Part shown: positions 1 to 64,000 of the stretch, piece by piece
How the letters are laid out: each line of letters starts with the position of its first letter
Numbering within the stretch: position 1 is the first letter of the stretch
From: Longimicrobiales bacterium
GTDB taxonomy: Bacteria; Gemmatimonadota; Gemmatimonadetes; Longimicrobiales; Gaopeijiaceae
Direction of reading: 5' to 3'
Length of the DNA: 64,000 nucleotides
Assembly: GCA_951813395.1 (NCBI GenBank)
Contig: OX638356.1
Coordinates: forward strand, 2,802,501 to 2,866,500
Made by a program: the position numbers and the translations under genes
Notes under the pieces: generated by a model
Databases searched by the model: none
Told to the model about the DNA's origin: nothing
The model's input: the letters and a program-made list of their open reading frames with translations, nothing else

Positions 1-1
1 C

Positions 2-511
2 CACTCCCGCCCCGGCGGCGAAGACCTCTACTACCTCTCGTGGTGCCACGGCCCCGTCGGCACCAACCGCCTCTTCCACCAGCTCGGCGAGATCACCGGC
101 GACCCCGAGTGGCACGACTGGGTTGCGCGCGGTGCACGCGGCGTCATGGACACGGGCATCCCGGAGACGCGCACCCCCGGGTTCTGGGATAACATCAGCC
201 AGTGCTGCGGCACGGCGGGCGCGGCGGAGCACTTCCTGACCCTGCACCGCACCACCGGCAACGCCGGGTACAAGGCCTTCGTCGACCGTCTGAACACCGA
301 CCTCGTCCAGCGCGCTTCGACCGCCGGCACACCCGCCGGCGCCGGCCGCAAGTGGACCCAGGCCGAGCACCGCGTGCAACCCGAACTGCTCGTTGCTCAG
401 ACGGGGCACATGCAGGGCGCGGCCGGGGTCGGGAAGTACTTCCTGCACATGGACGCCATGGAGGAACGGGGCGAGGGGCCGCGGGTGGTGTTCCCGGACG
501 ATCCATGGTGA
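2..511 (+). CDS. LanC-like lanthionine cyclase family protein (5' end outside window)
   Basis: This is the C-terminal ~169 residues of a LanC-type (alpha/alpha)6-barrel protein. The reading frame is already open at the window edge. Two LanC zinc-site signatures are visible: SWCHGPVG and NISQCCGTAG. A third glycine-rich barrel turn (QTGHMQGAAGVG) follows. Classical LanC enzymes carry Cys-His (CHG) at the second signature; here it is Cys-Cys (CCG), a three-cysteine ligand set also known from a clade of LanM synthetases. No precursor peptide or dehydratase is visible nearby, so lanthipeptide synthesis is unproven and the protein may belong to the broader stand-alone LanC-like family. Its stop lies inside the next gene (ATGGTGA), indicating translational coupling with the decarboxylase. 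Confidence 0.8.
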   Translation, partial: HSRPGGEDLYYLSWCHGPVGTNRLFHQLGEITGDPEWHDWVARGARGVMDTGIPETRTPGFWDNISQCCGTAGAAEHFLTLHRTTGNAGYKAFVDRLNTDLVQRASTAGTPAGAGRKWTQAEHRVQPELLVAQTGHMQGAAGVGKYFLHMDAMEERGEGPRVVFPDDPW

Positions 512-2010
512 CACCCCGCGTGGCCCGCCCGGCACCGCCGAAAGCCCCAGTGAACTCAACCAGCCCCGAACGCGCGCGGATTCTCGAACTGGAGGCGGCA
601 GCGCGGTCGCTGGATCCCGATTCGGCCGGGCGCGACCGGCTCATGCGCGCGGCTCACGGCTACGCCCAGCGCCTTTTGAACGCTCTCCCGGAGATGCCCG
701 CGTACAACCACGACAAGTCGGCGGTCCAGGAACTCCGGAAGCTGGATCCGGGACAGGGGGCTCATCCCATCGGACAGCTCATCGACCGGTTCGAGCGGTC
801 CGTCGTGCGGCCCGGACTCCTGCCATCCCACCAGGGGCACCTGGGCTATATCCCCGGCGGCGGACTCTACGCCTCGTCGCTGGCCGACTACCTCGCCGCG
901 GTAACGAACGAGTACGCCGGCGTCCGCTTTGTGGGGCCCGGATCCGTCGAGATGGAGGACCTGGTCCTCGACTGGATGGCACGTCTCGTCGGATACCCCC
1001 CCACCGCCGACGGGAACCTCGCCTCGGGCGGGTCCATCGCGAGCCTCACCGCCATCGTCGCGGCCCGCGAGGCCGCGGGGCTGCGCGCCCGCGACTTCGA
1101 GCGCGCCGTGGTGTACGCCACACCCCACATCCACCAGTGCGTGCACAAGGCGATCCGCGTCGCCGGCATGGGCGAGACCGTGCGCCGCGACGTCGCCGTG
1201 GACGACGGCTTCCGGCTGTGTCCCAACTCGCTCTCCACACTCGTCGCGGCCGACCGCGCCCGGGGACTTCGCCCGTGGCTCGTCCTTGGCTCGGCGGGCA
1301 CCGCCGATACCGGCGCGATCGATCCGCTGGACCGGATCGCCGACATCGCCGAGCGCGAGGACCTGTGGTTCCACGTCGACGCGGCGTACGGCGGCTTCTT
1401 CGCGCTGCTCCCGGAGTTCCGGCCCGCGCTGGCCGGAATGGAACGTTCCGATTCGGTGGTCCTCGACCCCCACAAGGGAATGTTCCTGCCATACGGCACG
1501 GGAGCGGTATTGGTGCAGAACCGCGACGCGCTGCGGGACGCCCACGCCTACTACGCCAGCTACCTGCAGGACACGGTCGAGTCGGAAGGGGGAGGCCGCT
1601 CGCCAGCCGCCGTGTCGCCAGAGCTGACCAAGCACTTTCGGGCGCTCCGCGTCTGGCTGCCGCTGCTGCTGTACGGTGAGGAGTCCTTCCGGGCGTGTCT
1701 GCGCGAGAAGCTCGAGCTGACGAAGTACTTCCAGCGCGAGGTCGAGTCCCTTGGGTTCGAGATGGGACCGAGTCCGGATCTGACCGTGGTGACGTTCCGG
1801 TGGGTCCCGGAGTCGGGCAGCGCGAACGCCTTCAACCAGGCCCTCGTCGAGGAGACCCACCTCGATGGCCGGGTCTTCATGTCCTCCACGACGGTCGGCG
1901 GCAGGTTCATGCTCCGGATGGCGGCGCTGGCGTTTCGCACGCACCTGGACACCATCGACCTGGCGCTTGACGTGCTGCGGGAGGCCGTGTACAGGCTGGA
2001 GCGCGGATGA
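505..2010 (+). CDS. Pyridoxal-phosphate-dependent decarboxylase (group II)
   Basis: A 501-residue fold-type I PLP enzyme of the aromatic-L-amino-acid/glutamate decarboxylase superfamily. The motif HVDAAYGG holds the aspartate that contacts the pyridine nitrogen. DPHKGMF carries the Schiff-base lysine. An N-terminal segment with HLGYIPGGGLYAS-like sequence matches the family's substrate-entry region. Length is typical. The substrate cannot be assigned from sequence. The ATG at 505 was chosen because it overlaps the stop of the LanC-like gene; the frame stays open further upstream but there it shadows that gene. The gene's own stop overlaps the ATG of the next gene (ATGA), so the three genes form one operon. 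Confidence 0.9.
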   Translation: MVTPRVARPAPPKAPVNSTSPERARILELEAAARSLDPDSAGRDRLMRAAHGYAQRLLNALPEMPAYNHDKSAVQELRKLDPGQGAHPIGQLIDRFERSVVRPGLLPSHQGHLGYIPGGGLYASSLADYLAAVTNEYAGVRFVGPGSVEMEDLVLDWMARLVGYPPTADGNLASGGSIASLTAIVAAREAAGLRARDFERAVVYATPHIHQCVHKAIRVAGMGETVRRDVAVDDGFRLCPNSLSTLVAADRARGLRPWLVLGSAGTADTGAIDPLDRIADIAEREDLWFHVDAAYGGFFALLPEFRPALAGMERSDSVVLDPHKGMFLPYGTGAVLVQNRDALRDAHAYYASYLQDTVESEGGGRSPAAVSPELTKHFRALRVWLPLLLYGEESFRACLREKLELTKYFQREVESLGFEMGPSPDLTVVTFRWVPESGSANAFNQALVEETHLDGRVFMSSTTVGGRFMLRMAALAFRTHLDTIDLALDVLREAVYRLERG

Positions 2011-2561
2011 GCAACTCTGGCCCCGGCGACACCCGCCAGGACGTCCGCTACGAGCCCGACGACCGCCCCCCGCTGCCCATCACCATCGGGCTGGGGGTTC
2101 AGTACGCCATGCTCTGCATCGCCAGCATCGTGCTGACCCCGATGATCATGATCACCGTGGCCGGGGGCAGCGATGAATACCTCTCGTGGGCGGTGTTTGC
2201 GGCGCTCGTGATCAGTGGGCTCACCACGGCGGTCCAGGCCCGCAAGGTTGGGCGCATCGGGGCCGGCCACATCCTGGTCATGGGAAGCACGAGCGCGTTT
2301 CTGGCCGTGAGCGTGACCGCCATCGAGCGGGGCGGGCCGGCCGATCTGGAGTTCATCGCCACGACGGACGCGAGCAACATCGAGGATCAGCTTGCAATGC
2401 TCAGCGAGGCGACCGCCAGCGTGCCCGTCGAGACCGAGACACCGCTTCGGTTGCTGCGACACTACGCGTCGTCGATCCGCCACCAGCAGTATCACGACAT
2501 CGACATCCTGACGATCCGAGTGGACGCGGTGGGGCGGACGGGACGGGTGGGGTGGGACTAG
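2007..2561 (+). pseudogene. NCS2 uracil/xanthine permease with large in-frame internal deletion
   Basis: The 184-residue product begins like a nucleobase:cation symporter-2 permease: PPLPITIGLGVQYAML, then about three membrane segments and the RKVGRIGAGHILVMG stretch (residues ~20-112). It then jumps to the cytoplasmic C-terminal tail of the same family, with IEDQLAMLSE and LRLLRHYASSIRHQQYHDID. Full-length members have roughly 450-600 residues, so most of the transport core, including the family's substrate-binding segments, is missing. The junction lies around base 2,340. The frame is intact and the start is still coupled (ATGA) to the decarboxylase. It should not transport on its own. Whether it is a decaying gene or a retained mini-protein is open. 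Confidence 0.75.
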
Positions 2562-2574
2562 CCGCGCGACCCCC

Positions 2575-2898
2575 CTACCGGTTCGGGTTCGGCGCCATCG
2601 CGACCAGCAGGACCAGGTCGCCCTCGGACTCGTTCGCCACGCCGTGCGGCTCGTCCGGCTCTGACCACGCCACCGCGCCGGCGCCCAGGACTTCGTTCCG
2701 GTCGCCCACCGTGAAGCGGCCTTCGCCCTCGATCACATAATAGAACTTCGTTGCGCCAGCATGCGTGTGTACGTGTTGGGCCTGCCCGGGACCGAGGCAG
2801 TAGACGTCGCAGAACATCTGGTCGGTCTCGAAGAGGTTGAGCTTCTGCATCTTTTCGGCGGAGAAGCGGCGCCGGCGGGTGGAGTCGACGATTCCCAT
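2575..2898 (-). CDS. Single-domain cupin protein
   Basis: A 107-residue small beta-barrel (cupin_2 type). The metal-site motif is recognisable: QHVHTHAGATKFYYVIEGEG supplies clustered histidines and a glutamate, and PDEPHGV carries the second-motif histidine. Substrate and metal are unknown, and proteins of this size act as enzymes or sensors. It ends just beyond the convergent permease relic and is divergent from the dipeptidase gene across ~157 bp. The ATG at 2898 gives the usual family length; the frame remains open further upstream without family resemblance. Confidence 0.75.
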   Translation of the reverse strand: MGIVDSTRRRRFSAEKMQKLNLFETDQMFCDVYCLGPGQAQHVHTHAGATKFYYVIEGEGRFTVGDRNEVLGAGAVAWSEPDEPHGVANESEGDLVLLVAMAPNPNR

Positions 2899-3055
2899 TG
2901 AATGGCCTCGGAAGTGGAATGGATGGGCGGAAACATGTTCCGATGGGACGCCGACGGGAAAGTGCCGGATGCCAGAGCGCCCGCGGGCACCTATGTTGAA
3001 GGACGATACACCAACGCCAGTCCTGCCGTCCCACCGGAGCATCGGAGAGCCCGCA

Positions 3056-4393
3056 ATGACCATCCGCCGAGCCACGCACCTCGCCATGCCCCTCGCCCTG
3101 GCCCTCACGGCCGGCGCGACCGCCTGCGCCCCACCCGAAGACGCGGCGGACGACCCCGCCGAGGAATCCGAAGAGGCGATGATCGAACGTGCCCGCGGGA
3201 TCCACGACCGGGTCGTCACGCTCGACTCGCACATCGACATCAGCACGTCGAACTTCACCGCCGAGCGCAACTACACCATGGACCTGCCCACACGGGTCAC
3301 CCTGCCGAAGATGGAGGCCGGCGGGCTGGACGTCGGCTGGTTCGTCGTCTACACGTCCCAGGGTCTGCTCAACGACGAGGGCTACGCTACGGCCTACGAG
3401 AACGCGGTCGACAAGTTCGACGCCATCCACCGCATGGTGAACGAGTACGCGCCCGACCGGATCGAGCTGGCGCTCACCTCCGACGACGTCCGCCGGATCG
3501 CGGCCTCCGGCAAGCTGGTCGCGATGATCGGCGTCGAGAACGCATACCCGCTGGGCACCGACATCGCGCGCGTCGAGGAGTTCCACGAACGGGGCGCGCG
3601 CTACATGTCGCTGGCGCACACCGGTCCAAGCCAGCTGTCCGACGCGCACTCGGGCGAGAACGACGGCAACTTCCTGCACGGGGGCCTGAGCGACATGGGC
3701 CGCGAGGCGATCGCCGAGATGAACCGGCTCGGCATCATGATCGACATTTCGCACCCGTCGAAGCCCTCGATCATGCAGACGCTGGAGATGACCCGTGCGC
3801 CCGTGATGGCGTCGCACTCGTCCGCCCGCGGCCTCAGCGACGTGAGCCGCAACCTCGACGACGAGCAGCTGCACGCGGTGGCCGAAAACGGCGGCGTGGT
3901 GCAGACCGTCGCGCTGCGCTCCTTCGTCAACACGACCAGGAACGCGGCCCACCGCGACGCCAGGGACGCGATCGAGGCCGAGGTGGCAGCCGAAATGGGC
4001 GTGGAAATACTCGGACGGGGCGCGATGTTCGCCCTTCCCCCCGAGGAACGCGACGCCTACATGGCGAAGGTGGTCGAGGTTCGGGCCATGGCGGCCGAGC
4101 GGGCGGCAGCAATGGACATCCCCCCCGACGTCAGCGTGTCGGATTTCGTCGACCAGATCGACTACATGGTCAACCTCATCGGCCTCGAGCACGTCGGCAT
4201 CAGCTCGGACTTCGACGGCGGCGGCGGCGTGGCCGGCTGGGACGACGCCTCGGAAACCTTCAACGTTACGTTGGAGCTCGTCCGGCGCGGTTACACGGAA
4301 GAGGAGATCGGCATGCTCTGGAGCGGGAACCTGCTGAGGGTTCTCGACGAGGTACAGGCCGTAGCGGCAATGATTCAGGCAGAAGAAGGGTAG
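3056..4393 (+). CDS. Membrane dipeptidase, peptidase family M19, probable lipoprotein
   Basis: A 445-residue zinc dipeptidase of the renal-dipeptidase family. The N-terminus is a lipoprotein signal peptide ending in a lipobox-like GATAC (Cys at ~23), so it is probably anchored in the periplasm. Catalytic signatures include LDSHIDI (first metal ligands as H-x-D), MIGVENAYPLG (bridging glutamate), SLAHTG and DISHPS (metal histidines) and VGISSDFDGGGG near the C-terminus. M19 enzymes cleave dipeptides, including D-amino-acid-containing ones, and some act on beta-lactams. The gene is followed after 7 bp by a DUF3500 gene, implying co-transcription. Confidence 0.9.
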   Translation: MTIRRATHLAMPLALALTAGATACAPPEDAADDPAEESEEAMIERARGIHDRVVTLDSHIDISTSNFTAERNYTMDLPTRVTLPKMEAGGLDVGWFVVYTSQGLLNDEGYATAYENAVDKFDAIHRMVNEYAPDRIELALTSDDVRRIAASGKLVAMIGVENAYPLGTDIARVEEFHERGARYMSLAHTGPSQLSDAHSGENDGNFLHGGLSDMGREAIAEMNRLGIMIDISHPSKPSIMQTLEMTRAPVMASHSSARGLSDVSRNLDDEQLHAVAENGGVVQTVALRSFVNTTRNAAHRDARDAIEAEVAAEMGVEILGRGAMFALPPEERDAYMAKVVEVRAMAAERAAAMDIPPDVSVSDFVDQIDYMVNLIGLEHVGISSDFDGGGGVAGWDDASETFNVTLELVRRGYTEEEIGMLWSGNLLRVLDEVQAVAAMIQAEEG

Positions 4394-4400
4394 GAAGAAA

Positions 4401-5457
<1,057 letters not shown>

Positions 5458-5465
<8 letters not shown>

Positions 5466-5637
5466 GGGGGGACGCGGCTGCGGTAAGTCGGTCGTACCTG
5501 AGGAGGTGGCCAAAGGGGTCCAGCTCAGAGGCGGCAAGAACGGGAATCCGACCTGGGAGGAGACCTACCAGGCCATTGCAGCTGCCGGCGAGGATTGGAG
5601 CGATCTCGACGCAGCTGTGGCCGATGGCCTCGATTGA
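5458..5637 (+). CDS. Small ORF resembling an antitoxin C-terminal tail
   Basis: A 59-residue ORF overlapping the end of the DUF3500 gene by 8 bases. Its C-terminal half, with NPTWEETYQAIAAAGEDWSDL and a final VADGLD, resembles the acidic toxin-binding tail of small type II antitoxins. No DNA-binding half precedes it and no toxin gene follows. It could be the remnant of an antitoxin fused to unrelated N-terminal codons, or a spurious ORF. Confidence is low because the resemblance is compositional. Confidence 0.3.
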
Positions 5638-5648
5638 CGGCCGCTGCC

Positions 5649-6377
5649 CTATCCCGGCGCCCTCAACGACACGTGCAGGTGATCCGCCGTCCCCACGTGG
5701 CGCAGCGTATTGAAGCCCAGCGCCCGGAACGTCAACTCGACTGTGCGGTTCCGCCACTCCGGACGGCCGATCGTGCGCAGATCCAGCGCGTGCACAAAGC
5801 CGTCGTCCTGTCTGAAGTGCAGGGACGACTCGTTCGGTGAGAGTCCCAACCGGCGGTAGAAGTCCGGGGTGCGGCTTGCGTCCGTGATGAGCGCGCCCGC
5901 GTCCGCAAGGAACACTGCGCTCGCGCCCATGCGCAGCAGAGGATGAAGGGCCGCGTACTCGGCGCGCACCTCATCGGACTTGACGTTGGCGCTGCCCACG
6001 TAGACAACCGAGTAGGCCACGTAAGCGACGGCGAGGGCCGCCGCGCCACGGGTCATCAGCCACTTGAGTCCCTTCCCCGCACCGAGGCGGCGGCCCAGGG
6101 CCCAGGCGTAGAGCACCAGGAGCAGCGCCGTCGCCGCGGCCGACACCGCCAGCGACGGCCACGGCTCCAACCCCCACTGCTGGTAGGCGAACACCCCGCC
6201 CCGAATGAGAAGGACAAAGGGGACAATGGCCAAAAAGACGGCGAGCACGGCCCAGCGGAGCAGGCGCAGCGGAAGTCGCAGCAGCCGACCGCGACGCGGG
6301 CCTTCCGGGCGCTGGCGCTTCGCCGCGGTGCCTCCCGGCCGCTGCGGTCCGTGGTATTCGACCTTAAGTGTGCTCAA
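5649..6377 (-). CDS. Membrane-anchored protein with C-terminal HxH domain
   Basis: A 242-residue protein not matched to a named family with certainty. A basic N-terminus leads into three predicted membrane helices (residues ~42-62, 73-96 and 108-128), then a ~110-residue soluble domain. The domain ends GTADHLHVSL, recalling the C-terminal metal HxH of murein endopeptidases of the M15/M74 type. A second candidate ligand pair, VHALDL, lies ~40 residues earlier, but its spacing does not match the classical HxxxxxxD, so peptidase activity is only a suggestion. Its ATG overlaps the stop of the preceding zinc-ribbon gene (ATGA), so the two are translated together. Confidence 0.6.
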   Translation of the reverse strand: MSTLKVEYHGPQRPGGTAAKRQRPEGPRRGRLLRLPLRLLRWAVLAVFLAIVPFVLLIRGGVFAYQQWGLEPWPSLAVSAAATALLLVLYAWALGRRLGAGKGLKWLMTRGAAALAVAYVAYSVVYVGSANVKSDEVRAEYAALHPLLRMGASAVFLADAGALITDASRTPDFYRRLGLSPNESSLHFRQDDGFVHALDLRTIGRPEWRNRTVELTFRALGFNTLRHVGTADHLHVSLRAPG

Positions 6378-7399
6378 CCGTGACCCTTGTGCTCACGCTC
6401 GTCCCCGTGCTTCCGAATGAAGTCCTCCACACCCTTGCGCACCAGCAGGTTGTCCGAAATCGCGGCAATTTCCTCTGCCTCCCGCCAGGCGCGTTCCAGC
6501 ATCCAAAGCTCGCCCTCCAATGCCCTACGCTCCTGTTCCTCGTGGAGTGCCATTTCAAGCGCCAGGCGAGTGGGCTTCAGCAGCGAACTCATCTGTACGC
6601 CCGCGGGTGAATATGGGGTTTGCCGCCGGTGTGCAAGGCGCCTCACAAACCGACCTGGCTGCCCGGCATAAGCAATCTTCGAGACGGCGTCCTGTACCGT
6701 CTTCCGGGAACCGCCCTCGGCATTGATCATCGGCAGAATCGCGTCGAGAGCACGCACCCCGTCCTCCCCGTCGAACCGCTCCTCCAAGGAGAGCACGCCC
6801 CTGGCCTCCGCTTCGATGCTGAAGCCGGCTTCGTCTTCCGCCGGTACCAGTCGAGCGCGGGCAATGCGAGGTCCGTTCATCCACCTGAGTCTCCCGTCTT
6901 GCGGGCGGAAGAATACCGACGGACGAACCCTCCTCCAGGTTAAGACGGAGTGGTAGACAAACGACCCGAGGCCGACACCCCCCAATCCCACCAACGCGCC
7001 ACCCAGGGCCATGCCTCCGCCTCCGGCAACGATCGCGGCAGCTCCCATTGCGAAGGCGCGCCTCCTCCTCTTTCCGAACTGATCCCCGTACCGCCACGCG
7101 GCAAACTCCGGCCTCAGCGGCTTGCCGATCCGCACAAGCTCCAGTCCCTCCGCATGCTTTGCCAGGCCTATGTTTTCTGAGGAAACGCGGACTTGCGTGC
7201 CCCGGAAGAGCTTCTCGCACGTCTCCACCGCCTCCCATCGCTCTTCCAGCGGAGTGAGGTTCCAGCGCTCGCAGCGGCGACACACCACCCATAGCCGCCC
7301 CTTCGCCGCGTCGAAGGCCAAACGGCGCCCGACCGGGAACTCCTCGACGACCTCGTTGCTGCCCAGGCCCTTCTTGCAGTAGATGCAGGTGCGGTACAC
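6374..7399 (-). CDS. Zinc-ribbon membrane protein, paralogue A
   Basis: A 341-residue protein of no recognised family. It starts with a zinc-ribbon-like pair, CIYC and CRRC, 37 residues apart, in the context YRTCIYCKKGL and VVCRRCERWNLTPLEERW. A conserved block around RPEFAAWRYGDQFGKRRRR precedes a glycine-rich hydrophobic hairpin (residues ~117-150). The C-terminus is a charged helical segment (LALEMALHEEQERRALEGEL). The start is GTG, supported by exact alignment with the paralogue at 9547, which begins one residue before the same YRxC motif. It is coupled to a downstream membrane protein. The architecture suggests a cytosolic metal-binding head attached to the membrane; function is unknown. 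Confidence 0.75.
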   Translation of the reverse strand: MYRTCIYCKKGLGSNEVVEEFPVGRRLAFDAAKGRLWVVCRRCERWNLTPLEERWEAVETCEKLFRGTQVRVSSENIGLAKHAEGLELVRIGKPLRPEFAAWRYGDQFGKRRRRAFAMGAAAIVAGGGGMALGGALVGLGGVGLGSFVYHSVLTWRRVRPSVFFRPQDGRLRWMNGPRIARARLVPAEDEAGFSIEAEARGVLSLEERFDGEDGVRALDAILPMINAEGGSRKTVQDAVSKIAYAGQPGRFVRRLAHRRQTPYSPAGVQMSSLLKPTRLALEMALHEEQERRALEGELWMLERAWREAEEIAAISDNLLVRKGVEDFIRKHGDEREHKGHG

Positions 7400-7426
7400 G
7401 GCAACCAGCCGGCGCTCCCGCGGCCC

Positions 7427-8620
7427 TCAGCCCCCCACCAGTCCCAGCAGCCAGGCGCACAACAGCGCGCCGTAGATGCCCAGGATGTACCCGGCCACCG
7501 CCATCAGCAGCCCGATCGGCGCCATGGCGCGGTGGTAGACGCCCGCAACCACCGGGGCCGAGGCCGCGCCGCCGATGTTGGCCATGCTGCCGGTCGCCAC
7601 GAAGAAGAACGGCGCCCGCACGATCGTCGCGGCGATCAGCAGGATGGCCACGTGGATCGCGATCCAGACCGCACCCGCGGCAAGGTACACCGGTGCGTCC
7701 AGCACCGCTCTGAGGTCCGCCTGCGCCCCGATGCCGGCGAGCAGCAGGTAGAGCGCGGTGTAGCCCAGGTGCGACGCGCCCACCGTCTCCATCTGCCTGA
7801 GCCGCGTGAACGAGAGTATCAGCCCGCCGGTCACGACGATGAGGATCGCCCACGTCGTGCCGCTGATGATCGTGGGATCTCCGAACGCGGGCAGCCGCTG
7901 TCCCAGCCGCTGAGCGGCCACCGCACACGCCATCCCGAATCCGATCATCACGACGGCGTCGCGCAGCGTCATCGGGCGCCGCTCGCTCTTCATGGCCTCG
8001 AGCTGGCGGTTGGTCCGTTCGATGGCGGCCGTGCGCGCCTTCGTCCGCCGGTCGAACCGGCCCTGCAGCCCCACCATCGCGATCAGCACGCCCATCCAAC
8101 CGTACCCCACCACCGTGTCGACCACGATCACCGGTCCCATCGCGTCGGGCGACGTCCCCACGCCTTCGGCGATCGCCACCATGTTCGCCGTCCCCCCGAT
8201 CCAGCTCCCCGAGAGCGCGGCGAATCCGGTCCAGGCGTCGGCCGGGAGCATGCCCCCGAAGATCATCAGCGACACCGGCCCCCCGACGATGATCCCCAGC
8301 GTGCCGGCCGCCACCATGAACAGCGCAACCGGCCCCAGCCTGACGACGCTGCCGAGGTCGACCGACACCATCAGCATCAACAGCGCAAAGAGGAGCAGGT
8401 ACGGAACCGTCCAGTCATAGAGTGGAGAGGCCGCCGGCGTGATCCCGGCGGTCGTCGCCAGCATGGGCAGGAAATACACGTAGATGACCGGGGGAACGAC
8501 CTCGAAGAGCTTGCGGAAGCGCGGCAGTTCCGAGACCCAGAAAACCAGCGCGACGACCCCGGCGAGGAAGGCGAAGACGCCCATGGGGTCGTTGATCAGT
8601 GCGGTGGTCTCCTGCGGCAT
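7427..8620 (-). CDS. DUF819 family integral membrane protein
   Basis: A 397-residue polytopic protein with about ten hydrophobic helices, matching DUF819. Typical blocks are SGSWIGGTANMVAIAEG, MGPVIVVDTVVGYGWMG and, in the second half, TGSMANIGGAASAPVVAG. The two glycine-rich repeats occur at equivalent places in each half, as expected for an inverted-repeat transporter fold. Eukaryotic and bacterial relatives are proposed transporters, substrate unknown. It sits between two paralogous zinc-ribbon genes and is divergent from the toxin-antitoxin pair, so its neighbours do not identify a substrate. Confidence 0.85.
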   Translation of the reverse strand: MPQETTALINDPMGVFAFLAGVVALVFWVSELPRFRKLFEVVPPVIYVYFLPMLATTAGITPAASPLYDWTVPYLLLFALLMLMVSVDLGSVVRLGPVALFMVAAGTLGIIVGGPVSLMIFGGMLPADAWTGFAALSGSWIGGTANMVAIAEGVGTSPDAMGPVIVVDTVVGYGWMGVLIAMVGLQGRFDRRTKARTAAIERTNRQLEAMKSERRPMTLRDAVVMIGFGMACAVAAQRLGQRLPAFGDPTIISGTTWAILIVVTGGLILSFTRLRQMETVGASHLGYTALYLLLAGIGAQADLRAVLDAPVYLAAGAVWIAIHVAILLIAATIVRAPFFFVATGSMANIGGAASAPVVAGVYHRAMAPIGLLMAVAGYILGIYGALLCAWLLGLVGG

Positions 8621-8770
8621 GATGTCCCCCTGTCGTCAGTCGTCCAACTTGCCGGCCGTGCCGTCGCGTAACGCTGGAATCGATATTGTGGCGCGGAACA
8701 CCAGCCAACAAGCATGGTCCTACAATGGATCGGCGCGGCGCTTGCCTCTAGCACTTACTTTATTGCGAAA

Positions 8771-8798
8771 TGTAAGGCGATACTGTACACTGTAAGGC
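8771..8798. promoter_or_regulatory. Direct-repeat operator candidate upstream of antitoxin gene
   Basis: The octamer TGTAAGGC occurs twice, 20 bp apart (about two helical turns), with the palindrome TGTACA between the copies. It lies just upstream of the antitoxin ribosome site (GGAGG at 8803-8807, 7 bases before the ATG). AbrB-type antitoxins commonly autoregulate by binding repeats over their own promoter, so this is a reasonable operator. No strong -35/-10 pair was identified. Confidence 0.45.
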
Positions 8799-8814
8799 AA
8801 ATGGAGGTGCTGAC

Positions 8815-9048
8815 ATGCTCGAATCTGCGGTAACGAAAAAAGGACAGACCACGCTCCCCAAGCCCGTCCGGGACACGCTGGGCGTACAGGCCGGTGACCG
8901 CGTGCGCTACGTCGTTCTCGACGGCGAGGTGCGCTTGCTGCCCGTGCGGCCCATTCGTCGGCTGTTCGGCGTGCTGAAGCACGATGGCCCACCCGTCACT
9001 GTAGAGGAAATGGAGCGAGCTGCAGCCGACGGCGCGTCCGAGGAATGA
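8815..9048 (+). CDS. AbrB/MazE/SpoVT-type antitoxin
   Basis: A 77-residue swapped-hairpin DNA-binding protein. The N-terminus (ESAVTKKGQTTLPKPVRDTL) is the canonical AbrB-fold signature, followed by the GDRVRYVVLDGEVRLLPV strand pair. The tail is acidic and would wrap the cognate toxin. It overlaps the PIN toxin start by four bases (ATGA), the usual arrangement for VapBC-like pairs. A strong GGAGG ribosome site precedes it. Autoregulation through the upstream direct repeat is likely. Confidence 0.9.
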   Translation: MLESAVTKKGQTTLPKPVRDTLGVQAGDRVRYVVLDGEVRLLPVRPIRRLFGVLKHDGPPVTVEEMERAAADGASEE

Positions 9049-9440
9049 TCGCCCTCGATACCAACGTCCTCGTCCGCTATCTGGTGCGCGACGACGAGCA
9101 GCAGGCGGAGTCCGCCAGCGCCTTGCTTGAATCGCTCACGACCGAGCGTCCAGGCTATGTGTGCAGAGAGGTTGTAGTTGAACTCGTCTGGGTTCTGGAA
9201 CGGGCCTACGGCGTTTCCCGCGAGCGCATTGCGACGATCCTGCAGCAACTCGTGGCCACGCGGAATCTGGTTGTCGAGGCTTCGGACGATGTCGCCCGAG
9301 CCGCATTTCGCTACCGAACGGGTGGCCCGGGGTTTTCGGATCTGATGATCCTTGCCGCGGCGGACCGGTCTGGTGCGCGGCCGCTCTACACCTTCGATCG
9401 GAAGGCGGCGCGAACAGAGGGGGTCGAGCTGCTGCGATGA
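9045..9440 (+). CDS. PIN-domain toxin (VapC-like ribonuclease)
   Basis: A 131-residue PIN domain. The four acidic positions of the Mg2+-dependent RNase site are present: Asp in ALDTNVL near the start, Glu in VVELVW (~46), Asp in GFSDLMILAAA (~98) and Asp in TFDRKA (~121). VapC toxins cut tRNA or rRNA and are held inactive by the partner antitoxin encoded immediately upstream. Full length and apparently intact. Confidence 0.9.
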   Translation: MIALDTNVLVRYLVRDDEQQAESASALLESLTTERPGYVCREVVVELVWVLERAYGVSRERIATILQQLVATRNLVVEASDDVARAAFRYRTGGPGFSDLMILAAADRSGARPLYTFDRKAARTEGVELLR

Positions 9441-9546
9441 CCCCGTAGGCCCCTCGCGCCGAACACCCCACCTGAACAAGGCGCCCGCCAACCTCGTACC
9501 CTACGTTGGTTACGACGCCGATCCCGCCAAGTCAACTGGAGCAGCC

Positions 9547-10563
9547 TTGTACCGGTCCTGCATGTTCTGCCGCAAGCCCCTGGGCGAGAACGAGGTCATC
9601 GAAACGTTCCCCGTGGGGTGCAGGCTGGCATTCGACGCCGCGCGCGGCCGGCTCTGGGTGGTGTGCAGGAAGTGCGAGCGCTGGAACCTGACGCCGCTCG
9701 AGGAGCGCTGGGAGGCGGTGGAAGACTGCGAGCGGATCTTTCGCGACACCCGGGTGCGGGTCTCCACCGACAACATCGGGCTCGCCCGCCACCCCGAGGG
9801 GCTGACCCTGGTCCGAATCGGCGAACCCATGCGGCCCGAGTTCGCGGCGTGGCGCTACGGGGACCAGTTCGGGCGGCGGCGGCGCAAGGCGATCCTGTAT
9901 GGCGCCGCCGGGCTGGCCGTCTTCGGGGGAATCGTGGTGGGGGGTGCCGCGGCGGGCGTCTTGAGCGGTTTCATGCTCAGCCAGTCGGGGAACTTCGTCA
10001 ACATGTGGATGAACGCACGGACCATGGTCAAGCTGCACCCCGACGGCGGAGGAACCATCAAGCTCAAGCGCCAGGACCTGCTGGGCACGCGCGTGCGCCC
10101 CGCCGACGACGACCTCGGCTTCAGGGTTCAGGTGCGCAAGCGGAAGAAGAAGACCTGGCACGAGGGTCCCGAGGCCCGCCGCTTCGCCGGCGCGATCCTT
10201 CCCCGGATGAACTCGATGGGCGGTACGAAGGAAACGGTCCAGCACGCGGTGAACGAGATCGAGGCCATCGGCCACCCCGAGCGATTTCTGCTCGACGTCG
10301 CCGATGGAGACCGATTCCAGGACAAGAAGGGCGTGCCCGGCTACATCAACAAGATGCCAAAGCCGACCAAGCTGGCACTCGAGATGGCGCTCCACGAGGA
10401 GCAGGAGCGGCGTGCATTGGAAGGCGAACTGTGGCTGCTGGAACAGGCGTGGCGGGAGGCCGAAGAGATCGCGGAGATCTCCGACAACCTGTTCCTGCCC
10501 GAAGGGACGGACGAGTTCATCCGCGAGGCCCGGGGGGCCGAGAGCGACGAGGATCGCGCCTGA
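9547..10563 (+). CDS. Zinc-ribbon membrane protein, paralogue B
   Basis: A 338-residue paralogue of the protein encoded in reverse at 6374-7399. The two share the N-terminal zinc-ribbon half (CMFC and CRKC pairs, CERWNLTPLEERWEAVE), the RPEFAAWRYGDQFG block before the hydrophobic hairpin, and the C-terminal helix (LALEMALHEEQERRALEGEL). The middle differs: here it has a lysine/arginine-rich stretch (KRKKKTW). The start is placed at TTG 9547, with GGAG 6 bases upstream, because it aligns with the paralogue's start; earlier in-frame codons add a non-conserved extension. Function unknown. Confidence 0.75.
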   Translation: MYRSCMFCRKPLGENEVIETFPVGCRLAFDAARGRLWVVCRKCERWNLTPLEERWEAVEDCERIFRDTRVRVSTDNIGLARHPEGLTLVRIGEPMRPEFAAWRYGDQFGRRRRKAILYGAAGLAVFGGIVVGGAAAGVLSGFMLSQSGNFVNMWMNARTMVKLHPDGGGTIKLKRQDLLGTRVRPADDDLGFRVQVRKRKKKTWHEGPEARRFAGAILPRMNSMGGTKETVQHAVNEIEAIGHPERFLLDVADGDRFQDKKGVPGYINKMPKPTKLALEMALHEEQERRALEGELWLLEQAWREAEEIAEISDNLFLPEGTDEFIREARGAESDEDRA

Positions 10564-10579
10564 GACGGCCGAGGTCAGC

Positions 10580-13357
10580 CTACCAGCGGTATCCGGCCTT
10601 CACGTACACGAATCCGCCGCTGGCGCCGAAGGGCGTCGCCGAGCTGTAGCGGTTTCCCGCCACCGCGGCGGCGTCGGGGTTCTCCTGGGGATACCGGTTG
10701 AGCGCGTTCTGCGCGCCGATGGTGACGCTCGAGGTCGCCGTGACCGGGTAGGATGCCTCCAGGTCGACGAGGTACTCGCCGGGGTAGGCGCGGTCGTCAC
10801 GCGCATCGAACCAGCCGGCGTAGTAGCTCAGCCGTGTGAGCGCCGAGACGCCGCTCAGGGTCCTCCGCGCCGACGCCATCCAGCGCGTGCCGGGCAGCGC
10901 ATCCTCCAGTTGCCGGATGCGCACGTCGTCGAGCACCTGGGGGTTGTAGCGGGTGACCTTCGTGTTCGTGTGGTTGAACGCCAGGCTGAACTCGGTGCCG
11001 CCCGCCCCGCCGGGGACGAGGGACGCCACGACATCGACCCCCTGCGTGCGCGTGTCGAACTCGTTGGTGAAGAAGCGGAAGTTGGCGAGGTTCCGCGCGC
11101 TGGTGATCCCCTCCGCGATGAGGCGGTCGGCGTCCGCCGGATCGAGCGAAAAGACCTGGCTCAGCGCGATCCGATCGGACAGGGCGATCCGGAAGTAGTC
11201 GGCCGAGGCCGTGAACGTGCCGGCGTCGACCACGAAGCCGAAGCTGGCGTTCACCGACTTCTCGGCGTCGAGCGGCTTGCCGCCCGCGAGTTCGGCCACC
11301 CTGGATGTCGAGGGAATCGTGCCGTTGTTGACCAGCTCCCGCAGCGTCCGGTCGAACCCGGTGGTCACGTTGAAGGCGTTCTGCTGCCCCGGCGTCGGCG
11401 CCCTGAATCCGGTGCTGAGGCTCCCGCGGACGGCCAGCGCCTCGCCAAGCGCGAGTCGCGCCACCGCTTTCCCGTTCGCCGTGGTGCCGAAGTCCGCGAA
11501 GCGCTCGGTGCGGAGCGCGGCGCCGAGGGTCCAGCGGTCGTCCCGGCTGCGCAGTTCCAGGTCCCCGTACACGGCGAAGTTCACCCGGTGCCAATCCCCC
11601 GCCGCGATGTCGCTGAAGCCGGGGAAGCCGTTCGATCCGGAGCTGAACCCCTGCGCGGCCAGCGGGCCGATCACCCAGGACGCATCCTCGCCGATCCCGA
11701 TCTTGAAGTGCTCGTCGCGGAACTCCGCGCCGCCGGCAACGTTGACCACATCGTTTACCGCATAGTTCAGGTCGACGTTGAGATTCACCTCCGACTGCCG
11801 GTAGATGCCGGGATCGAAGGACGAAGGCGAATCCGGACCCAGCGATGCGTTCACCGTGTTGTCGATGAAGAAGTCGATCGCGTTGCGCCCCAGGCCGACG
11901 CTCGCGTCCCACAGCAGGCCGCCCCGGGTCTGTCCCTTGGCACCCGCCACGACCGAGGCGTCCAGCGCGTCGCCCCCGAACTGGGGGGTGAACCCTCCGG
12001 GGAAGAGTTCCTGGAAAGTGAAGCAGTTGGGGTCCTCGAACACGCGGCCGAGCGCGACCGGGTCCGGGACCCAGTTGGTGATGTTGACCACCGGACACCC
12101 GGCCGAGCCGTCGAGCACGCCGTCGCGGGCGTCGAGCAGGTCGCCGACCAGCAGCGTCTTGCCGCCGTCAAGGCTGTACACCCCCGCCCGGGTGTTCGGG
12201 TTGCGGAAGAAGAAGCCGCCGGTGACGGTCTCGGTCGAGTAGTTGGCGTGCCCGTAGAGCTGCAGGCCGTCGCGGACGAAGTGGCCGAAGTTGCCCCACA
12301 GCTTGAAGTCGTTGTCGACGGTGTGTGCGCCCCAGATCTGGGCCGGGTCGCGCACATGCGTGTTCCCCGCCGCGATCAGGGCCGCCGCGTCGTCCCGCTG
12401 CACGCTGCGGCTGGTCGGGTTCGACGCGCCGAACTCGGCGCTGAGATTGGCGAAGCCGTTCTCGCCGAGCGGGAGCCCGATGTTGCCCGCCAGGGTGTAT
12501 GACTCGCCGTCGCCCTCCATGAACGTGCCCGTGCGGAACTCGAGGCTTCCCCCGGACGGCGCGTCCTTGAGCGTGAAGTTCATCACCCCGGCGATCGCGT
12601 CGGAGCCGTACTGCGCCGACGCCCCGTCGCGAAGCACCTCCCCCTGGCGCACCGCGATCGCGGGGATCGACGAGATGTCGGGCCCCTGGGCGCCGTCGGC
12701 GAACCCGCCTCCGATCCAGGTGATCACCGCCGCGCGGTGACGGCGCTTGCCGTTGACCAGCACCAGCGTGTGGTCGGGCGCCAGTCCGCGCAGGCTGGCG
12801 GGCCGTATGATCCGGGCCGCGTCGCCCACGGCCTGCGGGTTGACGTTGAAGGACGGGATCACCGTGCGGAGCAGGTCGTTGAGGTCGGTGTCGCCCTGCT
12901 CGATGAAGTCCTGCGACGCGATGGCGTCGATGGGCACCGCCGACTGCGTCACGGTGCGCGGGCGCGCCCGGCTCCCCACCGCGACGAGTCCCTCGATCGC
13001 CACGGCGGCCTCGCGCAGTTCCAGGTCGAGGCGCAGGGTCTGGCCGTCGGCGAGGGTGACTTCCCTGACCTCGGTGCCGAAGCCGATCCTGGCGAACTCG
13101 ACGGTGTGCGTCCCGGCGGGGATGTCCGACACCGTGTAGTTGCCGCCCGGATCGGTAATGCCGCCCAGGCTGAGCGCCGGCAGACTGACCTGCACCCCGG
13201 CGAGGGGCGCGCCGGTTGCGGCCTGGCGGACCGTGCCCTCCAGGCCTGCCTGTGCCGCCGCGGGGCCGGGGGTGACCGAGAACAGGAGGCACAACCCCGT
13301 GGCGAGCGTGTACCTGGATGATGGGCGCCGGTTTGCGTGCCCGGTGACTTCGATCAT
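10580..13357 (-). CDS. TonB-dependent receptor with carboxypeptidase-like N-terminal domain
   Basis: A 925-residue outer-membrane receptor. A signal peptide (ending around PAAAQA, residue ~36) is followed by a carboxypeptidase-regulatory-like Ig domain (TVRQAATGAPLAGVQVSLP to DLELRE). Then come a plug domain (LNDLLRTVIPSFN, LRGLAPDHTLVLVNGKRRH, LRDGASAQYGSDAIAGVMN) and a long beta-barrel ending in aromatic KAGYRW. Such receptors import large ligands using TonB energy; the ligand is unknown. The start at 13357 has a GGAG ~10 bases upstream; an alternative ATG lies at 13390. It is divergent from a beta-propeller lipoprotein across a phased-repeat promoter region. Confidence 0.9.
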   Translation of the reverse strand: MIEVTGHANRRPSSRYTLATGLCLLFSVTPGPAAAQAGLEGTVRQAATGAPLAGVQVSLPALSLGGITDPGGNYTVSDIPAGTHTVEFARIGFGTEVREVTLADGQTLRLDLELREAAVAIEGLVAVGSRARPRTVTQSAVPIDAIASQDFIEQGDTDLNDLLRTVIPSFNVNPQAVGDAARIIRPASLRGLAPDHTLVLVNGKRRHRAAVITWIGGGFADGAQGPDISSIPAIAVRQGEVLRDGASAQYGSDAIAGVMNFTLKDAPSGGSLEFRTGTFMEGDGESYTLAGNIGLPLGENGFANLSAEFGASNPTSRSVQRDDAAALIAAGNTHVRDPAQIWGAHTVDNDFKLWGNFGHFVRDGLQLYGHANYSTETVTGGFFFRNPNTRAGVYSLDGGKTLLVGDLLDARDGVLDGSAGCPVVNITNWVPDPVALGRVFEDPNCFTFQELFPGGFTPQFGGDALDASVVAGAKGQTRGGLLWDASVGLGRNAIDFFIDNTVNASLGPDSPSSFDPGIYRQSEVNLNVDLNYAVNDVVNVAGGAEFRDEHFKIGIGEDASWVIGPLAAQGFSSGSNGFPGFSDIAAGDWHRVNFAVYGDLELRSRDDRWTLGAALRTERFADFGTTANGKAVARLALGEALAVRGSLSTGFRAPTPGQQNAFNVTTGFDRTLRELVNNGTIPSTSRVAELAGGKPLDAEKSVNASFGFVVDAGTFTASADYFRIALSDRIALSQVFSLDPADADRLIAEGITSARNLANFRFFTNEFDTRTQGVDVVASLVPGGAGGTEFSLAFNHTNTKVTRYNPQVLDDVRIRQLEDALPGTRWMASARRTLSGVSALTRLSYYAGWFDARDDRAYPGEYLVDLEASYPVTATSSVTIGAQNALNRYPQENPDAAAVAGNRYSSATPFGASGGFVYVKAGYRW

Positions 13358-13396
13358 ATGGTCAGCACTCCGTCGTGTGTCCTTTATCATCGCACT

Positions 13397-13431
13397 TGTC
13401 CGTTTTTGTCGCAAATATGTCCGAAATTGTC
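13397..13431. promoter_or_regulatory. Four helically phased TGTC repeats in a divergent promoter region
   Basis: TGTC occurs four times, starting at 13397, 13407, 13418 and 13428, i.e. at 10-, 11- and 10-bp steps. The following bases alternate: CG, GC, CG, GT. All copies lie on one face of the helix and in one orientation, between the TonB receptor and the propeller lipoprotein. The DNA between copies is A/T-rich against a GC-rich background. This suits a head-to-tail, direct-repeat-binding regulator. No regulator gene is adjacent. Confidence 0.5.
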
Positions 13432-13439
13432 GTAAACAG

Positions 13440-14669
13440 ATGATGTGCGCACCGCTGGACACTCGCCGCCGCGCAATTCTCCTCGCCCTGACCGGGGCCG
13501 CGGCGTGCCAGAGCGAAACCGGCTCCGCGCCCGATCTCTTCACCGGCGATCCGTGGACCCTTGCGGGCCCCGAGGTGAGGATCGGCTCGGTCGACGACCC
13601 ATTATACGTCTTCGGCCCGGTGACGGGCCTCGTTTCGGGTCCCGACGGGTCACTGTACTCCCTGCACGGGCGCGAAGGCACCATACGGCGCTGGTCCGCC
13701 GACGGCACGCTCTCGGGATTGGTGGGAAGGCAAGGCGAGGGACCGGGGGAGTTCCTGCGGCCCAGCGACATGGGGTTCTTCGGCGACTCGCTGTGGGTCT
13801 GGGATGGGGGCGGCTTTCATGTGAGCTACTTCGACCCGGAGGGGAAGTTCCTTGGGCGGGTGTCGCCCGAGGTCGACATCGGCGGCCCGGAGGGGTCGCC
13901 GCCCCGCCCGTCCAGGCCCTTCCGGGACGGCACGTTCCTCGGAATCGGGCGGATGCCTGCGTACGATATCGCTACCGGCGAGCTTACGGAAACCGCCTTC
14001 GCGCACCTGGACGCGGAGGGCGAGGCACTAAGGACCATCTGGCGGTACCCGCACGAGCCCCGCGACCTCTTTGCCCTCCTCAGGGAAGGCGGAGGGACCT
14101 ACGGCTTCCAGGCATTTGGCGACGGCGTCGACTACACGGTTCTCGACGACGGCCTCCTGATCGTCGGGCGCCGCGCCTGGACCGGTGAGGGCGAGGCAGT
14201 CTTCACGGTGACGCGGATAGGCCTGGCGGGGGACACGGCCTTCTCGGTTCGCGTACCCTACACCCCCGCTCCGCTGGCAGCCGAGCGCATCGACTCCGCA
14301 GTGGTGGCCGTCACCGGGGGCCTGTACGAGCTCATGAGCCGGCGGCAGCCGGGGCTCGCAAGGGCCGCCCTCGAAGAGCGCATTCGCGACGCCACCTACA
14401 AGCCCGCCTACGTGCCGCCGGTCGGTGAAGTCAGGCTGGACGAGGCCGGCCACATCTGGGTGCGTCGGTTCGACCCCGTCGAGAACGACACCGGCGAGGC
14501 CTTCGGCGAGTGGTGGGTCCTCGACCCGAACGGGATCCCCGTGGCCCGGGCCCTCATCCCCGTGGGGCTGCAGGTCGGCCACATCGGCGATGACTTCCTG
14601 TGGGGCACCGAGCAGGACGAATTCGATGTCGACTACATCGTCCGCTACCGGCTCGTGAAGGGGTCGTAG
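13440..14669 (+). CDS. Six-bladed beta-propeller-type lipoprotein
   Basis: A 409-residue exported protein with a lipobox-like LTGAAAC near residue 22. The body shows propeller blade signatures: GLVSGPDGSLYSLHGREGTIRRW, the GRQGEGPGEFLRPSDMGFFGDSLWVWD segment and VRLDEAGHIWVRRF. GQGEGPGEF-type proteins of this kind are common lipoproteins in the suspected phylum and have no assigned substrate. Two consecutive ATG codons (13440, 13443) are possible starts, with no clear ribosome site, so translation may be leaderless or weak. Divergence from a TonB receptor suggests co-regulation. Confidence 0.75.
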   Translation: MMCAPLDTRRRAILLALTGAAACQSETGSAPDLFTGDPWTLAGPEVRIGSVDDPLYVFGPVTGLVSGPDGSLYSLHGREGTIRRWSADGTLSGLVGRQGEGPGEFLRPSDMGFFGDSLWVWDGGGFHVSYFDPEGKFLGRVSPEVDIGGPEGSPPRPSRPFRDGTFLGIGRMPAYDIATGELTETAFAHLDAEGEALRTIWRYPHEPRDLFALLREGGGTYGFQAFGDGVDYTVLDDGLLIVGRRAWTGEGEAVFTVTRIGLAGDTAFSVRVPYTPAPLAAERIDSAVVAVTGGLYELMSRRQPGLARAALEERIRDATYKPAYVPPVGEVRLDEAGHIWVRRFDPVENDTGEAFGEWWVLDPNGIPVARALIPVGLQVGHIGDDFLWGTEQDEFDVDYIVRYRLVKGS

Positions 14670-14773
14670 CGGCGCAGGGCTCAGCGAGGGGACGCTCGGC
14701 TATTGCAATCCCCGCAGGGTCGCGCCACCGTGGCAACCTGTGCCCCACGGTCCCTCGACATGCAGGAGTCGGA

Positions 14774-16207
14774 ATGATGAACCGGAACCCACTCGTGGCG
14801 ATGGCCGCCCTGGCCTCGTTCTCGACTGCCGCGCTCGCCGGCTGCGCGCCGCAACCGGAACGCTCGGACGGTCCCACCGATCCCCGAATCGACGCGATCT
14901 TCGCGGACCTGGCGGGCGAGCGTCCCGGCGCGGCCGTGGGGGTCGTGATGGGCGGCGAAGTGGTGCACCGCGCGGGGTACGGCACCGCGCACATGGACCA
15001 CAGCATCCCCATCACGCCGGGAACGGTTTTCGACATTGCGTCGATCTCCAAGCAGTTCGGGGCTCTCGCGGCTCTTCTCCTGGAATCCGAAGGCAGGCTG
15101 GACCTGGATGCCGATGTGCGCGGCTACGTCCCCGAGTTGCCGGACTTCGGCGTGCCCATCACGGCGCGGCAGCTGATCCATCATACCAGCGGGATCCGCG
15201 ACTGGCCGCACACGATGGCGCTCGGGGGGATCGGCTTTACCGACGTGATCTCGTTCGAGAAGATCCTGCGCATGCTCTACCATCAGCAGGCGATCAACTT
15301 CCCGCCAAACTCCGAGTATGCGTATTCGAACACGGGCTACAACCTGCTGGCGCGGGTGATCGAGGTGCAGTCGGGGATGACGTTTCGCGAGTACACCGAG
15401 TCGCGGATCTTCGGGCCGCTGGGGATGACGCGGACGCATTTTTCGGACGATTACCTGGAGGTCGTGCCCGGACGGGCGGAATCGTACGCGCCGGTGGCCG
15501 AGGCCGAGGGCTTTCAGCGGATGCCGAACCAGCTCACCGCGCTCGCTTCGTCGTCGCTGCACACGTCGATCGACGACTTCATCCGCTGGATGCGCAACTA
15601 CGAGACGGGGCAGGTCGGGGGCGAGGAGATGCTTCGCACGATGGTGCGGCCGGGCGTGCTGACGGGTGGCGATACGCTCGACTATGCGCATGGGCTCGCG
15701 GTCGGGGACTACCGCGGGCTGCGGACCTTCGGGCACGGGGGCTCGTGGGTGGGCTACCGCACCAACTTCGTGCGCTTTCCGGAACAGAACCTCTCGATCG
15801 CGGTCTTCTGCAACGTCGCCGACTGCGACCCGGCCGGACGCGCGCGGCGGGTGGCCGAGGTCTACATCGGCGACCTCATGGGGCCCGAACCCGAGGCGCC
15901 CGAGCCCGAGCCCGACGCCGAGGGACCCAGCCTGACCGCCGAACAGCTGCGGGAGTACGCGGGCAGCTACCGCAGTCCCGAGCTGGACAGCACGTACGAT
16001 CTGGAGGTCGACGGCGAGGGACGGCTTGTCGCCAGCCACTGGCGCAACGACCCGAGCGTGCTGTCGCCCACCGGTGAGGACGAATTCACCGGCGACCAGT
16101 GGTACCTGCCCGAGGTGCGCTTCGTGCGGGACGGAGCGGGCCGGGTAAGCGGCTTCACGGTGACGGGTGTGCGGGTGCGCGACCTGATCTTCGAGCGGCG
16201 CCCGTGA
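14774..16207 (+). CDS. Serine hydrolase, class C beta-lactamase/DD-peptidase fold, lipoprotein
   Basis: A 477-residue periplasmic lipoprotein (lipobox LAGC, Cys ~22). The beta-lactamase/transpeptidase motifs are present: SISK as S-x-x-K with the nucleophilic serine, YSN as Y-x-N, and HGGSW in place of K-T-G. A C-terminal ~100-residue beta-rich domain follows a proline/glutamate linker, as in many Pab87/EstB-like peptidases and esterases. HGG points away from a classical beta-lactamase towards a peptidase or esterase. AGGAG precedes tandem ATGs at 14774/14777. The stop overlaps the GTG of the channel gene. Confidence 0.85.
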   Translation: MMNRNPLVAMAALASFSTAALAGCAPQPERSDGPTDPRIDAIFADLAGERPGAAVGVVMGGEVVHRAGYGTAHMDHSIPITPGTVFDIASISKQFGALAALLLESEGRLDLDADVRGYVPELPDFGVPITARQLIHHTSGIRDWPHTMALGGIGFTDVISFEKILRMLYHQQAINFPPNSEYAYSNTGYNLLARVIEVQSGMTFREYTESRIFGPLGMTRTHFSDDYLEVVPGRAESYAPVAEAEGFQRMPNQLTALASSSLHTSIDDFIRWMRNYETGQVGGEEMLRTMVRPGVLTGGDTLDYAHGLAVGDYRGLRTFGHGGSWVGYRTNFVRFPEQNLSIAVFCNVADCDPAGRARRVAEVYIGDLMGPEPEAPEPEPDAEGPSLTAEQLREYAGSYRSPELDSTYDLEVDGEGRLVASHWRNDPSVLSPTGEDEFTGDQWYLPEVRFVRDGAGRVSGFTVTGVRVRDLIFERRP

Positions 16208-17217
16208 TCTTCCGCGGCTCACAGGTCGCGATGGTCGTGGCCTTCTTCGTCCTGCTGGTCGTCGTCGGGACCGTCGGCTACGCCTGGATCGAGGGGTGGA
16301 ACTGGGCGGACTCGTTCTACATGACGATCATCACGATCACCGCGGTCGGCTACCACGAGGTGCATCCGCTGACGCAGGCGGGACGCTACTGGACGATCCT
16401 GATGCTCATCGGCGGCCTCACGGGGCTGGCGGCGTGGTTCGCCCTGATCACGACGTCGATGGTGCGGATGGACCTCCGCAACACATACAGGAAGCGTGCA
16501 ACCATGAAGAGGATTCGTCGCATGAAGGACCACGTGATCGTCTGCGGCAGCGGGAGAATGGGGACTCAGGTCATCGTGGAGCTGCTCGGCGCGAAGAAGG
16601 ACTACGTCGTGATCGAGAGCGACCCCGAGGCGGCGGAGGCCCTGCGCAACGTCGATCCCGACGTGCTGGTGATCGACGACGATGCGGCCGAGGACCGGGT
16701 GCTCAGACGGGCGGGCATCGACTCGGCCATGGGGCTGGTCACCTGCCTTTCGGCCGACGCGGACAACCTGTTCGTCTGCCTGTCGGCCCGTCACCTGAAC
16801 TCGAAGCTGGTGGTCATCGCGCGGGCCGAGGGCAAGTCGACCACGGCCAAGATGTACCAGGCCGGCGCCGATCACGTGGTCAGCCCGAACGTGACCGGGG
16901 CGGTATGGGTGGCGTCGCTGCTCACGCGGCCGTCCGTCGCTTCGTTCCTCGACGTGGCCTCCACGGGGGTTCACCTTTCGCGCCACATCGACCAGGCCAC
17001 CGTGGGCGGACGGGCGAAGATTCGGGGATTGACGCTGAAGGAGGCGCGGATCCCGGAGCGGACCGGGCTCGTCGTGATCGCCGTCAGCAAGCGGGGCAGC
17101 CCGGGCAAGGACATCCTGTTCAACCCGAAGGCCGACATGCGGCTCGGCGCCGGGGACGACCTGATCGTGCTGGGCGACCACGACCAGGTCGCGAAGCTCA
17201 GGGCGTATGTGTCGTGA
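16204..17217 (+). CDS. Two-TM potassium channel with RCK (TrkA-N/TrkA-C) domains
   Basis: A 337-residue Kch/MthK-like protein. It has TM1 (residues ~8-28), a pore loop, TM2 (~63-86), a Rossmann RCK domain starting at HVIVCGSGRMG, and a TrkA-C domain at the end. The filter region reads TITAVGYHEV: the canonical TVGYG is AVGYH here, so the threonine and terminal glycine are replaced by Ala47 and His51. Selectivity may therefore differ from classical K+ channels. The GTG start overlaps the previous stop (GTGA), so the hydrolase and channel are co-translated. Confidence 0.85.
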   Translation: MIFRGSQVAMVVAFFVLLVVVGTVGYAWIEGWNWADSFYMTIITITAVGYHEVHPLTQAGRYWTILMLIGGLTGLAAWFALITTSMVRMDLRNTYRKRATMKRIRRMKDHVIVCGSGRMGTQVIVELLGAKKDYVVIESDPEAAEALRNVDPDVLVIDDDAAEDRVLRRAGIDSAMGLVTCLSADADNLFVCLSARHLNSKLVVIARAEGKSTTAKMYQAGADHVVSPNVTGAVWVASLLTRPSVASFLDVASTGVHLSRHIDQATVGGRAKIRGLTLKEARIPERTGLVVIAVSKRGSPGKDILFNPKADMRLGAGDDLIVLGDHDQVAKLRAYVS

Positions 17218-17891
17218 CGGCTGCTATTCGGAACCGGTAATCAGCCCTCGGAGGCGACGCGGGGTTCGCGCTCCGCCTGGTCGGTGACCCTCGGGCCGCC
17301 AAGGCTGGCACCCGGCCCGCCGCGGGGGGGCGGAGTGCTGGCACCGGGCGTGCTTGGGTGGGCCGAAGCCCTGACAGTGGCCAGAGCCTCCCGGCGTACT
17401 CGGCGGCCATGGACGACCCTGACGTAACGTTAGGGTTAGCGGTAAGCGAGGGCTGCGGGCCACGCTGGCTGTCGAGCTACTGACCAACGCGCCGGTGGAC
17501 GTGGGCGCGGTGCCACTGTGGAGCAGGTGGCTGCGATCCCGGTGGGCCAGGTAGCCGAGCGTGGCTGGGCCGAGAGCCCCCGTGTCCCATTCGAGCATGC
17601 GGGTGTCCCGCGTTTTGCCGCGGAAACGTGGTGAGCGCTCCAGCGCGCGGCCGATCCCCCACATTGCCCGCCGGCCCGCTCTTCAGCCAACTCCTGTCCC
17701 AAAACGCGGGAACGCAGTCCCATCCAGCTATGGACAGGTTCTGAAAGGGCGGTCGCGGCGAGGTCCCGGACGTCTGCCACAATGGCCGCCAGGGGCCGCA
17801 GGAAGCACCGGGCGGGGCGATCGGCGATGTGGGACCCATTCGAGCCGTCGCGAGGCGACTTTTCGCGTCCTGGGCCTTGGAGGATCAGAAC
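17218..17891. other. Gene-free stretch with mosaic repeats
   Basis: No credible gene was found in these ~670 bases. The stretch contains near-duplicate GCTGGCACC(C/G)GGC units about 35 bp apart (17305-17350), a lower-GC patch with GTTAGGGTTAG, the left arm of a 45-bp inverted repeat (17584-17628), and a shorter related piece (17700-17723). An 11-base CCCATTCGAGC shared with that arm recurs near 17,835. It ends at the intact ribosome site of the HNH relic. It looks like debris of a repeat-rich or mobile segment. Confidence 0.6.
17584..17628 (+). repeat. Left arm of 45-bp inverted repeat flanking the HNH relic
   Basis: The reverse complement of this arm matches bases 18328-18372 at 37 of 45 positions without gaps. 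The 16 inner bases are identical, including the palindrome-like CCGCGG. Mismatches fall in three short blocks. A partial third copy, sharing CAAAACGCGGGA, lies at 17700-17723. Confidence 0.7.
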
Positions 17892-18470
17892 ATGACCATC
17901 GCCCAGCTTGGCGAGCGCATCGTCGAACTCGCCTGGAGCACCGGACGCACGATCGGCACCTGCCGCGAGAACGTGCGGGTCGCCGCCGAGCTCGAACGGA
18001 TGGTGCGGGGATGGCGGCACCTGTCGCGCAACGGCGAGTTGACGGCCGAGGAGGTACGGCACCAGCGGCGGGCGTTCTCGGTCGTGCGGGTGAGCGCGGA
18101 GACGTCGCGGCGCATGGCGTGCGATGCGTCGCTGGTGCAAATGCTGCACCGGGAGGGGAAGGCAGTCAGCGTGGGGCGGAAGACGCGGACGATCCCGCCG
18201 CACATCCGCCGGGCGCTCGAAGAGCGGGACCGGGGCTGCCGGTATCCGGGCTGCCGGGGCCGGTTCACGGAGGCGCACGAGAGGCCATCGAAGCAGGCGC
18301 CGGCGGGTGACGGCGCGCCCGCGGCCGCGTTTCCGCGGCAAAAGCAGGGACACGAGCATGCTGCGATGGGACGGGCTGAACCCGGGGAGCCGTCCTTTAG
18401 TATCCGGCGTCCTTGTCGACCAGGTTGCGCAAGGGCTCGCCGCGTACGAACCGGCCGATGTTGTCCGTGA
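17892..18470 (+). pseudogene. Eroded DUF222/HNH (13E12-type) endonuclease gene
   Basis: A 192-codon frame made of separated pieces of a DUF222-HNH protein: the N-terminal LGERIVELAW, a mid-region RMVRGWRHLSRN with ELTAEEVRH and RRAFSVV, then RVSAETSRRMACDASLV and the pre-HNH segment RKTRTIPPHIRRALEERDRGCRYPGC. Intact relatives have about 400-500 residues with these blocks far apart, so several internal stretches are gone while the frame survived. The sequence ends at GRFTEAHE, just before the second catalytic histidine and the rest of the HNH motif, and then runs into the right inverted repeat. The GGAGGA ribosome site is intact. No nuclease activity is expected. Confidence 0.75.
18328..18372 (-). 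repeat. Right arm of 45-bp inverted repeat flanking the HNH relic
   Basis: Partner of the arm at 17584-17628, in opposite orientation (37/45 identical). It begins where recognisable HNH coding sequence stops and lies between the relic and the end of the convergent dehydrogenase gene. The two arms enclose ~700 bp containing the DUF222/HNH relic. Confidence 0.7.
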
Positions 18471-19425
18471 TCAGGTCGGTTTCACGATCCCAGAAACGGC
18501 GGGTCGTCGCGGACACGTGAGGAGTCATCACCACCTTCGGGTGCGCATAGAACGGATGACCGCCGGGCAGCGGCTCCTCCCGGAATACGTCGAGTCCTGC
18601 CCCACGCAAGTGACCCGAATTCAGCGCCTCCAGCAAAGCATCCTCGTCGAGCAGCCTTCCGCGGGCGACATTGATCAGGACGGCTCCGGGCTTCATCGCG
18701 AACAGCCTCTCGGGGGTCATCATTCCCCGCGTATCCCCGGTCTCGGGAACCGTCAGCACCAGGTAGTCCGACCATGACAGGACGTGGTTCAGCCCGTCCT
18801 CTCCGGCAACCACCTCCACCCCGTCCCCACCGCCCGCCGCGCGCCGCTTGCGCACCGCCCGCACCCGGCAACCCAGCGCGGCGGCCTTGCGGGCCACCGC
18901 CCTGCCGATCCCGCCGTACCCGACGATCCCCACCGTGGCTCCGCCGACCTCCGTAACCGGCGCATCGGCCGCCCAGTAGGACCGTGCGCTCCAGCGCCCT
19001 TCACGCTGGGCCCGCACCGCCAGGTCGAGGCCTCGCGCAAAGTGGAAGATCATCGCGAGCACCGTCTCGGACATCGGCTCGGCGTGGATGCCGGCCGAGT
19101 TGGTGAAGAGTACTTCGCTGGAAAGCATCTCCGGACCCAGCGAGGAACCCACGCCGGCGGCGCCCGAATGCACCCACTCGATCCCGGGGCCGGCCTCGAG
19201 CACCTCCGCGGGGATCCCGTATCCCATGTACACGCGCGCGCCCCTCACTGCCTCCAGCAGCTCAGGCGGCGCGCGCTGTATCCCGTCACCCGAACCGTCG
19301 GCCGGCGTTTCCATGAACTTCACCGTCCAGTCGGCCGGCACCGCGGCGGCAATGCGCTCTCGCGCACGATCCGGAAGCGCCCAGATCGGCCGCCGGTCCA
19401 TGAGATCGATGACGAGCGTGGCCAA
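18397..19425 (-). CDS. D-2-hydroxyacid dehydrogenase (NAD-binding)
   Basis: A 342-residue protein with a flavodoxin-like substrate domain split around a Rossmann domain. GIVGYGGIGRAVARKAAALG is the dinucleotide loop. Catalytic residues sit in NVARGRLLDE (Arg), GLDVFREEP (Glu) and MTPHVSA (His). The family reduces 2-keto acids or oxidises D-2-hydroxyacids; the substrate is not evident. A TTG start at 19425 places the family N-terminus correctly; the next ATG (MDRRPIW) would remove the first strand. It is the last gene of the minus-strand cluster, 32 bp after asnS, and converges on the repeat-rich relic region. Confidence 0.85.
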   Translation of the reverse strand: MATLVIDLMDRRPIWALPDRARERIAAAVPADWTVKFMETPADGSGDGIQRAPPELLEAVRGARVYMGYGIPAEVLEAGPGIEWVHSGAAGVGSSLGPEMLSSEVLFTNSAGIHAEPMSETVLAMIFHFARGLDLAVRAQREGRWSARSYWAADAPVTEVGGATVGIVGYGGIGRAVARKAAALGCRVRAVRKRRAAGGGDGVEVVAGEDGLNHVLSWSDYLVLTVPETGDTRGMMTPERLFAMKPGAVLINVARGRLLDEDALLEALNSGHLRGAGLDVFREEPLPGGHPFYAHPKVVMTPHVSATTRRFWDRETDLITDNIGRFVRGEPLRNLVDKDAGY

Positions 19426-19457
19426 CGGTCAGCCCGTCAGGGCGCCGGCGTCCGCGC

Positions 19458-20744
19458 TCACGGCTTCAGACGGTTGATCAGGCGCGGAAACGGAACGAGT
19501 TCGCGAATGTGCGGCCGACCCGTAATCCACCCAACCGTCCGCTCCAGGCCCAATCCGAAGCCGGAGTGCGGGAAGGTTCCGAACTTCCGCAGGTCCAGGT
19601 ACCACTCGTAGGCCTCCTCGGGCAGTCCCTCTTCGCGGATCCGCGCCAGGAGACGGTCGAGATCGTCTTCCCGCTGGCTCCCTCCGATGATCTCGCCGTA
19701 GCCGTCGGGGGCGAGCAGGTCGTTGCACAGCACGGTGCGCGGATCGGCCGGGTTCTCCTTCATGTAGAAGGCCTTCGCCTCTTTCGGGTAGTTGTAGACG
19801 AAGACCGGGCGGTCGAACCAGTCCGAAATGAGCGTCTCCTCGACGGCGCCCAGGTCCCTGCCCCATTCGAACTTGCGTCCCTCGGCATTCAGCCGCTCGA
19901 CCGCCTCGCAGTAGCTGATTCGGGGGAAGGGAGCGACCACCGATTCCAGCCGGCTCAGGTCACGGCCAAGCACCTCCAACTCCGGTCCGCAGCGCTCCAG
20001 GGCGCGTTCGACCATATAGCAGACGAAGGCTTCCTGAAGGGTCATGTTGTCGTTGGAATCGGCAAACGCCACCTCCGGCTCGACCATCCAGAACTCGGTC
20101 AGATGACGCCGCGTCTTGGACTTTTCGGCGCGGAAGGTCGGTCCGAAGCAGTATACCTTGCGAAAGGCCGGACAGGCGCTCTCCACGTAGAGCTGCCCGG
20201 TCTGGGCCAGGAACGCGCGTTCACCGAAATAGTCGGTCTCGAAGAGCGTGCCCGCGGACTCGCCGATGGCCCCCGTAAGGATGGGCGTGTCGATGCGGAC
20301 GAAGTCACGCCCGTACAGAAAGTCGTGAATAGCCTGTTCCACCTCCGCCCGCACCTTCAGCCCCGCGCGCTGCATGCTGGACCTCAGCCACAGGTGACGG
20401 TGGTCGAGAAGGAACTCGACGCCGTGCTCCTTGGGTTGAATCGGGTATTCGTCGCTGGCGCCGATGAGCTCCACGTCGGACACGGTGAGCTCGTATCCGC
20501 CCGGCGCCCTGGCGTCCTCCCGCACCACGCCGCCGACCGCGACGCAGCTCTCCTGCGTGAGCGAGGTGACCAGTGCCCAGGTGTCTTCCGACACGGCGGA
20601 CTTGACGACAACGCCCTGAACCACGCCTGTCCCGTCGCGCAGAACGACGAAGGCGACTCTGGCGTGCACGCGGACCGAGGCGATCCATCCCGAAACGGTG
20701 ACCGGTTGCTCTGCCAGGCGGGGTAGATCCTTGACTTGGGACAT
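19458..20744 (-). CDS. asnS: Asparaginyl-tRNA synthetase
   Basis: A 428-residue class IIb synthetase that charges tRNA-Asn in the cytoplasm. The N-terminal OB-fold anticodon-binding domain (VTVSGWIASVRVHARVAFVVLRD) is followed by the class II core, with motif 2 around FGPTFRAEKSKTRRHLTEFWMVEPE and motif 3 GFGLGLERTVGW. The HLTEFWMVEPE form and overall length fit AsnRS rather than AspRS. It follows recG by 35 bp on the same strand, as a tail of the cell-division cluster. Confidence 0.95.
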   Translation of the reverse strand: MSQVKDLPRLAEQPVTVSGWIASVRVHARVAFVVLRDGTGVVQGVVVKSAVSEDTWALVTSLTQESCVAVGGVVREDARAPGGYELTVSDVELIGASDEYPIQPKEHGVEFLLDHRHLWLRSSMQRAGLKVRAEVEQAIHDFLYGRDFVRIDTPILTGAIGESAGTLFETDYFGERAFLAQTGQLYVESACPAFRKVYCFGPTFRAEKSKTRRHLTEFWMVEPEVAFADSNDNMTLQEAFVCYMVERALERCGPELEVLGRDLSRLESVVAPFPRISYCEAVERLNAEGRKFEWGRDLGAVEETLISDWFDRPVFVYNYPKEAKAFYMKENPADPRTVLCNDLLAPDGYGEIIGGSQREDDLDRLLARIREEGLPEEAYEWYLDLRKFGTFPHSGFGLGLERTVGWITGRPHIRELVPFPRLINRLKP

Positions 20745-20779
20745 TGGATTCGGAAGCTACCGGAAGCGTGATGGCCGGT

Positions 20780-22846
20780 TCAACCCAGCCCGAAGAGTTT
20801 CAGCCGATCGCCGTAGCGCCGCTCCAGCAGGAGCCGCACCAGCGCGTTGTCATCGGCGGTCAGCCGCGGGTCGGCGTCGACCAGGGCGCGAGCCCGGTCC
20901 CGGGCGGGAGCGATGAGGTCGCCGTGCTTGACAATATCGGCGAATTTCAGGTCCGCCCGGTGCCCGTGCTGCTCGGCCCCGAAGAAGTCCCCCTGGCCGC
21001 GAATGCGAAGGTCTTCCGCCGCGATCTCGAATCCGTCCGTCGTACGGGCGAATGCCTGCAGCCGGTCGTTCGCCCCTTCCGCCCCGTCGGAGATCACGAA
21101 GCACGCCCCCGCCTGGTCGCCGCGCCCGATCCTGCCGCGCAACTGGTGCAGCTGGCTCAGTCCGAACCGCTCCGCGTTTTCGATCACCATGGCGGTGGCG
21201 TTGGGTACATCGATCCCCACTTCGATCACGGTGGTGGCGACGAGCACGTCCACATGGCCCGCCAGGAAAGCCCGCATGATGCCGTCCTTCTCGTCGCCGG
21301 GCATTCGTCCATGGAGGAGCGCGACTTCACGCCCCGAGAAATCCTCGCGCCGGAGCCGGTCGTACTCTGTCTCGGCGGCGCGCAACTCGGTCTTCGCGGA
21401 CTCCTCGATCACGGGGTAGACCACGTACGCCTGTTGTCCCCGGTCGAGCCTTTCCCCGACCTCGCGGAAGACCCGATCGCGCTCGTCCGGGCCCACGAGC
21501 CTCGTGGTGACGGGACGGCGGCCCGGGGGGAGTTCGTCGATCACGCTGATGTCGAGATGCCCGTGGACCGCCATGGCGAGCGAGCGCGGGATCGGCGTGG
21601 CCGACATGACCAGAACATCGGGGGCCGGATCCCGCTCGGCGAGAGCCATGCGCTGCCGGACGCCGAAGCGGTGCTGCTCGTCGACGACCACCAGGCCGAG
21701 CGCGCGGAAGTCGACCCCCTCCTGGATGAGCGCATGCGTGCCCACGACCAGCCGGGCGTCGCCATCCGCGATCCGGGCACGGGCCGCCTTCCTGCGGGCG
21801 CCGGTCAGGGAGCCCACCAGCAGCGCGACATCCAGCCCCAGCTCGCCGATGCGCTGCGCGTGCTGTTCGGCGAGGATCTCGGTCGGCGCCATCATGGCGG
21901 CCTGGTACCCTCCTTCTACAGCCAACAGCATGGCGAAGAGGGCGACCAGCGTCTTCCCGCAACCCACATCGCCCTGGAGCATCCGGCTCATGCGCCGCGG
22001 GGACGTCATGTCCGCGTAGATCTCGCGCAGTGCCGTGATCTGGGCGCCCGTCAGCCTGAAGGGCAGGCGTCCGTGCAACGCCCGGATGAGTTCGTTGGTG
22101 CGTTGGAACGCGATTCCGGGCCGTTCACGCGTGGCGCGGTAGCGTTCCCTTGCCTGCAGGAGCTGGAGGAAGAAGAGCTCGTCGTACGCGAGTCGGCGCC
22201 TGGCGTCGTCCACCTCCGTGAGGGAGCGGGGGCGGTGCAGGGTCTCGAGCGCGTCGGAAAGCTCCATGAGGTCTCGCCGGACCGCGTCCGGCAGATACTC
22301 CTCGGCGTTCACCTGCTTGAGAAGCCAGTCCAGGTTCTGCGAGACGACGCGCCGGAAGATCCATTGGGGCAGCTCCTCCGAGGCCGGATAGATGGCGAAG
22401 ATCCGGCCGGGCGAGTCGGGCGAGCGGGCCCCATCGGAGGCACGGGCCAGGAGCGTGTGTTCGCGCGGCTGAATCTGGCGGCCATGAAAGAACTTCACCG
22501 GGCCGGTAACCAGGACCCGGTCGCCCACCCGCATGCCGCGCTCGACCCAGGGCTGCCCGGGCCAGGCGCACGTGATGATCCCGGTGTCGTCCTGAATGAC
22601 GGCCTGAAAGATGCGGAGGCCGGACCGCGTGGGCACGACGCCCTTGCTCCGCACCTCTCCCACCGCGGTCACGTTCATCCCGACCTGTGCGAGCTCGAGA
22701 GGCGTGATCGTCGAAGCGTCGTCGTAGCGTCGCGGAACGTGGTACAACAGGTCCCTTGCGCACAGGATCCCCATGCGGGCCAGCGCTTCCGCCCGCCTCG
22801 GTCCGACTCCCTTGAGGAACTGCACCGGCTTGTCGAGCAGGGTCAT
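20780..22846 (-). CDS. recG: ATP-dependent DNA helicase RecG
   Basis: A 688-residue branch-migration helicase that rewinds stalled forks and Holliday junctions. The N-terminal wedge includes an HhH-like FLKGVGPRRAEALARMGI and an OB-fold. The helicase core has Walker A GDVGCGKT, a DEQH box (VVVDEQHRFGVRQR), MSATPIPRS and the C-terminal GRIGRGDQAGAC block. Length is normal. Its ATG overlaps the ftsY stop by four bases, so it is translationally coupled to the SRP-receptor gene. Confidence 0.96.
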   Translation of the reverse strand: MTLLDKPVQFLKGVGPRRAEALARMGILCARDLLYHVPRRYDDASTITPLELAQVGMNVTAVGEVRSKGVVPTRSGLRIFQAVIQDDTGIITCAWPGQPWVERGMRVGDRVLVTGPVKFFHGRQIQPREHTLLARASDGARSPDSPGRIFAIYPASEELPQWIFRRVVSQNLDWLLKQVNAEEYLPDAVRRDLMELSDALETLHRPRSLTEVDDARRRLAYDELFFLQLLQARERYRATRERPGIAFQRTNELIRALHGRLPFRLTGAQITALREIYADMTSPRRMSRMLQGDVGCGKTLVALFAMLLAVEGGYQAAMMAPTEILAEQHAQRIGELGLDVALLVGSLTGARRKAARARIADGDARLVVGTHALIQEGVDFRALGLVVVDEQHRFGVRQRMALAERDPAPDVLVMSATPIPRSLAMAVHGHLDISVIDELPPGRRPVTTRLVGPDERDRVFREVGERLDRGQQAYVVYPVIEESAKTELRAAETEYDRLRREDFSGREVALLHGRMPGDEKDGIMRAFLAGHVDVLVATTVIEVGIDVPNATAMVIENAERFGLSQLHQLRGRIGRGDQAGACFVISDGAEGANDRLQAFARTTDGFEIAAEDLRIRGQGDFFGAEQHGHRADLKFADIVKHGDLIAPARDRARALVDADPRLTADDNALVRLLLERRYGDRLKLFGLG

Positions 22847-23718
22847 GTTACGAGGCCGCTGACGAACTCTTCCGGCTCGAAGGGCACAAGGTCGTCCAGG
22901 GCTTCGCCCACGCCCACCAGCCGGACCGGAATCCCCAACTCGTCGCGGAGCGCCACGACGATGCCCCCCCGGGCCGTTGAATCCATCTTGGTGAGCACGA
23001 TGCCGGTGACGCCGACGGTGCGCGAAAACTCCCGCGCCTGAACGAGTCCGTTCTGTCCGACCGTCGCATCCAGGACGAGGAGCGTCTCGTGGGGAGCACT
23101 CGCGTGGCGCTTGCGGATCACGCGCTCCACCTTGGCCAGTTCTTCCATCAGGCCCCGGTGGGTATGGAGGCGCCCGGCCGTGTCTACGAGCACGATGTCC
23201 GTACGCCGGGCCAACGCCGCCTCGAGTGCATCGTAGGCGACCGCCGCCGGGTCGCCGCCCGGCTGGCCCCCCACGAAGTCAGCCCCGGCCCGCTCCGCCC
23301 ATCGCGCGAGTTGCGGGATCGCGCCGGCACGGAAGGTGTCGGCAGCGGCGACCACCACACTCTGTCCCGCCGACACGAAACCGCGTGCCAGCTTGCCCAC
23401 GGTCGTGGTCTTGCCCGCGCCGTTGACGCCGACAATCAGATACACCGTCGGAGGGCTGGCGGCCACCGCCAGGGGCTCGCTCCCGTCACCGTCGAAGACG
23501 GCGCGAAGTTGATCGGCGAGGACCGCGCGCAGCCCCCTCTCGTCCCGCACCCGACCCCTGCGGGCTTCCGTGTCCACGGCGGCCACGAAGCGCGCGCTGG
23601 CCTCCACCCCGAAGTCCGCCATGATCAGCCGCTCTTCCAGGTCTTCGAGAGCCGCAGCGTCGACTCTGCCGAACGACGCGGGAATCGCTCGCGCGAGCGC
23701 GCGCCTCCAGATGCTCAT
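22843..23718 (-). CDS. ftsY: Signal recognition particle receptor FtsY
   Basis: A 291-residue SRP GTPase that receives ribosome-SRP complexes at the membrane. The N domain (LEERLIMADFGVEAS) precedes the G domain with GVNGAGKTTTVGKLA, the ADTFRAGA G2 loop, VDTAGR and TKMDSTARGG. The acidic A domain found in E. coli FtsY is absent, as in many short FtsY proteins. ATG 23718 starts the N domain directly; the frame stays open upstream but overlaps the neighbouring gene. It lies 2 bp after the VWA-like gene and overlaps recG. Confidence 0.95.
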   Translation of the reverse strand: MSIWRRALARAIPASFGRVDAAALEDLEERLIMADFGVEASARFVAAVDTEARRGRVRDERGLRAVLADQLRAVFDGDGSEPLAVAASPPTVYLIVGVNGAGKTTTVGKLARGFVSAGQSVVVAAADTFRAGAIPQLARWAERAGADFVGGQPGGDPAAVAYDALEAALARRTDIVLVDTAGRLHTHRGLMEELAKVERVIRKRHASAPHETLLVLDATVGQNGLVQAREFSRTVGVTGIVLTKMDSTARGGIVVALRDELGIPVRLVGVGEALDDLVPFEPEEFVSGLVT

Positions 23719-23720
23719 TG

Positions 23721-25631
23721 CTACCGCAAGCCCGCCCGCCGCCGTCCGATCCATTCCGCGCACAGGAGGCCAAGGACCAGGAGATAGGGCCAGGGCCACG
23801 TCCGCAGCGGCCGGCCGCTGCGGGTGGACGGTCCCCGCTCGCCGACGGGAACGGTGAGTTGGGCCGGATCCAGAGCGCGGCGCAGCATCTCCCCGGTGAA
23901 GGGCTCCACGTGGAGGGTACCCACGGCGGTATCGGAGGCGGCCACGGTGTATTGGTAGCGTCCCGGGGGCAGGGACGGCGTTGTGAACAGCGCACCGGGC
24001 GGGACGACTGTGACCGTGTCGAGCACCGGCGCGCCGGCCGAATCCGTGACGCTCAACGAGATCTCTTCTCCTTCGTACCCTCTGCCACGCCAGCGAACCG
24101 GGACGCCCAGCCCACGAACGGGCTCGGCCGGCCGCACACCGGGACCACCGGCCATCGGTTCTTCGGACAGGATCCAGCCGCCCACGGCGGCCCACAGCCG
24201 CCGGTAGTGTTCACGCGGCGCGCCGTCGCGGAATGCCCAGCGCCAGAAACCGCGGGCCAGCACGGCAGCCACGCGTCGGCGGCCTTCGTCGCGCAGCACC
24301 AGGGCCGCCTCCGGCTCGCCGGCACCCCCCAGACGGACGCTCAACGCCTCCCCGCCTCCGTCGTCCACCAGCGGGAGGACGCCACTGAGCGGAGGCAGGT
24401 CGAGAAGCCGGCCTGTCTCTCCGGCGATCGGCGACGGAGGCGCCTCGTGCAGATACCACTCTCCGGGCAGCGGTGCGCCCGCGGCCACGCCCGCCAACGC
24501 GGCCCCCGCACCGTCCGCGGGGAAGACGATCAGGCCTCGCGTACGGGCTGTGGCCCGTTCCAGAAACTGGAGCGCCGCGCCGTCCACGCCCATCGCGACC
24601 ACCATTTCGGCGCGGCGCAGAAGCCGCTCCAGCCCGGCCTCGTCCACCTCCTCCGCAACCCCCATCATGGGCTGGAAGTTCCCGGGCCCTGCGCGCAGGT
24701 ATCCACGCACGGGCAGCCCCGTAACCTGGTCCAGCACGGTCAGCAGGAATCGCGGCTCCCAGTCCGGTGCGAACGAGACGAGGAGCACTCCGGTCTCTTC
24801 CGGGTCCACCTCCACGACCGCCGTCCGCTCGTCGTCCAGCGAAAAGGCGTCCTGCACATCGAGTCGCGCGGTCACCCGGTGCGACCCCGCGGCGAGTCCT
24901 GCCAACGCGAATTCGGCGGTGCCGAGTCCGCCCTGCCCGGGGGCGGCCAGGCGGAGCACCTGTCCCGGTCGACCATCGACTTGGACCATGACCGTCACGG
25001 AATCCTCCTGCGACGTCCCCTGCACATCCACCCTGCCCCGGATCGGCTGGCCGCTCTCCGCTGTGGCAGGCACCACAAGGCGGGCCAGTCCGAGGTTGGC
25101 GCCAGGCGCCCGCAAGCTGTCGACCGACACGCCCACCCCGAGCTGCCTCGCGGTCCGCGTTATCGCGACCGGGTCGCTGACGCGCCGGTCGGTTATGAGC
25201 GTGATCTCCCTGGCCCCCGCTTCGGCCGCAATCGCAACCGCCTCGCCGAGCACGGAACGGACGGCCAATGGCGAGACCGCGGCCAGCGAATCGGGATCGA
25301 TCGCCGTGACGTATCCTCCAGCCGAGAGCAACCGGGCCCCATCCGCCGCCCGTTGCCGTGCCCGCGCCACCGCAGCGTCCCAGACCGGCACACCGTCCGG
25401 GGTATTGGCGCTCATGGAAGCGCTCGCGTCGAGGATTACGAAATGGCCCGGGGAAGCGTCCGCGGGCGCGGTTGCGACGATCGGGTTCCAGATCAGTGCG
25501 GTTACGCCTGCTACCGCCCCGATCCGCGCGGCCAGAAGCAGCGGACGCGCGCGCACGCGGAATTCACGCCGGTAGTAGACCCAACCGCAAACGCCGCCCG
25601 CAACGAGCAGAAAAAGGAGCGCTGGTACCAT
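23721..25631 (-). CDS. VWA-like membrane protein in the cell-division cluster
   Basis: A 636-residue protein with N-terminal membrane segments (about residues 3-20 and 35-55), a large extracytoplasmic region, and one C-terminal helix (WPYLLVLGLLCAEWIG). After TM2 comes VILDASASMSAN, the D-x-S-x-S MIDAS motif of a von Willebrand A-like domain. The middle resembles the glutamine-amidotransferase-like/Ig-domain membrane proteins often annotated as BatA-like. The C-terminal part has Ig-like strands (PPGRYQYTVAASD). Function is unknown. ATG 25631 is used; a TTG three codons upstream is an alternative. Location between an M23 peptidase and ftsY suggests an envelope role. Confidence 0.6.
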   Translation of the reverse strand: MVPALLFLLVAGGVCGWVYYRREFRVRARPLLLAARIGAVAGVTALIWNPIVATAPADASPGHFVILDASASMSANTPDGVPVWDAAVARARQRAADGARLLSAGGYVTAIDPDSLAAVSPLAVRSVLGEAVAIAAEAGAREITLITDRRVSDPVAITRTARQLGVGVSVDSLRAPGANLGLARLVVPATAESGQPIRGRVDVQGTSQEDSVTVMVQVDGRPGQVLRLAAPGQGGLGTAEFALAGLAAGSHRVTARLDVQDAFSLDDERTAVVEVDPEETGVLLVSFAPDWEPRFLLTVLDQVTGLPVRGYLRAGPGNFQPMMGVAEEVDEAGLERLLRRAEMVVAMGVDGAALQFLERATARTRGLIVFPADGAGAALAGVAAGAPLPGEWYLHEAPPSPIAGETGRLLDLPPLSGVLPLVDDGGGEALSVRLGGAGEPEAALVLRDEGRRRVAAVLARGFWRWAFRDGAPREHYRRLWAAVGGWILSEEPMAGGPGVRPAEPVRGLGVPVRWRGRGYEGEEISLSVTDSAGAPVLDTVTVVPPGALFTTPSLPPGRYQYTVAASDTAVGTLHVEPFTGEMLRRALDPAQLTVPVGERGPSTRSGRPLRTWPWPYLLVLGLLCAEWIGRRRAGLR

Positions 25632-25655
25632 GATCTTCAATGTAGGGGCCGCGGG

Positions 25656-26933
25656 TCAGCCGTCCGAATCCACCACCCGTGCTTCCGTACGCCGCTCTCG
25701 GAATGTCTCGGGACCGGGAAGCCCGAGCAACAGCCGGAGTCGGCCGTCCCGCTCCCGCTCCCAGCGCGCCATGTCCGCCGCGGGGACCGGGTCCTCGGCG
25801 GGCAGGTCGATCGCGATGGGGTCGACGGCCCGGCCGCCCACGTGCATTTCGTAGTGGAGGTGGGGGCCGGTCGCCAGCCCGGTCATGCCCACGTACCCGA
25901 TCACCTGACCCTGGGTCACGCGTGAACCCACCGCCGACCCGCGCGCCCATCCGCTGAGGTGCGCGTAGCGTGTCAGAAAGCCGTTCGGATGCCGCACGTC
26001 GATGACCCGGCCATAGGAGTCGCCCCAGCCCCGGCGAATCACGACGCCGCTGCCCGTGGCCTGCACCGGCGTGCCGGAGTCGGCGGCGTAGTCCACGCCG
26101 CGATGCGCCCGCCAGCGCCGAAGGATCGGGTGGAATCGGCTGTTGGTAAAGCCGGAGGAGATCCGGCTCAGCTCGATCGGCTTCATGAGGAACGCGCGGC
26201 GAACGGACTGTCCCTCCAGATCGAACCAGCTCGCCGGCTCGTCGCTCGGCTCGAACCGGATCGCGTAGTAGGGTCGGCCGCCGTTCACCAGCTCCGCCGC
26301 GAGAAGCTGGCCGGAACGCATGCTTCCATCTGGACGCCTTTCACGCTCGAGGACAAAACGATAGGTGTCGCCCTGCCTGATCTGGCGGCTGAAGTCGATC
26401 TGCCACTGGAAGACCCGGTCCAATCGCCCGACCATCTGGCGTCGATCCGCCAGCGGCACGCCACCGAGCCCCTCGTTGCCGAGAATGGCGGTCCAGAGGC
26501 TGGATCGGATTTCCCCCGCGACGAAAACCGTGTCGGTGGTTGTCACCAACTCGATCAGCGAAGACGTCCATCCACTTCGGGCGCGCTCGAGGCGGACCAG
26601 GCGGTCTCGGTCGAGATCGACCTCGATCCGAAGCGGGTCCCCGCCCCATCGGCGCCGGACGATCCGGACCTCCGCGCCGGACCTCATGCGCCGCGGGTTG
26701 GCCTGCTCCCGGAAGGCAAGGAGAAGGTTGCCGCTATCGGCACTGCGCATGCCCGCGTCCTCCAGGAGCTGTCCGAAGGTGACTCCCGTGGACAGGGAAC
26801 GCACCTCCACTACCTCGGGCGCGCTCGCATAAACGCCGCCCACGGCATCCGTTTCCGGCAAGCCGGGGCGGTTCCATGAGACGAGGACGACGGTGAGCGC
26901 CGCCGCCACCAGCGGTAGCGCGGCGCTCAGCAT
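25656..26933 (-). CDS. M23 family metallopeptidase (murein hydrolase-like)
   Basis: A 425-residue membrane-anchored (TM at residues ~3-20) LytM/MepM-like protein. The M23 zinc site is complete: SSGFTNSRFHPILRRWRAHRGVD gives the first His and Asp (~260-280), and GPHLHYEMHV (~360) gives the HxH. The N-terminal portion resembles the OapA/LysM-like region of MepM-type peptidases. Such enzymes cut peptidoglycan crosslinks or act as activators. Encoded directly after ftsZ, it is a plausible septal or elongation murein hydrolase. Confidence 0.88.
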   Translation of the reverse strand: MLSAALPLVAAALTVVLVSWNRPGLPETDAVGGVYASAPEVVEVRSLSTGVTFGQLLEDAGMRSADSGNLLLAFREQANPRRMRSGAEVRIVRRRWGGDPLRIEVDLDRDRLVRLERARSGWTSSLIELVTTTDTVFVAGEIRSSLWTAILGNEGLGGVPLADRRQMVGRLDRVFQWQIDFSRQIRQGDTYRFVLERERRPDGSMRSGQLLAAELVNGGRPYYAIRFEPSDEPASWFDLEGQSVRRAFLMKPIELSRISSGFTNSRFHPILRRWRAHRGVDYAADSGTPVQATGSGVVIRRGWGDSYGRVIDVRHPNGFLTRYAHLSGWARGSAVGSRVTQGQVIGYVGMTGLATGPHLHYEMHVGGRAVDPIAIDLPAEDPVPAADMARWERERDGRLRLLLGLPGPETFRERRTEARVVDSDG

Positions 26934-26962
26934 GCGTTTCGTCCGTTTGTCGAGCCTCGGGA

Positions 26963-28249
26963 TCAGGCGTAGTTCCTCCGGATGAAGGTGGGCAGCTCCA
27001 GCTCCCTGCGGATCAAGGTGCCACGCGTGCCACCCAGACCGGCGTCGGCGGCCGGGCGTCGTGTCATTGTACTACCTGATCCCAGGGAATGCAGGTTGGT
27101 TGTCTCCGCGGTATCGCGCTGCTGCATGACACCGAGGTGCGCCTGCGGACTCCCGGTGGCCTCCCCGCGGAAAACGGCAGGCGGCTCGACGCCGCCGCCG
27201 GCAGCCGCCCGCCTGTGCTCGGTCGCCCGGTTGACCTGGGAGGCCCCGAAGCGCGGGCGCAACACCTGTTTCTCCTCCCGCCTTCCGCCGCCTTCCTTGA
27301 AGCCGGTCGCGATCAGGGTGACCCTGACCTCACCCTCCATCGTCGCATCCTGGACGGTGCCGAAGATGATCTCCGCGTCCTCCCCGACCTCCTCCTGGAC
27401 CATCGTCGAGATGCCGGTCACCTCGTCGATCGTCAGGTCGGAACCGCCGGTGATGTTGATGAGCACGCCCTGGGCCCCGCGAATCGAGATGTTGTCGAGG
27501 AGCGGGGAGGTGATGGCGTCCCTGGCCGCGCTGACGGCCCGGTTCTCGCCGCGGCCGACCCCCGTGCCCATCAGCGCCGCTCCGCACGACGCCATGATGG
27601 TGCGCACGTCGGCGAAGTCGACGTTGACCTCGCCGCTCACCCGGATCAGGTCGCTGATCCCCTGTGTGGCCTGCAGCAACACCTCGTCCGCCTTCTTCAG
27701 CGCATCCTTGAACGACGTCCCCTTCCCGACAACGGAGAGGAGGTGATCGTTCGGGACCACGATCATCGTGTCGACCGTGCGCTTCAGCTCCGCCAGTCCC
27801 TGCTCGGCCTGACGCAGGCGCTTCTTGCCCTCGAACGCGAACGGCCGGGTCACCACCGCGATGGCCAGCGCGCCCATCTCTCTCGCCATCTCGCCTATGA
27901 CCGGAGCCGCGCCCGTCCCCGTACCGCCACCCATGCCGGCGGCGATGAACACCAGGTCGGCTCCTTCCAGCACCTCGCGGACCTCGTCCGCGTCCTCCGC
28001 AATCGCCTGGCGGCCGATCCCCGGCCGGGCACCGGCACCGAGACCCTGGGTCAGACGCTTGCCCAGCTGGATCACATGCGGGGCCTTGGAACGATTCAGG
28101 GCCTGCGCGTCCGTGTTGGCCGAGATGAATTCGACCCCCTCAAGGTCCTCGTCAATCATGCGGTTGACGGCATTGCCGCCCGCCCCTCCCACTCCGATCA
28201 CCCTCATCAGGGCCCGGTTTTTCGGGGCATCGTCGAGTTCGAAAATCAT
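26963..28249 (-). CDS. ftsZ: Cell division GTPase FtsZ
   Basis: A 428-residue tubulin homologue forming the Z-ring. RVIGVGGAGGNAVNRMI begins the GTP-binding domain, AAGMGGGTGTGAAPVIGE is the tubulin signature, and the T7-loop region (NVDFADVRTIMASCGAALMG) is intact. The C-terminal linker is variable and ends in ELPTFIRRNYA, a good match to the conserved peptide that binds FtsA. ATG 28249 has AGGAG 8 bases upstream. It lies 51 bp after ftsA, leaving room for independent translation. Confidence 0.97.
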   Translation of the reverse strand: MIFELDDAPKNRALMRVIGVGGAGGNAVNRMIDEDLEGVEFISANTDAQALNRSKAPHVIQLGKRLTQGLGAGARPGIGRQAIAEDADEVREVLEGADLVFIAAGMGGGTGTGAAPVIGEMAREMGALAIAVVTRPFAFEGKKRLRQAEQGLAELKRTVDTMIVVPNDHLLSVVGKGTSFKDALKKADEVLLQATQGISDLIRVSGEVNVDFADVRTIMASCGAALMGTGVGRGENRAVSAARDAITSPLLDNISIRGAQGVLINITGGSDLTIDEVTGISTMVQEEVGEDAEIIFGTVQDATMEGEVRVTLIATGFKEGGGRREEKQVLRPRFGASQVNRATEHRRAAAGGGVEPPAVFRGEATGSPQAHLGVMQQRDTAETTNLHSLGSGSTMTRRPAADAGLGGTRGTLIRRELELPTFIRRNYA

Positions 28250-28300
28250 CGTTTCATCTCCTTTCCTGGGATCCTTGATCCCGTGGTTTGACAATCCGCA

Positions 28301-29527
28301 CTAGAAGAATTCCTTGAGCCAGGCTCCCATTCGCGTGACCATGCCCGAGGCCACGGTGGAAGCGCCCTCACCCGTATCCATGAAGTAGTCGGCCCCGTGC
28401 AACGCGAGTCCCGTTGCGGCGGAAAACCCGGGAGCGGCAACGACATCGATCAGCCCGGACAGGCCCTCGCGCGGCACGCCGACCCGCACAGGCGTTGCGA
28501 GGCATTTGCGGGCCAGTTCGACAAGGCCCGGCGTATGTGCCACGCCCCCGGTAATCACGACGCCCGCGGCCAGCGAATCGGCGCCAAAGGTGTTGTTGAG
28601 CCTGCGGCTGATTCGCAGGAACATGCTCTGAAGGCGCTCCTCCATGAGGCCCGCCACGAATCTGCGGGCAACCTTGCGGCTGTGGCCGTTCGCTCCCGGC
28701 AGTTCCACGAGTTCCGTGGGGTCCACCATGCGCGCGTGCGCGGCGCCGTGGTGCTCCTTCACACGACTCGCTTCGGCGAACGGGATGGAAAGGCCCCGTA
28801 TCAGGTCGCTCGTGACCATGGAGCCCCCCAGGGGCAGTACTTCGAGGTCACATAGCTTGCCCTCGTAGTAGACCGACAGGCCGGTCGTGGCGGACCCCAT
28901 GTCCACCATTGCAACGCCGAGCTCCTTCTCGTCTTCGGGCACCACAGCGCGAGCCGCGGCCAGAGGTTCGACGATCGCATCCTGCACCCGGTAGCCCGCC
29001 CTCTCGACCGCCCGCACGATATTGCCCAGGGCCGTGGCGCACCCGGTAACGAGAAACAGATCCGTTTCCAGTCGCGTGCCGCGCATCCCGACGGGATCCT
29101 TGATGCCACCCTGATGGTCGACCTGATAGTCCTGCGGGATCGCGTGCATGAGCTCGCGGTCGCGCGGCAGTGGCACGGCCTGCGCCACCTCGTGTACGCG
29201 GTCCACGTCCCGTGGCACGATCTCGCGGGCGGCAACCGCCACGACACCGACGGAGCGGTTCACTTTCACGTGGTCACCCGAGACGCCAACGTACACGCGG
29301 TCCACGCGCATCCCCGCCATCAGCTCGGCTTCCTGGACCGCAACCCGGATACTGTTCGTCGCGCCCTCAAGATCCGTAATCATGTCCTTGCGGACCCCTA
29401 CCGTCGGTGTGCGGCCCACGCCCACGATGCGCAGTTCGGGGCGGTTGAAGTCCCGTACAAGCCGCCCGATTACCGCACGGGTGGTCGTCGAACCGACATC
29501 CAGCCCCGCGACCAGTATCGATCTCAT
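28301..29527 (-). CDS. ftsA: Cell division protein FtsA
   Basis: A 408-residue actin-like ATPase that tethers FtsZ to the membrane. VAGLDVGSTTTRAVIG is phosphate-1, MVDMGSATTGLSVYYEGKL is phosphate-2, and ITGGVAHTPGLVELA is the adenosine motif. The C-terminus ends in MVTRMGAWLKEFF, an amphipathic membrane-targeting helix. A strong GGGGAGGA ribosome site precedes the ATG. It starts 5 bp after ftsQ. Confidence 0.96.
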   Translation of the reverse strand: MRSILVAGLDVGSTTTRAVIGRLVRDFNRPELRIVGVGRTPTVGVRKDMITDLEGATNSIRVAVQEAELMAGMRVDRVYVGVSGDHVKVNRSVGVVAVAAREIVPRDVDRVHEVAQAVPLPRDRELMHAIPQDYQVDHQGGIKDPVGMRGTRLETDLFLVTGCATALGNIVRAVERAGYRVQDAIVEPLAAARAVVPEDEKELGVAMVDMGSATTGLSVYYEGKLCDLEVLPLGGSMVTSDLIRGLSIPFAEASRVKEHHGAAHARMVDPTELVELPGANGHSRKVARRFVAGLMEERLQSMFLRISRRLNNTFGADSLAAGVVITGGVAHTPGLVELARKCLATPVRVGVPREGLSGLIDVVAAPGFSAATGLALHGADYFMDTGEGASTVASGMVTRMGAWLKEFF

Positions 29528-29532
29528 CGACG

Positions 29533-30339
29533 CTATCCTCCCCCCGCCGCCGCTGTCGCCACGGTCCGCACGACCACCTGGTCCTCGAAGCGCAGGTCCA
29601 CCTCGTGGGGAGAGCGCTCAGGAAACCGCTTCGCCGCGTCGTTGAGGACGACGATCGCGGCACGCAGCCTCGGTTCGGAGAACGGGGGCCGATAGCGCAC
29701 CTTCACGCCCGATTCGCCCAGCAGCAGCGTCACCTCGCGATCACCGCCCCGCGCCTCCGAAAGGACCGCGAAGATCTCGGGCACCTGCTCCGCCAACCGC
29801 GACACTTCGTGCGCCAGCGTGGGCAGCGCGGAGGGAGCGGCGGCCCCGGGCGAGATGTCGCGCACCAGCGGCAGATCCGGCAGGGCCGTGCGCGGGGCGA
29901 ACGGGATGCGATTCCCGGCCCTGTCGATCGGCACCACAATCGGCTCGGCGACCAGGGCCACGGGCTCGGTCTCGTCGATCGTCAACAACAGCGTCGACGG
30001 CAGGTCCCGCTCGACCGTCGCCGACTCCACAAGCGCGAGCGCCTCGATGCGTTCCTCGAGTTGCGACGTCTGTTCCCAGACGCTCATTCCGGCTTCGATC
30101 CCGGCCGCACCCAGGATTTCGGCCCGGGTCAGGTAGCTCGTGCCCGCGATCTCCACCCTGGTGACGCGGAAATGGGGCAGCCGCGCGGCAAGGCGGAGAC
30201 CGGGGAATACCAGTACGGCCGCGGCGCCGACAACCCCCAGCATCAACGCCATGCGCTTGGCAATTCTTGTCATCACGACCCGGAAGCCGCGCCGGGCACG
30301 GGGTCCTGCCTCCAGCGGCGGGATCAGGGTGCGGCTCAT
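29533..30339 (-). CDS. ftsQ: Cell division protein FtsQ/DivIB
   Basis: A 268-residue bitopic divisome protein. A basic N-terminus leads to one membrane helix (LMLGVVGAAAVLVFPGL), then a POTRA domain (FRVTRVEIAGTSYLTRAEILGAAGI, with ATVERDLPSTLLLTIDE) and the FtsQ beta domain. FtsQ recruits the FtsBL and FtsWI complex. ATG 30339 has GGGGAGGAG 5 bases upstream and overlaps the murC stop by four bases. Confidence 0.9.
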   Translation of the reverse strand: MSRTLIPPLEAGPRARRGFRVVMTRIAKRMALMLGVVGAAAVLVFPGLRLAARLPHFRVTRVEIAGTSYLTRAEILGAAGIEAGMSVWEQTSQLEERIEALALVESATVERDLPSTLLLTIDETEPVALVAEPIVVPIDRAGNRIPFAPRTALPDLPLVRDISPGAAAPSALPTLAHEVSRLAEQVPEIFAVLSEARGGDREVTLLLGESGVKVRYRPPFSEPRLRAAIVVLNDAAKRFPERSPHEVDLRFEDQVVVRTVATAAAGGG

Positions 30340-31736
30340 CGTGGCTCCTCCCCGCGATTCCCCAGCAGGGCAAGGATCGCGGGTCCCGCGCTCTCTATGG
30401 AACCGGCACCCATCACGACGCACACGTCGCCGCGCGAGAGGTCCCCGGCCACCCTCGCGGGAAGCGTGGCCAGTTGGCCATGATAGCGTGTGTCCGTCCC
30501 CGACACCGCGTGCGCCACCAGCTCGCCGGTCACACCCGGCAGGGGCTTCTCGCGGGCGGCGTACACGTCGGTGACCCAGACGAGATCGGCCACGCGCAGG
30601 GCCCTGCCGAACTCGGCGTGGAAATCACGCGTGCGGGTGTACAGGTGGGGCTGGAACACCGCCACGACGCGCCGCCCGGGGTTGGCTCGCCGCACGGCGG
30701 CCAGCGTCGCTGAAATCTCCGTGGGGTGGTGCGCGTAGTCGTCGATCACCTGCACGCCGTCGGCGATTCCCAGGACGTCGTAACGCCGCCCGACGCCGGG
30801 AAAGCTGGCGAGTCCGGCCCTGATATCGTCCCAGGCCGCGCCGAACGATCGCCCGACGCCCGCCGCGGCCAGCGCGTTGCGAACGTTGTGCAGCCCGGGG
30901 ACGGGCACGGTCATGTCACCCGCGCCGATGCCGTCCTCGGTCACGTGGAAGACGCTCCCCGCCCCATTGTCCCGCACCAGGGTCCCACGCAGCGACACGC
31001 CCGCGCCGAGCCCGTAGCTCCGCGTGCGGTTCCCCCCTTCCACACCGATCCGCGCGGCGCCGGGGTCGTCGCCGCAGACCCACAAAGTGCCGGCCGGATC
31101 GAGGCGGTCGATGAAGTCGGAGAAGGACGTGCGGACCCCCGCGAGATCGCCGTAGATGTCGAGGTGGTCGGCTTCGAGATTGGTCACGACGGCCACCCCG
31201 GGGTCGAGGTCGAGGAACGAGCGGTCGTATTCGTCCGCCTCGACCACGAAGACGTCGGAGGCGCCGGGCCTCAGATTGCCGCCCCAGGCGCGAACCTCGC
31301 CACCGACGACGCCGGTGGGGTCGACACCCGCGTGTTCCAGCACGTGCGTGGCCATGGCCGTCGTCGTCGTCTTGCCGTGCGTGCCGGCGATGCCGACGAC
31401 GCGCCCCTCGTTCACCCAGTGCCCGAGTGCGACCGAACGCTTGAGCACGGGGATTCCCCGGGCCCCGGCGGCCCTGAGCTCGGGGTGGTCGGCGGGTACC
31501 GCGGAGGTCACGACGACCGCGGCCGCGGACTCGACGTGCGCGGGATGGTGCCCGAGCGTGAACCTCATCCCCAGGTTGGACAGAACCTCCTCCGAGCGGG
31601 CTCCGGCCAGGTCGCAACCCGTGACCGAGGCCCCGCTCCGGAGCACCATCTCGGCGAGGGGCGCCATGCCGGCGCCGCACACCCCCATGAAGTGGATGGG
31701 ACCGCGGGCGGCCAGGGAGCGCAGCCGGGGCGTCAT
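30336..31736 (-). CDS. murC: UDP-N-acetylmuramate--L-alanine ligase
   Basis: A 466-residue Mur ligase that adds L-Ala to UDP-MurNAc, the first cytoplasmic peptide-stem step. An N-terminal Rossmann domain (IHFMGVCGAGMAPLAEM) precedes the ATP loop GIAGTHGKTTTTAM, the EADEYDRSFL signature and the C-terminal DDYAHHPTEI motif characteristic of MurC. Overlaps murG upstream and ftsQ downstream by four bases each. Confidence 0.96.
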   Translation of the reverse strand: MTPRLRSLAARGPIHFMGVCGAGMAPLAEMVLRSGASVTGCDLAGARSEEVLSNLGMRFTLGHHPAHVESAAAVVVTSAVPADHPELRAAGARGIPVLKRSVALGHWVNEGRVVGIAGTHGKTTTTAMATHVLEHAGVDPTGVVGGEVRAWGGNLRPGASDVFVVEADEYDRSFLDLDPGVAVVTNLEADHLDIYGDLAGVRTSFSDFIDRLDPAGTLWVCGDDPGAARIGVEGGNRTRSYGLGAGVSLRGTLVRDNGAGSVFHVTEDGIGAGDMTVPVPGLHNVRNALAAAGVGRSFGAAWDDIRAGLASFPGVGRRYDVLGIADGVQVIDDYAHHPTEISATLAAVRRANPGRRVVAVFQPHLYTRTRDFHAEFGRALRVADLVWVTDVYAAREKPLPGVTGELVAHAVSGTDTRYHGQLATLPARVAGDLSRGDVCVVMGAGSIESAGPAILALLGNRGEEPR

Positions 31737-32926
31737 CGCGATGTCTCCCGGTCGGCGCCCAGCAGGTCGGCGATGGCGGCTGCAACCTCCCGGGCGGCCT
31801 CGGGCCGCGCACGTTCGGCAGCGGCGCGCGACATGGCGTCCAGCTTGCCGGGCGTATCGAGAAGCTTCCGGACCTCGCGCCAGAGCCGCGCCCCGGTCAG
31901 CGTCCCGGTCTCGGGCAGGTGCACCGCCGCCCCGGCCCGGGCCAGCGCGCGCGCGTTCGCCGTCTGGTGATCGCCCGCCGCGGTCGGCAGGGGGATCAGG
32001 ATCGCCGGAAGTCCCCACGCCAGAAACTCCGAGGTGGCCATGGCCCCAGCGCGCGAAACCACCAGATCGGCCGCCGCGAGCGCCTGGTACATCGCGCCCT
32101 CCTCGAGGTAGGGCACGACCGCGAATCGATCGGCGGCCAACCCGGTCAGGGCCGCCTCGGCCGCGGCGTGGTGAGCTCGTCCGGTCACCCACAGGACGAA
32201 TTGTCCATCGATCGGCAATCGGTCTTGCAGAATCTCGATTGCTGCACGATTCATCTTGCGGGCGCCCTGACTCCCGCCCACGACCAGCACGAGCGTGCCC
32301 GTCTCCGGCAGTCCCAGTGCACGGCGGGCGGCGGCCTTGTCCCGGGCCTCCGCGGGGGGCAGTGGCCGGATCGGGTTGCCGCTCCGAATCACCCTTCGTC
32401 TGGCATGGTGCGGGAGCGCCGCGCTCGCCTCCGGGTACGCGAGGTGGATCTGGCTTGCCCACCGCGCAAGCAGCCGGGTCGTCTTTCCCGGATGCATGTT
32501 CTGCTCCTGCAGAATCACGGGAAGGCCGAGCAACCGTCCCGCGATGCCGGCCGGGGCGCACACGTAGCCTCCGGTGAGGACCACGGCTGCCGCCTCCCGC
32601 CTCCGGAAGTCGGGAAGCAACCTCAGGACGCCCCCGGCCAGGAGCCACAGGGCGCGCAGGCTGTCTCCGGTCGCGACCAGCGCCCGGCGCGCCCGAACCG
32701 GCAGCGATCCCGGCCGGCGCGCCTCCCTCACGGGATTGCGGAGGCCCGCAACCCGAAGCAGCCTGTAGGGATAGCCGAGGGCGGGAAGCTCTGCGGCCTC
32801 GATGCGTCCCGTCGTGCCCACGAAGTAGGGTTCCACGCCGGGCATGGTCGTGCACAGGGCCTCGGCGATGTTCCTGGCCGGATGGAAATGGCCCGCGGTG
32901 CCTCCGCCGGAAAAGACCACCATCAT
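31733..32926 (-). CDS. murG: Undecaprenyldiphospho-muramoylpentapeptide beta-N-acetylglucosaminyltransferase
   Basis: A 397-residue GT28 enzyme that adds GlcNAc to lipid I, forming lipid II on the inner face of the membrane. The donor/acceptor loop SGGGTAGHFHPARNIAEAL lies at the start. LVVGGSQGARKMN and SRAGAMATSEFLAWGLPAILIPLP form the C-terminal UDP-GlcNAc site. Slightly longer than E. coli MurG. Starts with tandem ATGs that overlap the ftsW stop. Confidence 0.95.
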   Translation of the reverse strand: MMVVFSGGGTAGHFHPARNIAEALCTTMPGVEPYFVGTTGRIEAAELPALGYPYRLLRVAGLRNPVREARRPGSLPVRARRALVATGDSLRALWLLAGGVLRLLPDFRRREAAAVVLTGGYVCAPAGIAGRLLGLPVILQEQNMHPGKTTRLLARWASQIHLAYPEASAALPHHARRRVIRSGNPIRPLPPAEARDKAAARRALGLPETGTLVLVVGGSQGARKMNRAAIEILQDRLPIDGQFVLWVTGRAHHAAAEAALTGLAADRFAVVPYLEEGAMYQALAAADLVVSRAGAMATSEFLAWGLPAILIPLPTAAGDHQTANARALARAGAAVHLPETGTLTGARLWREVRKLLDTPGKLDAMSRAAAERARPEAAREVAAAIADLLGADRETSR

Positions 32927-34185
32927 CCCGGCCCCTCCCCGGCGCGCTTCACTTCGCCTCCCGGAGCTTCCCGGCCAACGGCGACGAGTATGCCCACAGC
33001 CGCCAGCATCGCCACGAGATTGCTGCGGCCGTAGGAGATGAACGGCAGCGACAGGCCGGTCACCGGCATGACGCCGAGCCCCACTCCGATGTGGAGGAAT
33101 GCCTGGAACCCGATCAGCGAACTGACTCCGACGGCCAGGAGTTCTCCGAACGTGTCCCTGGCGCGGCGCGCAATCCTGAAACCGAGCACGATCATGGCAA
33201 GGAAGCAGAGAATTACGGCGACGGTGCCGACGAGTCCCCATTCCTCGCCGATCATGGCGAAGATGAAGTCGTTGTGGGACTCGGGCAGGAATCCGAACTT
33301 CTGCTTTCCCTCTCCGAAGCCGACCCCCGTCACCCCACCCGAACCGATGGCCACGAGGCTCTGGTAGCTCTGAAACGCCGAGCCTTCCGGTGTAACGCCG
33401 GGATTGAGCAACAGGGATTCCCAACGGGCGCCACGGTATCCGGAAACGAGCATGGGGCCGACCAGGGGAATGCAGGCCAGGCCGAGCACCACGAAGTGTC
33501 CAATGCGTGCGCCGGCCACGAAGACGATGGACATCCCCACGGCGACGATCAGACACGCCGTGGACAAGTCCGGCTCCAGCGCAACCGGAACCAGGACAAG
33601 CACCCACCCGACGATGAACGGCGCCAGTCCACGACGCATGCTGCGCATCAGCGGCTGCTTCCGAACCGCGAGCGCGGCGGTCCACACGACGACCGCGAGC
33701 TTGGCCATGTCCGAGGGTTGAAAGGTCACGCCGACGCGGAGCCAGCGGCGGGCACCGTTGACCGACGGCGCGATCGCTTCGGTGAAGGGCAGGATGATGA
33801 TGACGAGGAGGACGATCGCTCCAGCGAGGATGTGATGCGCAAACCGTTGCCACCACCGCGTGGGGATGCGCGCGCAAATCACCATGAGCACGATCCCGAT
33901 CGCGGCCCCGATTCCCTGCCGGGCCACGTAGTGGTAGTGGGGAAGGTCTCCGCGTTGCGCCATCACGGAACTCGCGCTGTGCAGCGTGAGGAGGCCGAAG
34001 AGCAGCAGCACGGCCGTCAACGCCATGATCGTGGTCGGCTCCCAGCCCTGCCCGATCCCCGTTTCGGGAAGCGACCTGCGCGCCTTGGCAGCGACGTCGA
34101 GCGCCCACCTGGCCCGCCGCCGCGACCGCCCCATGCGACGACGGCGCGCAGGCCGGGTGCGCGAGACGCCGCCGAGTACCGTCAT
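32923..34185 (-). CDS. ftsW: Septal peptidoglycan polymerase FtsW (SEDS)
   Basis: A 420-residue SEDS glycosyltransferase with about ten membrane helices. Family marks include VNGARRWLRVGVTFQPSDMAKL, EPDLSTACLIV, the FGFLPESHNDFIFAMIGEE loop and LPFISYGRSNLVAMLA. It polymerises lipid II with FtsI. A GGGAGG ribosome site lies 7 bases before ATG 34185, which overlaps the murD stop. Location within dcw supports FtsW rather than RodA. Confidence 0.95.
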   Translation of the reverse strand: MTVLGGVSRTRPARRRRMGRSRRRARWALDVAAKARRSLPETGIGQGWEPTTIMALTAVLLLFGLLTLHSASSVMAQRGDLPHYHYVARQGIGAAIGIVLMVICARIPTRWWQRFAHHILAGAIVLLVIIILPFTEAIAPSVNGARRWLRVGVTFQPSDMAKLAVVVWTAALAVRKQPLMRSMRRGLAPFIVGWVLVLVPVALEPDLSTACLIVAVGMSIVFVAGARIGHFVVLGLACIPLVGPMLVSGYRGARWESLLLNPGVTPEGSAFQSYQSLVAIGSGGVTGVGFGEGKQKFGFLPESHNDFIFAMIGEEWGLVGTVAVILCFLAMIVLGFRIARRARDTFGELLAVGVSSLIGFQAFLHIGVGLGVMPVTGLSLPFISYGRSNLVAMLAAVGILVAVGREAPGGEVKRAGEGPG

Positions 34186-35564
34186 CGCGAGGCCCTCCCG
34201 GATACCGACGCCAATGCCCGGAACGCGGCGCCCCGTGCCTCGTAGTTCTCGAACATGTCGAAGCTGGAACACGCGGGCGCGAGAAGCAGGGTGTCGCCCG
34301 GCCGAGCCAGTCGCCGGCCCGCTTCCACCACATCTTCGAAGGCGCCATCGACGCGCTCCACCGGGATCCCCCGTCCCGCCATCTCGGCCGCCGCCCGCGG
34401 CCCCGCGGCCCCGAACGCGACGGCGGCGCGAGTTCGGCCCTTCATCGCCTTCACCAGGTCACCGAAGTCCTCCCCCTTGTCCGTCCCGCCCACAAGAACG
34501 ACCACGGGACCGTCCAGGCTCCTGAGCGCCCCCGCGGCCGCCGCGACATTGGTTGCCTTCGAGTCGTTGATCCACCGCACCCGGTCCACCGTTCCGACCG
34601 GCTCGAGCCGGTGCGGCAGCGGCGCGAACGAGCGCAGACCACGACGCGCGGTGTCGAGCGTGGCCCCCGAGGCGGCCGCCGCCAGCAGCGCGGCCAGCGC
34701 GTTGGCCAGATTGTGCCTTCCCACCAGCCTGACGTCGGCCGTCCTCGCGACCCGGCGTGGACCCCCGCCCGTATCCACCGTCAGCTCGTCCCCGTCCAGC
34801 CATGCTCCGGGCGCGGCGGAGGTCTCGAGCGAGAAGGTCAGGCGCGAGCCCTGCGCGCCGCGCGCCATGTCAAGCACCGCGCGGTCGTCGCCGTTCAGCA
34901 CCCAGGTCGTGTCGGCGTCGCCCGCATCGAAGAGCCGGCGCTTGTCGCGGTGGTAGTCCTCCACCTTCGCGTACCGGTCCATGTGATCGACGCCCAGGTT
35001 GGTCATCACGCCCACGTCCGGGGTGAGATCCCGAATGTCGGCCAATTGAAAGGACGACAGCTCCAGCACGATCCGGTCCGCAGCCGGGCGGCTGGCGGCC
35101 ACGGAGGACGCCGGCGGGCCCAGGCTGCCGCCGATATTCCCCCCCAGGGCCACGTCGACGCCCGCCTCGCGCAGGAGGTGGGCGCTCAGCGCCGCCGTGG
35201 TCGTCTTTCCGTTCGTGCCGGTCACGATGGTCAGTGGACTCTGGATGAACCGGCTGGCGAACTCAGGCTCCGATACCCAACCGACGCCCCGTGCGCGTAG
35301 GGCGGTGAGCACGGGCGCCGTCGGCGGGATGCCGGGACTGACGACGACGGTGCTCGCCGCCGCGATTCTCTCCAGCGCGTGTCCGCCCAGCCGGACCTCG
35401 GCTCCGAGATCCCGCAAAGCGGCTCCACGGGCTGCAACTGCGTCCTCGCTGCTCGTATCCGTGACATGAACTCTCGCTCCCGTTGCAAGGGCCAGCCGCG
35501 CCGCGGCGTCTCCGCTGGCGCCCAACCCGATGACCGCAATTGTCTCTCGTTCATTTGATTTCAT
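34182..35564 (-). CDS. murD: UDP-N-acetylmuramoylalanine--D-glutamate ligase
   Basis: A 460-residue Mur ligase adding D-Glu. An N-terminal Rossmann fold (AVIGLGASGDAAARLA) is followed by TIVTGTNGKTTTAA, LELSSFQL and NLGVDHMDRY, then a C-terminal domain with WINDSKATN, the conserved lysine/threonine motif of MurD. The ATG overlaps the mraY stop by four bases. Confidence 0.96.
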   Translation of the reverse strand: MKSNERETIAVIGLGASGDAAARLALATGARVHVTDTSSEDAVAARGAALRDLGAEVRLGGHALERIAAASTVVVSPGIPPTAPVLTALRARGVGWVSEPEFASRFIQSPLTIVTGTNGKTTTAALSAHLLREAGVDVALGGNIGGSLGPPASSVAASRPAADRIVLELSSFQLADIRDLTPDVGVMTNLGVDHMDRYAKVEDYHRDKRRLFDAGDADTTWVLNGDDRAVLDMARGAQGSRLTFSLETSAAPGAWLDGDELTVDTGGGPRRVARTADVRLVGRHNLANALAALLAAAASGATLDTARRGLRSFAPLPHRLEPVGTVDRVRWINDSKATNVAAAAGALRSLDGPVVVLVGGTDKGEDFGDLVKAMKGRTRAAVAFGAAGPRAAAEMAGRGIPVERVDGAFEDVVEAGRRLARPGDTLLLAPACSSFDMFENYEARGAAFRALASVSGRASR

Positions 35565-36661
35565 CGCAGCTTCAGCGTGGCGAAGCCGACCATCGCGCAG
35601 AGGATTCCCAGGATCCAGAACCGGACCACGACCTGCTCGTTCTTCCATCCGATCATCTGGAAGTGATGATGGATGGGAGCACACTTGAAGACGCGCCGAC
35701 CCTCGCCGTAGCGCCGTCTCGTGTACTTGAAGTACTGGGTCTGGATGATCACCGACGCCGCCTCGGCCACGAACACGCCGCCCACCGCCACCAGCAGCAG
35801 CTCGGCCTTGAGCAGCACCGCCATGGCCCCGATGGCGCCCCCCAGCGCGAGTGAGCCGGTGTCGCCCATGATCACCTGCGCGGGCTGGGCATTGAACCAG
35901 AGAAAGCCCAGCGCCGCGCCGGTGATTCCCGCGGCGAACACGGCCAGCTCTCCGGCGCCGGGCAGGTAGAAGAGCCCGAGGTACGCCGAAGTGTCCACTC
36001 GCCCGATCACGTACGCGAAGATGCCGAAGGTCCCGACGGCGATCGCGACCAGACCCGGCGCGAGTCCGTCGAGCCCGTCGGTCATGTTCACCGAGTGCGT
36101 GGCGCCGTTGAGCACCACGGTCACCCACAGCAGGTACGCGGCCGGAGTGAAGACGAGCTGCCATTCGTCGAAGACCGGCAGGTTCGTTGTCGTGGCCCCT
36201 ACCGGCGCGATGGGGCCCCACGTGACGAGGAACGCTCCCAGCGCCAGGCCAAGCCCCAGCGAACCCGCCCATTTGTAGCGCTCGACCAGACCGCGCGGCG
36301 TCTTGCGCACGACCTTGAGGTAGTCGTCGAGGAAGCCGATCGATCCCATCCACAGCATCACCGCGAGCGCGATGATCGTGTACGGATTCGTCAGTTCGGC
36401 CCAGAGCAGCGTCGAGACCGCAACGACCGCGACGATCAGCACCCCGCCCATGTTGACCTTCGGACCCTGGCCCCGGTCGAGTCCGTTGCGGGGTACGTTC
36501 ACGATGCCGCGCGCGCGCATGCTGGCGATGAAGGGACGCCCCAGGATCAACATCAGCACCAGCGCGCTGGCCATCGCGCCGGCGGACCGGACCGTGAGGT
36601 AGTTGAAAAGGTTGAAGACGATGTGAACGTCTTCCAGCCGGGGGAGCAGGTGGTACAGCAT
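35561..36661 (-). CDS. mraY: Phospho-N-acetylmuramoyl-pentapeptide-transferase
   Basis: A 366-residue polytopic enzyme that transfers phospho-MurNAc-pentapeptide to undecaprenyl phosphate, making lipid I. The catalytic motifs are present: GFLDDYLK (Asp-Asp), HSVNMTDGLDGLAPG, IMGDTGSLALGG and the HHHFQMIGW loop. About ten membrane helices. Its ATG shares a base with the murF stop (TGATG), a tight coupling. Confidence 0.97.
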   Translation of the reverse strand: MLYHLLPRLEDVHIVFNLFNYLTVRSAGAMASALVLMLILGRPFIASMRARGIVNVPRNGLDRGQGPKVNMGGVLIVAVVAVSTLLWAELTNPYTIIALAVMLWMGSIGFLDDYLKVVRKTPRGLVERYKWAGSLGLGLALGAFLVTWGPIAPVGATTTNLPVFDEWQLVFTPAAYLLWVTVVLNGATHSVNMTDGLDGLAPGLVAIAVGTFGIFAYVIGRVDTSAYLGLFYLPGAGELAVFAAGITGAALGFLWFNAQPAQVIMGDTGSLALGGAIGAMAVLLKAELLLVAVGGVFVAEAASVIIQTQYFKYTRRRYGEGRRVFKCAPIHHHFQMIGWKNEQVVVRFWILGILCAMVGFATLKLR

Positions 36662-38034
36662 CAGGCGCGCGCTCCTCCGAAACCGGCCTCGAGGTTCGGG
36701 ATGACGCGCTCCAGCCGGACGCCCCGGGAAGCCTTCAGAAGCACCGTGTCACCCCGGCCGACCAGCCGGGGCAGACGCCGGGCCAGGTCGTTCACGCGCG
36801 TCACGGCGACGAGGCGGTCGTCCACGAAGTCGCCCGCCGCCCGGGCAAAGGCCCCGGTCACCACATACCGGTCGATGTCCGCGCCCAGGATCGCGTCCAG
36901 CGTCTCGCGGTGAATCGCGGCCGAGCGGGGTCCCAGTTCGAGCATGCTGCCAAGCACGGCTACCCTGCGCCCCCGGGAATGCATGCCCGCCAGGGTGGCG
37001 ATCGCGGCCTCGATTCCCGCCGCGTTGGCGTTGTAGCAGTCGACCAGGAGGGTGACGTCGCCCACCGTGCGCACCTCGCCGCGCAGGGCGCGGGGCGCGA
37101 CGGCCGAGACGCCCGCAACGGCGTGGGTCGGCGCCACGTTCAACGAGCGCGCCACAGCGAGGGCCAGCAGCGCGTTGTAGACGTTATGAGCGCCCGGAAT
37201 CCGCATGGAAACGGGCTCGCCCATCCAGGTGAACGAATACGTGCCGTCGGCCCGCAGGCGGGCGTCGAACGGTCGCAGATCGCTGTCCGCCCGGTCCGAC
37301 CAGCCGCTAACCGCGACATCGGGATGGATCCTGCGGGCCTCGCGCGCCAACTCCGGCGGCTCGTCGCCCACCAGGGCGATCCCCGTCCTGTCGACGGCAC
37401 GGAGCAGGTCAAGCTTCTCCGACATCACCCCCGAGAGATCCGCGAGCCGCTCGACGTGCGTCTCCGAGACGGTCGTGACCACTCCGACCGTGGGGCGTGC
37501 AACCCGGGCCAGTTCGGCGATCTCGCCGGGCTCGTTGGTGCCCATTTCCAGAACCAGCGACGTCGCGCGGTCGGGCATGGACAGGATCGTCAGGGGCGTG
37601 CCCACGCGGTTGTTGTCGTTTGCCGACGTGCCGTGCGGATGCGGGGTCGACGAGAGCGCGCCGAGCGTGAGGTCCTTCACGGTGGTCTTGCCCGACGATC
37701 CCGTGATCCCGACCACCGGAATGCGTGCGTGCCTGCGCCGGTGCAGAGCAAGGTCGCCCAGCGCGGTAAGCGTGTCCGCAACGCGATACACGGGCACGGG
37801 GAGGTCTCCGGGATCGCGCCTCGCGACGATGGCCGCACACCCCGCCGCGACGGCCTCCGGCGCAAACTCGTGTCCATCGAAGCGGGGCCCCTCGAGCGCG
37901 ACGAAAACGTCGCCGTGCCGCAGGGTGCGCGTGTCGGTGGCAACGCCACGGTACCGGCACACGGGATCTCCGCCGGACAGCCCAAGCGCCCGCCGCACGG
38001 AGGCGTCGCTCCAACCGAAGGCCGTGTCCGTCAT
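36661..38034 (-). CDS. murF: UDP-N-acetylmuramoyl-tripeptide--D-alanyl-D-alanine ligase
   Basis: A 457-residue Mur ligase completing the pentapeptide. The N-terminal domain holds GVATDTRTLRHGDVFVALEG, then VGITGSSGKTTVKDL (ATP loop), SANDNNRVGTPLTIL (typical of MurF) and LEMGTNEPGEIAELA. The C-terminal DCYNANAAGIEAAI segment also fits MurF. It overlaps murE by four bases. A D-Ala-D-Ala ligase gene is not present in this cluster. Confidence 0.96.
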   Translation of the reverse strand: MTDTAFGWSDASVRRALGLSGGDPVCRYRGVATDTRTLRHGDVFVALEGPRFDGHEFAPEAVAAGCAAIVARRDPGDLPVPVYRVADTLTALGDLALHRRRHARIPVVGITGSSGKTTVKDLTLGALSSTPHPHGTSANDNNRVGTPLTILSMPDRATSLVLEMGTNEPGEIAELARVARPTVGVVTTVSETHVERLADLSGVMSEKLDLLRAVDRTGIALVGDEPPELAREARRIHPDVAVSGWSDRADSDLRPFDARLRADGTYSFTWMGEPVSMRIPGAHNVYNALLALAVARSLNVAPTHAVAGVSAVAPRALRGEVRTVGDVTLLVDCYNANAAGIEAAIATLAGMHSRGRRVAVLGSMLELGPRSAAIHRETLDAILGADIDRYVVTGAFARAAGDFVDDRLVAVTRVNDLARRLPRLVGRGDTVLLKASRGVRLERVIPNLEAGFGGARA

Positions 38035-39503
38035 GCGCGGCCTCCCAGGTGGTCGAGCACGATCGCCCGCTCGTCGAACGGCCGCTTCTCGGTCCCCACG
38101 ATCTGGTACGTCTCGTGGCCCTTGCCGGCGAGGAGCACGCCGTCGCCCGGTTCGGCCCCGTCCAGCGCCCGGCATATCGCCTCGCGGCGGTCCACGATCT
38201 CCACGGCGTCGACTGCCGAGACGCCGCTCGACACCTGCGCGGCGATCTCCGCCGGGTCCTCGGTGCGGGGGTTGTCCGAGGTCACGACGACCAGATCCGC
38301 GTGGCGCGAGGCCGCCGCTCCCATCTCGGGACGCTTGGTCGGATCACGATCCCCGCCCGCCCCGAACACCACGATGAGGCGCCCGGACACCAGCGGCCGC
38401 AGCGCCTTCAGGACCTGATCCAGGGCGTCGGGCGTATGGGCGAAGTCGACGAATACATCGAACGGCTTCCGCACGATGCACTCCAGACGTCCCGGCACCG
38501 GGGAGGCTTCGGCCAGTCCTTCCGCCACGCGGCCCGGCTCCTGGCCCAGTGCGAGGGCGCATGCGGCGGCGCACAGCGCGTTGGAGACGTTGAAGCCGCC
38601 CGGCAGGGGCAGATCGACCGGGTACCGGCCACCCCGCCACACGAGCTCGAAGCTGGAGCCGCGCGACGAGAGACGGACTCCGGCCGCGCGCAGGTCCGCG
38701 GACGACCGCACGCCGTAGGTTACGGTCGGGCCCCTGGGACGGAGCGCCCGCCAGGCCTCGTCGTCGGCGTTGATCACGGCGGTGGCGCCCCGCTTCCCCA
38801 GGTCCAGCAGGCGTGCCTTCGCTCCGAGGTACCGGTCGCGGCTGCCGTGGTAGTCCAGGTGATCACGGGTCAGGTTGGTGAAGGCCGTGACATCGAAGCG
38901 AATGCCGTCGAGGCGAAACTGATCGAGCGCGTGGGAGGAACTCTCGACCACGACTCCCGCGACGCCGTCGCGGGCGAGCGCGGCGAGCCACCCCGCCAGC
39001 CCTATGGGCCCGGGCGTCGTGAGCCCTGCCGTACCGTCCTCGAGACGGCCGTCCGGGCCGACCACGCCCAGCGTGCCGATCGCCGCGCACCGCGCCTCCC
39101 TTCCCAACAGGCCACGCAGCAACAGTGCGGTCGTCGTCTTGCCGTTTGTGCCGGTAACGCCCACGGTGCGCAGCTTGCGCCACGGCGCCCCAGCCACGAA
39201 GCCGGAGGCCACGGCCGCCGCGAGCCGCGCGTTGTCGACCTGGATCAGGGGGACGGACACACCCGGAACCGGCCGCTCCACGATGGCAGCCGCGGCCCCC
39301 GCCGCCACGGCGCCGTCCAGGAATTCGTGGGCGTCATGCGTTGACCCCGCCCAGGCCACGAAGAGGTCACCCGGGGTCACGGCGCGCGAGTCCTGCTGCA
39401 CGCCGGAGACCTCCAGGCGCCTCAACTGGCCACGTGGCGGCGCCATCCGCCGGACGATCACTCCGGCGTCCTCGATCGCCGCCAGCACGTGTTCCATGGC
39501 CAC
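38031..39503 (-). CDS. murE: UDP-N-acetylmuramoyl-tripeptide synthetase (meso-DAP type)
   Basis: A 490-residue Mur ligase adding the third stem residue. GVTGTNGKTTTALL is the ATP loop. VTSDNPRTEDP carries the DNPR motif that indicates meso-diaminopimelate rather than lysine specificity. GKGHETYQIVG ends the family core. Three starts compete: GTG 39509 (overlapping the ftsI stop), GTG 39503 and ATG 39497. GTG 39503 is chosen because AGGAGG lies 7 bases upstream of it; 39509 would leave only one base of spacing. Confidence 0.94.
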   Translation of the reverse strand: MAMEHVLAAIEDAGVIVRRMAPPRGQLRRLEVSGVQQDSRAVTPGDLFVAWAGSTHDAHEFLDGAVAAGAAAAIVERPVPGVSVPLIQVDNARLAAAVASGFVAGAPWRKLRTVGVTGTNGKTTTALLLRGLLGREARCAAIGTLGVVGPDGRLEDGTAGLTTPGPIGLAGWLAALARDGVAGVVVESSSHALDQFRLDGIRFDVTAFTNLTRDHLDYHGSRDRYLGAKARLLDLGKRGATAVINADDEAWRALRPRGPTVTYGVRSSADLRAAGVRLSSRGSSFELVWRGGRYPVDLPLPGGFNVSNALCAAACALALGQEPGRVAEGLAEASPVPGRLECIVRKPFDVFVDFAHTPDALDQVLKALRPLVSGRLIVVFGAGGDRDPTKRPEMGAAASRHADLVVVTSDNPRTEDPAEIAAQVSSGVSAVDAVEIVDRREAICRALDGAEPGDGVLLAGKGHETYQIVGTEKRPFDERAIVLDHLGGRA

Positions 39504-39505
39504 GG

Positions 39506-41479
39506 TCACCCCTCCTGCCCCAACACTCGCACGGTGTCTCCGGCCACGACCCCGGTTCCCGCCGCGGGAATTGTCATGAGCACGGCTCCTCCGCCCTCGA
39601 GCCACACCCTCAGGCCCATCCTGTGCAGTCTTCGGAGCGCGACGCGGATCGGAGTCCCGCTCAGATCCGGAAGCGCCATGCTTCCCGCGCGCCGGTCCGA
39701 AGGATCGGCGAGCGGCGCGGCAAGCAGTGGCTCGGGCTCCCGCGTGGCGGCCGCGAAGCGCACCAGCGGCTCACTCACCGACTCGGCCGCGACGGGGCGC
39801 CGCGCCAGCGCCAGCGCGTCCCGATCCACGGGGATGCGCCGCGTCGGCAACAGGCCCTCCAGCATCGCCCGTGTCAGGGGGGCCGCAACGGCGCCTCCGT
39901 AGTAGTCGCCTGCAGGGCGGTCCAGCTTCGCGAAGAGCAGAAGCTGTGGATCGTCCGCGGGGAAGAAGGCGCCGAATGAGGCGAAGTAGGCATCGCCCTC
40001 GTAGCGTCCGTTGTCCCCCATTGCGCGGGCCGTCCCGCTCTTGCCCGCGACCAGAAACGAAGTCATCCGCGCGCGCGTGCCCGTCCCCTGCTCCACGACA
40101 TCGACCAGAACCGGCGTCAGCGCCTCGGTAACCTGCCGCGGCACGGCGCGCCGCACCGTCCGGGGGCTGGCCGGGCGCATGGGCGTCCCGTCGCGGTCGC
40201 GCACCTCCCTGATCAGGCGCGGCTCCATCAGCCAGCCATCGTTCGCCAGGGCCCCGAAGGCCATCGCCATCTGCAACGACGTCACCGAGAGTTCATAGCC
40301 GAATGCGAGGGACTGGCCCGACAGCGCCGACCACTGTTCCGGCCTTCTGAGGATGCCCGCCGCCTCTCCCGGGAGCATGACCCCGGTCCGCGTGCCGAAT
40401 CCGAAGTCGCGCAGGCTCGTGTACTGCTGCCCCTCCGTGAGCCGTTCCGCAAACTTGGCGATGCCGATGTTCGACGAGCGCTGGACGACCTGGTAGAGAG
40501 TCAGCCAGCCACCGCCGTGGATATCGTTGATCCGGCGTGTACCGACCTCCCAGCTCCCCGTACCGGTGTCCACCGAGTCCGAGAGGGACGCGACTCGGTG
40601 CCGCAGGAGCGCGGCCGTGGTGAACGGCTTGATCGTGGAGCCCGGCTCGTAGGGGGCGTTGATCGCCGACAGCGAGTTGTTCGACCCCTCGGTCAACGAT
40701 GTAACGGCAAGGATTTCGCCCGTCCGGGGATCGGTGATGACCAGATCCCCGCCCCGGGCCCCGGTGGAGTCGACGGACATGGCGAGGAGTTGCTCGGCCA
40801 GTGCCTGCAGATCCTCGTCGATCGTCAGCACGACGTCACGGCCGGCAACCGGCTCCTGCACGGTGATCACCTGACCCGGTATCTGCCGCCCACGATTGTC
40901 ACGCTCCACGATCTGCCGCCCGGCTCTTCCCGCCAGCACCGAATCCATCGTCTGCTCGATTCCTCCCGTTCCGACGCCGTCCTGCACGACTCCAAGCAAG
41001 CCGCGGGCCAGCCGTTCGCGGGGGTAGAGCCGCCGCAACTCGCCCTGGACGTGCACGCCACGCACTCCCTGCAGGCGTTCGACCTGCGTCATGGAGTACC
41101 GGCCCGGTACCACACGCCACGGTCGTGTATCAACAGACACATCGCGCGCCAGATCGGGACGCAGCCCGAGGTTCTGCTCAAGCGCGGCGACGACCTCCTC
41201 CAGGTCCCGGATCTCGCCCGGCGCAATCCCCACCGCCGCCCGCCAGTGACTCACAGCCAGCTCCGCTCCATTGCGGTCGAGAATGCGGCCTCTGGGGGCG
41301 GGAACGACCCGGCTCATTCGCTGCTGCGCGACGGCGTCCTCCATCCAGGCGAACCTCTCGACGACCTGCACCTCGGCGGCGCGTCCGAGCAGAACGGCCG
41401 CGAGGGCCACCCAGAAGAGCAACATGCAGCGGCGCCGGATCTCGACCTTCCGGTAGGGGTCACGTCGCTTGAGGCTCAT
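39506..41479 (-). CDS. ftsI: Septal transpeptidase FtsI (PBP3), with PASTA-like tail
   Basis: A 657-residue class B penicillin-binding protein. It has one N-terminal membrane helix (LLFWVALAAVLLGRAAEV), a pedestal domain with RGRILDRNGAELA, and a transpeptidase domain with GSTIKPF (S-x-x-K), RSSN (S-x-N) and GKSGTAR (K-S-G-T). A C-terminal ~65-residue extension, LPDLSGTPIRVALRRLHRMG, resembles one PASTA repeat, as in Spo VD-type PBPs. It crosslinks septal peptidoglycan with FtsW. Overlaps ftsL by four bases. Confidence 0.95.
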   Translation of the reverse strand: MSLKRRDPYRKVEIRRRCMLLFWVALAAVLLGRAAEVQVVERFAWMEDAVAQQRMSRVVPAPRGRILDRNGAELAVSHWRAAVGIAPGEIRDLEEVVAALEQNLGLRPDLARDVSVDTRPWRVVPGRYSMTQVERLQGVRGVHVQGELRRLYPRERLARGLLGVVQDGVGTGGIEQTMDSVLAGRAGRQIVERDNRGRQIPGQVITVQEPVAGRDVVLTIDEDLQALAEQLLAMSVDSTGARGGDLVITDPRTGEILAVTSLTEGSNNSLSAINAPYEPGSTIKPFTTAALLRHRVASLSDSVDTGTGSWEVGTRRINDIHGGGWLTLYQVVQRSSNIGIAKFAERLTEGQQYTSLRDFGFGTRTGVMLPGEAAGILRRPEQWSALSGQSLAFGYELSVTSLQMAMAFGALANDGWLMEPRLIREVRDRDGTPMRPASPRTVRRAVPRQVTEALTPVLVDVVEQGTGTRARMTSFLVAGKSGTARAMGDNGRYEGDAYFASFGAFFPADDPQLLLFAKLDRPAGDYYGGAVAAPLTRAMLEGLLPTRRIPVDRDALALARRPVAAESVSEPLVRFAAATREPEPLLAAPLADPSDRRAGSMALPDLSGTPIRVALRRLHRMGLRVWLEGGGAVLMTIPAAGTGVVAGDTVRVLGQEG

Positions 41480-41766
41480 GGAGTGCCTCCCGACGCGATC
41501 ACGGTTTCCCGTTCGCTCGGCGGTCGAAGCCCAAGCCTCTCGGCAGCTTCGGCGACAATCCAGGAGCGCCGTTCGATGCCGACCAGCTCAAGCGCCAGCT
41601 CTTCCTGCCGGTCGGCCAGCACGGCCAGTTCGGTGTCCAGCCGGTCCAATGCCTCGAGGGTTTCCCGGGTGGTTGACTGGCGCCAGGCGAGCGTCGCCAG
41701 GGAGGCAGTCACCGCGACGACTACAACGATCCCCCTCCCCCTCTTCCGCCTCGGGCGGGGCCTCAT
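41476..41766 (-). CDS. ftsL: Cell division protein FtsL
   Basis: A 96-residue bitopic protein: basic cytoplasmic tip (RPRPRRKRGRG), one membrane helix (IVVVVAVTASLATLAW) and a periplasmic coiled coil of about 45 residues containing a heptad-like LDRLDTELAVLADRQEEL. Size, position between rsmH and ftsI and topology fit FtsL, which bridges FtsQ to FtsWI; sequence conservation in this family is low. Its ATG overlaps the rsmH stop. Confidence 0.8.
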   Translation of the reverse strand: MRPRPRRKRGRGIVVVVAVTASLATLAWRQSTTRETLEALDRLDTELAVLADRQEELALELVGIERRSWIVAEAAERLGLRPPSERETVIASGGTP

Positions 41767-42728
41767 GCGGCCCGTCTCCAGGCCCGCAGCCTGGCAGCGC
41801 GTGCGCGCGGGTTGCTCTCGGCCTCCGTGCGGCCCGGCGTTACCGGCTTTCGCGTCAACACGGTGCCCCGGCTCTCCAGCTCGGCGGCGCGCACGGGTAG
41901 GCGCCGGGGAAGCCCGTGGGAAGGATCGCTCCATTCCCGGAAGGCGCGCTTGACCACCCCGTCCTCGACCGAGTGGTACGAGATGACCACGAATACGGCA
42001 CCGGGCAGCAGCGCATCGCGGATGGCGGGAAGCGCCGCCTTCAGAGCTTCGATCTCTCCGTTCACGCGGATGCGCAGCGCCTGGAAGAGGCGCGCCTTCT
42101 CGGCGTGTGCCGCTCGTCGGCCGAGAACCGATTCCAGGACGGCGACGAGGTCGTCGCTGGTCCGAAAGGGCCTGTCCGCGCGGCGTCCCACGATGCGTGC
42201 GGCCAGCACCGCCGGCCGCGGCGCCTGACCGTCCCGCAGCGCTCTCAGGATCTCGTCACGGGGGGCCGACGCCAGGAACGCGGCAGCGGTCAGCGACGCA
42301 TCCGGATCCATGCGCATGTCCAGGATCGTGCCGCGCCGAAAAGAAAAACCGCGCTCGTCCGCGTCGAGCTGATGGGAACTCACGCCCAGATCCAGAAGCG
42401 CCCCCGCCAGCCCCTCGGCTCGCACGCGACGATCGTTCGCCGCGTGCCGGAACGACATCTGGCCGAACATGATCCGTCCCTCGAACGGCCGAAGGCGTGA
42501 GCGAGCGGCGCCCAGGGCCTCGGGATCGCGATCGACGGCCAGCACCCGGCAGTCCCGGCACCGCTCGAGGAGGGCCTGGGAGTGCCCGCCGCCGCCGACG
42601 GTGCCGTCCAGGTACAGCCCTCCGACGCCGGTGAGGTAGCTCATGGCCTCCTCCACGAGCGCTGGACGGTGGTACTCCGGGACGCGTACACGAGATTCAC
42701 CCGAAGATCTGGGCCGCGAAGTCTTCAT
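41763..42728 (-). CDS. rsmH: 16S rRNA (cytosine1402-N4)-methyltransferase RsmH
   Basis: A 321-residue SAM-dependent methyltransferase (MraW). Features are YHRPALVEEAM, the SAM loop YLDGTVGGGGHSQALLE, LLDLGVSSHQLDADERGFSF and VISYHSVEDGVVKRAF. It methylates the ribosomal P-site base. The only in-frame early start is ATG 42728, giving a 32-base overlap with the end of mraZ. This conserved mraZ-rsmH order marks the promoter-proximal part of the dcw operon. Confidence 0.95.
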   Translation of the reverse strand: MKTSRPRSSGESRVRVPEYHRPALVEEAMSYLTGVGGLYLDGTVGGGGHSQALLERCRDCRVLAVDRDPEALGAARSRLRPFEGRIMFGQMSFRHAANDRRVRAEGLAGALLDLGVSSHQLDADERGFSFRRGTILDMRMDPDASLTAAAFLASAPRDEILRALRDGQAPRPAVLAARIVGRRADRPFRTSDDLVAVLESVLGRRAAHAEKARLFQALRIRVNGEIEALKAALPAIRDALLPGAVFVVISYHSVEDGVVKRAFREWSDPSHGLPRRLPVRAAELESRGTVLTRKPVTPGRTEAESNPRARAARLRAWRRAA

Positions 42729-43128
42729 CGTCTTCGTCCACCGTGCAGATGTGCTCCTCGAATCGCTTCGGAGGCCACAACTCGATCCGGTCCAGGGCGC
42801 CGACAAACACGACGGACTCCTCGAGTCCCACCCGTTGCCGCAGCCACGGCGGAATGCGGATCCGCCCATGCTTGTCCGGCTCCACCTCCACCGCACTGGC
42901 CGTGATCCGTCGCACGTAGGCTCCCCGGTCTCCCCTCGCCCTCCGATAGCCCAGCAGGTTCTTGCGAATGTCCGCCCAGGTCTCCTCCGGAAAGAGGTCG
43001 AGATGCGTGTCCTGCCACTGCAGCAGCACCATCGGATATGAGGACACGGCACGACGAAACGCCGAGGGCAAGCTGACCCGCCCCTTTGGGTCAATCTGGT
43101 ATTCGTGTCGGCCAAGGAGTCCAGGCAT
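42697..43128 (-). CDS. mraZ: Transcriptional regulator MraZ
   Basis: A 143-residue protein with two AbrB-like DNA-binding repeats. The first is GRHEYQIDPKGRVSLPSAFRRA; the second is VEPDKHGRIRIPPWLRQRVGL. MraZ forms ring oligomers that bind TGGG-type direct repeats upstream of its own gene and repress the dcw operon. Three such repeats sit just upstream. ATG 43128 is preferred to ATG 43143 because the latter would place one operator repeat inside the coding sequence and add five non-conserved residues. Confidence 0.94.
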   Translation of the reverse strand: MPGLLGRHEYQIDPKGRVSLPSAFRRAVSSYPMVLLQWQDTHLDLFPEETWADIRKNLLGYRRARGDRGAYVRRITASAVEVEPDKHGRIRIPPWLRQRVGLEESVVFVGALDRIELWPPKRFEEHICTVDEDDEDFAAQIFG

Positions 43129-43137
43129 GGTCTCATA

Positions 43138-43162
43138 TCCCATTTCATCCCATAAGTTCCCA
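43138..43162 (-). promoter_or_regulatory. MraZ operator: three TGGGA repeats at 10-bp spacing
   Basis: On the coding strand TGGGA occurs at 43162-43158, 43152-43148 and 43142-43138, each separated by exactly five bases. This is the arrangement described for the E. coli MraZ binding site (TGGGN repeats with 5-nt spacers). Placement immediately before mraZ supports autorepression of the whole division cluster. Confidence 0.85.
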
Positions 43163-43163
43163 C

Positions 43164-43191
43164 ATTAATACACATGACCCCCACTTCGCAA
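43164..43191 (-). promoter_or_regulatory. Candidate dcw promoter
   Basis: On the coding strand TTGCGA (43191-43186) is followed, after a 15-bp spacer, by the A/T-rich TATTAAT (43170-43164). These could serve as -35 and -10 elements directly upstream of the MraZ repeats, so that MraZ would occupy the start site and early transcribed region. The short spacer makes this tentative. Confidence 0.4.
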
Positions 43192-43234
43192 CACTGAACC
43201 CCACCCGATGCCGCCTGGAGCGCCGCTCAGGGGT

Positions 43235-43273
43235 AAAAAAAAGGCGCCGCGGGCTCAAATGGCCCGCGGCGCC
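43235..43273 (-). terminator. Rho-independent terminator after the TPR gene
   Basis: A perfect 12-bp GC-rich stem (GGCGCCGCGGGC, 43273-43262 pairing with 43254-43243) closes a 7-base loop and is followed on the minus strand by eight T residues. It lies 31 bp after the TPR gene stop and upstream of the dcw promoter, so it ends the TPR transcript and insulates the division cluster. Confidence 0.9.
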
Positions 43274-43304
43274 CCGGTCGCTCGCGTCCTGGCGACGTGT
43301 GGGG

Positions 43305-45053
43305 TCAGCGACCTCTCTGAATAATCGCTTCCTGAATCTCGATATACTGCTGGGTCGCGTCCCTGAACTGCTGCAGCCCGATGGAGTTGGCTTCGGCGTA
43401 GGACCCCACCCTCGGAAGCGCGAAGAGCCGCGCCGACTGCTGGAACTTGGGCAGCGTCAGCTGGGCAGTTTCCAGTGTCTGTGGCGTCTCCTGCTCCAGA
43501 GCCTGGCTGAAGAGCGAGAACCCGTGCCAGAAGTCCAGCTGCCCCCTCGTGCCGTCGTCGACCTCGTTCTCGAAGGACTTCGCAAGACCGATAACGCGCA
43601 GGGCATGTCCCCAGTTCTTTGGGACGACGCCCTTCGAGTGCGCATTGGCCAGCAGCAGGACGGCCATGGCGTCCGCGGTCTGCTCGCCCTTTTCAACCGC
43701 CTCCTGCAGGAAGCTCAGGGCCTCGTCCTCCTGCCCCAGGTCCAGCAACCACGAGCCCTGCCGCGCCTTGACGTTGGCGAAGTCCGGGTCCCGTGTTTCC
43801 ACCTCGTTCAGCGCCGCGATCGCCTCGTCAACGCGCTCGGCCCTCTTGAGGACATCGGCATAGCGGGACCACAGCGATGCGTCGTCGCCGTGGGTCTCGA
43901 GCGCGCGCGCGGCCATGTCGATCGCATCCTGGAGCTGCCCCAGTTCCATGTAGCCGGCGATCATCGTGAGTACGTGGCTCACCTCCATCTCGTCGCCCTG
44001 GACCCCGTACACGATCTCGTACGAGCCGATCGCCTTGCGATAGAGTGCGGCCGCCTCGGCGGAAAGCGCGCCCCCCGGCTCCGCGGCGCTCGCGATGTCC
44101 TGTGCGGCACGGGTCGCGAAGGCGGCATGCCGAAGCGCCAGTTCCACGTCGTCCGGCGCGATCGCGAGCCCCTCTTCGGTCAGGAGCATCGCACCCTCGA
44201 CGTCACCCGCCTGGGCCAGGTCGTAGGCGATCTGCATCCGTACGCGCGCATCACCCGGATTCAATGCGAGGTAGGCCGAATAGTGCTCCCGGGCCTCGTC
44301 GTTGCGCTCCAGGTTGGCCGCCACGTACCCGGCGAGTTGAAGCGCGCCTTCGTGCAGCGGGTCCGCTTCTATGACCTGGACCGTCTCCTCGTATGATTCC
44401 TCGAGCCGGTCGGTCTGGAAGAGGACGTTGGCGTAGACGAATCTGACCTGCGCGTTGTCCGGGTTCATCTCGAGCGCCGAGGTGCAGTTCCGTTCGGCTC
44501 CCTCCCAGTCCTTGGACTGGTAGAAGTCGCCGCAGAACTGCGCCGCGCGAAGCTGGCCGACGTAGGTTTCGAACTCGGCGGAGATTTCGATGGCCGCAGT
44601 ATCGTGATCGTCCTTGTGCCAGGTCTTGTCCTCGATCATGAAGGCAGGACCACCGGGGGCGGCGAACTGGACCCCCTGTAGCGAGAAGGTGTCGGCATCC
44701 TTGTCTTCCGTATAGGTGCCGCAGAACACGACCCGCGCATTGATCTGGCCGGCAAGCTGAAGGGACCGGACGCAGTCGAGGTCCTCCATGTCGAGGTCGA
44801 ACCTGTCGGCCGCGTCCCTGATCTCCTTCTCCTCCACCGGCTGATGGGTGGGGAACTGGTTGATAAGGTCCCGCAACTCCTTCGCCAGGTCCTTGCCGAA
44901 GTCGTCATTCGCGTCGTTGAGCGGCATCAGGTTGGTCACCATCACCCTGTAGCGCTCCGCCACCTGGGCGCCTGCCGGCGCCGGCAGCAGGGGCCCCACG
45001 AGCAGGGCGGACACGCCCGTCGCGACAATCCCGATCCGTAGCCAACTCCTCAT
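43305..45053 (-). CDS. Exported tetratricopeptide-repeat protein
   Basis: A 582-residue protein with a signal peptide (residues ~1-29, ending PAGAQA). The N-terminal ~140-residue domain (ERYRVMVTNLMPLNDANDDFG) resembles the nucleotide-binding-like domain of TolB/CsgG-related lipoproteins. From ~155 to 480 there are TPR units such as WEGAERNCTSALEMNPDNAQ, ERNDEAREHYSAYLALNPGD and ERVDEAIAALNEVETRDPDF. TPRs mediate protein contacts in the periplasm; a specific partner is unknown. The RBS is GAGAGG before ATG 45053. It is monocistronic, with its own terminator. Confidence 0.8.
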   Translation of the reverse strand: MRSWLRIGIVATGVSALLVGPLLPAPAGAQVAERYRVMVTNLMPLNDANDDFGKDLAKELRDLINQFPTHQPVEEKEIRDAADRFDLDMEDLDCVRSLQLAGQINARVVFCGTYTEDKDADTFSLQGVQFAAPGGPAFMIEDKTWHKDDHDTAAIEISAEFETYVGQLRAAQFCGDFYQSKDWEGAERNCTSALEMNPDNAQVRFVYANVLFQTDRLEESYEETVQVIEADPLHEGALQLAGYVAANLERNDEAREHYSAYLALNPGDARVRMQIAYDLAQAGDVEGAMLLTEEGLAIAPDDVELALRHAAFATRAAQDIASAAEPGGALSAEAAALYRKAIGSYEIVYGVQGDEMEVSHVLTMIAGYMELGQLQDAIDMAARALETHGDDASLWSRYADVLKRAERVDEAIAALNEVETRDPDFANVKARQGSWLLDLGQEDEALSFLQEAVEKGEQTADAMAVLLLANAHSKGVVPKNWGHALRVIGLAKSFENEVDDGTRGQLDFWHGFSLFSQALEQETPQTLETAQLTLPKFQQSARLFALPRVGSYAEANSIGLQQFRDATQQYIEIQEAIIQRGR

Positions 45054-45354
45054 GTTTCCTCTCTTCTCGATGGTAGGTCCCCGGGACTCTCCGCACACCG
45101 CGACGCACCAATGACGGGCCGGGCGCACAGCCGCACACAATACGGCCACCGCCCAGGCCGTCGCCAGGACGCCGCAGTTTCAGTCGGAAGACTGAGTAAT
45201 GTACGAATCCATTTCGGTCAAGGTCAACATGAGTTTTACATCGCACCGCCGCAAAAAGATCCGGCGACGGCGACGGACATCGCCCACGGCGCTCCGGAAC
45301 AGGGGGCGGACGAGGAGGACGCCAGGCGGCCAGGCGCGGCGAATGGCCAGGCGG
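45054..45354. promoter_or_regulatory. Upstream region of the TPR gene
   Basis: No gene fits in these 301 bases. On the minus strand two adjacent TTGACC hexamers (45227-45222 and 45221-45216) are -35-like; 17 bp beyond them lie weak -10 candidates (GTACAT and TTACTC). A perfect CAGTC-N4-GACTG palindrome (45181-45194) follows and could be an operator. Close to the end of the DUF4097 gene, GCGGCGAATGG occurs twice within ~30 bp. Confidence 0.4.
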
Positions 45355-46446
45355 TCAGCCGCGGCGAATGGTCACGCCACCGGAGCCCGTGTCGATTTCG
45401 ACGGTTCCGTCGCCGTCACCTACGGAGCCCCGGAAATGGTGCCGTCTGGAGCTCTCCACCACCCGGTCGGGAACGTCGACGCTGATTCCACCGCTTCCGG
45501 TGTCCAGCTCCAGTTCGGCGCCGAAGTCGCGCGGCACTTCCACCGAGACGCTGCCGGACCCCGTGTCCACGACCAGCCTGTCCACGTCCGAGAGCATTCC
45601 GAGGTGCACCGAGCCGCTGCCGGTGTCGCACTCGACGTCCGCGGCGCTCAACCCCTCGATCCTGATGCCCCCGGAACCCGTGTCCACATGCAGTTCGCCG
45701 ACCGAGACATTGCTCCCGTTCACCCTGCCCGAACCCGTGTCGGCGGACAGCCGGCCTCCGCGGATGTCCTCCAGGCCGATCGACCCCGAGCCGGTGTCGG
45801 CCGTCACGTCCCCCTCCACATCGGCGATCGTGACCGATCCGGATCCCGTATCGACATCGACATCGCCCACGATGCCGGCAACCTCGACCGCACCGGAGGC
45901 GGTACGGAACCCGAGATCCGATTCCAGTCCGCCGGCGCGTCCCGAGCCCGCGGCGAGGAAAATCGCGACGTCCACGCCCGCGGGTACGCGCACGACCATG
46001 TCCGCGTGCGCCTCCAGCCCCCGGCCGCGTCCCGAAATCCGAACCTCGTCCCCGTCCCAAAGACCGCCGAAGGACCGGTTGCCGAAGAAGGTCCCGTCGT
46101 CCCGCACGCGGATCGTCGTGTTGGAGCGTCCCATCCGCTCGTACACGATCCGGTCCTCCGGGTAGATGACGCGCAGGGCTTCAGCGTTCCCGACGCGTCC
46201 GACCTCCACCTGGAGACGGGCCCGGTCCGCGCCCCCGCGGCTGATGTCGACCTCAACCTGGCTTCCACGGCCCCTCACGACCTCGACCTCGCCCGCGAGG
46301 TTGTAGATCGCCACGCGACCGCCGTCCAGCCGATAGGTCTCCTGGGCGAACGACCCGGAGGCGGGAGCGAGCCCCCCGAAGAGCAGAGCCGTGGGCAGGG
46401 CGTACCTTGCCCCGCGGAACGCGAGTGTGACTTTCCACGTATTCAT
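45355..46446 (-). CDS. DUF4097-type beta-helix protein with DTGSG repeats
   Basis: A 363-residue exported protein with a signal peptide (residues ~1-35, ending GSFAQE). After a ~130-residue N-terminal domain come short beta-solenoid turns in which DTGSG recurs eight times at roughly 20-residue steps (e.g. VDTGSGGIRIEGL, EIDTGSGGVTI). This is the DUF4097 putative-adhesin pattern: a regular right-handed helix of identical turns. Cargo or ligand is unknown. It is divergent from a small membrane protein across 113 bp. Confidence 0.8.
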   Translation of the reverse strand: MNTWKVTLAFRGARYALPTALLFGGLAPASGSFAQETYRLDGGRVAIYNLAGEVEVVRGRGSQVEVDISRGGADRARLQVEVGRVGNAEALRVIYPEDRIVYERMGRSNTTIRVRDDGTFFGNRSFGGLWDGDEVRISGRGRGLEAHADMVVRVPAGVDVAIFLAAGSGRAGGLESDLGFRTASGAVEVAGIVGDVDVDTGSGSVTIADVEGDVTADTGSGSIGLEDIRGGRLSADTGSGRVNGSNVSVGELHVDTGSGGIRIEGLSAADVECDTGSGSVHLGMLSDVDRLVVDTGSGSVSVEVPRDFGAELELDTGSGGISVDVPDRVVESSRRHHFRGSVGDGDGTVEIDTGSGGVTIRRG

Positions 46447-46559
46447 TCCCAGTATCCTTGTTGGGGTGCCGCGCGCTACCCGGTCACCGCGACCGGGAGG
46501 TGATAGCGGGACCTACGCTCGGAGCACCGTGAAAGTTTTGTCGGCCGAAAGGAACCACC

Positions 46560-46874
46560 ATGCAGGTACTTCCCATCGACTTCGTAGCGCTCGTCGCCGT
46601 GATCATGGGCGTCTCGGTCGTGCTGGTGCCCATCATCGGGCTCACGGCGCGATACGCGCTCAAACCCATCGTCGAGGCGCTCGGACGCTACTTCGAGGGA
46701 CAGGGGACGCAGGAGTCCATCAAGATCGTCGAACGGCGGCTCGGTCTTCTCGAAGCGCAGCTCGACGAGTTGCAGGGATCGCTGACCCGTCTGGAGGACG
46801 CGTCCGAGTTCGACGCGCAGCTGCGTGCCGCGGACAGTGAGAAGGCGCTTCCGCCGAGCGTCGAGGACTGTTAG
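46560..46874 (+). CDS. Small membrane protein with coiled coil
   Basis: A 104-residue protein not assigned to a family. One N-terminal membrane helix (FVALVAVIMGVSVVLVPIIGL) is followed by a cytosolic or periplasmic helix with heptad character (IVERRLGLLEAQLDELQGSLTRLED). An AAAGGAACC ribosome site precedes ATG 46560. Its stop overlaps the stop of the convergent acyltransferase-like gene. Possible role as a membrane-anchored scaffold; not demonstrable. Confidence 0.65.
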   Translation: MQVLPIDFVALVAVIMGVSVVLVPIIGLTARYALKPIVEALGRYFEGQGTQESIKIVERRLGLLEAQLDELQGSLTRLEDASEFDAQLRAADSEKALPPSVEDC

Positions 46875-48013
46875 ACCTTGATGAAGATCCGGCGCGCGTA
46901 CATGGCCCACAGGACCGCGAGCCACACGAGGACCGTCGCTAAGGCGAAGGCCAGGGACCCGTTCAGCGGGCCGGCCCACGAGGCGAAGCCGACCTCGTAG
47001 ATCCGGTTGTACAGCGACGTGGTAGCGTCGCCCGCGCCGGCGGACACCCTCCGCAGCACCAGCGCCTTGGCGACCAGCCCCGACGCGACGAAGACGGTGA
47101 TCGCGTTCATGCCGTACACCACGAACGGCTTCGCCCAGGTGCGCCAGCCCCGCACGTCGATCAGCCAGTACAGGGACGCGAGCACCACAAAAGCCCACCC
47201 GGTCGTGAACAGCACGTACGAGCTGGTCCACAACGGCTTGTTGATCGGGAACAGGACGTCCCAGGCGAGCCCGGCCGCCACGAGCATGGCTCCCACCGCG
47301 GCGAGACGGCCCAGGGGTCCCAGGCTGCTGTCGGCGGCAGCGATCCGCCTGGTGCGCAGGTAGTCTCCGGCAAAGAGCCCCGAGAGTGTGGTCGACACGG
47401 CCGGGAGCGTGCTGAGCAGGCCTTCGGGATCATATATGCCGCCGCCGCCGCTCCACATGTGGACGCCCAGGATCATGCGGTCGAGGTACGCGGCCAGGTT
47501 GCCTTCGGGCGAAAGGTCACCCGCTCCGAAACCCGGGACGGGCACCCACGACATGAGGGCCCAGTACCCGAACAGCAGCGCAAGCATGACGGCGCAGACG
47601 GTCCGCCGGGCCAGGAACAGGACCAGCGTGCCGACGACCAGGTAGACCAGGGCGATGCGCGCGAGGACCCCGACGAGCCGCACGGTTGTGAGGTCGAAGC
47701 CGGGGAATGCCGCCATGAAGAGGCCGAGCCCGTATATGATGAGGGCGCGCCGCGCGACGTGCGTCCAGAGGTCGCGACGCGAGCCTCCCCTCGCCGTCCG
47801 CGCCGCGAAGGAGAAGGACAGCGACACGCCGACAGCGAAGAGGAAAAACGGGAAGACCAGGTCGGTCGGCGTGGCGCCGTGCCAGGGCGCGTGCCTGAGG
47901 GGGCCGTAGACGTGCGACCAGCTTCCCGGGTTGTTGACGAGGATCATTCCGGCGACGGCCAGACCCCGGAAGGCGTCCAGGGAAGCAAGGCGCCCGGGCG
48001 GCGGCGTGGTCAT
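46871..48013 (-). CDS. DUF5009/HGSNAT-like multi-pass acyltransferase family protein
   Basis: A 380-residue polytopic protein with about ten helices. The N-terminal RLASLDAFRGLAVAGMILVNN and PTDLVFPFFLFAVG are typical of the family that includes heparan-alpha-glucosaminide N-acetyltransferase. Bacterial members are presumed to acylate sugars across the membrane using acetyl-CoA. Its ATG overlaps the mobAB stop by four bases, so it is co-transcribed with molybdenum-cofactor genes, though a functional link to them is not obvious. Confidence 0.8.
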   Translation of the reverse strand: MTTPPPGRLASLDAFRGLAVAGMILVNNPGSWSHVYGPLRHAPWHGATPTDLVFPFFLFAVGVSLSFSFAARTARGGSRRDLWTHVARRALIIYGLGLFMAAFPGFDLTTVRLVGVLARIALVYLVVGTLVLFLARRTVCAVMLALLFGYWALMSWVPVPGFGAGDLSPEGNLAAYLDRMILGVHMWSGGGGIYDPEGLLSTLPAVSTTLSGLFAGDYLRTRRIAAADSSLGPLGRLAAVGAMLVAAGLAWDVLFPINKPLWTSSYVLFTTGWAFVVLASLYWLIDVRGWRTWAKPFVVYGMNAITVFVASGLVAKALVLRRVSAGAGDATTSLYNRIYEVGFASWAGPLNGSLAFALATVLVWLAVLWAMYARRIFIKV

Positions 48014-49119
48014 AGCAGCGCCTCTTCCACTACGTCAGCGACGCGCGCGGCCGCGTCGGCGGCGTCCGGATTCAGCACCGGCACGGCCCACAGCAGGTCG
48101 TCCCGGTCCGTGACGACCGCAAGAACACCCCTTTCTTCGGCCGCTCCCGGTCCCAGAACGGGCTCGGGCTGCGCCTCCGAGCGGAAGATCTCGATCTTGG
48201 GCAGCTCCTCGTGGCGGTATCCCTCGACGACCACGATCTCCGCCTCCGAGAGGTGGCGGGACAGCAGGAGGTCGAGGGGCGGCTCGGAATCGGTCTCCCA
48301 GCCACCCATCACGGCGAACTCGTCCGGGCCTGCGAGCAGCACGCGTTGGGCGCCGCCCTCGTGGCGGTGGCGCCACGAATCCGTGCCGGGCGTGTCCACC
48401 CGAAAGTGGTGGCCGTGCTTGACGGACATGACCCTGCGCCCCCGGCGCGTCAGTTCGGCGATCACCGCGACCGTCAGGGTGGTCTTGCCCGAGTTCTTGT
48501 TGCCGACGATGGAGAATGCGGGAGGCGGCAGGTCCGCCGGACGATTGACGCTGCGGAAGCGGGCGGGCGCCACGCCCGTGTCCACCACCACGGGGCTCAG
48601 GGACTCCGCAAACGCGCCGGCCTTGCGCAGGCCGCTCCGCAACGCGTCCTCGAGGGCACCCAGCGAAGAGACGGGATAGACCGCGGTCAACGGTTCGAAG
48701 CCCCAGGGCGGACCGGTCGCCGCGGCGCACGCCGTCCCGTGCAACCGCCATTGTTCGGCGAGGCGGGCGAGCGCCTTCTCCGGCACCCAGGGCGTGTCGA
48801 CCGCCAGCACCATCACCCCCTCGCTGCCCAGTTCGACCGCGCGCCTCCAGGCCGCGTGCAACCCCCCGAGAGGTCCCGCGTTCGCCGTGCGGTCCGCGAA
48901 CACCCCGACCGTCGAACGCGCCGCGCCGGCCACGCGCGCGTCGTTGGCCGATACCTCCACGCGGTCGCACACCGCATCGAGCTTCTCCACCGCAACCCGC
49001 CACAACGGCTTCGCATGCAGCGTGGCCAGCGCCTTGGGCGACCCGAAGCGGCGGCTCTCGCCACCGGCCAGCACCACACCCAGCAGCGGCCGTCCGTCAC
49101 GGTTCGGGCGCGCGCTCAC
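48010..49119 (-). CDS. MobA-MobB fusion: Mo-cofactor guanylyltransferase plus MobB GTPase
   Basis: A 369-residue fusion. Residues ~12-195 are MobA-like: LLGVVLAGGESRRFGSPKAL binds GTP, NAGPLGGLHAAW and VLAVDTPWVPEKAL complete the site. It would make bis-MGD from molybdopterin. Residues ~205-369 are MobB-like, with the P-loop SIVGNKNSGKTTLTVAV and VMSVKHGHH. The GTG start overlaps the fdhD stop (GTGA). Its placement next to fdhD and divergent from formate dehydrogenase genes fits a dedicated cofactor supply. Confidence 0.92.
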   Translation of the reverse strand: MSARPNRDGRPLLGVVLAGGESRRFGSPKALATLHAKPLWRVAVEKLDAVCDRVEVSANDARVAGAARSTVGVFADRTANAGPLGGLHAAWRRAVELGSEGVMVLAVDTPWVPEKALARLAEQWRLHGTACAAATGPPWGFEPLTAVYPVSSLGALEDALRSGLRKAGAFAESLSPVVVDTGVAPARFRSVNRPADLPPPAFSIVGNKNSGKTTLTVAVIAELTRRGRRVMSVKHGHHFRVDTPGTDSWRHRHEGGAQRVLLAGPDEFAVMGGWETDSEPPLDLLLSRHLSEAEIVVVEGYRHEELPKIEIFRSEAQPEPVLGPGAAEERGVLAVVTDRDDLLWAVPVLNPDAADAAARVADVVEEALL

Positions 49120-50012
49120 TCCCCCGCCCCGTTGCCCCGCACGATCCGGTCCCCCCCGGAGTAGACGTTGTACCCGTCCCGGTTTGCGAATCCCACGAGG
49201 GTCAGGTTGAAGCGCCGGGCAAAGGCGACCGCAAGGCTCGACGGCGCGCCCACGGCAACCACCATGGGGAAGCCCGCCATGGCAGCCTTCTGAAGGATCT
49301 CGAACGACGACCGGCCCGACACGATCACGCCCAGCTCCGAGCCGGGGAGCGAGCGTGACAACAGCAGCGCTCCTATCACCTTGTCGACGGCGTTGTGGCG
49401 ACCGACATCCTCTCGCGCCAGCGTGATCCGCCCGTCGCCGTCGAAGAGTCCGGCCGCGTGAAGGCCACCGGTGCGCTCGAAGGTCCGCTGCAGCGATCGG
49501 AGCCTGTCCGGCAATGCGCGGATATCGCCTTCGGCAACGGCGAAGGTGCCGTCGGCAACCGGCTGGCACCCCATGACCTCCACGGCCTCGAGCGATGCCT
49601 TCCCGCACACGCCGCACGACGAGGTGACGTAGAAGTTGCGCGTCAGGCTGGTGGCGTCGAAGGCGGCGGGGTCCCGCACCGAAGCCGTCACGACGTTGTA
49701 CTCCTGGGGATCCACGTTTCGGCAATAGCGAACGTCGGCCACGGCCGCCGGATCGATGACCACGCCTTCGGTAAAGAGAAAGCCCGCCGCGAGTTCGAAG
49801 TCCTCCCCCGGCGTCCTCATCGTCACCGAGATCGGATGTTCGCGAACCCCCTCGTCGCCCGGCACCTCCAACCGCACCTCCATCGGCTCCTCGACCGCCA
49901 CGCTGTCACCGCGCGTCGAGAACCGGCCGCCACGCAGGCGTCCCACGCGCACCCGGGCCGCCTTGCGGCCGCGGCCGCCCGGACTGCTCCTGCCTGCACG
50001 GGGTGGGCCCAT
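49116..50012 (-). CDS. fdhD: Formate dehydrogenase sulfurtransferase FdhD
   Basis: A 298-residue protein that transfers sulfur from IscS to the molybdenum cofactor, an essential activation step for formate dehydrogenase. The conserved loop SSCGVCGKAS carries the two cysteines. EDVGRHNAVDKVIG and SGRSSFEILQKAAMAG are further family marks. ATG 50012 is preceded by AGGAAGGGA. It is the first gene of a leftward operon divergent from the formate dehydrogenase structural genes. Confidence 0.95.
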   Translation of the reverse strand: MGPPRAGRSSPGGRGRKAARVRVGRLRGGRFSTRGDSVAVEEPMEVRLEVPGDEGVREHPISVTMRTPGEDFELAAGFLFTEGVVIDPAAVADVRYCRNVDPQEYNVVTASVRDPAAFDATSLTRNFYVTSSCGVCGKASLEAVEVMGCQPVADGTFAVAEGDIRALPDRLRSLQRTFERTGGLHAAGLFDGDGRITLAREDVGRHNAVDKVIGALLLSRSLPGSELGVIVSGRSSFEILQKAAMAGFPMVVAVGAPSSLAVAFARRFNLTLVGFANRDGYNVYSGGDRIVRGNGAGE

Positions 50013-50154
50013 TGCCGTTCCCTTCCTTTCCGGTGTCGTCAAATGTTTCCTCCAACTATTATGTAGAGCGCAGGGGAATTCCGCGAAGAGCCACCCGAAC
50101 GCGTCTTCCTGCCGACCCGACAACCTCCCTTCCCCGCAACACGGCGCAGCCCGG
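50013..50154. promoter_or_regulatory. Divergent intergenic region between fdhD and fds genes
   Basis: These 142 bases presumably carry both promoters of the formate dehydrogenase module. An A/T-richer patch with TATTAT at ~50056 is a -10 candidate for the rightward genes. No convincing operator palindrome was recognised. Confidence 0.35.
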
Positions 50155-51867
50155 ATGCCCAACCCGACCGACGAAGCCCTCATTGCGCGCTGGAAGGACG
50201 AACCCGCACCCCTGCTTCCGCTCCTCCACGCCTTCCACGCCCGTGACGGATACCTGTCGGAGCAGGCGTTGCGGTCGGTATCGAAGGGGCTGCGCATCCC
50301 GCTCGCGGACCTCTTCGGGACGGTCACCTTCTACCACCACTTTTCCCGCGAGGAGGGGGGGGCGGAGCGGCCCCGGGTGTGCAACGGACCGGTCTGCAGC
50401 CTCCGCGGCGCCGATGTCCTGACCGCCAGCCTCCGGGCCGCCGGACACGACCCGCACCCGATGCCGTGCCCGGGCAGGTGTGACCAGCCGGTCCCGGTCA
50501 TCCACGGCCGCACGGTCATGACGGGAAAGACCGCGGGAAGCCTCGTGACGGGCCCGTCGCCCTTGCCGCCTCTCCCTCCCGCGGGCGTGGAGGAATGCGT
50601 TTTCGCGGGGATCCGCGACGCCGGGCGAGCCACGCTGGAGGGATACCGCGCACGGGGCGGATACGAGGCGCTGACCGCCGCGGTCACCGGAATGACCGCC
50701 GACGAGGTGATCGGGACCCTGGACGACAGCGGCCTGGCGGGCCGGGGTGGCGCCTGCTTCCCGACCGGCCGGAAGTGGCGCGCGGTCGCGGAGGCCCCGG
50801 GCACCCCGAAGACCATCGTGTGCAACGCGGACGAGGGGGAGCCCGGCTGCTTCAAGGACCGCCTGCTCATGGATCACGATCCTCACGCGCTGATCGAGGG
50901 GATGGCGATCGCGGCCTACGCCACGGGCGCCGAACGCGGCTTCATCTACCTGCGCTACGAGTACCCCGAGACCCTGGACATCCTGGAGGGCGCGATCGCC
51001 GAGGCGGCTGCGACCGGCCTGGTCGGCGACGCAGTCCTGGACTCGGACTTCTCGTTCGATCTGATGGTGCGGCGCGGCGCGGGGGCCTACATCTGCGGCG
51101 AGGAGACTTCCCTGCTCAACTCGCTGGAGGGCAAGCACCCGTTCCCCAGGAACCGCCCCCCCTTCCCCGTCACGCACGGCTACGAGGACCTCCCCACGGT
51201 CGTGAACAACGTGGAGACGCTGGCCTCCGTGCCTCCCGTTCTGGCGCGCGGCGCGGAGTGGTACCGGGATCTGGGACTCGGCGATCACGCGGGCACCAAG
51301 GTGATCAGCCTCTCGGGCGACGTTTCCCGGCCGGGAAACTACGAGGTTCCCATCGGGCTGCCCCTCATGGACCTGCTCAACGACTGGGCGGGCGGGGCTC
51401 TGCCGGGACGTTCCTTCCAGGCCGTCACCATGGCGGGTCTGTCCGGGGGCTTCCTCGCGGGGGAGGACCTGGGCGTCACGCTGGACGAGCCCTCGATCCG
51501 GTCCAGGGGCAGCTTCCTGGGCGCGGGCGGGATCATGGTGTTCGACGACTCCCGCGACATGATCCGGGTTACCCGGGAATCGATGGAGTTCTTCGCCGAG
51601 GAGTCGTGCGGGAAGTGCTTCCCGTGCCGGATCGGATGCCAGCGCCTGGTGGAACGGCTGGAGGGCGATGGACCCCGCAACGTCGAGGCCTGGGTGGACG
51701 AAGTGACCGACCTGAACGAAGTCATGAAGAAGACGAGCGCGTGCGGGCTGGGACAGGCCGCGCCCTTGCTTACGGAGAGCCTGATCCGTTATTTCCCGGA
51801 CCGGATACGCGCGCACGTGGGGGGCCCGCCAGGCCCCGCCGTGAGCGAGCGTCCAAGGAAGGGGTGA
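50155..51867 (+). CDS. NAD-dependent formate dehydrogenase gamma-beta fusion (NuoE-NuoF-like)
   Basis: A 570-residue fusion. Residues ~1-130 are a thioredoxin-fold [2Fe-2S] domain (FdsG/NuoE type): FGTVTFYHHF, then CNGPVC and CPGRC as the C-x4-C and C-x3-C ligands. Residues ~150-560 are the FMN/NADH-binding subunit (FdsB/NuoF): GRGGACFPTGRKW, CNADEGEPGCFKDR, GAGAYICGEETSLLNSLEG, and the [4Fe-4S] ligands ESCGKCFPCRIGC. It passes electrons from the catalytic subunit to NAD. Four bases separate it from the catalytic-subunit gene. Confidence 0.93.
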   Translation: MPNPTDEALIARWKDEPAPLLPLLHAFHARDGYLSEQALRSVSKGLRIPLADLFGTVTFYHHFSREEGGAERPRVCNGPVCSLRGADVLTASLRAAGHDPHPMPCPGRCDQPVPVIHGRTVMTGKTAGSLVTGPSPLPPLPPAGVEECVFAGIRDAGRATLEGYRARGGYEALTAAVTGMTADEVIGTLDDSGLAGRGGACFPTGRKWRAVAEAPGTPKTIVCNADEGEPGCFKDRLLMDHDPHALIEGMAIAAYATGAERGFIYLRYEYPETLDILEGAIAEAAATGLVGDAVLDSDFSFDLMVRRGAGAYICGEETSLLNSLEGKHPFPRNRPPFPVTHGYEDLPTVVNNVETLASVPPVLARGAEWYRDLGLGDHAGTKVISLSGDVSRPGNYEVPIGLPLMDLLNDWAGGALPGRSFQAVTMAGLSGGFLAGEDLGVTLDEPSIRSRGSFLGAGGIMVFDDSRDMIRVTRESMEFFAEESCGKCFPCRIGCQRLVERLEGDGPRNVEAWVDEVTDLNEVMKKTSACGLGQAAPLLTESLIRYFPDRIRAHVGGPPGPAVSERPRKG

Positions 51868-51871
51868 CACG

Positions 51872-54637
51872 ATGAGGCACAACGGCGCGGCGCTGACCCT
51901 GACCCTTGACGGGGAGAAGGTTGCCTTCACTCGGGGCGAGACGCTGTATGAAGTGGCGGAGCGCCACGGCAGCGAAATCCCGACACTCTGCTACGACGCC
52001 CGGCTCGAGCCCTTCGGCGGCTGCCGCCTTTGCGTCGTCGAGCTGGAGGGTGCGCGCAACCCGGTGGCGTCGTGCACGACGCGCGCCGGGCCCGGCATGG
52101 TCGTGCGGACCCGGACCGCGAGCATCGAAGTGCAGCGCCGCATTCTCATGGAGATGGTGGCCTCGGAGAACCGCGACACCGACGTGGACCCGATGCACGG
52201 CTACGCATCGCAGGAAATGGCCACGCTGCTGGATCGCTACGATGCCCGCACGGGCCGCTTCGCGGGCGCGACATCGGGCAGGAGCCGCCCGGACGACGAC
52301 AACCCCTTCATCAAGCGCGACTACGAGAACTGTATCTCGTGCTACCGGTGCGTGCGCGTGTGCGCGGAGCAGGAGGGAGACTACGCGATATCGGTGATGA
52401 ATCGCGGCTTCGACACGCAGATCACCACCGAGTTCGGCGGCCACCTCAAGGACTCCGCCTGCACCTTCTGCGGGCAGTGCATACAGACCTGTCCCACCGG
52501 TGCGCTGGGGGACTTGAAGGCTCTCGCCAACCGGGACGTTCCCGGCGAGACCGAGACCACGCGCACCATCTGCCCCTACTGCGGGGTGGGCTGCTCGGTC
52601 GATGTCATGACACGCGGGGAGAAGATTGTCGGCGTGCTGCCCGCGATGGACGGCCCGGCCAATGAAGGGGCGCTGTGCGTCAAGGGCCAGTTCGCCTTCG
52701 ACTTCGTGCACCACCCCGACCGCCTCGCCACGCCCTTCGTCCGCGACGGGGAGACCGGTGAACTCCGCCCCGCGTCGTGGGACGAGGCGCTGGACCGTGC
52801 GGCGGGAAAGCTGAGCAGGGTGGTGAGGGATCACGGACGTCAAGCCGTTTACGGGATCGCCTCCGGACGCGCGCCCCACGAGGCCGCCTACATGATGCAG
52901 CGCTTCATCCGGGCGGGACTGGGGACGAACCACATCGACAACTGCAGCCGTGCCTGACACGCCCCTACAGTCGCCGGTCTGGCGGCAACAATCGGGAGAG
53001 GGGCCATGTCGAACCCTCTCGCGGACATGGACAAGCCCGATGTGATCTTCTGCATCGGCACCAACATGACCGAGTGCCACCCCGTGGCGGCCACGCGGCT
53101 CAAGCGGGCGCTCGCGCGCGGCGCGAAGATGATCGTCGCGGATCCACGACGGATCGGGCTGGCCGAGATCGCCGACGTCCACCTGCCGATCCGCGTCGGG
53201 TCGGACGTGTCCCTGTTGCTCGCGATGGCGCATGTGATCGCGCGCGAAGGGCTGGTGAACGAGGAATTCGTCGGAGCGCGCACGGCCCACGGCGAGGACT
53301 TCCTGAAGCACGTCGAGCGCTACACGCCCGAGTGGGCGTCGGAGATCTGCGAGTGCGACCCGGATGACATCGAGCGGGCGGCGCTGCTGTACGGCGGGGC
53401 CGACCGTGGCGCCATCTACTACACGGTGGGGATCACCGAGCACATCTGCGGCGTCGACAACGTGCAGAGCCTCTGCAACCTTGCGCTGATGACCGGCAAC
53501 CTGGGCCGCGAGGGCACGGGGGTGAACCCCATGCGCGGGCAGAACAACATCCAGGGCGCGGGCGACGCGGGCGCGCTGCCGAACAACTACCCCGGCTTCC
53601 AGAAGGTCACCGATCCGGCTCACCAGGAGAAGTTCCACAAGGCGTACGGGCGCAAGGTCGACCTCGAGATCGGGATGACCAAGGTCACGGCGCTGGACCT
53701 GTGCGGCGACCGAATCCGCGCGATGATCATCGACGGCGAGAACACGCTGGTCACCGACCCGGACCGCAATCACTGCGAGCACGCGCTCAAGAGCCTCGAC
53801 TGCCTGGTCGTGATCGACATCTTCATGACCGAAACGGCCAAGGTGGCCGATGTGGTGTTCCCGGCCACCGCCTGGGCCGAGACCGACGGCGTCTGCACCA
53901 ACACCGAGCGCCGCGTGCAGCGGTTGCGTGCGGCGGTGCCGCCGCCAGGCGAAGCAAGGCCCGACTGGTGGATCCTGTCCCGACTCGCCCGGCGAATGGG
54001 TTGGCAAGGCTTCGATTTCGGGTCCGCCAGGGAGGTCTTCAACGAACTCTGCGCCCTCTCACCCCTCTACAACGGCCTCGACTGGGACCGGATAGACCGG
54101 GGCGAGTACCAGTGGCCCGTGCCCACCCGCGATCACCCGGGGACGCCGAGGCTGCACGAGGAGCGATTCGAGAACGGGCGCGGCATCTTCAAGATGCTGG
54201 AGTATCGCGACCCGGAGGAGACGATCTCGGAGGACTACCCCATGTGGCTCACGACCGGCCGGCGGCTGCCGCAGTACCACACGCGGACGCAGACCGGGCG
54301 GTCGGACGGGATCGACTACCTGCTATCCGAGGAGACGTTGGAAGTGCACCCCGACGACATCGTGCGGCTGGGGCTTGAAGACGGGGGCTACGCCGAGCTG
54401 AGCAATCCGCGGGGGTGCGTGTACGTGAAGGTGCGGGGGACCACCAAGTCGCCGAGGGGCACGGTGTTCGCGTCGTTCGCCTTCGAGGACGTGCCGGTGA
54501 ACGTGTTGACCGGGGGCGGCTACGATCCGGTGACGCAGACGGCCGCGCTCAAGGCGTGCCCCGTGGCCCTGAAGCCGGCGGGGACGCCGCCGGCGCTCAG
54601 CCAGGCCGGGCCGGAAACCGGGGCCGCGGCCTGGTAG
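51872..54637 (+). CDS. Formate dehydrogenase catalytic subunit, selenoprotein (Sec at TGA 52955)
   Basis: A 921-residue Mo/bis-MGD enzyme oxidising formate. In order: a [2Fe-2S] ferredoxin domain (PTLCYDAR, GGCRLCVVELEG), a two-cluster ferredoxin (CISCYRCVRVC, CTFCGQCIQTCPTG), the [4Fe-4S] N-terminus of the Mo subunit (CPYCGVGC) and the MopB core. An in-frame TGA at codon 362 falls in NCSRA-x-HAPTVAGL, exactly where formate dehydrogenases carry Cys or Sec as Mo ligand. The frame continues without a stop to DUF-free C-terminal MGD-binding sequence (GRRLPQYHTRTQTGR, NVLTGGGYDPVTQTAALK). Standard gene calling would split it at this codon into 361- and ~543-residue pieces. Starts 4 bp after the FdsGB gene; AGGAAGGGG precedes the ATG. 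Confidence 0.92.
52955..52986 (+). promoter_or_regulatory. UGA selenocysteine codon and bacterial SECIS hairpin
   Basis: TGA (52955-52957) is followed 18 bases later by a GGTCT loop (52976-52980) closed by a 6-bp stem: GTCGCC (52970-52975) with GGCGGC (52981-52986), including one U-G pair. The E. coli fdhF SECIS also presents a GGUCU loop 18 bases after its UGA. Such hairpins recruit SelB with selenocysteyl-tRNA. Confidence 0.85.
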
Positions 54638-55448
54638 CCGTCTTCCGCCGGCGCGCCCGCTGCCTCGCGCGTCGCTTCTCGACCTCGTCGTACATCTCGC
54701 GCATCACCTCGGCGATGTCGGGGGCCTTCGCCAGGAATCGCTCCTCGACCACCCGCTGGATCCCTTCCGGAATGCCGTGGAGCCCCTCCGCGATCGGGCC
54801 CGCGATGGCGGCGAGCGTGTCGGAGTCACCTCCCAGGGAGATCGCGTTGCGAATCGCGTCCTCGAAGCAGGTCGACTCGAGCGCGCAGGTGATCGCCTCC
54901 GGGACCGTGTTCTGGCACGTCTCGTCGAACCGGTAGAACGTCCGTATGTCGTCCACCGACCGCACCAGGTTGTAGCGGTAGCGAGCCGAGATGGTCCTCC
55001 GGATGACGTGCGCCTCTTCGCCCTCGAGCGCCAGCCACGTCGCATGGACCGTCGCCCGCGCGCCCTTGATCCCCTCCGGGTGATTGTGCGTGATGCCCGT
55101 GAGCCGGTCGGAGGTGGCAAGTGCGGCCTGGAGGTCGTCGTAGTGCAGAAACGCGGCCGGCGAAATGCGCATGGCGGCGCCGTTTCCGAAGCTCCCGTAG
55201 GGCTCCGGGTGATCGGACCACATCCAGTCGACGAACCAGCTGCCGTAGGACGCCGGATAGCGGCGACACCACTTCTGAAGGGTCCCGGGCGCCCTGCGGT
55301 CGTGCAGAAGGATGTCGGCGATTGCCGCCGTGCAGACCGAGTCGTCGGTGAAGTGGCCCTCCGAGTGGAACAGGTCGAACGTCTTCGTCTTTATCCTGTC
55401 CCACTCGTAGACGGAACCGATAACGTCCCCGATAATCGCTCCCCACAT
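54597..55448 (-). CDS. ADP-ribosylglycohydrolase family protein (DraG-like)
   Basis: A 283-residue helical di-metal hydrolase that removes ADP-ribose from proteins or small molecules. MWGAIIGDVIGSVYE opens the fold; GHFTDDSVCTAA and GGDSDTLAAIAG supply the metal-binding aspartates and threonines. Start ATG 55448 has GGGGG 6 bases upstream; ATG 55454 is an alternative. Its last 41 bases overlap the convergent formate dehydrogenase gene. No ADP-ribosyltransferase is visible nearby. Confidence 0.88.
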   Translation of the reverse strand: MWGAIIGDVIGSVYEWDRIKTKTFDLFHSEGHFTDDSVCTAAIADILLHDRRAPGTLQKWCRRYPASYGSWFVDWMWSDHPEPYGSFGNGAAMRISPAAFLHYDDLQAALATSDRLTGITHNHPEGIKGARATVHATWLALEGEEAHVIRRTISARYRYNLVRSVDDIRTFYRFDETCQNTVPEAITCALESTCFEDAIRNAISLGGDSDTLAAIAGPIAEGLHGIPEGIQRVVEERFLAKAPDIAEVMREMYDEVEKRRARQRARRRKTATRPRPRFPARPG

Positions 55449-55561
55449 GTGCATCCCCCTTGCTCGCACTTCACATCCGCGCCAGACTTTGATCGCCGTT
55501 TTTCGCGCCCTGGCGTCCTCAAGTCCCAATGCACGCCTCCACCCTCTCTCCGACAACTACC

Positions 55562-57229
55562 ATGCTTTCCGACATCGAAATCGCGCAAGCTCACCGAATG
55601 AAGCCGATCGCCGAGATCGCCGGCGGCGTCGGGCTCGGTCCAGACGAGATCCTGCAATACGGCCATGACAAGGCCAAGGTCCCCCTGGACGTGGTGGAGG
55701 CGCGTCCCGACCGCGGGGCCAGGCTGGTGCTGATGACCGGATGCAGCCCGACCGCAGCGGGCGAGGGCAAGTCCACAACCTCCGTGGGACTCGCCGACGC
55801 GCTCAATCTGCGGGGCCGAAACCCGGTGCTGTGCATCCGCGAAGCCTCGCTGGGCCCGGTCTTCGGGATCAAGGGCGGGGCGGCCGGCGGGGGCTACTCC
55901 CAGGTGGTTCCGATGGAGGACATCAACCTCCATTTCACCGGCGACTTCCACGCGATCACGTCGGCACACTCGCTGCTTTCGGCGATGCTGGACAACCACC
56001 TCTTTCGGCCGAACAGCACCGGGCTGGACCACCGCCGCATCACCTGGGGGCGCGCCGTCGATATGAACGACCGCGCGCTGCGCAACGTCATCGTGGGGCT
56101 GGGCGGGCCCTTCGGCGGGATACCGCGCGAGGACGGGTTCATGATCACGGCCGCATCGGAGGTCATGGCGATCTTCTGCCTGGCGCGCGACCTGGCGGAC
56201 CTGGAGCGCCGTCTGGGCAACATCATCATCGGCTACACGCGGAGCCGCGAGCCGGTGCGCTGCCGCGACATCGGCGCACACAGGGCGATGACCATCCTCA
56301 TGCGCGATGCGCTGCACCCCAACCTCGTGCAGACGCTGGGGGGCACCCCGGCTTTGGTCCACGGGGGGCCGTTCGCCAACATCGCACACGGCTGCAATTC
56401 GCTGATCGCGACCCGCGCGGGGCTCAAGCTCGGGGACATCGTGATCACGGAGGCCGGCTTCGGGGCCGACCTGGGGGCCGAGAAGTTCTTTGATATCAAG
56501 TGTCGCCTGGGCGGGCTCAGCCCCGATGCCGTCGCGATCGTCGCGACGATCCGCGCGCTCAAGATGAACGGGGGAGCATCCAGGGACAGTCTGGCGACCG
56601 AGGACGTGGGCGCGCTCCAGCGCGGCATGGAGAACCTCTACGGCCACGTCGAGAACGTGGCGAAGTTCGGGGTCCCGGCGGTGGTGGCGCTGAACCGGTT
56701 CGCGTCCGACACGCCCGCGGAGGTCTCGACCGTCCTGGACGGCTGCGCGGCGCGCGGAATTGCCGCGGTGGAGGCCGACCCGCACGGTGGCGGTGGCGCG
56801 GGATGCGTCGACCTGGCCGACACCGTCTGGGAGCTGGCCAACAGCGACGACGCCGCCTTCCGGCCGCTCTACCCGGACGAGATGCCGTTGAAGGAGAAGA
56901 TCGAGACCGTGGCCACGGAGATCTACGGCGCCTCGGGAGTGGACTTCCAGCGCGGGGTTGCCGCGGAACTGGAGCGTCTCGAGTCCTTCGGGCTGGCCGG
57001 CGCGCCCGTCTGCATCGCCAAGACCCAGTACTCGTTCTCGGACGACCCGGCGCTGCTGGGGCGCCCGCGGGGCTTCCGGATCACGGTGCGCGATGTCACG
57101 CCGTCGGCCGGCGCGGGATTCGTGGTCGTGAAGACGGGGTCGATCATGACGATGCCGGGGCTGGCGGCCAGGCCGGCCGCGCTGAACATGACGATCGACG
57201 GGGACGGGGTGATTTCGGGGCTCATGTAG
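55562..57229 (+). CDS. fhs: Formate--tetrahydrofolate ligase
   Basis: A 555-residue ATP-dependent enzyme making 10-formyl-THF from formate. The P-loop-like TGCSPTAAGEGKSTTSVGLAD, LGPVFGIKGGAAGGGYSQV, FTGDFHAITSAHSLL and the FANIAHGCNS segment are family signatures. It gives formate a biosynthetic route alongside oxidation by the adjacent dehydrogenase. ATG 55562 gives the usual N-terminus; an ATG eleven codons upstream is possible. Divergent from the DraG-like gene. Confidence 0.95.
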   Translation: MLSDIEIAQAHRMKPIAEIAGGVGLGPDEILQYGHDKAKVPLDVVEARPDRGARLVLMTGCSPTAAGEGKSTTSVGLADALNLRGRNPVLCIREASLGPVFGIKGGAAGGGYSQVVPMEDINLHFTGDFHAITSAHSLLSAMLDNHLFRPNSTGLDHRRITWGRAVDMNDRALRNVIVGLGGPFGGIPREDGFMITAASEVMAIFCLARDLADLERRLGNIIIGYTRSREPVRCRDIGAHRAMTILMRDALHPNLVQTLGGTPALVHGGPFANIAHGCNSLIATRAGLKLGDIVITEAGFGADLGAEKFFDIKCRLGGLSPDAVAIVATIRALKMNGGASRDSLATEDVGALQRGMENLYGHVENVAKFGVPAVVALNRFASDTPAEVSTVLDGCAARGIAAVEADPHGGGGAGCVDLADTVWELANSDDAAFRPLYPDEMPLKEKIETVATEIYGASGVDFQRGVAAELERLESFGLAGAPVCIAKTQYSFSDDPALLGRPRGFRITVRDVTPSAGAGFVVVKTGSIMTMPGLAARPAALNMTIDGDGVISGLM

Positions 57230-57306
57230 GGGGCTGGCGTGGGGTGCGGCGCTTGCCCAAGTTGTGGCCGCATCGAACGCGTCGGCCTCCTCCCCACAAC
57301 TCTCCC

Positions 57307-57564
57307 ATGTCCGACACCAACGCCTACTGGTCCCGCAACCTCCGCTACCTGGGCATCCTTCTTTCGATCTGGTTCGTGGTGTCCTACGGCTTCGGGATCC
57401 TCTTCGCCGATGCGCTGAACGCGATTCGGATCCCCGGCACCGGGTTCAAGCTGGGGTTCTGGTTCGCCCAGCAGGGGTCGATCTACGTGTTCGTGGTGCT
57501 GATCTTCGTGTACGCGCGGCTGATGAACCGGCTGGACGGGGAATTCGGGGTGGCGGAGGAATGA
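57307..57564 (+). CDS. DUF4212 small subunit of sodium:solute symporter
   Basis: An 85-residue protein with two membrane helices, marked by YWSRNLRYLGILLSIWFVVS, FGFWFAQQGSIYVFV-like sequence and YARLMNRLD. This is the DUF4212/TIGR03647 family, always paired with a large SSS-family symporter gene, here beginning 32 bp downstream. The role of the small partner is not established; a subunit or assembly function is assumed from strict gene linkage. Confidence 0.9.
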   Translation: MSDTNAYWSRNLRYLGILLSIWFVVSYGFGILFADALNAIRIPGTGFKLGFWFAQQGSIYVFVVLIFVYARLMNRLDGEFGVAEE

Positions 57565-57596
57565 GGGGGCGCGGCATGAGGGGGCGGATCTAGCCC

Positions 57597-59282
57597 ATGG
57601 ACGTCCGCCTCTGGACCTTCATCATGGTGGGGATCTCCTTCGCCCTGTACATCGGGGTGGCGATCTGGTCGCGGGCCAGCTCGACGCGCGACTTCTACGT
57701 GGCCGGCACGGGCGTGTCACCGCTGGCGAACGGGATGGCCACAGCGGCCGACTGGATGTCGGCGGCATCGTTCATCTCGATGGCGGGGCTGATCTCGTTC
57801 ATGGGGTACGACGGGTCCGTCTACCTGATGGGATGGACGGGCGGCTACGTCCTGCTGGCGATGCTGCTCGCTCCGTACCTGCGCAAGTTCGGCGCGTACA
57901 CGGTGCCGGAGTTCGTGGGCCAGCGCTATTACTCGCAGGTGGCGCGGGTCGTGGCCGTGGCGTGCGCGATCTTCGTCTCGTTCACCTACGTGAGCGGGCA
58001 GATGCGGGGGGTGGGGATCGTGTTCAGCCGCTTCCTCGAGGTGGACGTCACGGTCGGCGTCGTCATCGGGATGGGGATCGTCTTCTTCTACGCGGTTCTG
58101 GGCGGGATGAAGGGGATCACCTACACCCAGGTGGCGCAGTACTGCGTCCTGATCTTCGCCTACATGGTGCCGGCGGTCTTCCTGGCGATCATGCTGTCGG
58201 GGACGTTCATCCCCCAGCTCGGATTCGGAGGCGCCGACCCGGCCAGCGGCGTCTTCCTGCTCGACAAGCTGGACGGGCTGCACCGGGAGCTGGGCTTCAC
58301 GCCGTACACCGACGGCACGAAGTCGATGATCGACGTGTTCTTCATCACGGCCGCGCTCATGGTGGGCACGGCCGGACTGCCGCACGTGATCATCCGATTC
58401 TACACGGTGCCGAGGGTGCGGGACGCGCGCATCTCGGTCGGCTGGGCGCTCCTCTTCATCGCGATCCTCTATACGACCGCGCCAGCCGTGGCGGTTTTCG
58501 CGCGCGCCAACCTGCTCGACACGGTGGCGGGGCAGCCGTACGAAGAGATGCCGGAGTGGTTCAGCAAGTGGGAGGACACCGGACTCATCACCTACGAGGA
58601 CAGGAACGGAGACGGCAACATCCAGTACGTGGGCGACGCGGCCGAGAACGAACTCACGATCGACCGCGACATCATGGTGCTCGCCAACCCCGAGATCTCC
58701 CGTCTGCCCAATTGGGTGGTGGGGCTCGTGGCCGCGGGCGGTCTTGCCGCGGCGCTGTCCACGGCGGCCGGACTGCTGCTGGTGATCTCGTCGGCGATCA
58801 GCCACGACCTGCTGAAACGGGCGCTCAAGCCGGACATCTCGGAGCGGGGCGAGCTGCTGGCCGCCCGAATCAGCGCCGCCTTTGCCGTCCTTGTGGCAGG
58901 CCTGCTCGGGATCAACCCGCCGGGATTCGTGGCCCAGACGGTGGCGTTCGCCTTCGGACTGGCGGCCTCGTCATTCTTCCCCGTGATCATCCTCGGCACC
59001 TTCACGCGCACCATGAACCGCGAGGGGGCGATCGCCGGGATGGTGTCGGGTATCACTTTCACCGCCGCGTACATCATCTACTTCCGCTTCGTGAATCCGG
59101 CCGCGGACTCGCCGGAGAACTGGTGGTTCGGCATCTCACCCGAAGGGATCGGCACGGTGGGGATGCTGCTCAACTTCGTCGTTGCGTTTACGGTGTCCAG
59201 GTTTACGCCGTCACCCCCGGCGAGCGTCCGCGAGCTTGTCGATCGCATCCGCGTGCCCGGTACCATCGAACCAGGAGGCTGA
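57597..59282 (+). CDS. Sodium:solute symporter (VC_2705/ActP-like subfamily)
   Basis: A 561-residue SSS-family transporter with about 13 membrane helices. Typical segments include FYVAGTGVSPLANGMATAADWMSAASF, GGMKGITYTQVAQY and GLVAAGGLAAALSTAAGLLL. An insertion of ~60 residues near 310-370 is charged and contains an EF-hand-like DRNGDGNIQYV, a possible Ca2+ site. This subfamily pairs with DUF4212 and includes acetate/monocarboxylate permeases; substrate here is not proven, though a short carboxylate fits the formate/one-carbon context. Confidence 0.9.
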   Translation: MDVRLWTFIMVGISFALYIGVAIWSRASSTRDFYVAGTGVSPLANGMATAADWMSAASFISMAGLISFMGYDGSVYLMGWTGGYVLLAMLLAPYLRKFGAYTVPEFVGQRYYSQVARVVAVACAIFVSFTYVSGQMRGVGIVFSRFLEVDVTVGVVIGMGIVFFYAVLGGMKGITYTQVAQYCVLIFAYMVPAVFLAIMLSGTFIPQLGFGGADPASGVFLLDKLDGLHRELGFTPYTDGTKSMIDVFFITAALMVGTAGLPHVIIRFYTVPRVRDARISVGWALLFIAILYTTAPAVAVFARANLLDTVAGQPYEEMPEWFSKWEDTGLITYEDRNGDGNIQYVGDAAENELTIDRDIMVLANPEISRLPNWVVGLVAAGGLAAALSTAAGLLLVISSAISHDLLKRALKPDISERGELLAARISAAFAVLVAGLLGINPPGFVAQTVAFAFGLAASSFFPVIILGTFTRTMNREGAIAGMVSGITFTAAYIIYFRFVNPAADSPENWWFGISPEGIGTVGMLLNFVVAFTVSRFTPSPPASVRELVDRIRVPGTIEPGG

Positions 59283-59284
59283 CC

Positions 59285-60052
59285 ATGGCCGCCAGGCTCG
59301 GATCGCGCGCCCGGGTCGCCGCCCTGCTGCTTGCAATAATGCCAGCCCCCGTGCTTGCCCAGACCGAGATGCATGTCCAGTACGGGAGCCTCACCAACCC
59401 CTTCGCGGGAACCGGCACCGGCACCGTCGTGCTCACCATACAGCACGCGTCCTTCTGGAGGTTCGGCGACAACTTCTTCTTTATCGACTTGTCGGAGGAC
59501 GGAGGTAACGACGGCTTCAACGACAAGGACGCCTACGGGGAGTGGTACTCGAACCTGAGCCTGCAGAAGCTCAGCGGACGGGATCTCGGCTTCGGACCCT
59601 TCGCGGACTTCGGCCTCTTCATGGGAGCGGCAATGGGTACGGACGCCAATGTGCTCCAGTGGCTGCCGGGCGCGCGCATCGCGTGGAACCTGCCGGGCTT
59701 CATCTTCCTGAACACCGACTTCATGCTCGGCGTTGACGGGACCGATGGCCTGGACGGCGGGAGTCCGCCGCACCAGAACAGTCGCTTCGGGATCGACATC
59801 AACGGACTGTTGCCGTTCAACCTCGGCAACCAGTCCTTCTCCGTCAGCGGCCACGCGGAGTACTTCGCCGCCACGACAGACGAACTGGGCAACGACGTGC
59901 CGGGATCGATTCTCGGACAGCCCCAGCTGCGCTGGGATATCGGCGGCTCCAACGGATTGTTCGTCGGCATCGAGTACCAGTACTGGCGCAACAAGCTCGG
60001 GACCGACGTGGACGAGAATACCGTCCAGCTGCTGGCAGTCTGGCAGTTCTAG
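59285..60052 (+). CDS. Tsx-like outer-membrane channel protein
   Basis: A 255-residue protein with a signal peptide ending PVLAQ (~26) and a beta-barrel pattern ending in aromatic LLAVWQF. Segments HVQYGSLTNPF, FWRFGDNFFFIDLSEDGG and YGEWYSNLSLQKLSG resemble the nucleoside-specific channel family (Channel_Tsx). GGAGG lies 6 bases before the ATG, 2 bp after the symporter stop, so both are co-transcribed: probable outer- and inner-membrane steps for one solute. Confidence 0.8.
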   Translation: MAARLGSRARVAALLLAIMPAPVLAQTEMHVQYGSLTNPFAGTGTGTVVLTIQHASFWRFGDNFFFIDLSEDGGNDGFNDKDAYGEWYSNLSLQKLSGRDLGFGPFADFGLFMGAAMGTDANVLQWLPGARIAWNLPGFIFLNTDFMLGVDGTDGLDGGSPPHQNSRFGIDINGLLPFNLGNQSFSVSGHAEYFAATTDELGNDVPGSILGQPQLRWDIGGSNGLFVGIEYQYWRNKLGTDVDENTVQLLAVWQF

Positions 60053-60068
60053 CGGCCGCGGTCCGCCG

Positions 60069-61430
60069 TCATGGGCGGCGGCCGTCGCGCGACCAGGCGG
60101 GACCCCGGCAGTTGCAGAGCGTGCGGATGTAGGCGACCAGGGACCTGATCTGACCGTGGTCCAGGGATTTGCCGAACGCCGGCATGCGGTGGCTTTTGCC
60201 CAGAATCCAGCCTCCGGCATGGATCCCGTCGTACAGGGTGTCGTCGGGACGAAGGGACATCGCCGCTGAATCGGAATGCGCAACGGGAGCGACGGGCATG
60301 AAGGGCGCGTTGAAGCCGTCCCCTGCACCGTCCACACCGTGGCAGGGCGCGCAACGGGACAGGTAGAGCGCTTCTCCTGCGGGAGGCACGGCGGCCTCGG
60401 GCAGGGCCGGCATTCCCGGGACGGGATCGCTGCCGAGCCACGCCGCCTCCCGGCGAAGCAGGTACGACGCGACCAGATCGAGTCGGTCCGGCTGCTCCAG
60501 CGACCCCGGCATGACGATGCCGGCGGCCACGTGAGCCGGCTCCTCGATCAGTGAGCGAACGTATCCGGGCTGAAGCCGATGAACGATGCCATCGAGACGG
60601 GGCCCGATCCTGCCACCGTCGTCACCGAGTTGATGACAGCCCAGGCAACTCCATCGGTCCCGCAACAGCGCTTGGGCCTTTTCCATGGAGAACGCGGACA
60701 GATCGGCCGGATCCCATGCGGCTATCGTCGAAGCCGAGAGGCCCATCAGATAGACCGTGATCGCATTCACCTCGGCAGACTCGAGGCGGAAGTCGGGCAT
60801 TTGTCCGCCGAGGCCGGGAACGGGCCCGGAGGGCCGGATCGTCACCGGGCCTGACAGGTATTCGGCCATCCAGTCCGCAAGAACCCTCGATCCCTGGAAG
60901 CTCAGGTCGGGCGCGGTGCGCCGGGGCGCGACCTCCGGATGCGCGTGGCATCCAGCGCAGTTCAGGGTCTGAAACAGGGTTCGGCCCTCGGCCCGGTCCG
61001 TGTCCGGGTGACGCTCGCGCGCGGCGAGAAACGCATCGTCGACACCCCTCAACTCGCGCTCGTTGGTAACGAAGAGCGCGAGGGCCAGACGCTCCCGCTC
61101 GGTAAGGTCGTAGCGGGGCATCCGCGCCGGTGCGATGTCGGGCCGGATCGTCTGCGGATCGGCCATGTAGTGGAAGACGTAGGCCGGCGCCAGTGGCGCT
61201 GCCCCCGGGCCCATCGCGGGGGAAACCCGGCGGATGTCCTCTGCTTCCGGCACTCCATCGTGACATGCGCCGCACCCAAGGGACGCGACGAGCCGTTCAC
61301 CGTCCGGCTGCCCCTGGCCCGGCCGCGGCGTGTCCGGCGGTGGCCCCGCGGCGCCTGCCAGCAACGCAACGGCCGCCAGCCCGGCCAGGGCGCCACCGCT
61401 TCCCCGCCGAATTGCCTCTGTCCCCTGCAT
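60069..61430 (-). CDS. Tetraheme c-type cytochrome, exported
   Basis: A 453-residue protein with a signal peptide (~1-28) and four C-x-x-C-H heme sites: GCGACH (~50), NCAGCH (~165), SCLGCH (~280) and RCAPCH (~370). The last domain, with GAGDGFNAPFMPV and SHRMPAFGKSLDHGQIRSLVAYIR, is a classic mono-heme cytochrome c (distal Met in HRMPAFG). It would carry electrons in the periplasm. It converges on the Tsx-like gene and is followed upstream by a Yip1-like gene 14 bp away on the same strand. Confidence 0.85.
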   Translation of the reverse strand: MQGTEAIRRGSGGALAGLAAVALLAGAAGPPPDTPRPGQGQPDGERLVASLGCGACHDGVPEAEDIRRVSPAMGPGAAPLAPAYVFHYMADPQTIRPDIAPARMPRYDLTERERLALALFVTNERELRGVDDAFLAARERHPDTDRAEGRTLFQTLNCAGCHAHPEVAPRRTAPDLSFQGSRVLADWMAEYLSGPVTIRPSGPVPGLGGQMPDFRLESAEVNAITVYLMGLSASTIAAWDPADLSAFSMEKAQALLRDRWSCLGCHQLGDDGGRIGPRLDGIVHRLQPGYVRSLIEEPAHVAAGIVMPGSLEQPDRLDLVASYLLRREAAWLGSDPVPGMPALPEAAVPPAGEALYLSRCAPCHGVDGAGDGFNAPFMPVAPVAHSDSAAMSLRPDDTLYDGIHAGGWILGKSHRMPAFGKSLDHGQIRSLVAYIRTLCNCRGPAWSRDGRRP

Positions 61431-61444
61431 GTGAGTCCGACCTG

Positions 61445-61981
61445 TCAGTGGAGGTAGAAAAACTGGACCGCCCAGTAGGGCGCCATTCCCAGGAGCGCCG
61501 TGACCAGCGCCCGCCCCGTACCGAAGCCCATCGTCCGGTGCAGCGCCGCCGTGCCGGCCACGAGCACCCAGGCCTGCGCAGCCAGGTGGATCCCGCCCAC
61601 CAGCGGCGTCAGGACCGCAAGAGCGCCGGGCCCCCTGGCGAATCCCAGAACACGGATCAGCGCTCCCCGGTTGGCGTTGCCCCCCAGGACCTTTCCGCCC
61701 ACGCCGTAGGCGATGCCTGCCCAGACCCACCACTGCAGAATGCCGGCGGCGGCGGCCTTGGCCATCTCAATCCATCCCAAAGGGTAATCGCTGCTCGCCA
61801 CCGCCAGCGAGGCCAGCACGACCACGCAGGCGGCCTGGCGGGTCGCGCTCCGATCCTCGGCCACCTCGTCGTACACACTCCCGTCCAGGAGCGCCGCGCC
61901 GCGGATCCTGGCCCACGCGCCCCGGCTGACGGCGTCACCGCGACGGGATGAATCCGACGGCTTGTTGGAGTCGACGGACAT
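61445..61981 (-). CDS. Yip1-family membrane protein
   Basis: A 178-residue protein with a soluble N-terminus and about four membrane helices (from QAACVVVLASLAVASS to MAPYWAVQFFYLH). GVGGKVLGGNANRGALIRVLGFARGPGAL resembles the Yip1 domain of bacterial membrane proteins. No activity is known. It is placed just upstream of the cytochrome gene in the same direction and divergent from the acyl-CoA ligase. Confidence 0.65.
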   Translation of the reverse strand: MSVDSNKPSDSSRRGDAVSRGAWARIRGAALLDGSVYDEVAEDRSATRQAACVVVLASLAVASSDYPLGWIEMAKAAAAGILQWWVWAGIAYGVGGKVLGGNANRGALIRVLGFARGPGALAVLTPLVGGIHLAAQAWVLVAGTAALHRTMGFGTGRALVTALLGMAPYWAVQFFYLH

Positions 61982-62188
61982 GGAGGAAAAGATGGGCCCC
62001 TCCAGGCACCCTGCCAACATTCGCTGTTCGGGACACAACGTGTTGCGGCTTGTCGGGCGCGTGGGTATCGCCTCAACTTCCGGATCGCCACGGACATCCT
62101 GCCTCCAACCTGCCGCCTTCCGATCGCCCCCGACATCAACACCCTCCCGGCCCGCCTCGCGCTGTCCGCCCATTCCGACCGGACAGCC

Positions 62189-63793
62189 GTGATCGACCAC
62201 ACAGGCCGCTGGAGCTACGCCGACCTGATGGCCGCCGCGACCGCGGCCCGTAACCGCCTGGTGGAAGCGGCTAAGGCCTCGCGCTCGCCGGAGCCGGCAT
62301 CCGCGCATCCCACGGCGCCGCGAGAGTCGCCCGACGAAGCCCTGGCCGGCGAGCGCGTGGCCTACCTGATACCGCCCGGGGGCAACCATGTGGCGGTACA
62401 GTTGGGCACGTGGCTGGCGCGCGGCGTCGCGGTGCCGCTTGCCGTGTCACACCCGCCCCCCGAACTCGAATACGTGCTCGCGGACGCCCAACCGGGTGTC
62501 GTCGTGCTGGATCCGGCGCTGCCGCACTCGGCGGCCCTGGCGGGTGCCGCGTCGGCGCAGGGCATTCCCGTGCTGGAAGCCGCCGCCACAACGTCCCCGC
62601 CCCAACCCGGCTCCGGCACCGATGGCCCCGACTTGCCTTCGCTCCGCTCCACCGACCCCGCCTTCATCGTCTACACCAGCGGCACCACCGGGCGGCCCAA
62701 GGGAGTCGTGACCACCCACCACAACGTCACGGCTCACATTACCGCGCTGACCACCGCGTGGGCGTGGCGCGAGAGCGACCGCATTCTCCATACGCTTCCG
62801 CTCCACCACGTCCACGGCCTCGTCAACGCCCTGGCCTGCGCCCTCTGGTCCGGCGCCGCCTGCGAATTCGGTCCGGGGGCGCCGGCCGCCACCTGGGAGC
62901 GCTTCGCGTCGGGCGACATCACGCTGTTCATGTCGGTCCCCACCGTCTACGCCCGCCTGATCCGGGCCTGGGAGGACGCCCCCCGCGCCACGCGGCAACG
63001 GTGGGCCCGGGGGGCGCGGCGGCTCCGTCTCATGGTGTCGGGTTCGGCGGCGCTTCCCGTGGCCACACTGCGCCGCTGGCGGGAGATCACCGGACACGCG
63101 CTCCTCGAGCGGTACGGAATGACGGAGATCGGCATGGCGCTGTCCAATCCGCTGGAGGGCGAACGCCTCGCGGGGCACGTGGGCCATCCGCTGCCCGGGG
63201 TCGAGGTGCGGATCGTCGACGATGAAGGGCGGCCCGTCGCCGCGGGAGGCCAGGGGGAGATCGCGGTGCGCGGCCCACAGGTATTCCGCGAGTACTGGCG
63301 GCGCCCCCGGGAGACGGATGCGTCCTTCCGCAACGGCTGGTTCCGCACCGGTGACGAGGGACTGGAGGGCGACGGGGGCTACTACCGGATCCTCGGACGG
63401 CGCAACGTGGATATTGTCAAGACGGGCGGCTACAAGGTGTCGGCGCTGGAGGTGGAGGAGCTGTACCGGACGCACCGGGCGATCCGCGACCTTGCCGTGG
63501 TTGGCTTGCCGGACTCCGAATGGGGCGAGCGGATCTGCGCGGCGTGGGTGCCCGCCGACGGTTTCGACGCCGAGGACGGTCCCGCGTTGCGCGCGTGGGG
63601 CAAGGAGAGGCTCGCCCCGTACAAGGTTCCCCATGACTTCATCGCGGTCGATGTTCTGCCCCGCAGCGCGATGGGGAAGGTGCGAAAAGACGCCGTCTCC
63701 CGCATGTTCACGCGGTCCGCCGCCCGCCCCGCCGGGCCCACCGCCGCCCCCGGCCACGCACGGGACCCCCATCCGAACGAGGAGCCCGCTTGA
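62189..63793 (+). CDS. Malonyl-CoA synthetase-like AMP-forming ligase
   Basis: A 534-residue (from GTG) adenylate-forming enzyme. Motifs: YTSGTTGRPKGVV (ATP), RYGMTEIGMALSNPLEGER and VGHPLPGVEVRI (closely resembling malonyl-CoA ligases MatB/ACSF3), GWFRTGDEG, and PRSAMGKVRKD with the catalytic lysine. Family-like sequence (NTLPARLALSAHSDRTA) extends 18 codons upstream of the GTG without a standard start, so the true N-terminus may use a rare codon such as ATC 62135. Its stop overlaps the TTG start of the next symporter. Confidence 0.85.
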   Translation: MIDHTGRWSYADLMAAATAARNRLVEAAKASRSPEPASAHPTAPRESPDEALAGERVAYLIPPGGNHVAVQLGTWLARGVAVPLAVSHPPPELEYVLADAQPGVVVLDPALPHSAALAGAASAQGIPVLEAAATTSPPQPGSGTDGPDLPSLRSTDPAFIVYTSGTTGRPKGVVTTHHNVTAHITALTTAWAWRESDRILHTLPLHHVHGLVNALACALWSGAACEFGPGAPAATWERFASGDITLFMSVPTVYARLIRAWEDAPRATRQRWARGARRLRLMVSGSAALPVATLRRWREITGHALLERYGMTEIGMALSNPLEGERLAGHVGHPLPGVEVRIVDDEGRPVAAGGQGEIAVRGPQVFREYWRRPRETDASFRNGWFRTGDEGLEGDGGYYRILGRRNVDIVKTGGYKVSALEVEELYRTHRAIRDLAVVGLPDSEWGERICAAWVPADGFDAEDGPALRAWGKERLAPYKVPHDFIAVDVLPRSAMGKVRKDAVSRMFTRSAARPAGPTAAPGHARDPHPNEEPA

Positions 63794-64000
63794 TTCAGGC
63801 AATCCTGGACAACCTGCGGACGTACTGGATCGTTCACGCGCTGTTGCTCCTGTACACGGTCCTTCTCGCCTACCACGCCTGGCACGGCAACCGCAAGACG
63901 AGCGGCGTCACCGACTATTTCGTCGGAGGACGCTCCATGGGGCCCATCGCCATCGGCCTTTCGTTCTTCGCCACCTATTCCAGCACGAATTCGTTCGTCG
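63790..64000 (+). CDS. Sodium:solute symporter family protein (3' end outside window)
   Basis: The first 70 codons of an SSS-family transporter: a membrane helix (WIVHALLLLYTVLLAYHAW), then TDYFVGGRSMGPIAIGLSFFATYSSTNSFV, the standard start of the family core. The TTG start overlaps the preceding ligase stop (TTGA) and has GAGGAG upstream. Coupling to an acyl-CoA ligase suggests uptake of the ligase's carboxylate substrate. Confidence 0.85.
   Translation, partial: MIQAILDNLRTYWIVHALLLLYTVLLAYHAWHGNRKTSGVTDYFVGGRSMGPIAIGLSFFATYSSTNSFV

Follow-up and report, generated by a model that had tools for sequence, protein, structure and literature searches.

Inverted arms in a Longimicrobiales genome bound what is probably a dead member of a multi-copy, REP13E12-like family of DUF222-HNH elements

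What kind of unit lies between two inverted arms in the window, i.e., in the whole 64,000-nt stretch of contig OX638356.1 analysed here (positions 2,802,501 to 2,866,500; Longimicrobiales bacterium, genome G000), and is it mobile? An earlier note, made from the sequence alone, had seen an eroded HNH gene between the arms and taken the whole for an undescribed, possibly non-autonomous mobile or retron-like unit. Its account of the arms was reproduced exactly: 17584-17628 and 18328-18372 match in inverse orientation at 37/45 positions, with the 16 innermost bases (TTTTGCCGCGGAAACG) forming the identical stretch and the 8 mismatches falling into three clusters. Extended to 17584-17631 and 18325-18372 (48 nt, 81% complementary, 693 nt spacing), the arms are the top inverted pair within 3 kb. 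Both are intact. The left arm (+ strand) is a terminal repeat, 80-98% identical to the other arms of the genome, and corresponds to the left end of intact 1.76-kb copies; the right arm (- strand) is its inverted copy and aligns at 92% to reference 2008-2057, the corresponding arm in intact copies.

The whole unit (17584-18372, + strand; G000 2820084-2820872) is 789 bp long vs. approximately 1.76 kb for an intact copy. Aligned to the E3145 reference it falls into seven blocks, with reference positions 593-687, 741-839, 905-1033, 1140-1439, 1634-1928 and 1961-2007 absent. From the left arm to the gene runs a conserved non-coding leader (17632-17891, + strand), which is alignable to intact copies and to other species; a second, degenerate double-GTCCC motif (GTCCCAAAACGCGGGAACGCAGTCCC) lies in it at about 17697-17722. 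The leader is followed by the relic of a DUF222-HNH gene (17892-18277, + strand) ending within GCRYPGC...FTEAH, in which in-frame deletions of 105, 141 and 303 bp precede a 298-bp deletion that takes out the HNH core; the HH pair has lost its second His, and the Asn and the final His of HNH are missing as well. The three frame-keeping deletions (window 17928-18086) all have short overlaps at their junctions. Since the enclosed ORF matches the end of DUF222 only (PF02720 profile positions 259-306, 23.3 bits, just below the 24.4 cut-off), and at least six internal deletions are present, an eroded HNH gene was the right description; the copy is also non-autonomous, since little of DUF222 remains and the HNH active site is gone. 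We give a probability of roughly 55% to the reading of 17584-18372 as a dead remnant, shortened by internal deletions, of a REP13E12-type DUF222-HNH element present in many copies, taken jointly with the mechanism proposed below.

In the left flank a palindrome (ACCCTGACGTAACGTTAGGGT, 17416-17436) resembles a MerR operator. It is dispersed genome-wide and probably lies outside the element, occurring near W2820, E84 and E3700 (left flanks) and in variant form at E2667 and E3526. The other flank, also outside the element, holds a D-2-hydroxyacid dehydrogenase gene (18397-19425, - strand). Beyond the 3′ end of this gene, DUF222 genes of different subfamilies are found in G005, G006, G007, G011, G021, G022 and G000, and the contigs of several other relatives stop there.

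With one window arm as the query, 30 matches at E ≤ 0.0015 were obtained in the 4.09-Mb genome, so the arms are not unique and their pairing is not due to chance; the core arm pattern occurred 15 + 16 times and the reversed pattern 0 times. DUF222 matches, obtained in a separate family search, numbered 16. All of the full-length DUF222-HNH genes of the best-scoring group (8/8) have a left arm on one side and an inverted right arm on the other, and intact DUF222/HNH genes are flanked by arms in other species of the genus as well. The earlier note's refuting condition, arms found once only and with no relation to DUF222 genes, is thus contradicted. The arms are the ends of a repeated unit, which supports the mobility that had been claimed. 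In an intact unit a single gene, whose product joins DUF222 to an HNH nuclease and is 421 aa long in most copies, stands between the left arm and the inverted right one; the unit measures ~1.76 kb from arm to arm as aligned, some units being larger through an inserted IS110. Simple copies contain DUF222-HNH alone, with no known transposase found inside them, and the IS110 transposases in some copies are later insertions. We count ~11 copies of the arm-bearing subfamily and 3 of a second subfamily in the genome; intact copies score 90-93 bits for PF02720, and several copies of the family are dead. Arms that are not part of a full unit mostly stand next to fragments of one, and some are solo remnants. 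Left arms are frequently tandem, spaced 120-210 bp, and in some copies shared sequence continues beyond the outer arm.

Of 98 genomes searched, 41 had DUF222 genes, between 1 and 15 in each, frequently at contig ends, as expected because repeats break assemblies. The named relatives are Gemmatimonadota MAGs, and multi-copy relatives occur also among Gammaproteobacteria MAGs; judging by how the MAGs are named and by background knowledge, these relatives and the Gemmatimonadota host genus are apparently sponge-associated. Most members of this genus carry the arm pattern (up to 39 per genome), which is almost absent outside it, and the reversed control gave 0 in the genus. The same arms stand beside DUF222 genes in G016, G018 and G021, with arms and DUF222 genes patchy within the genus and copy number and position differing strongly between species. 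Sister species contain arm arrays of 3-4 with periods of 59-61 bp, as well as deletion derivatives down to ~150 bp. Near-perfect single-arm tandem arrays are seen at L346 (G018 C40, 61 bp x3) and L347 (G006 C15, 59 bp x4). Gammaproteobacterial and other relatives have left motifs only and no inverted right arm. Inverted arms as a general trait of DUF222 elements were rejected, the right arm being limited to one subfamily and genus.

Gammaproteobacterial and other copies begin with GTCCCGAATTCACATCTGCGTGTCCCATTCTGCCATTGACGG, often in tandem. Common to this sequence and to the arm (GTCCCATTCGAGCATGCGGGTGTCCC...) are two GTCCC boxes exactly 16 bases apart, i.e., with a 21-bp period. In 48.6 kb of sequence upstream of related DUF222 genes GTCCC-N16-GTCCC occurred 33 times, vs. 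once in a 242-kb control; the 33 sites are not independent events, because some species contribute more than one locus and some loci are paralogous. The motif was present at 25 of the 55 loci, and when all gaps from 8 to 30 between GTCCC boxes were counted, a peak appeared at gap 16 only. Upstream of DUF222 genes, the end motif is conserved across phyla (Gemmatimonadota, Gammaproteobacteria).

The protein encoded by the element is under strong purifying selection, with a dN/dS of 0.14 over the 28 pairs of eight intact copies and zero indels in 414 codons. One relative from this subfamily scores above the cut-off both for DUF222 (PF02720, 83 bits) and for the HNH domain that follows it (PF01844, 27 bits), and the HNH His, His, Asn, His and Cys residues are invariant in 34 proteins. 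The HNH domain is related to the modification-dependent McrA enzymes and has weak sequence similarity to IscB (E 2.5e-4). An AlphaFold2 model (mean pLDDT 71) was confident in its N-terminal part, which is helical and has block means of 83-96, and moderate in its HNH part; in Foldseek the model matched the DNA-binding domains of ParB, Noc and Spo0J with a probability of 0.9-0.98 and E 0.5-1, and McrA/IscB-type HNH domains were matched too. Pfam HTH_ParB was found weakly in a relative (E 0.066), and a sequence search of solved structures gave none that was significant. In the model the N-terminal part of DUF222 weakly resembles the ParB/Noc DNA-binding fold, which we regard as a lead.

Among intact copies 2304 of the 4656 informative site pairs were incompatible (PHI permutation p < 0.0002); the variable sites are strongly mosaic, and the copies exchange sequence among themselves. 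Two insertion sites are common to G000 and G016 (E3787 = C46 and E3458 = C10), with flanks matching on both sides; the flank alignment suggests that these loci are orthologous, the alternative being independent insertion into a hotspot. The G016 copies at these sites group 100/100 apart from the G000 copies. As shared-site copies cluster by genome and not by site, the copies undergo concerted evolution, and gene conversion among them is supported both by this grouping and by the PHI test.

We propose that the element is REP13E12-like, that its HNH protein binds the arms of the element and probably cuts them, and that recombination spreads and homogenises it. The ParB/Noc-like helical part of DUF222 would bind the arms, whose two GTCCC boxes are separated by two turns of the helix, and nicking or cutting by the HNH domain would take place there. 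Host recombination would then repair the break from another copy and so spread and homogenise the element in the manner of a homing endonuclease gene and without cut-and-paste transposition. Internal deletions would gradually erode the copies, the window copy being an example. Binding, cutting and recombination as the route of spread are inferred. Several points weigh against this explanation. The ParB-like matches have E 0.5-1 and the model confidence is moderate, and ordinary RecA recombination without self-cleavage can also convert repeats. Homing fits sites that bear an arm or homology, whereas first entry into a new intergenic site is hard to explain, and the inverted right arm is limited to the subfamily of this genus. 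A wider proposal, by which DUF222 proteins would be ParB/Noc-like site-specific DNA-binding nucleases recognising the 21-bp-period double GTCCC in their own ends, and the elements would form a class of their own across phyla, made up of mobile repeats that target themselves and spread by nuclease-induced recombination, is put forward as tentative.

The main rival to recombination is a true transposon, in which the DUF222-HNH protein or an unlinked transposase would act on the terminal inverted repeats by cut-and-paste or copy-out, the deleted copies being MITE-like. The elements are indeed multi-copy and have terminal inverted repeats with a common terminus, both ends reading GTCCC inwards (GTCCC...GGGAC), and intact copies coexist with deleted derivatives down to ~150 bp. 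The E2794 locus also holds no element sequence in G003, G019, G016 and G021, the intergenic DNA of these four relatives being too diverged for an exact junction; a clean junction was not found for the E1659 flanks, nor an empty site for the window locus, where relatives differ past the dehydrogenase gene. Against a transposon, the element ends are ragged and the 11 copies compared show no target-site duplications, for which the earlier note had proposed looking: direct repeats were not in excess at these copies (mean shared run 4.5 vs. 4.2 by chance). Absent duplications, ragged ends and tandem arms are what is expected from recombination and not from a DDE transposase. The terminal inverted repeats are, moreover, a feature of this genus's subfamily and absent in related lineages, and the right arm is missing in equally multi-copy relatives. 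There is also no sign of mobilisation in trans in G018, since the two deleted copies compared there differ in their junctions. We therefore consider a transposon rather unlikely.

It appears improbable that the genes form a resident, non-mobile nuclease family, regulatory or of a McrA-like restriction/defence type, with the arms as its own operators and copies arising by duplication. The motif upstream of the gene, the purifying selection on the protein and the relationship of the HNH domain to McrA enzymes would all suit such a family. Against it weigh the arms at both ends in the genus, sometimes left as solo remnants, the strong variation in copy number and position between species, and the several dead copies; a PADLOC search for defence systems gave no usable match. 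A retron-like or RNA-guided unit of the IscB/HEARO type, suggested by the weak HNH similarity to IscB and by a long, conserved, non-coding leader, is very improbable, and the retron-like part of the earlier claim was not borne out. No reverse transcriptase was seen among the longest ORFs inside copies, Rfam gave no match, the upstream DNA folded no better than its shuffles (z = -0.34), and no covariation was detected in the leader (covariation term -0.13). The element protein of a relative had no match to a RuvC domain. An IscB/OMEGA identity was rejected, the similarity being limited to the HNH domain, with neither RuvC nor structured RNA. The leader is conserved, though not as RNA.

DUF222-HNH (13E12) genes are abundant in Actinobacteria, and to our knowledge they have no known function. 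Neither the protein family nor its occurrence as a repeat is new: REP13E12 of M. tuberculosis forms gene-conversion hotspots (PMC13061034), and like the present family it consists of multi-copy, dispersed, gene-conversion-hot DUF222 + HNH genes with no defined function (PMC13061034, PMC10589994). The available text of these two papers mentions neither terminal inverted arms nor GTCCC-N16-GTCCC. The features that the present family shares with REP13E12 are DUF222 followed by HNH, a multi-copy dispersed repeat, and gene conversion among copies. A prophage attachment site (phiRv) is a further trait of REP13E12. The claim that the unit is undescribed holds for the arms and the end motif in the open-access literature searched, and fails for the DUF222/HNH "13E12" protein, whose presence in repeated copies is known from Mycobacterium. 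In that literature, with few subscription papers covered, we found no bounded unit, arms, cross-phylum end motif or ParB-like lead. Free-standing HNH homing endonuclease genes resemble the element as selfish nuclease genes copied by recombination, with HNH catalytic residues conserved under selection, no transposase and no target-site duplication; they normally occupy one allelic site, whereas the elements here are dispersed, with a putative recognition motif inside their own ends at which cleavage would occur. REP/BIME sequences with RAYT (TnpA-REP) likewise place repeated ends, often in tandem or inverted arrays, around a selected nuclease gene. RAYTs are, however, HUH tyrosine transposases of the IS200/IS605 type, in contrast to the DUF222-HNH protein here, and the arms differ from simple REP hairpins. 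The single gene between inverted repeats, the multiple copies and the deletion derivatives also recall insertion sequences with terminal inverted repeats, but the element has no DDE transposase and no target-site duplications, its ends are ragged, and its copies evolve in concert. The conserved end motif makes DUF222 function directly testable as binding and cleavage of a nameable DNA, and it suggests why DUF222-HNH loci undergo rapid gene conversion.

The arms are also used by an IS110-like element (~1.54 kb, 414-aa transposase), a family name that we take from reading the transposase sequence. All five intact copies in the genome (G000 C1:572781, 1256465, 2797489, 3526790 and 3787968) and one relic (3702583) lie inside arms at one position (TTTGCCGCGGAA^), and the arms are therefore a dedicated landing site for it. 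Its 5′ non-coding part holds the target 7-mer CGCGGAA, as a bridge RNA might. In the second DUF222-HNH family, with copies 95-97% identical (L091, L092 and L093; G000 C1:1054649, 490951 and 3111261), the flanks, where they are preserved, carry imperfect palindromes (CTTAACCAGAATGTTTAGTAT / CTGAACATTAATGTTAAGTAT). Palindromes of this type are also dispersed and solo, with 11 matches in G000 and 23 in G016. In the right flank of E2667 (query 794-853) lies a ~60-bp sequence, CCCTGCCGTTACGGCAGAGTCAAGGG..., with many repeats in every searched genome of the genus.
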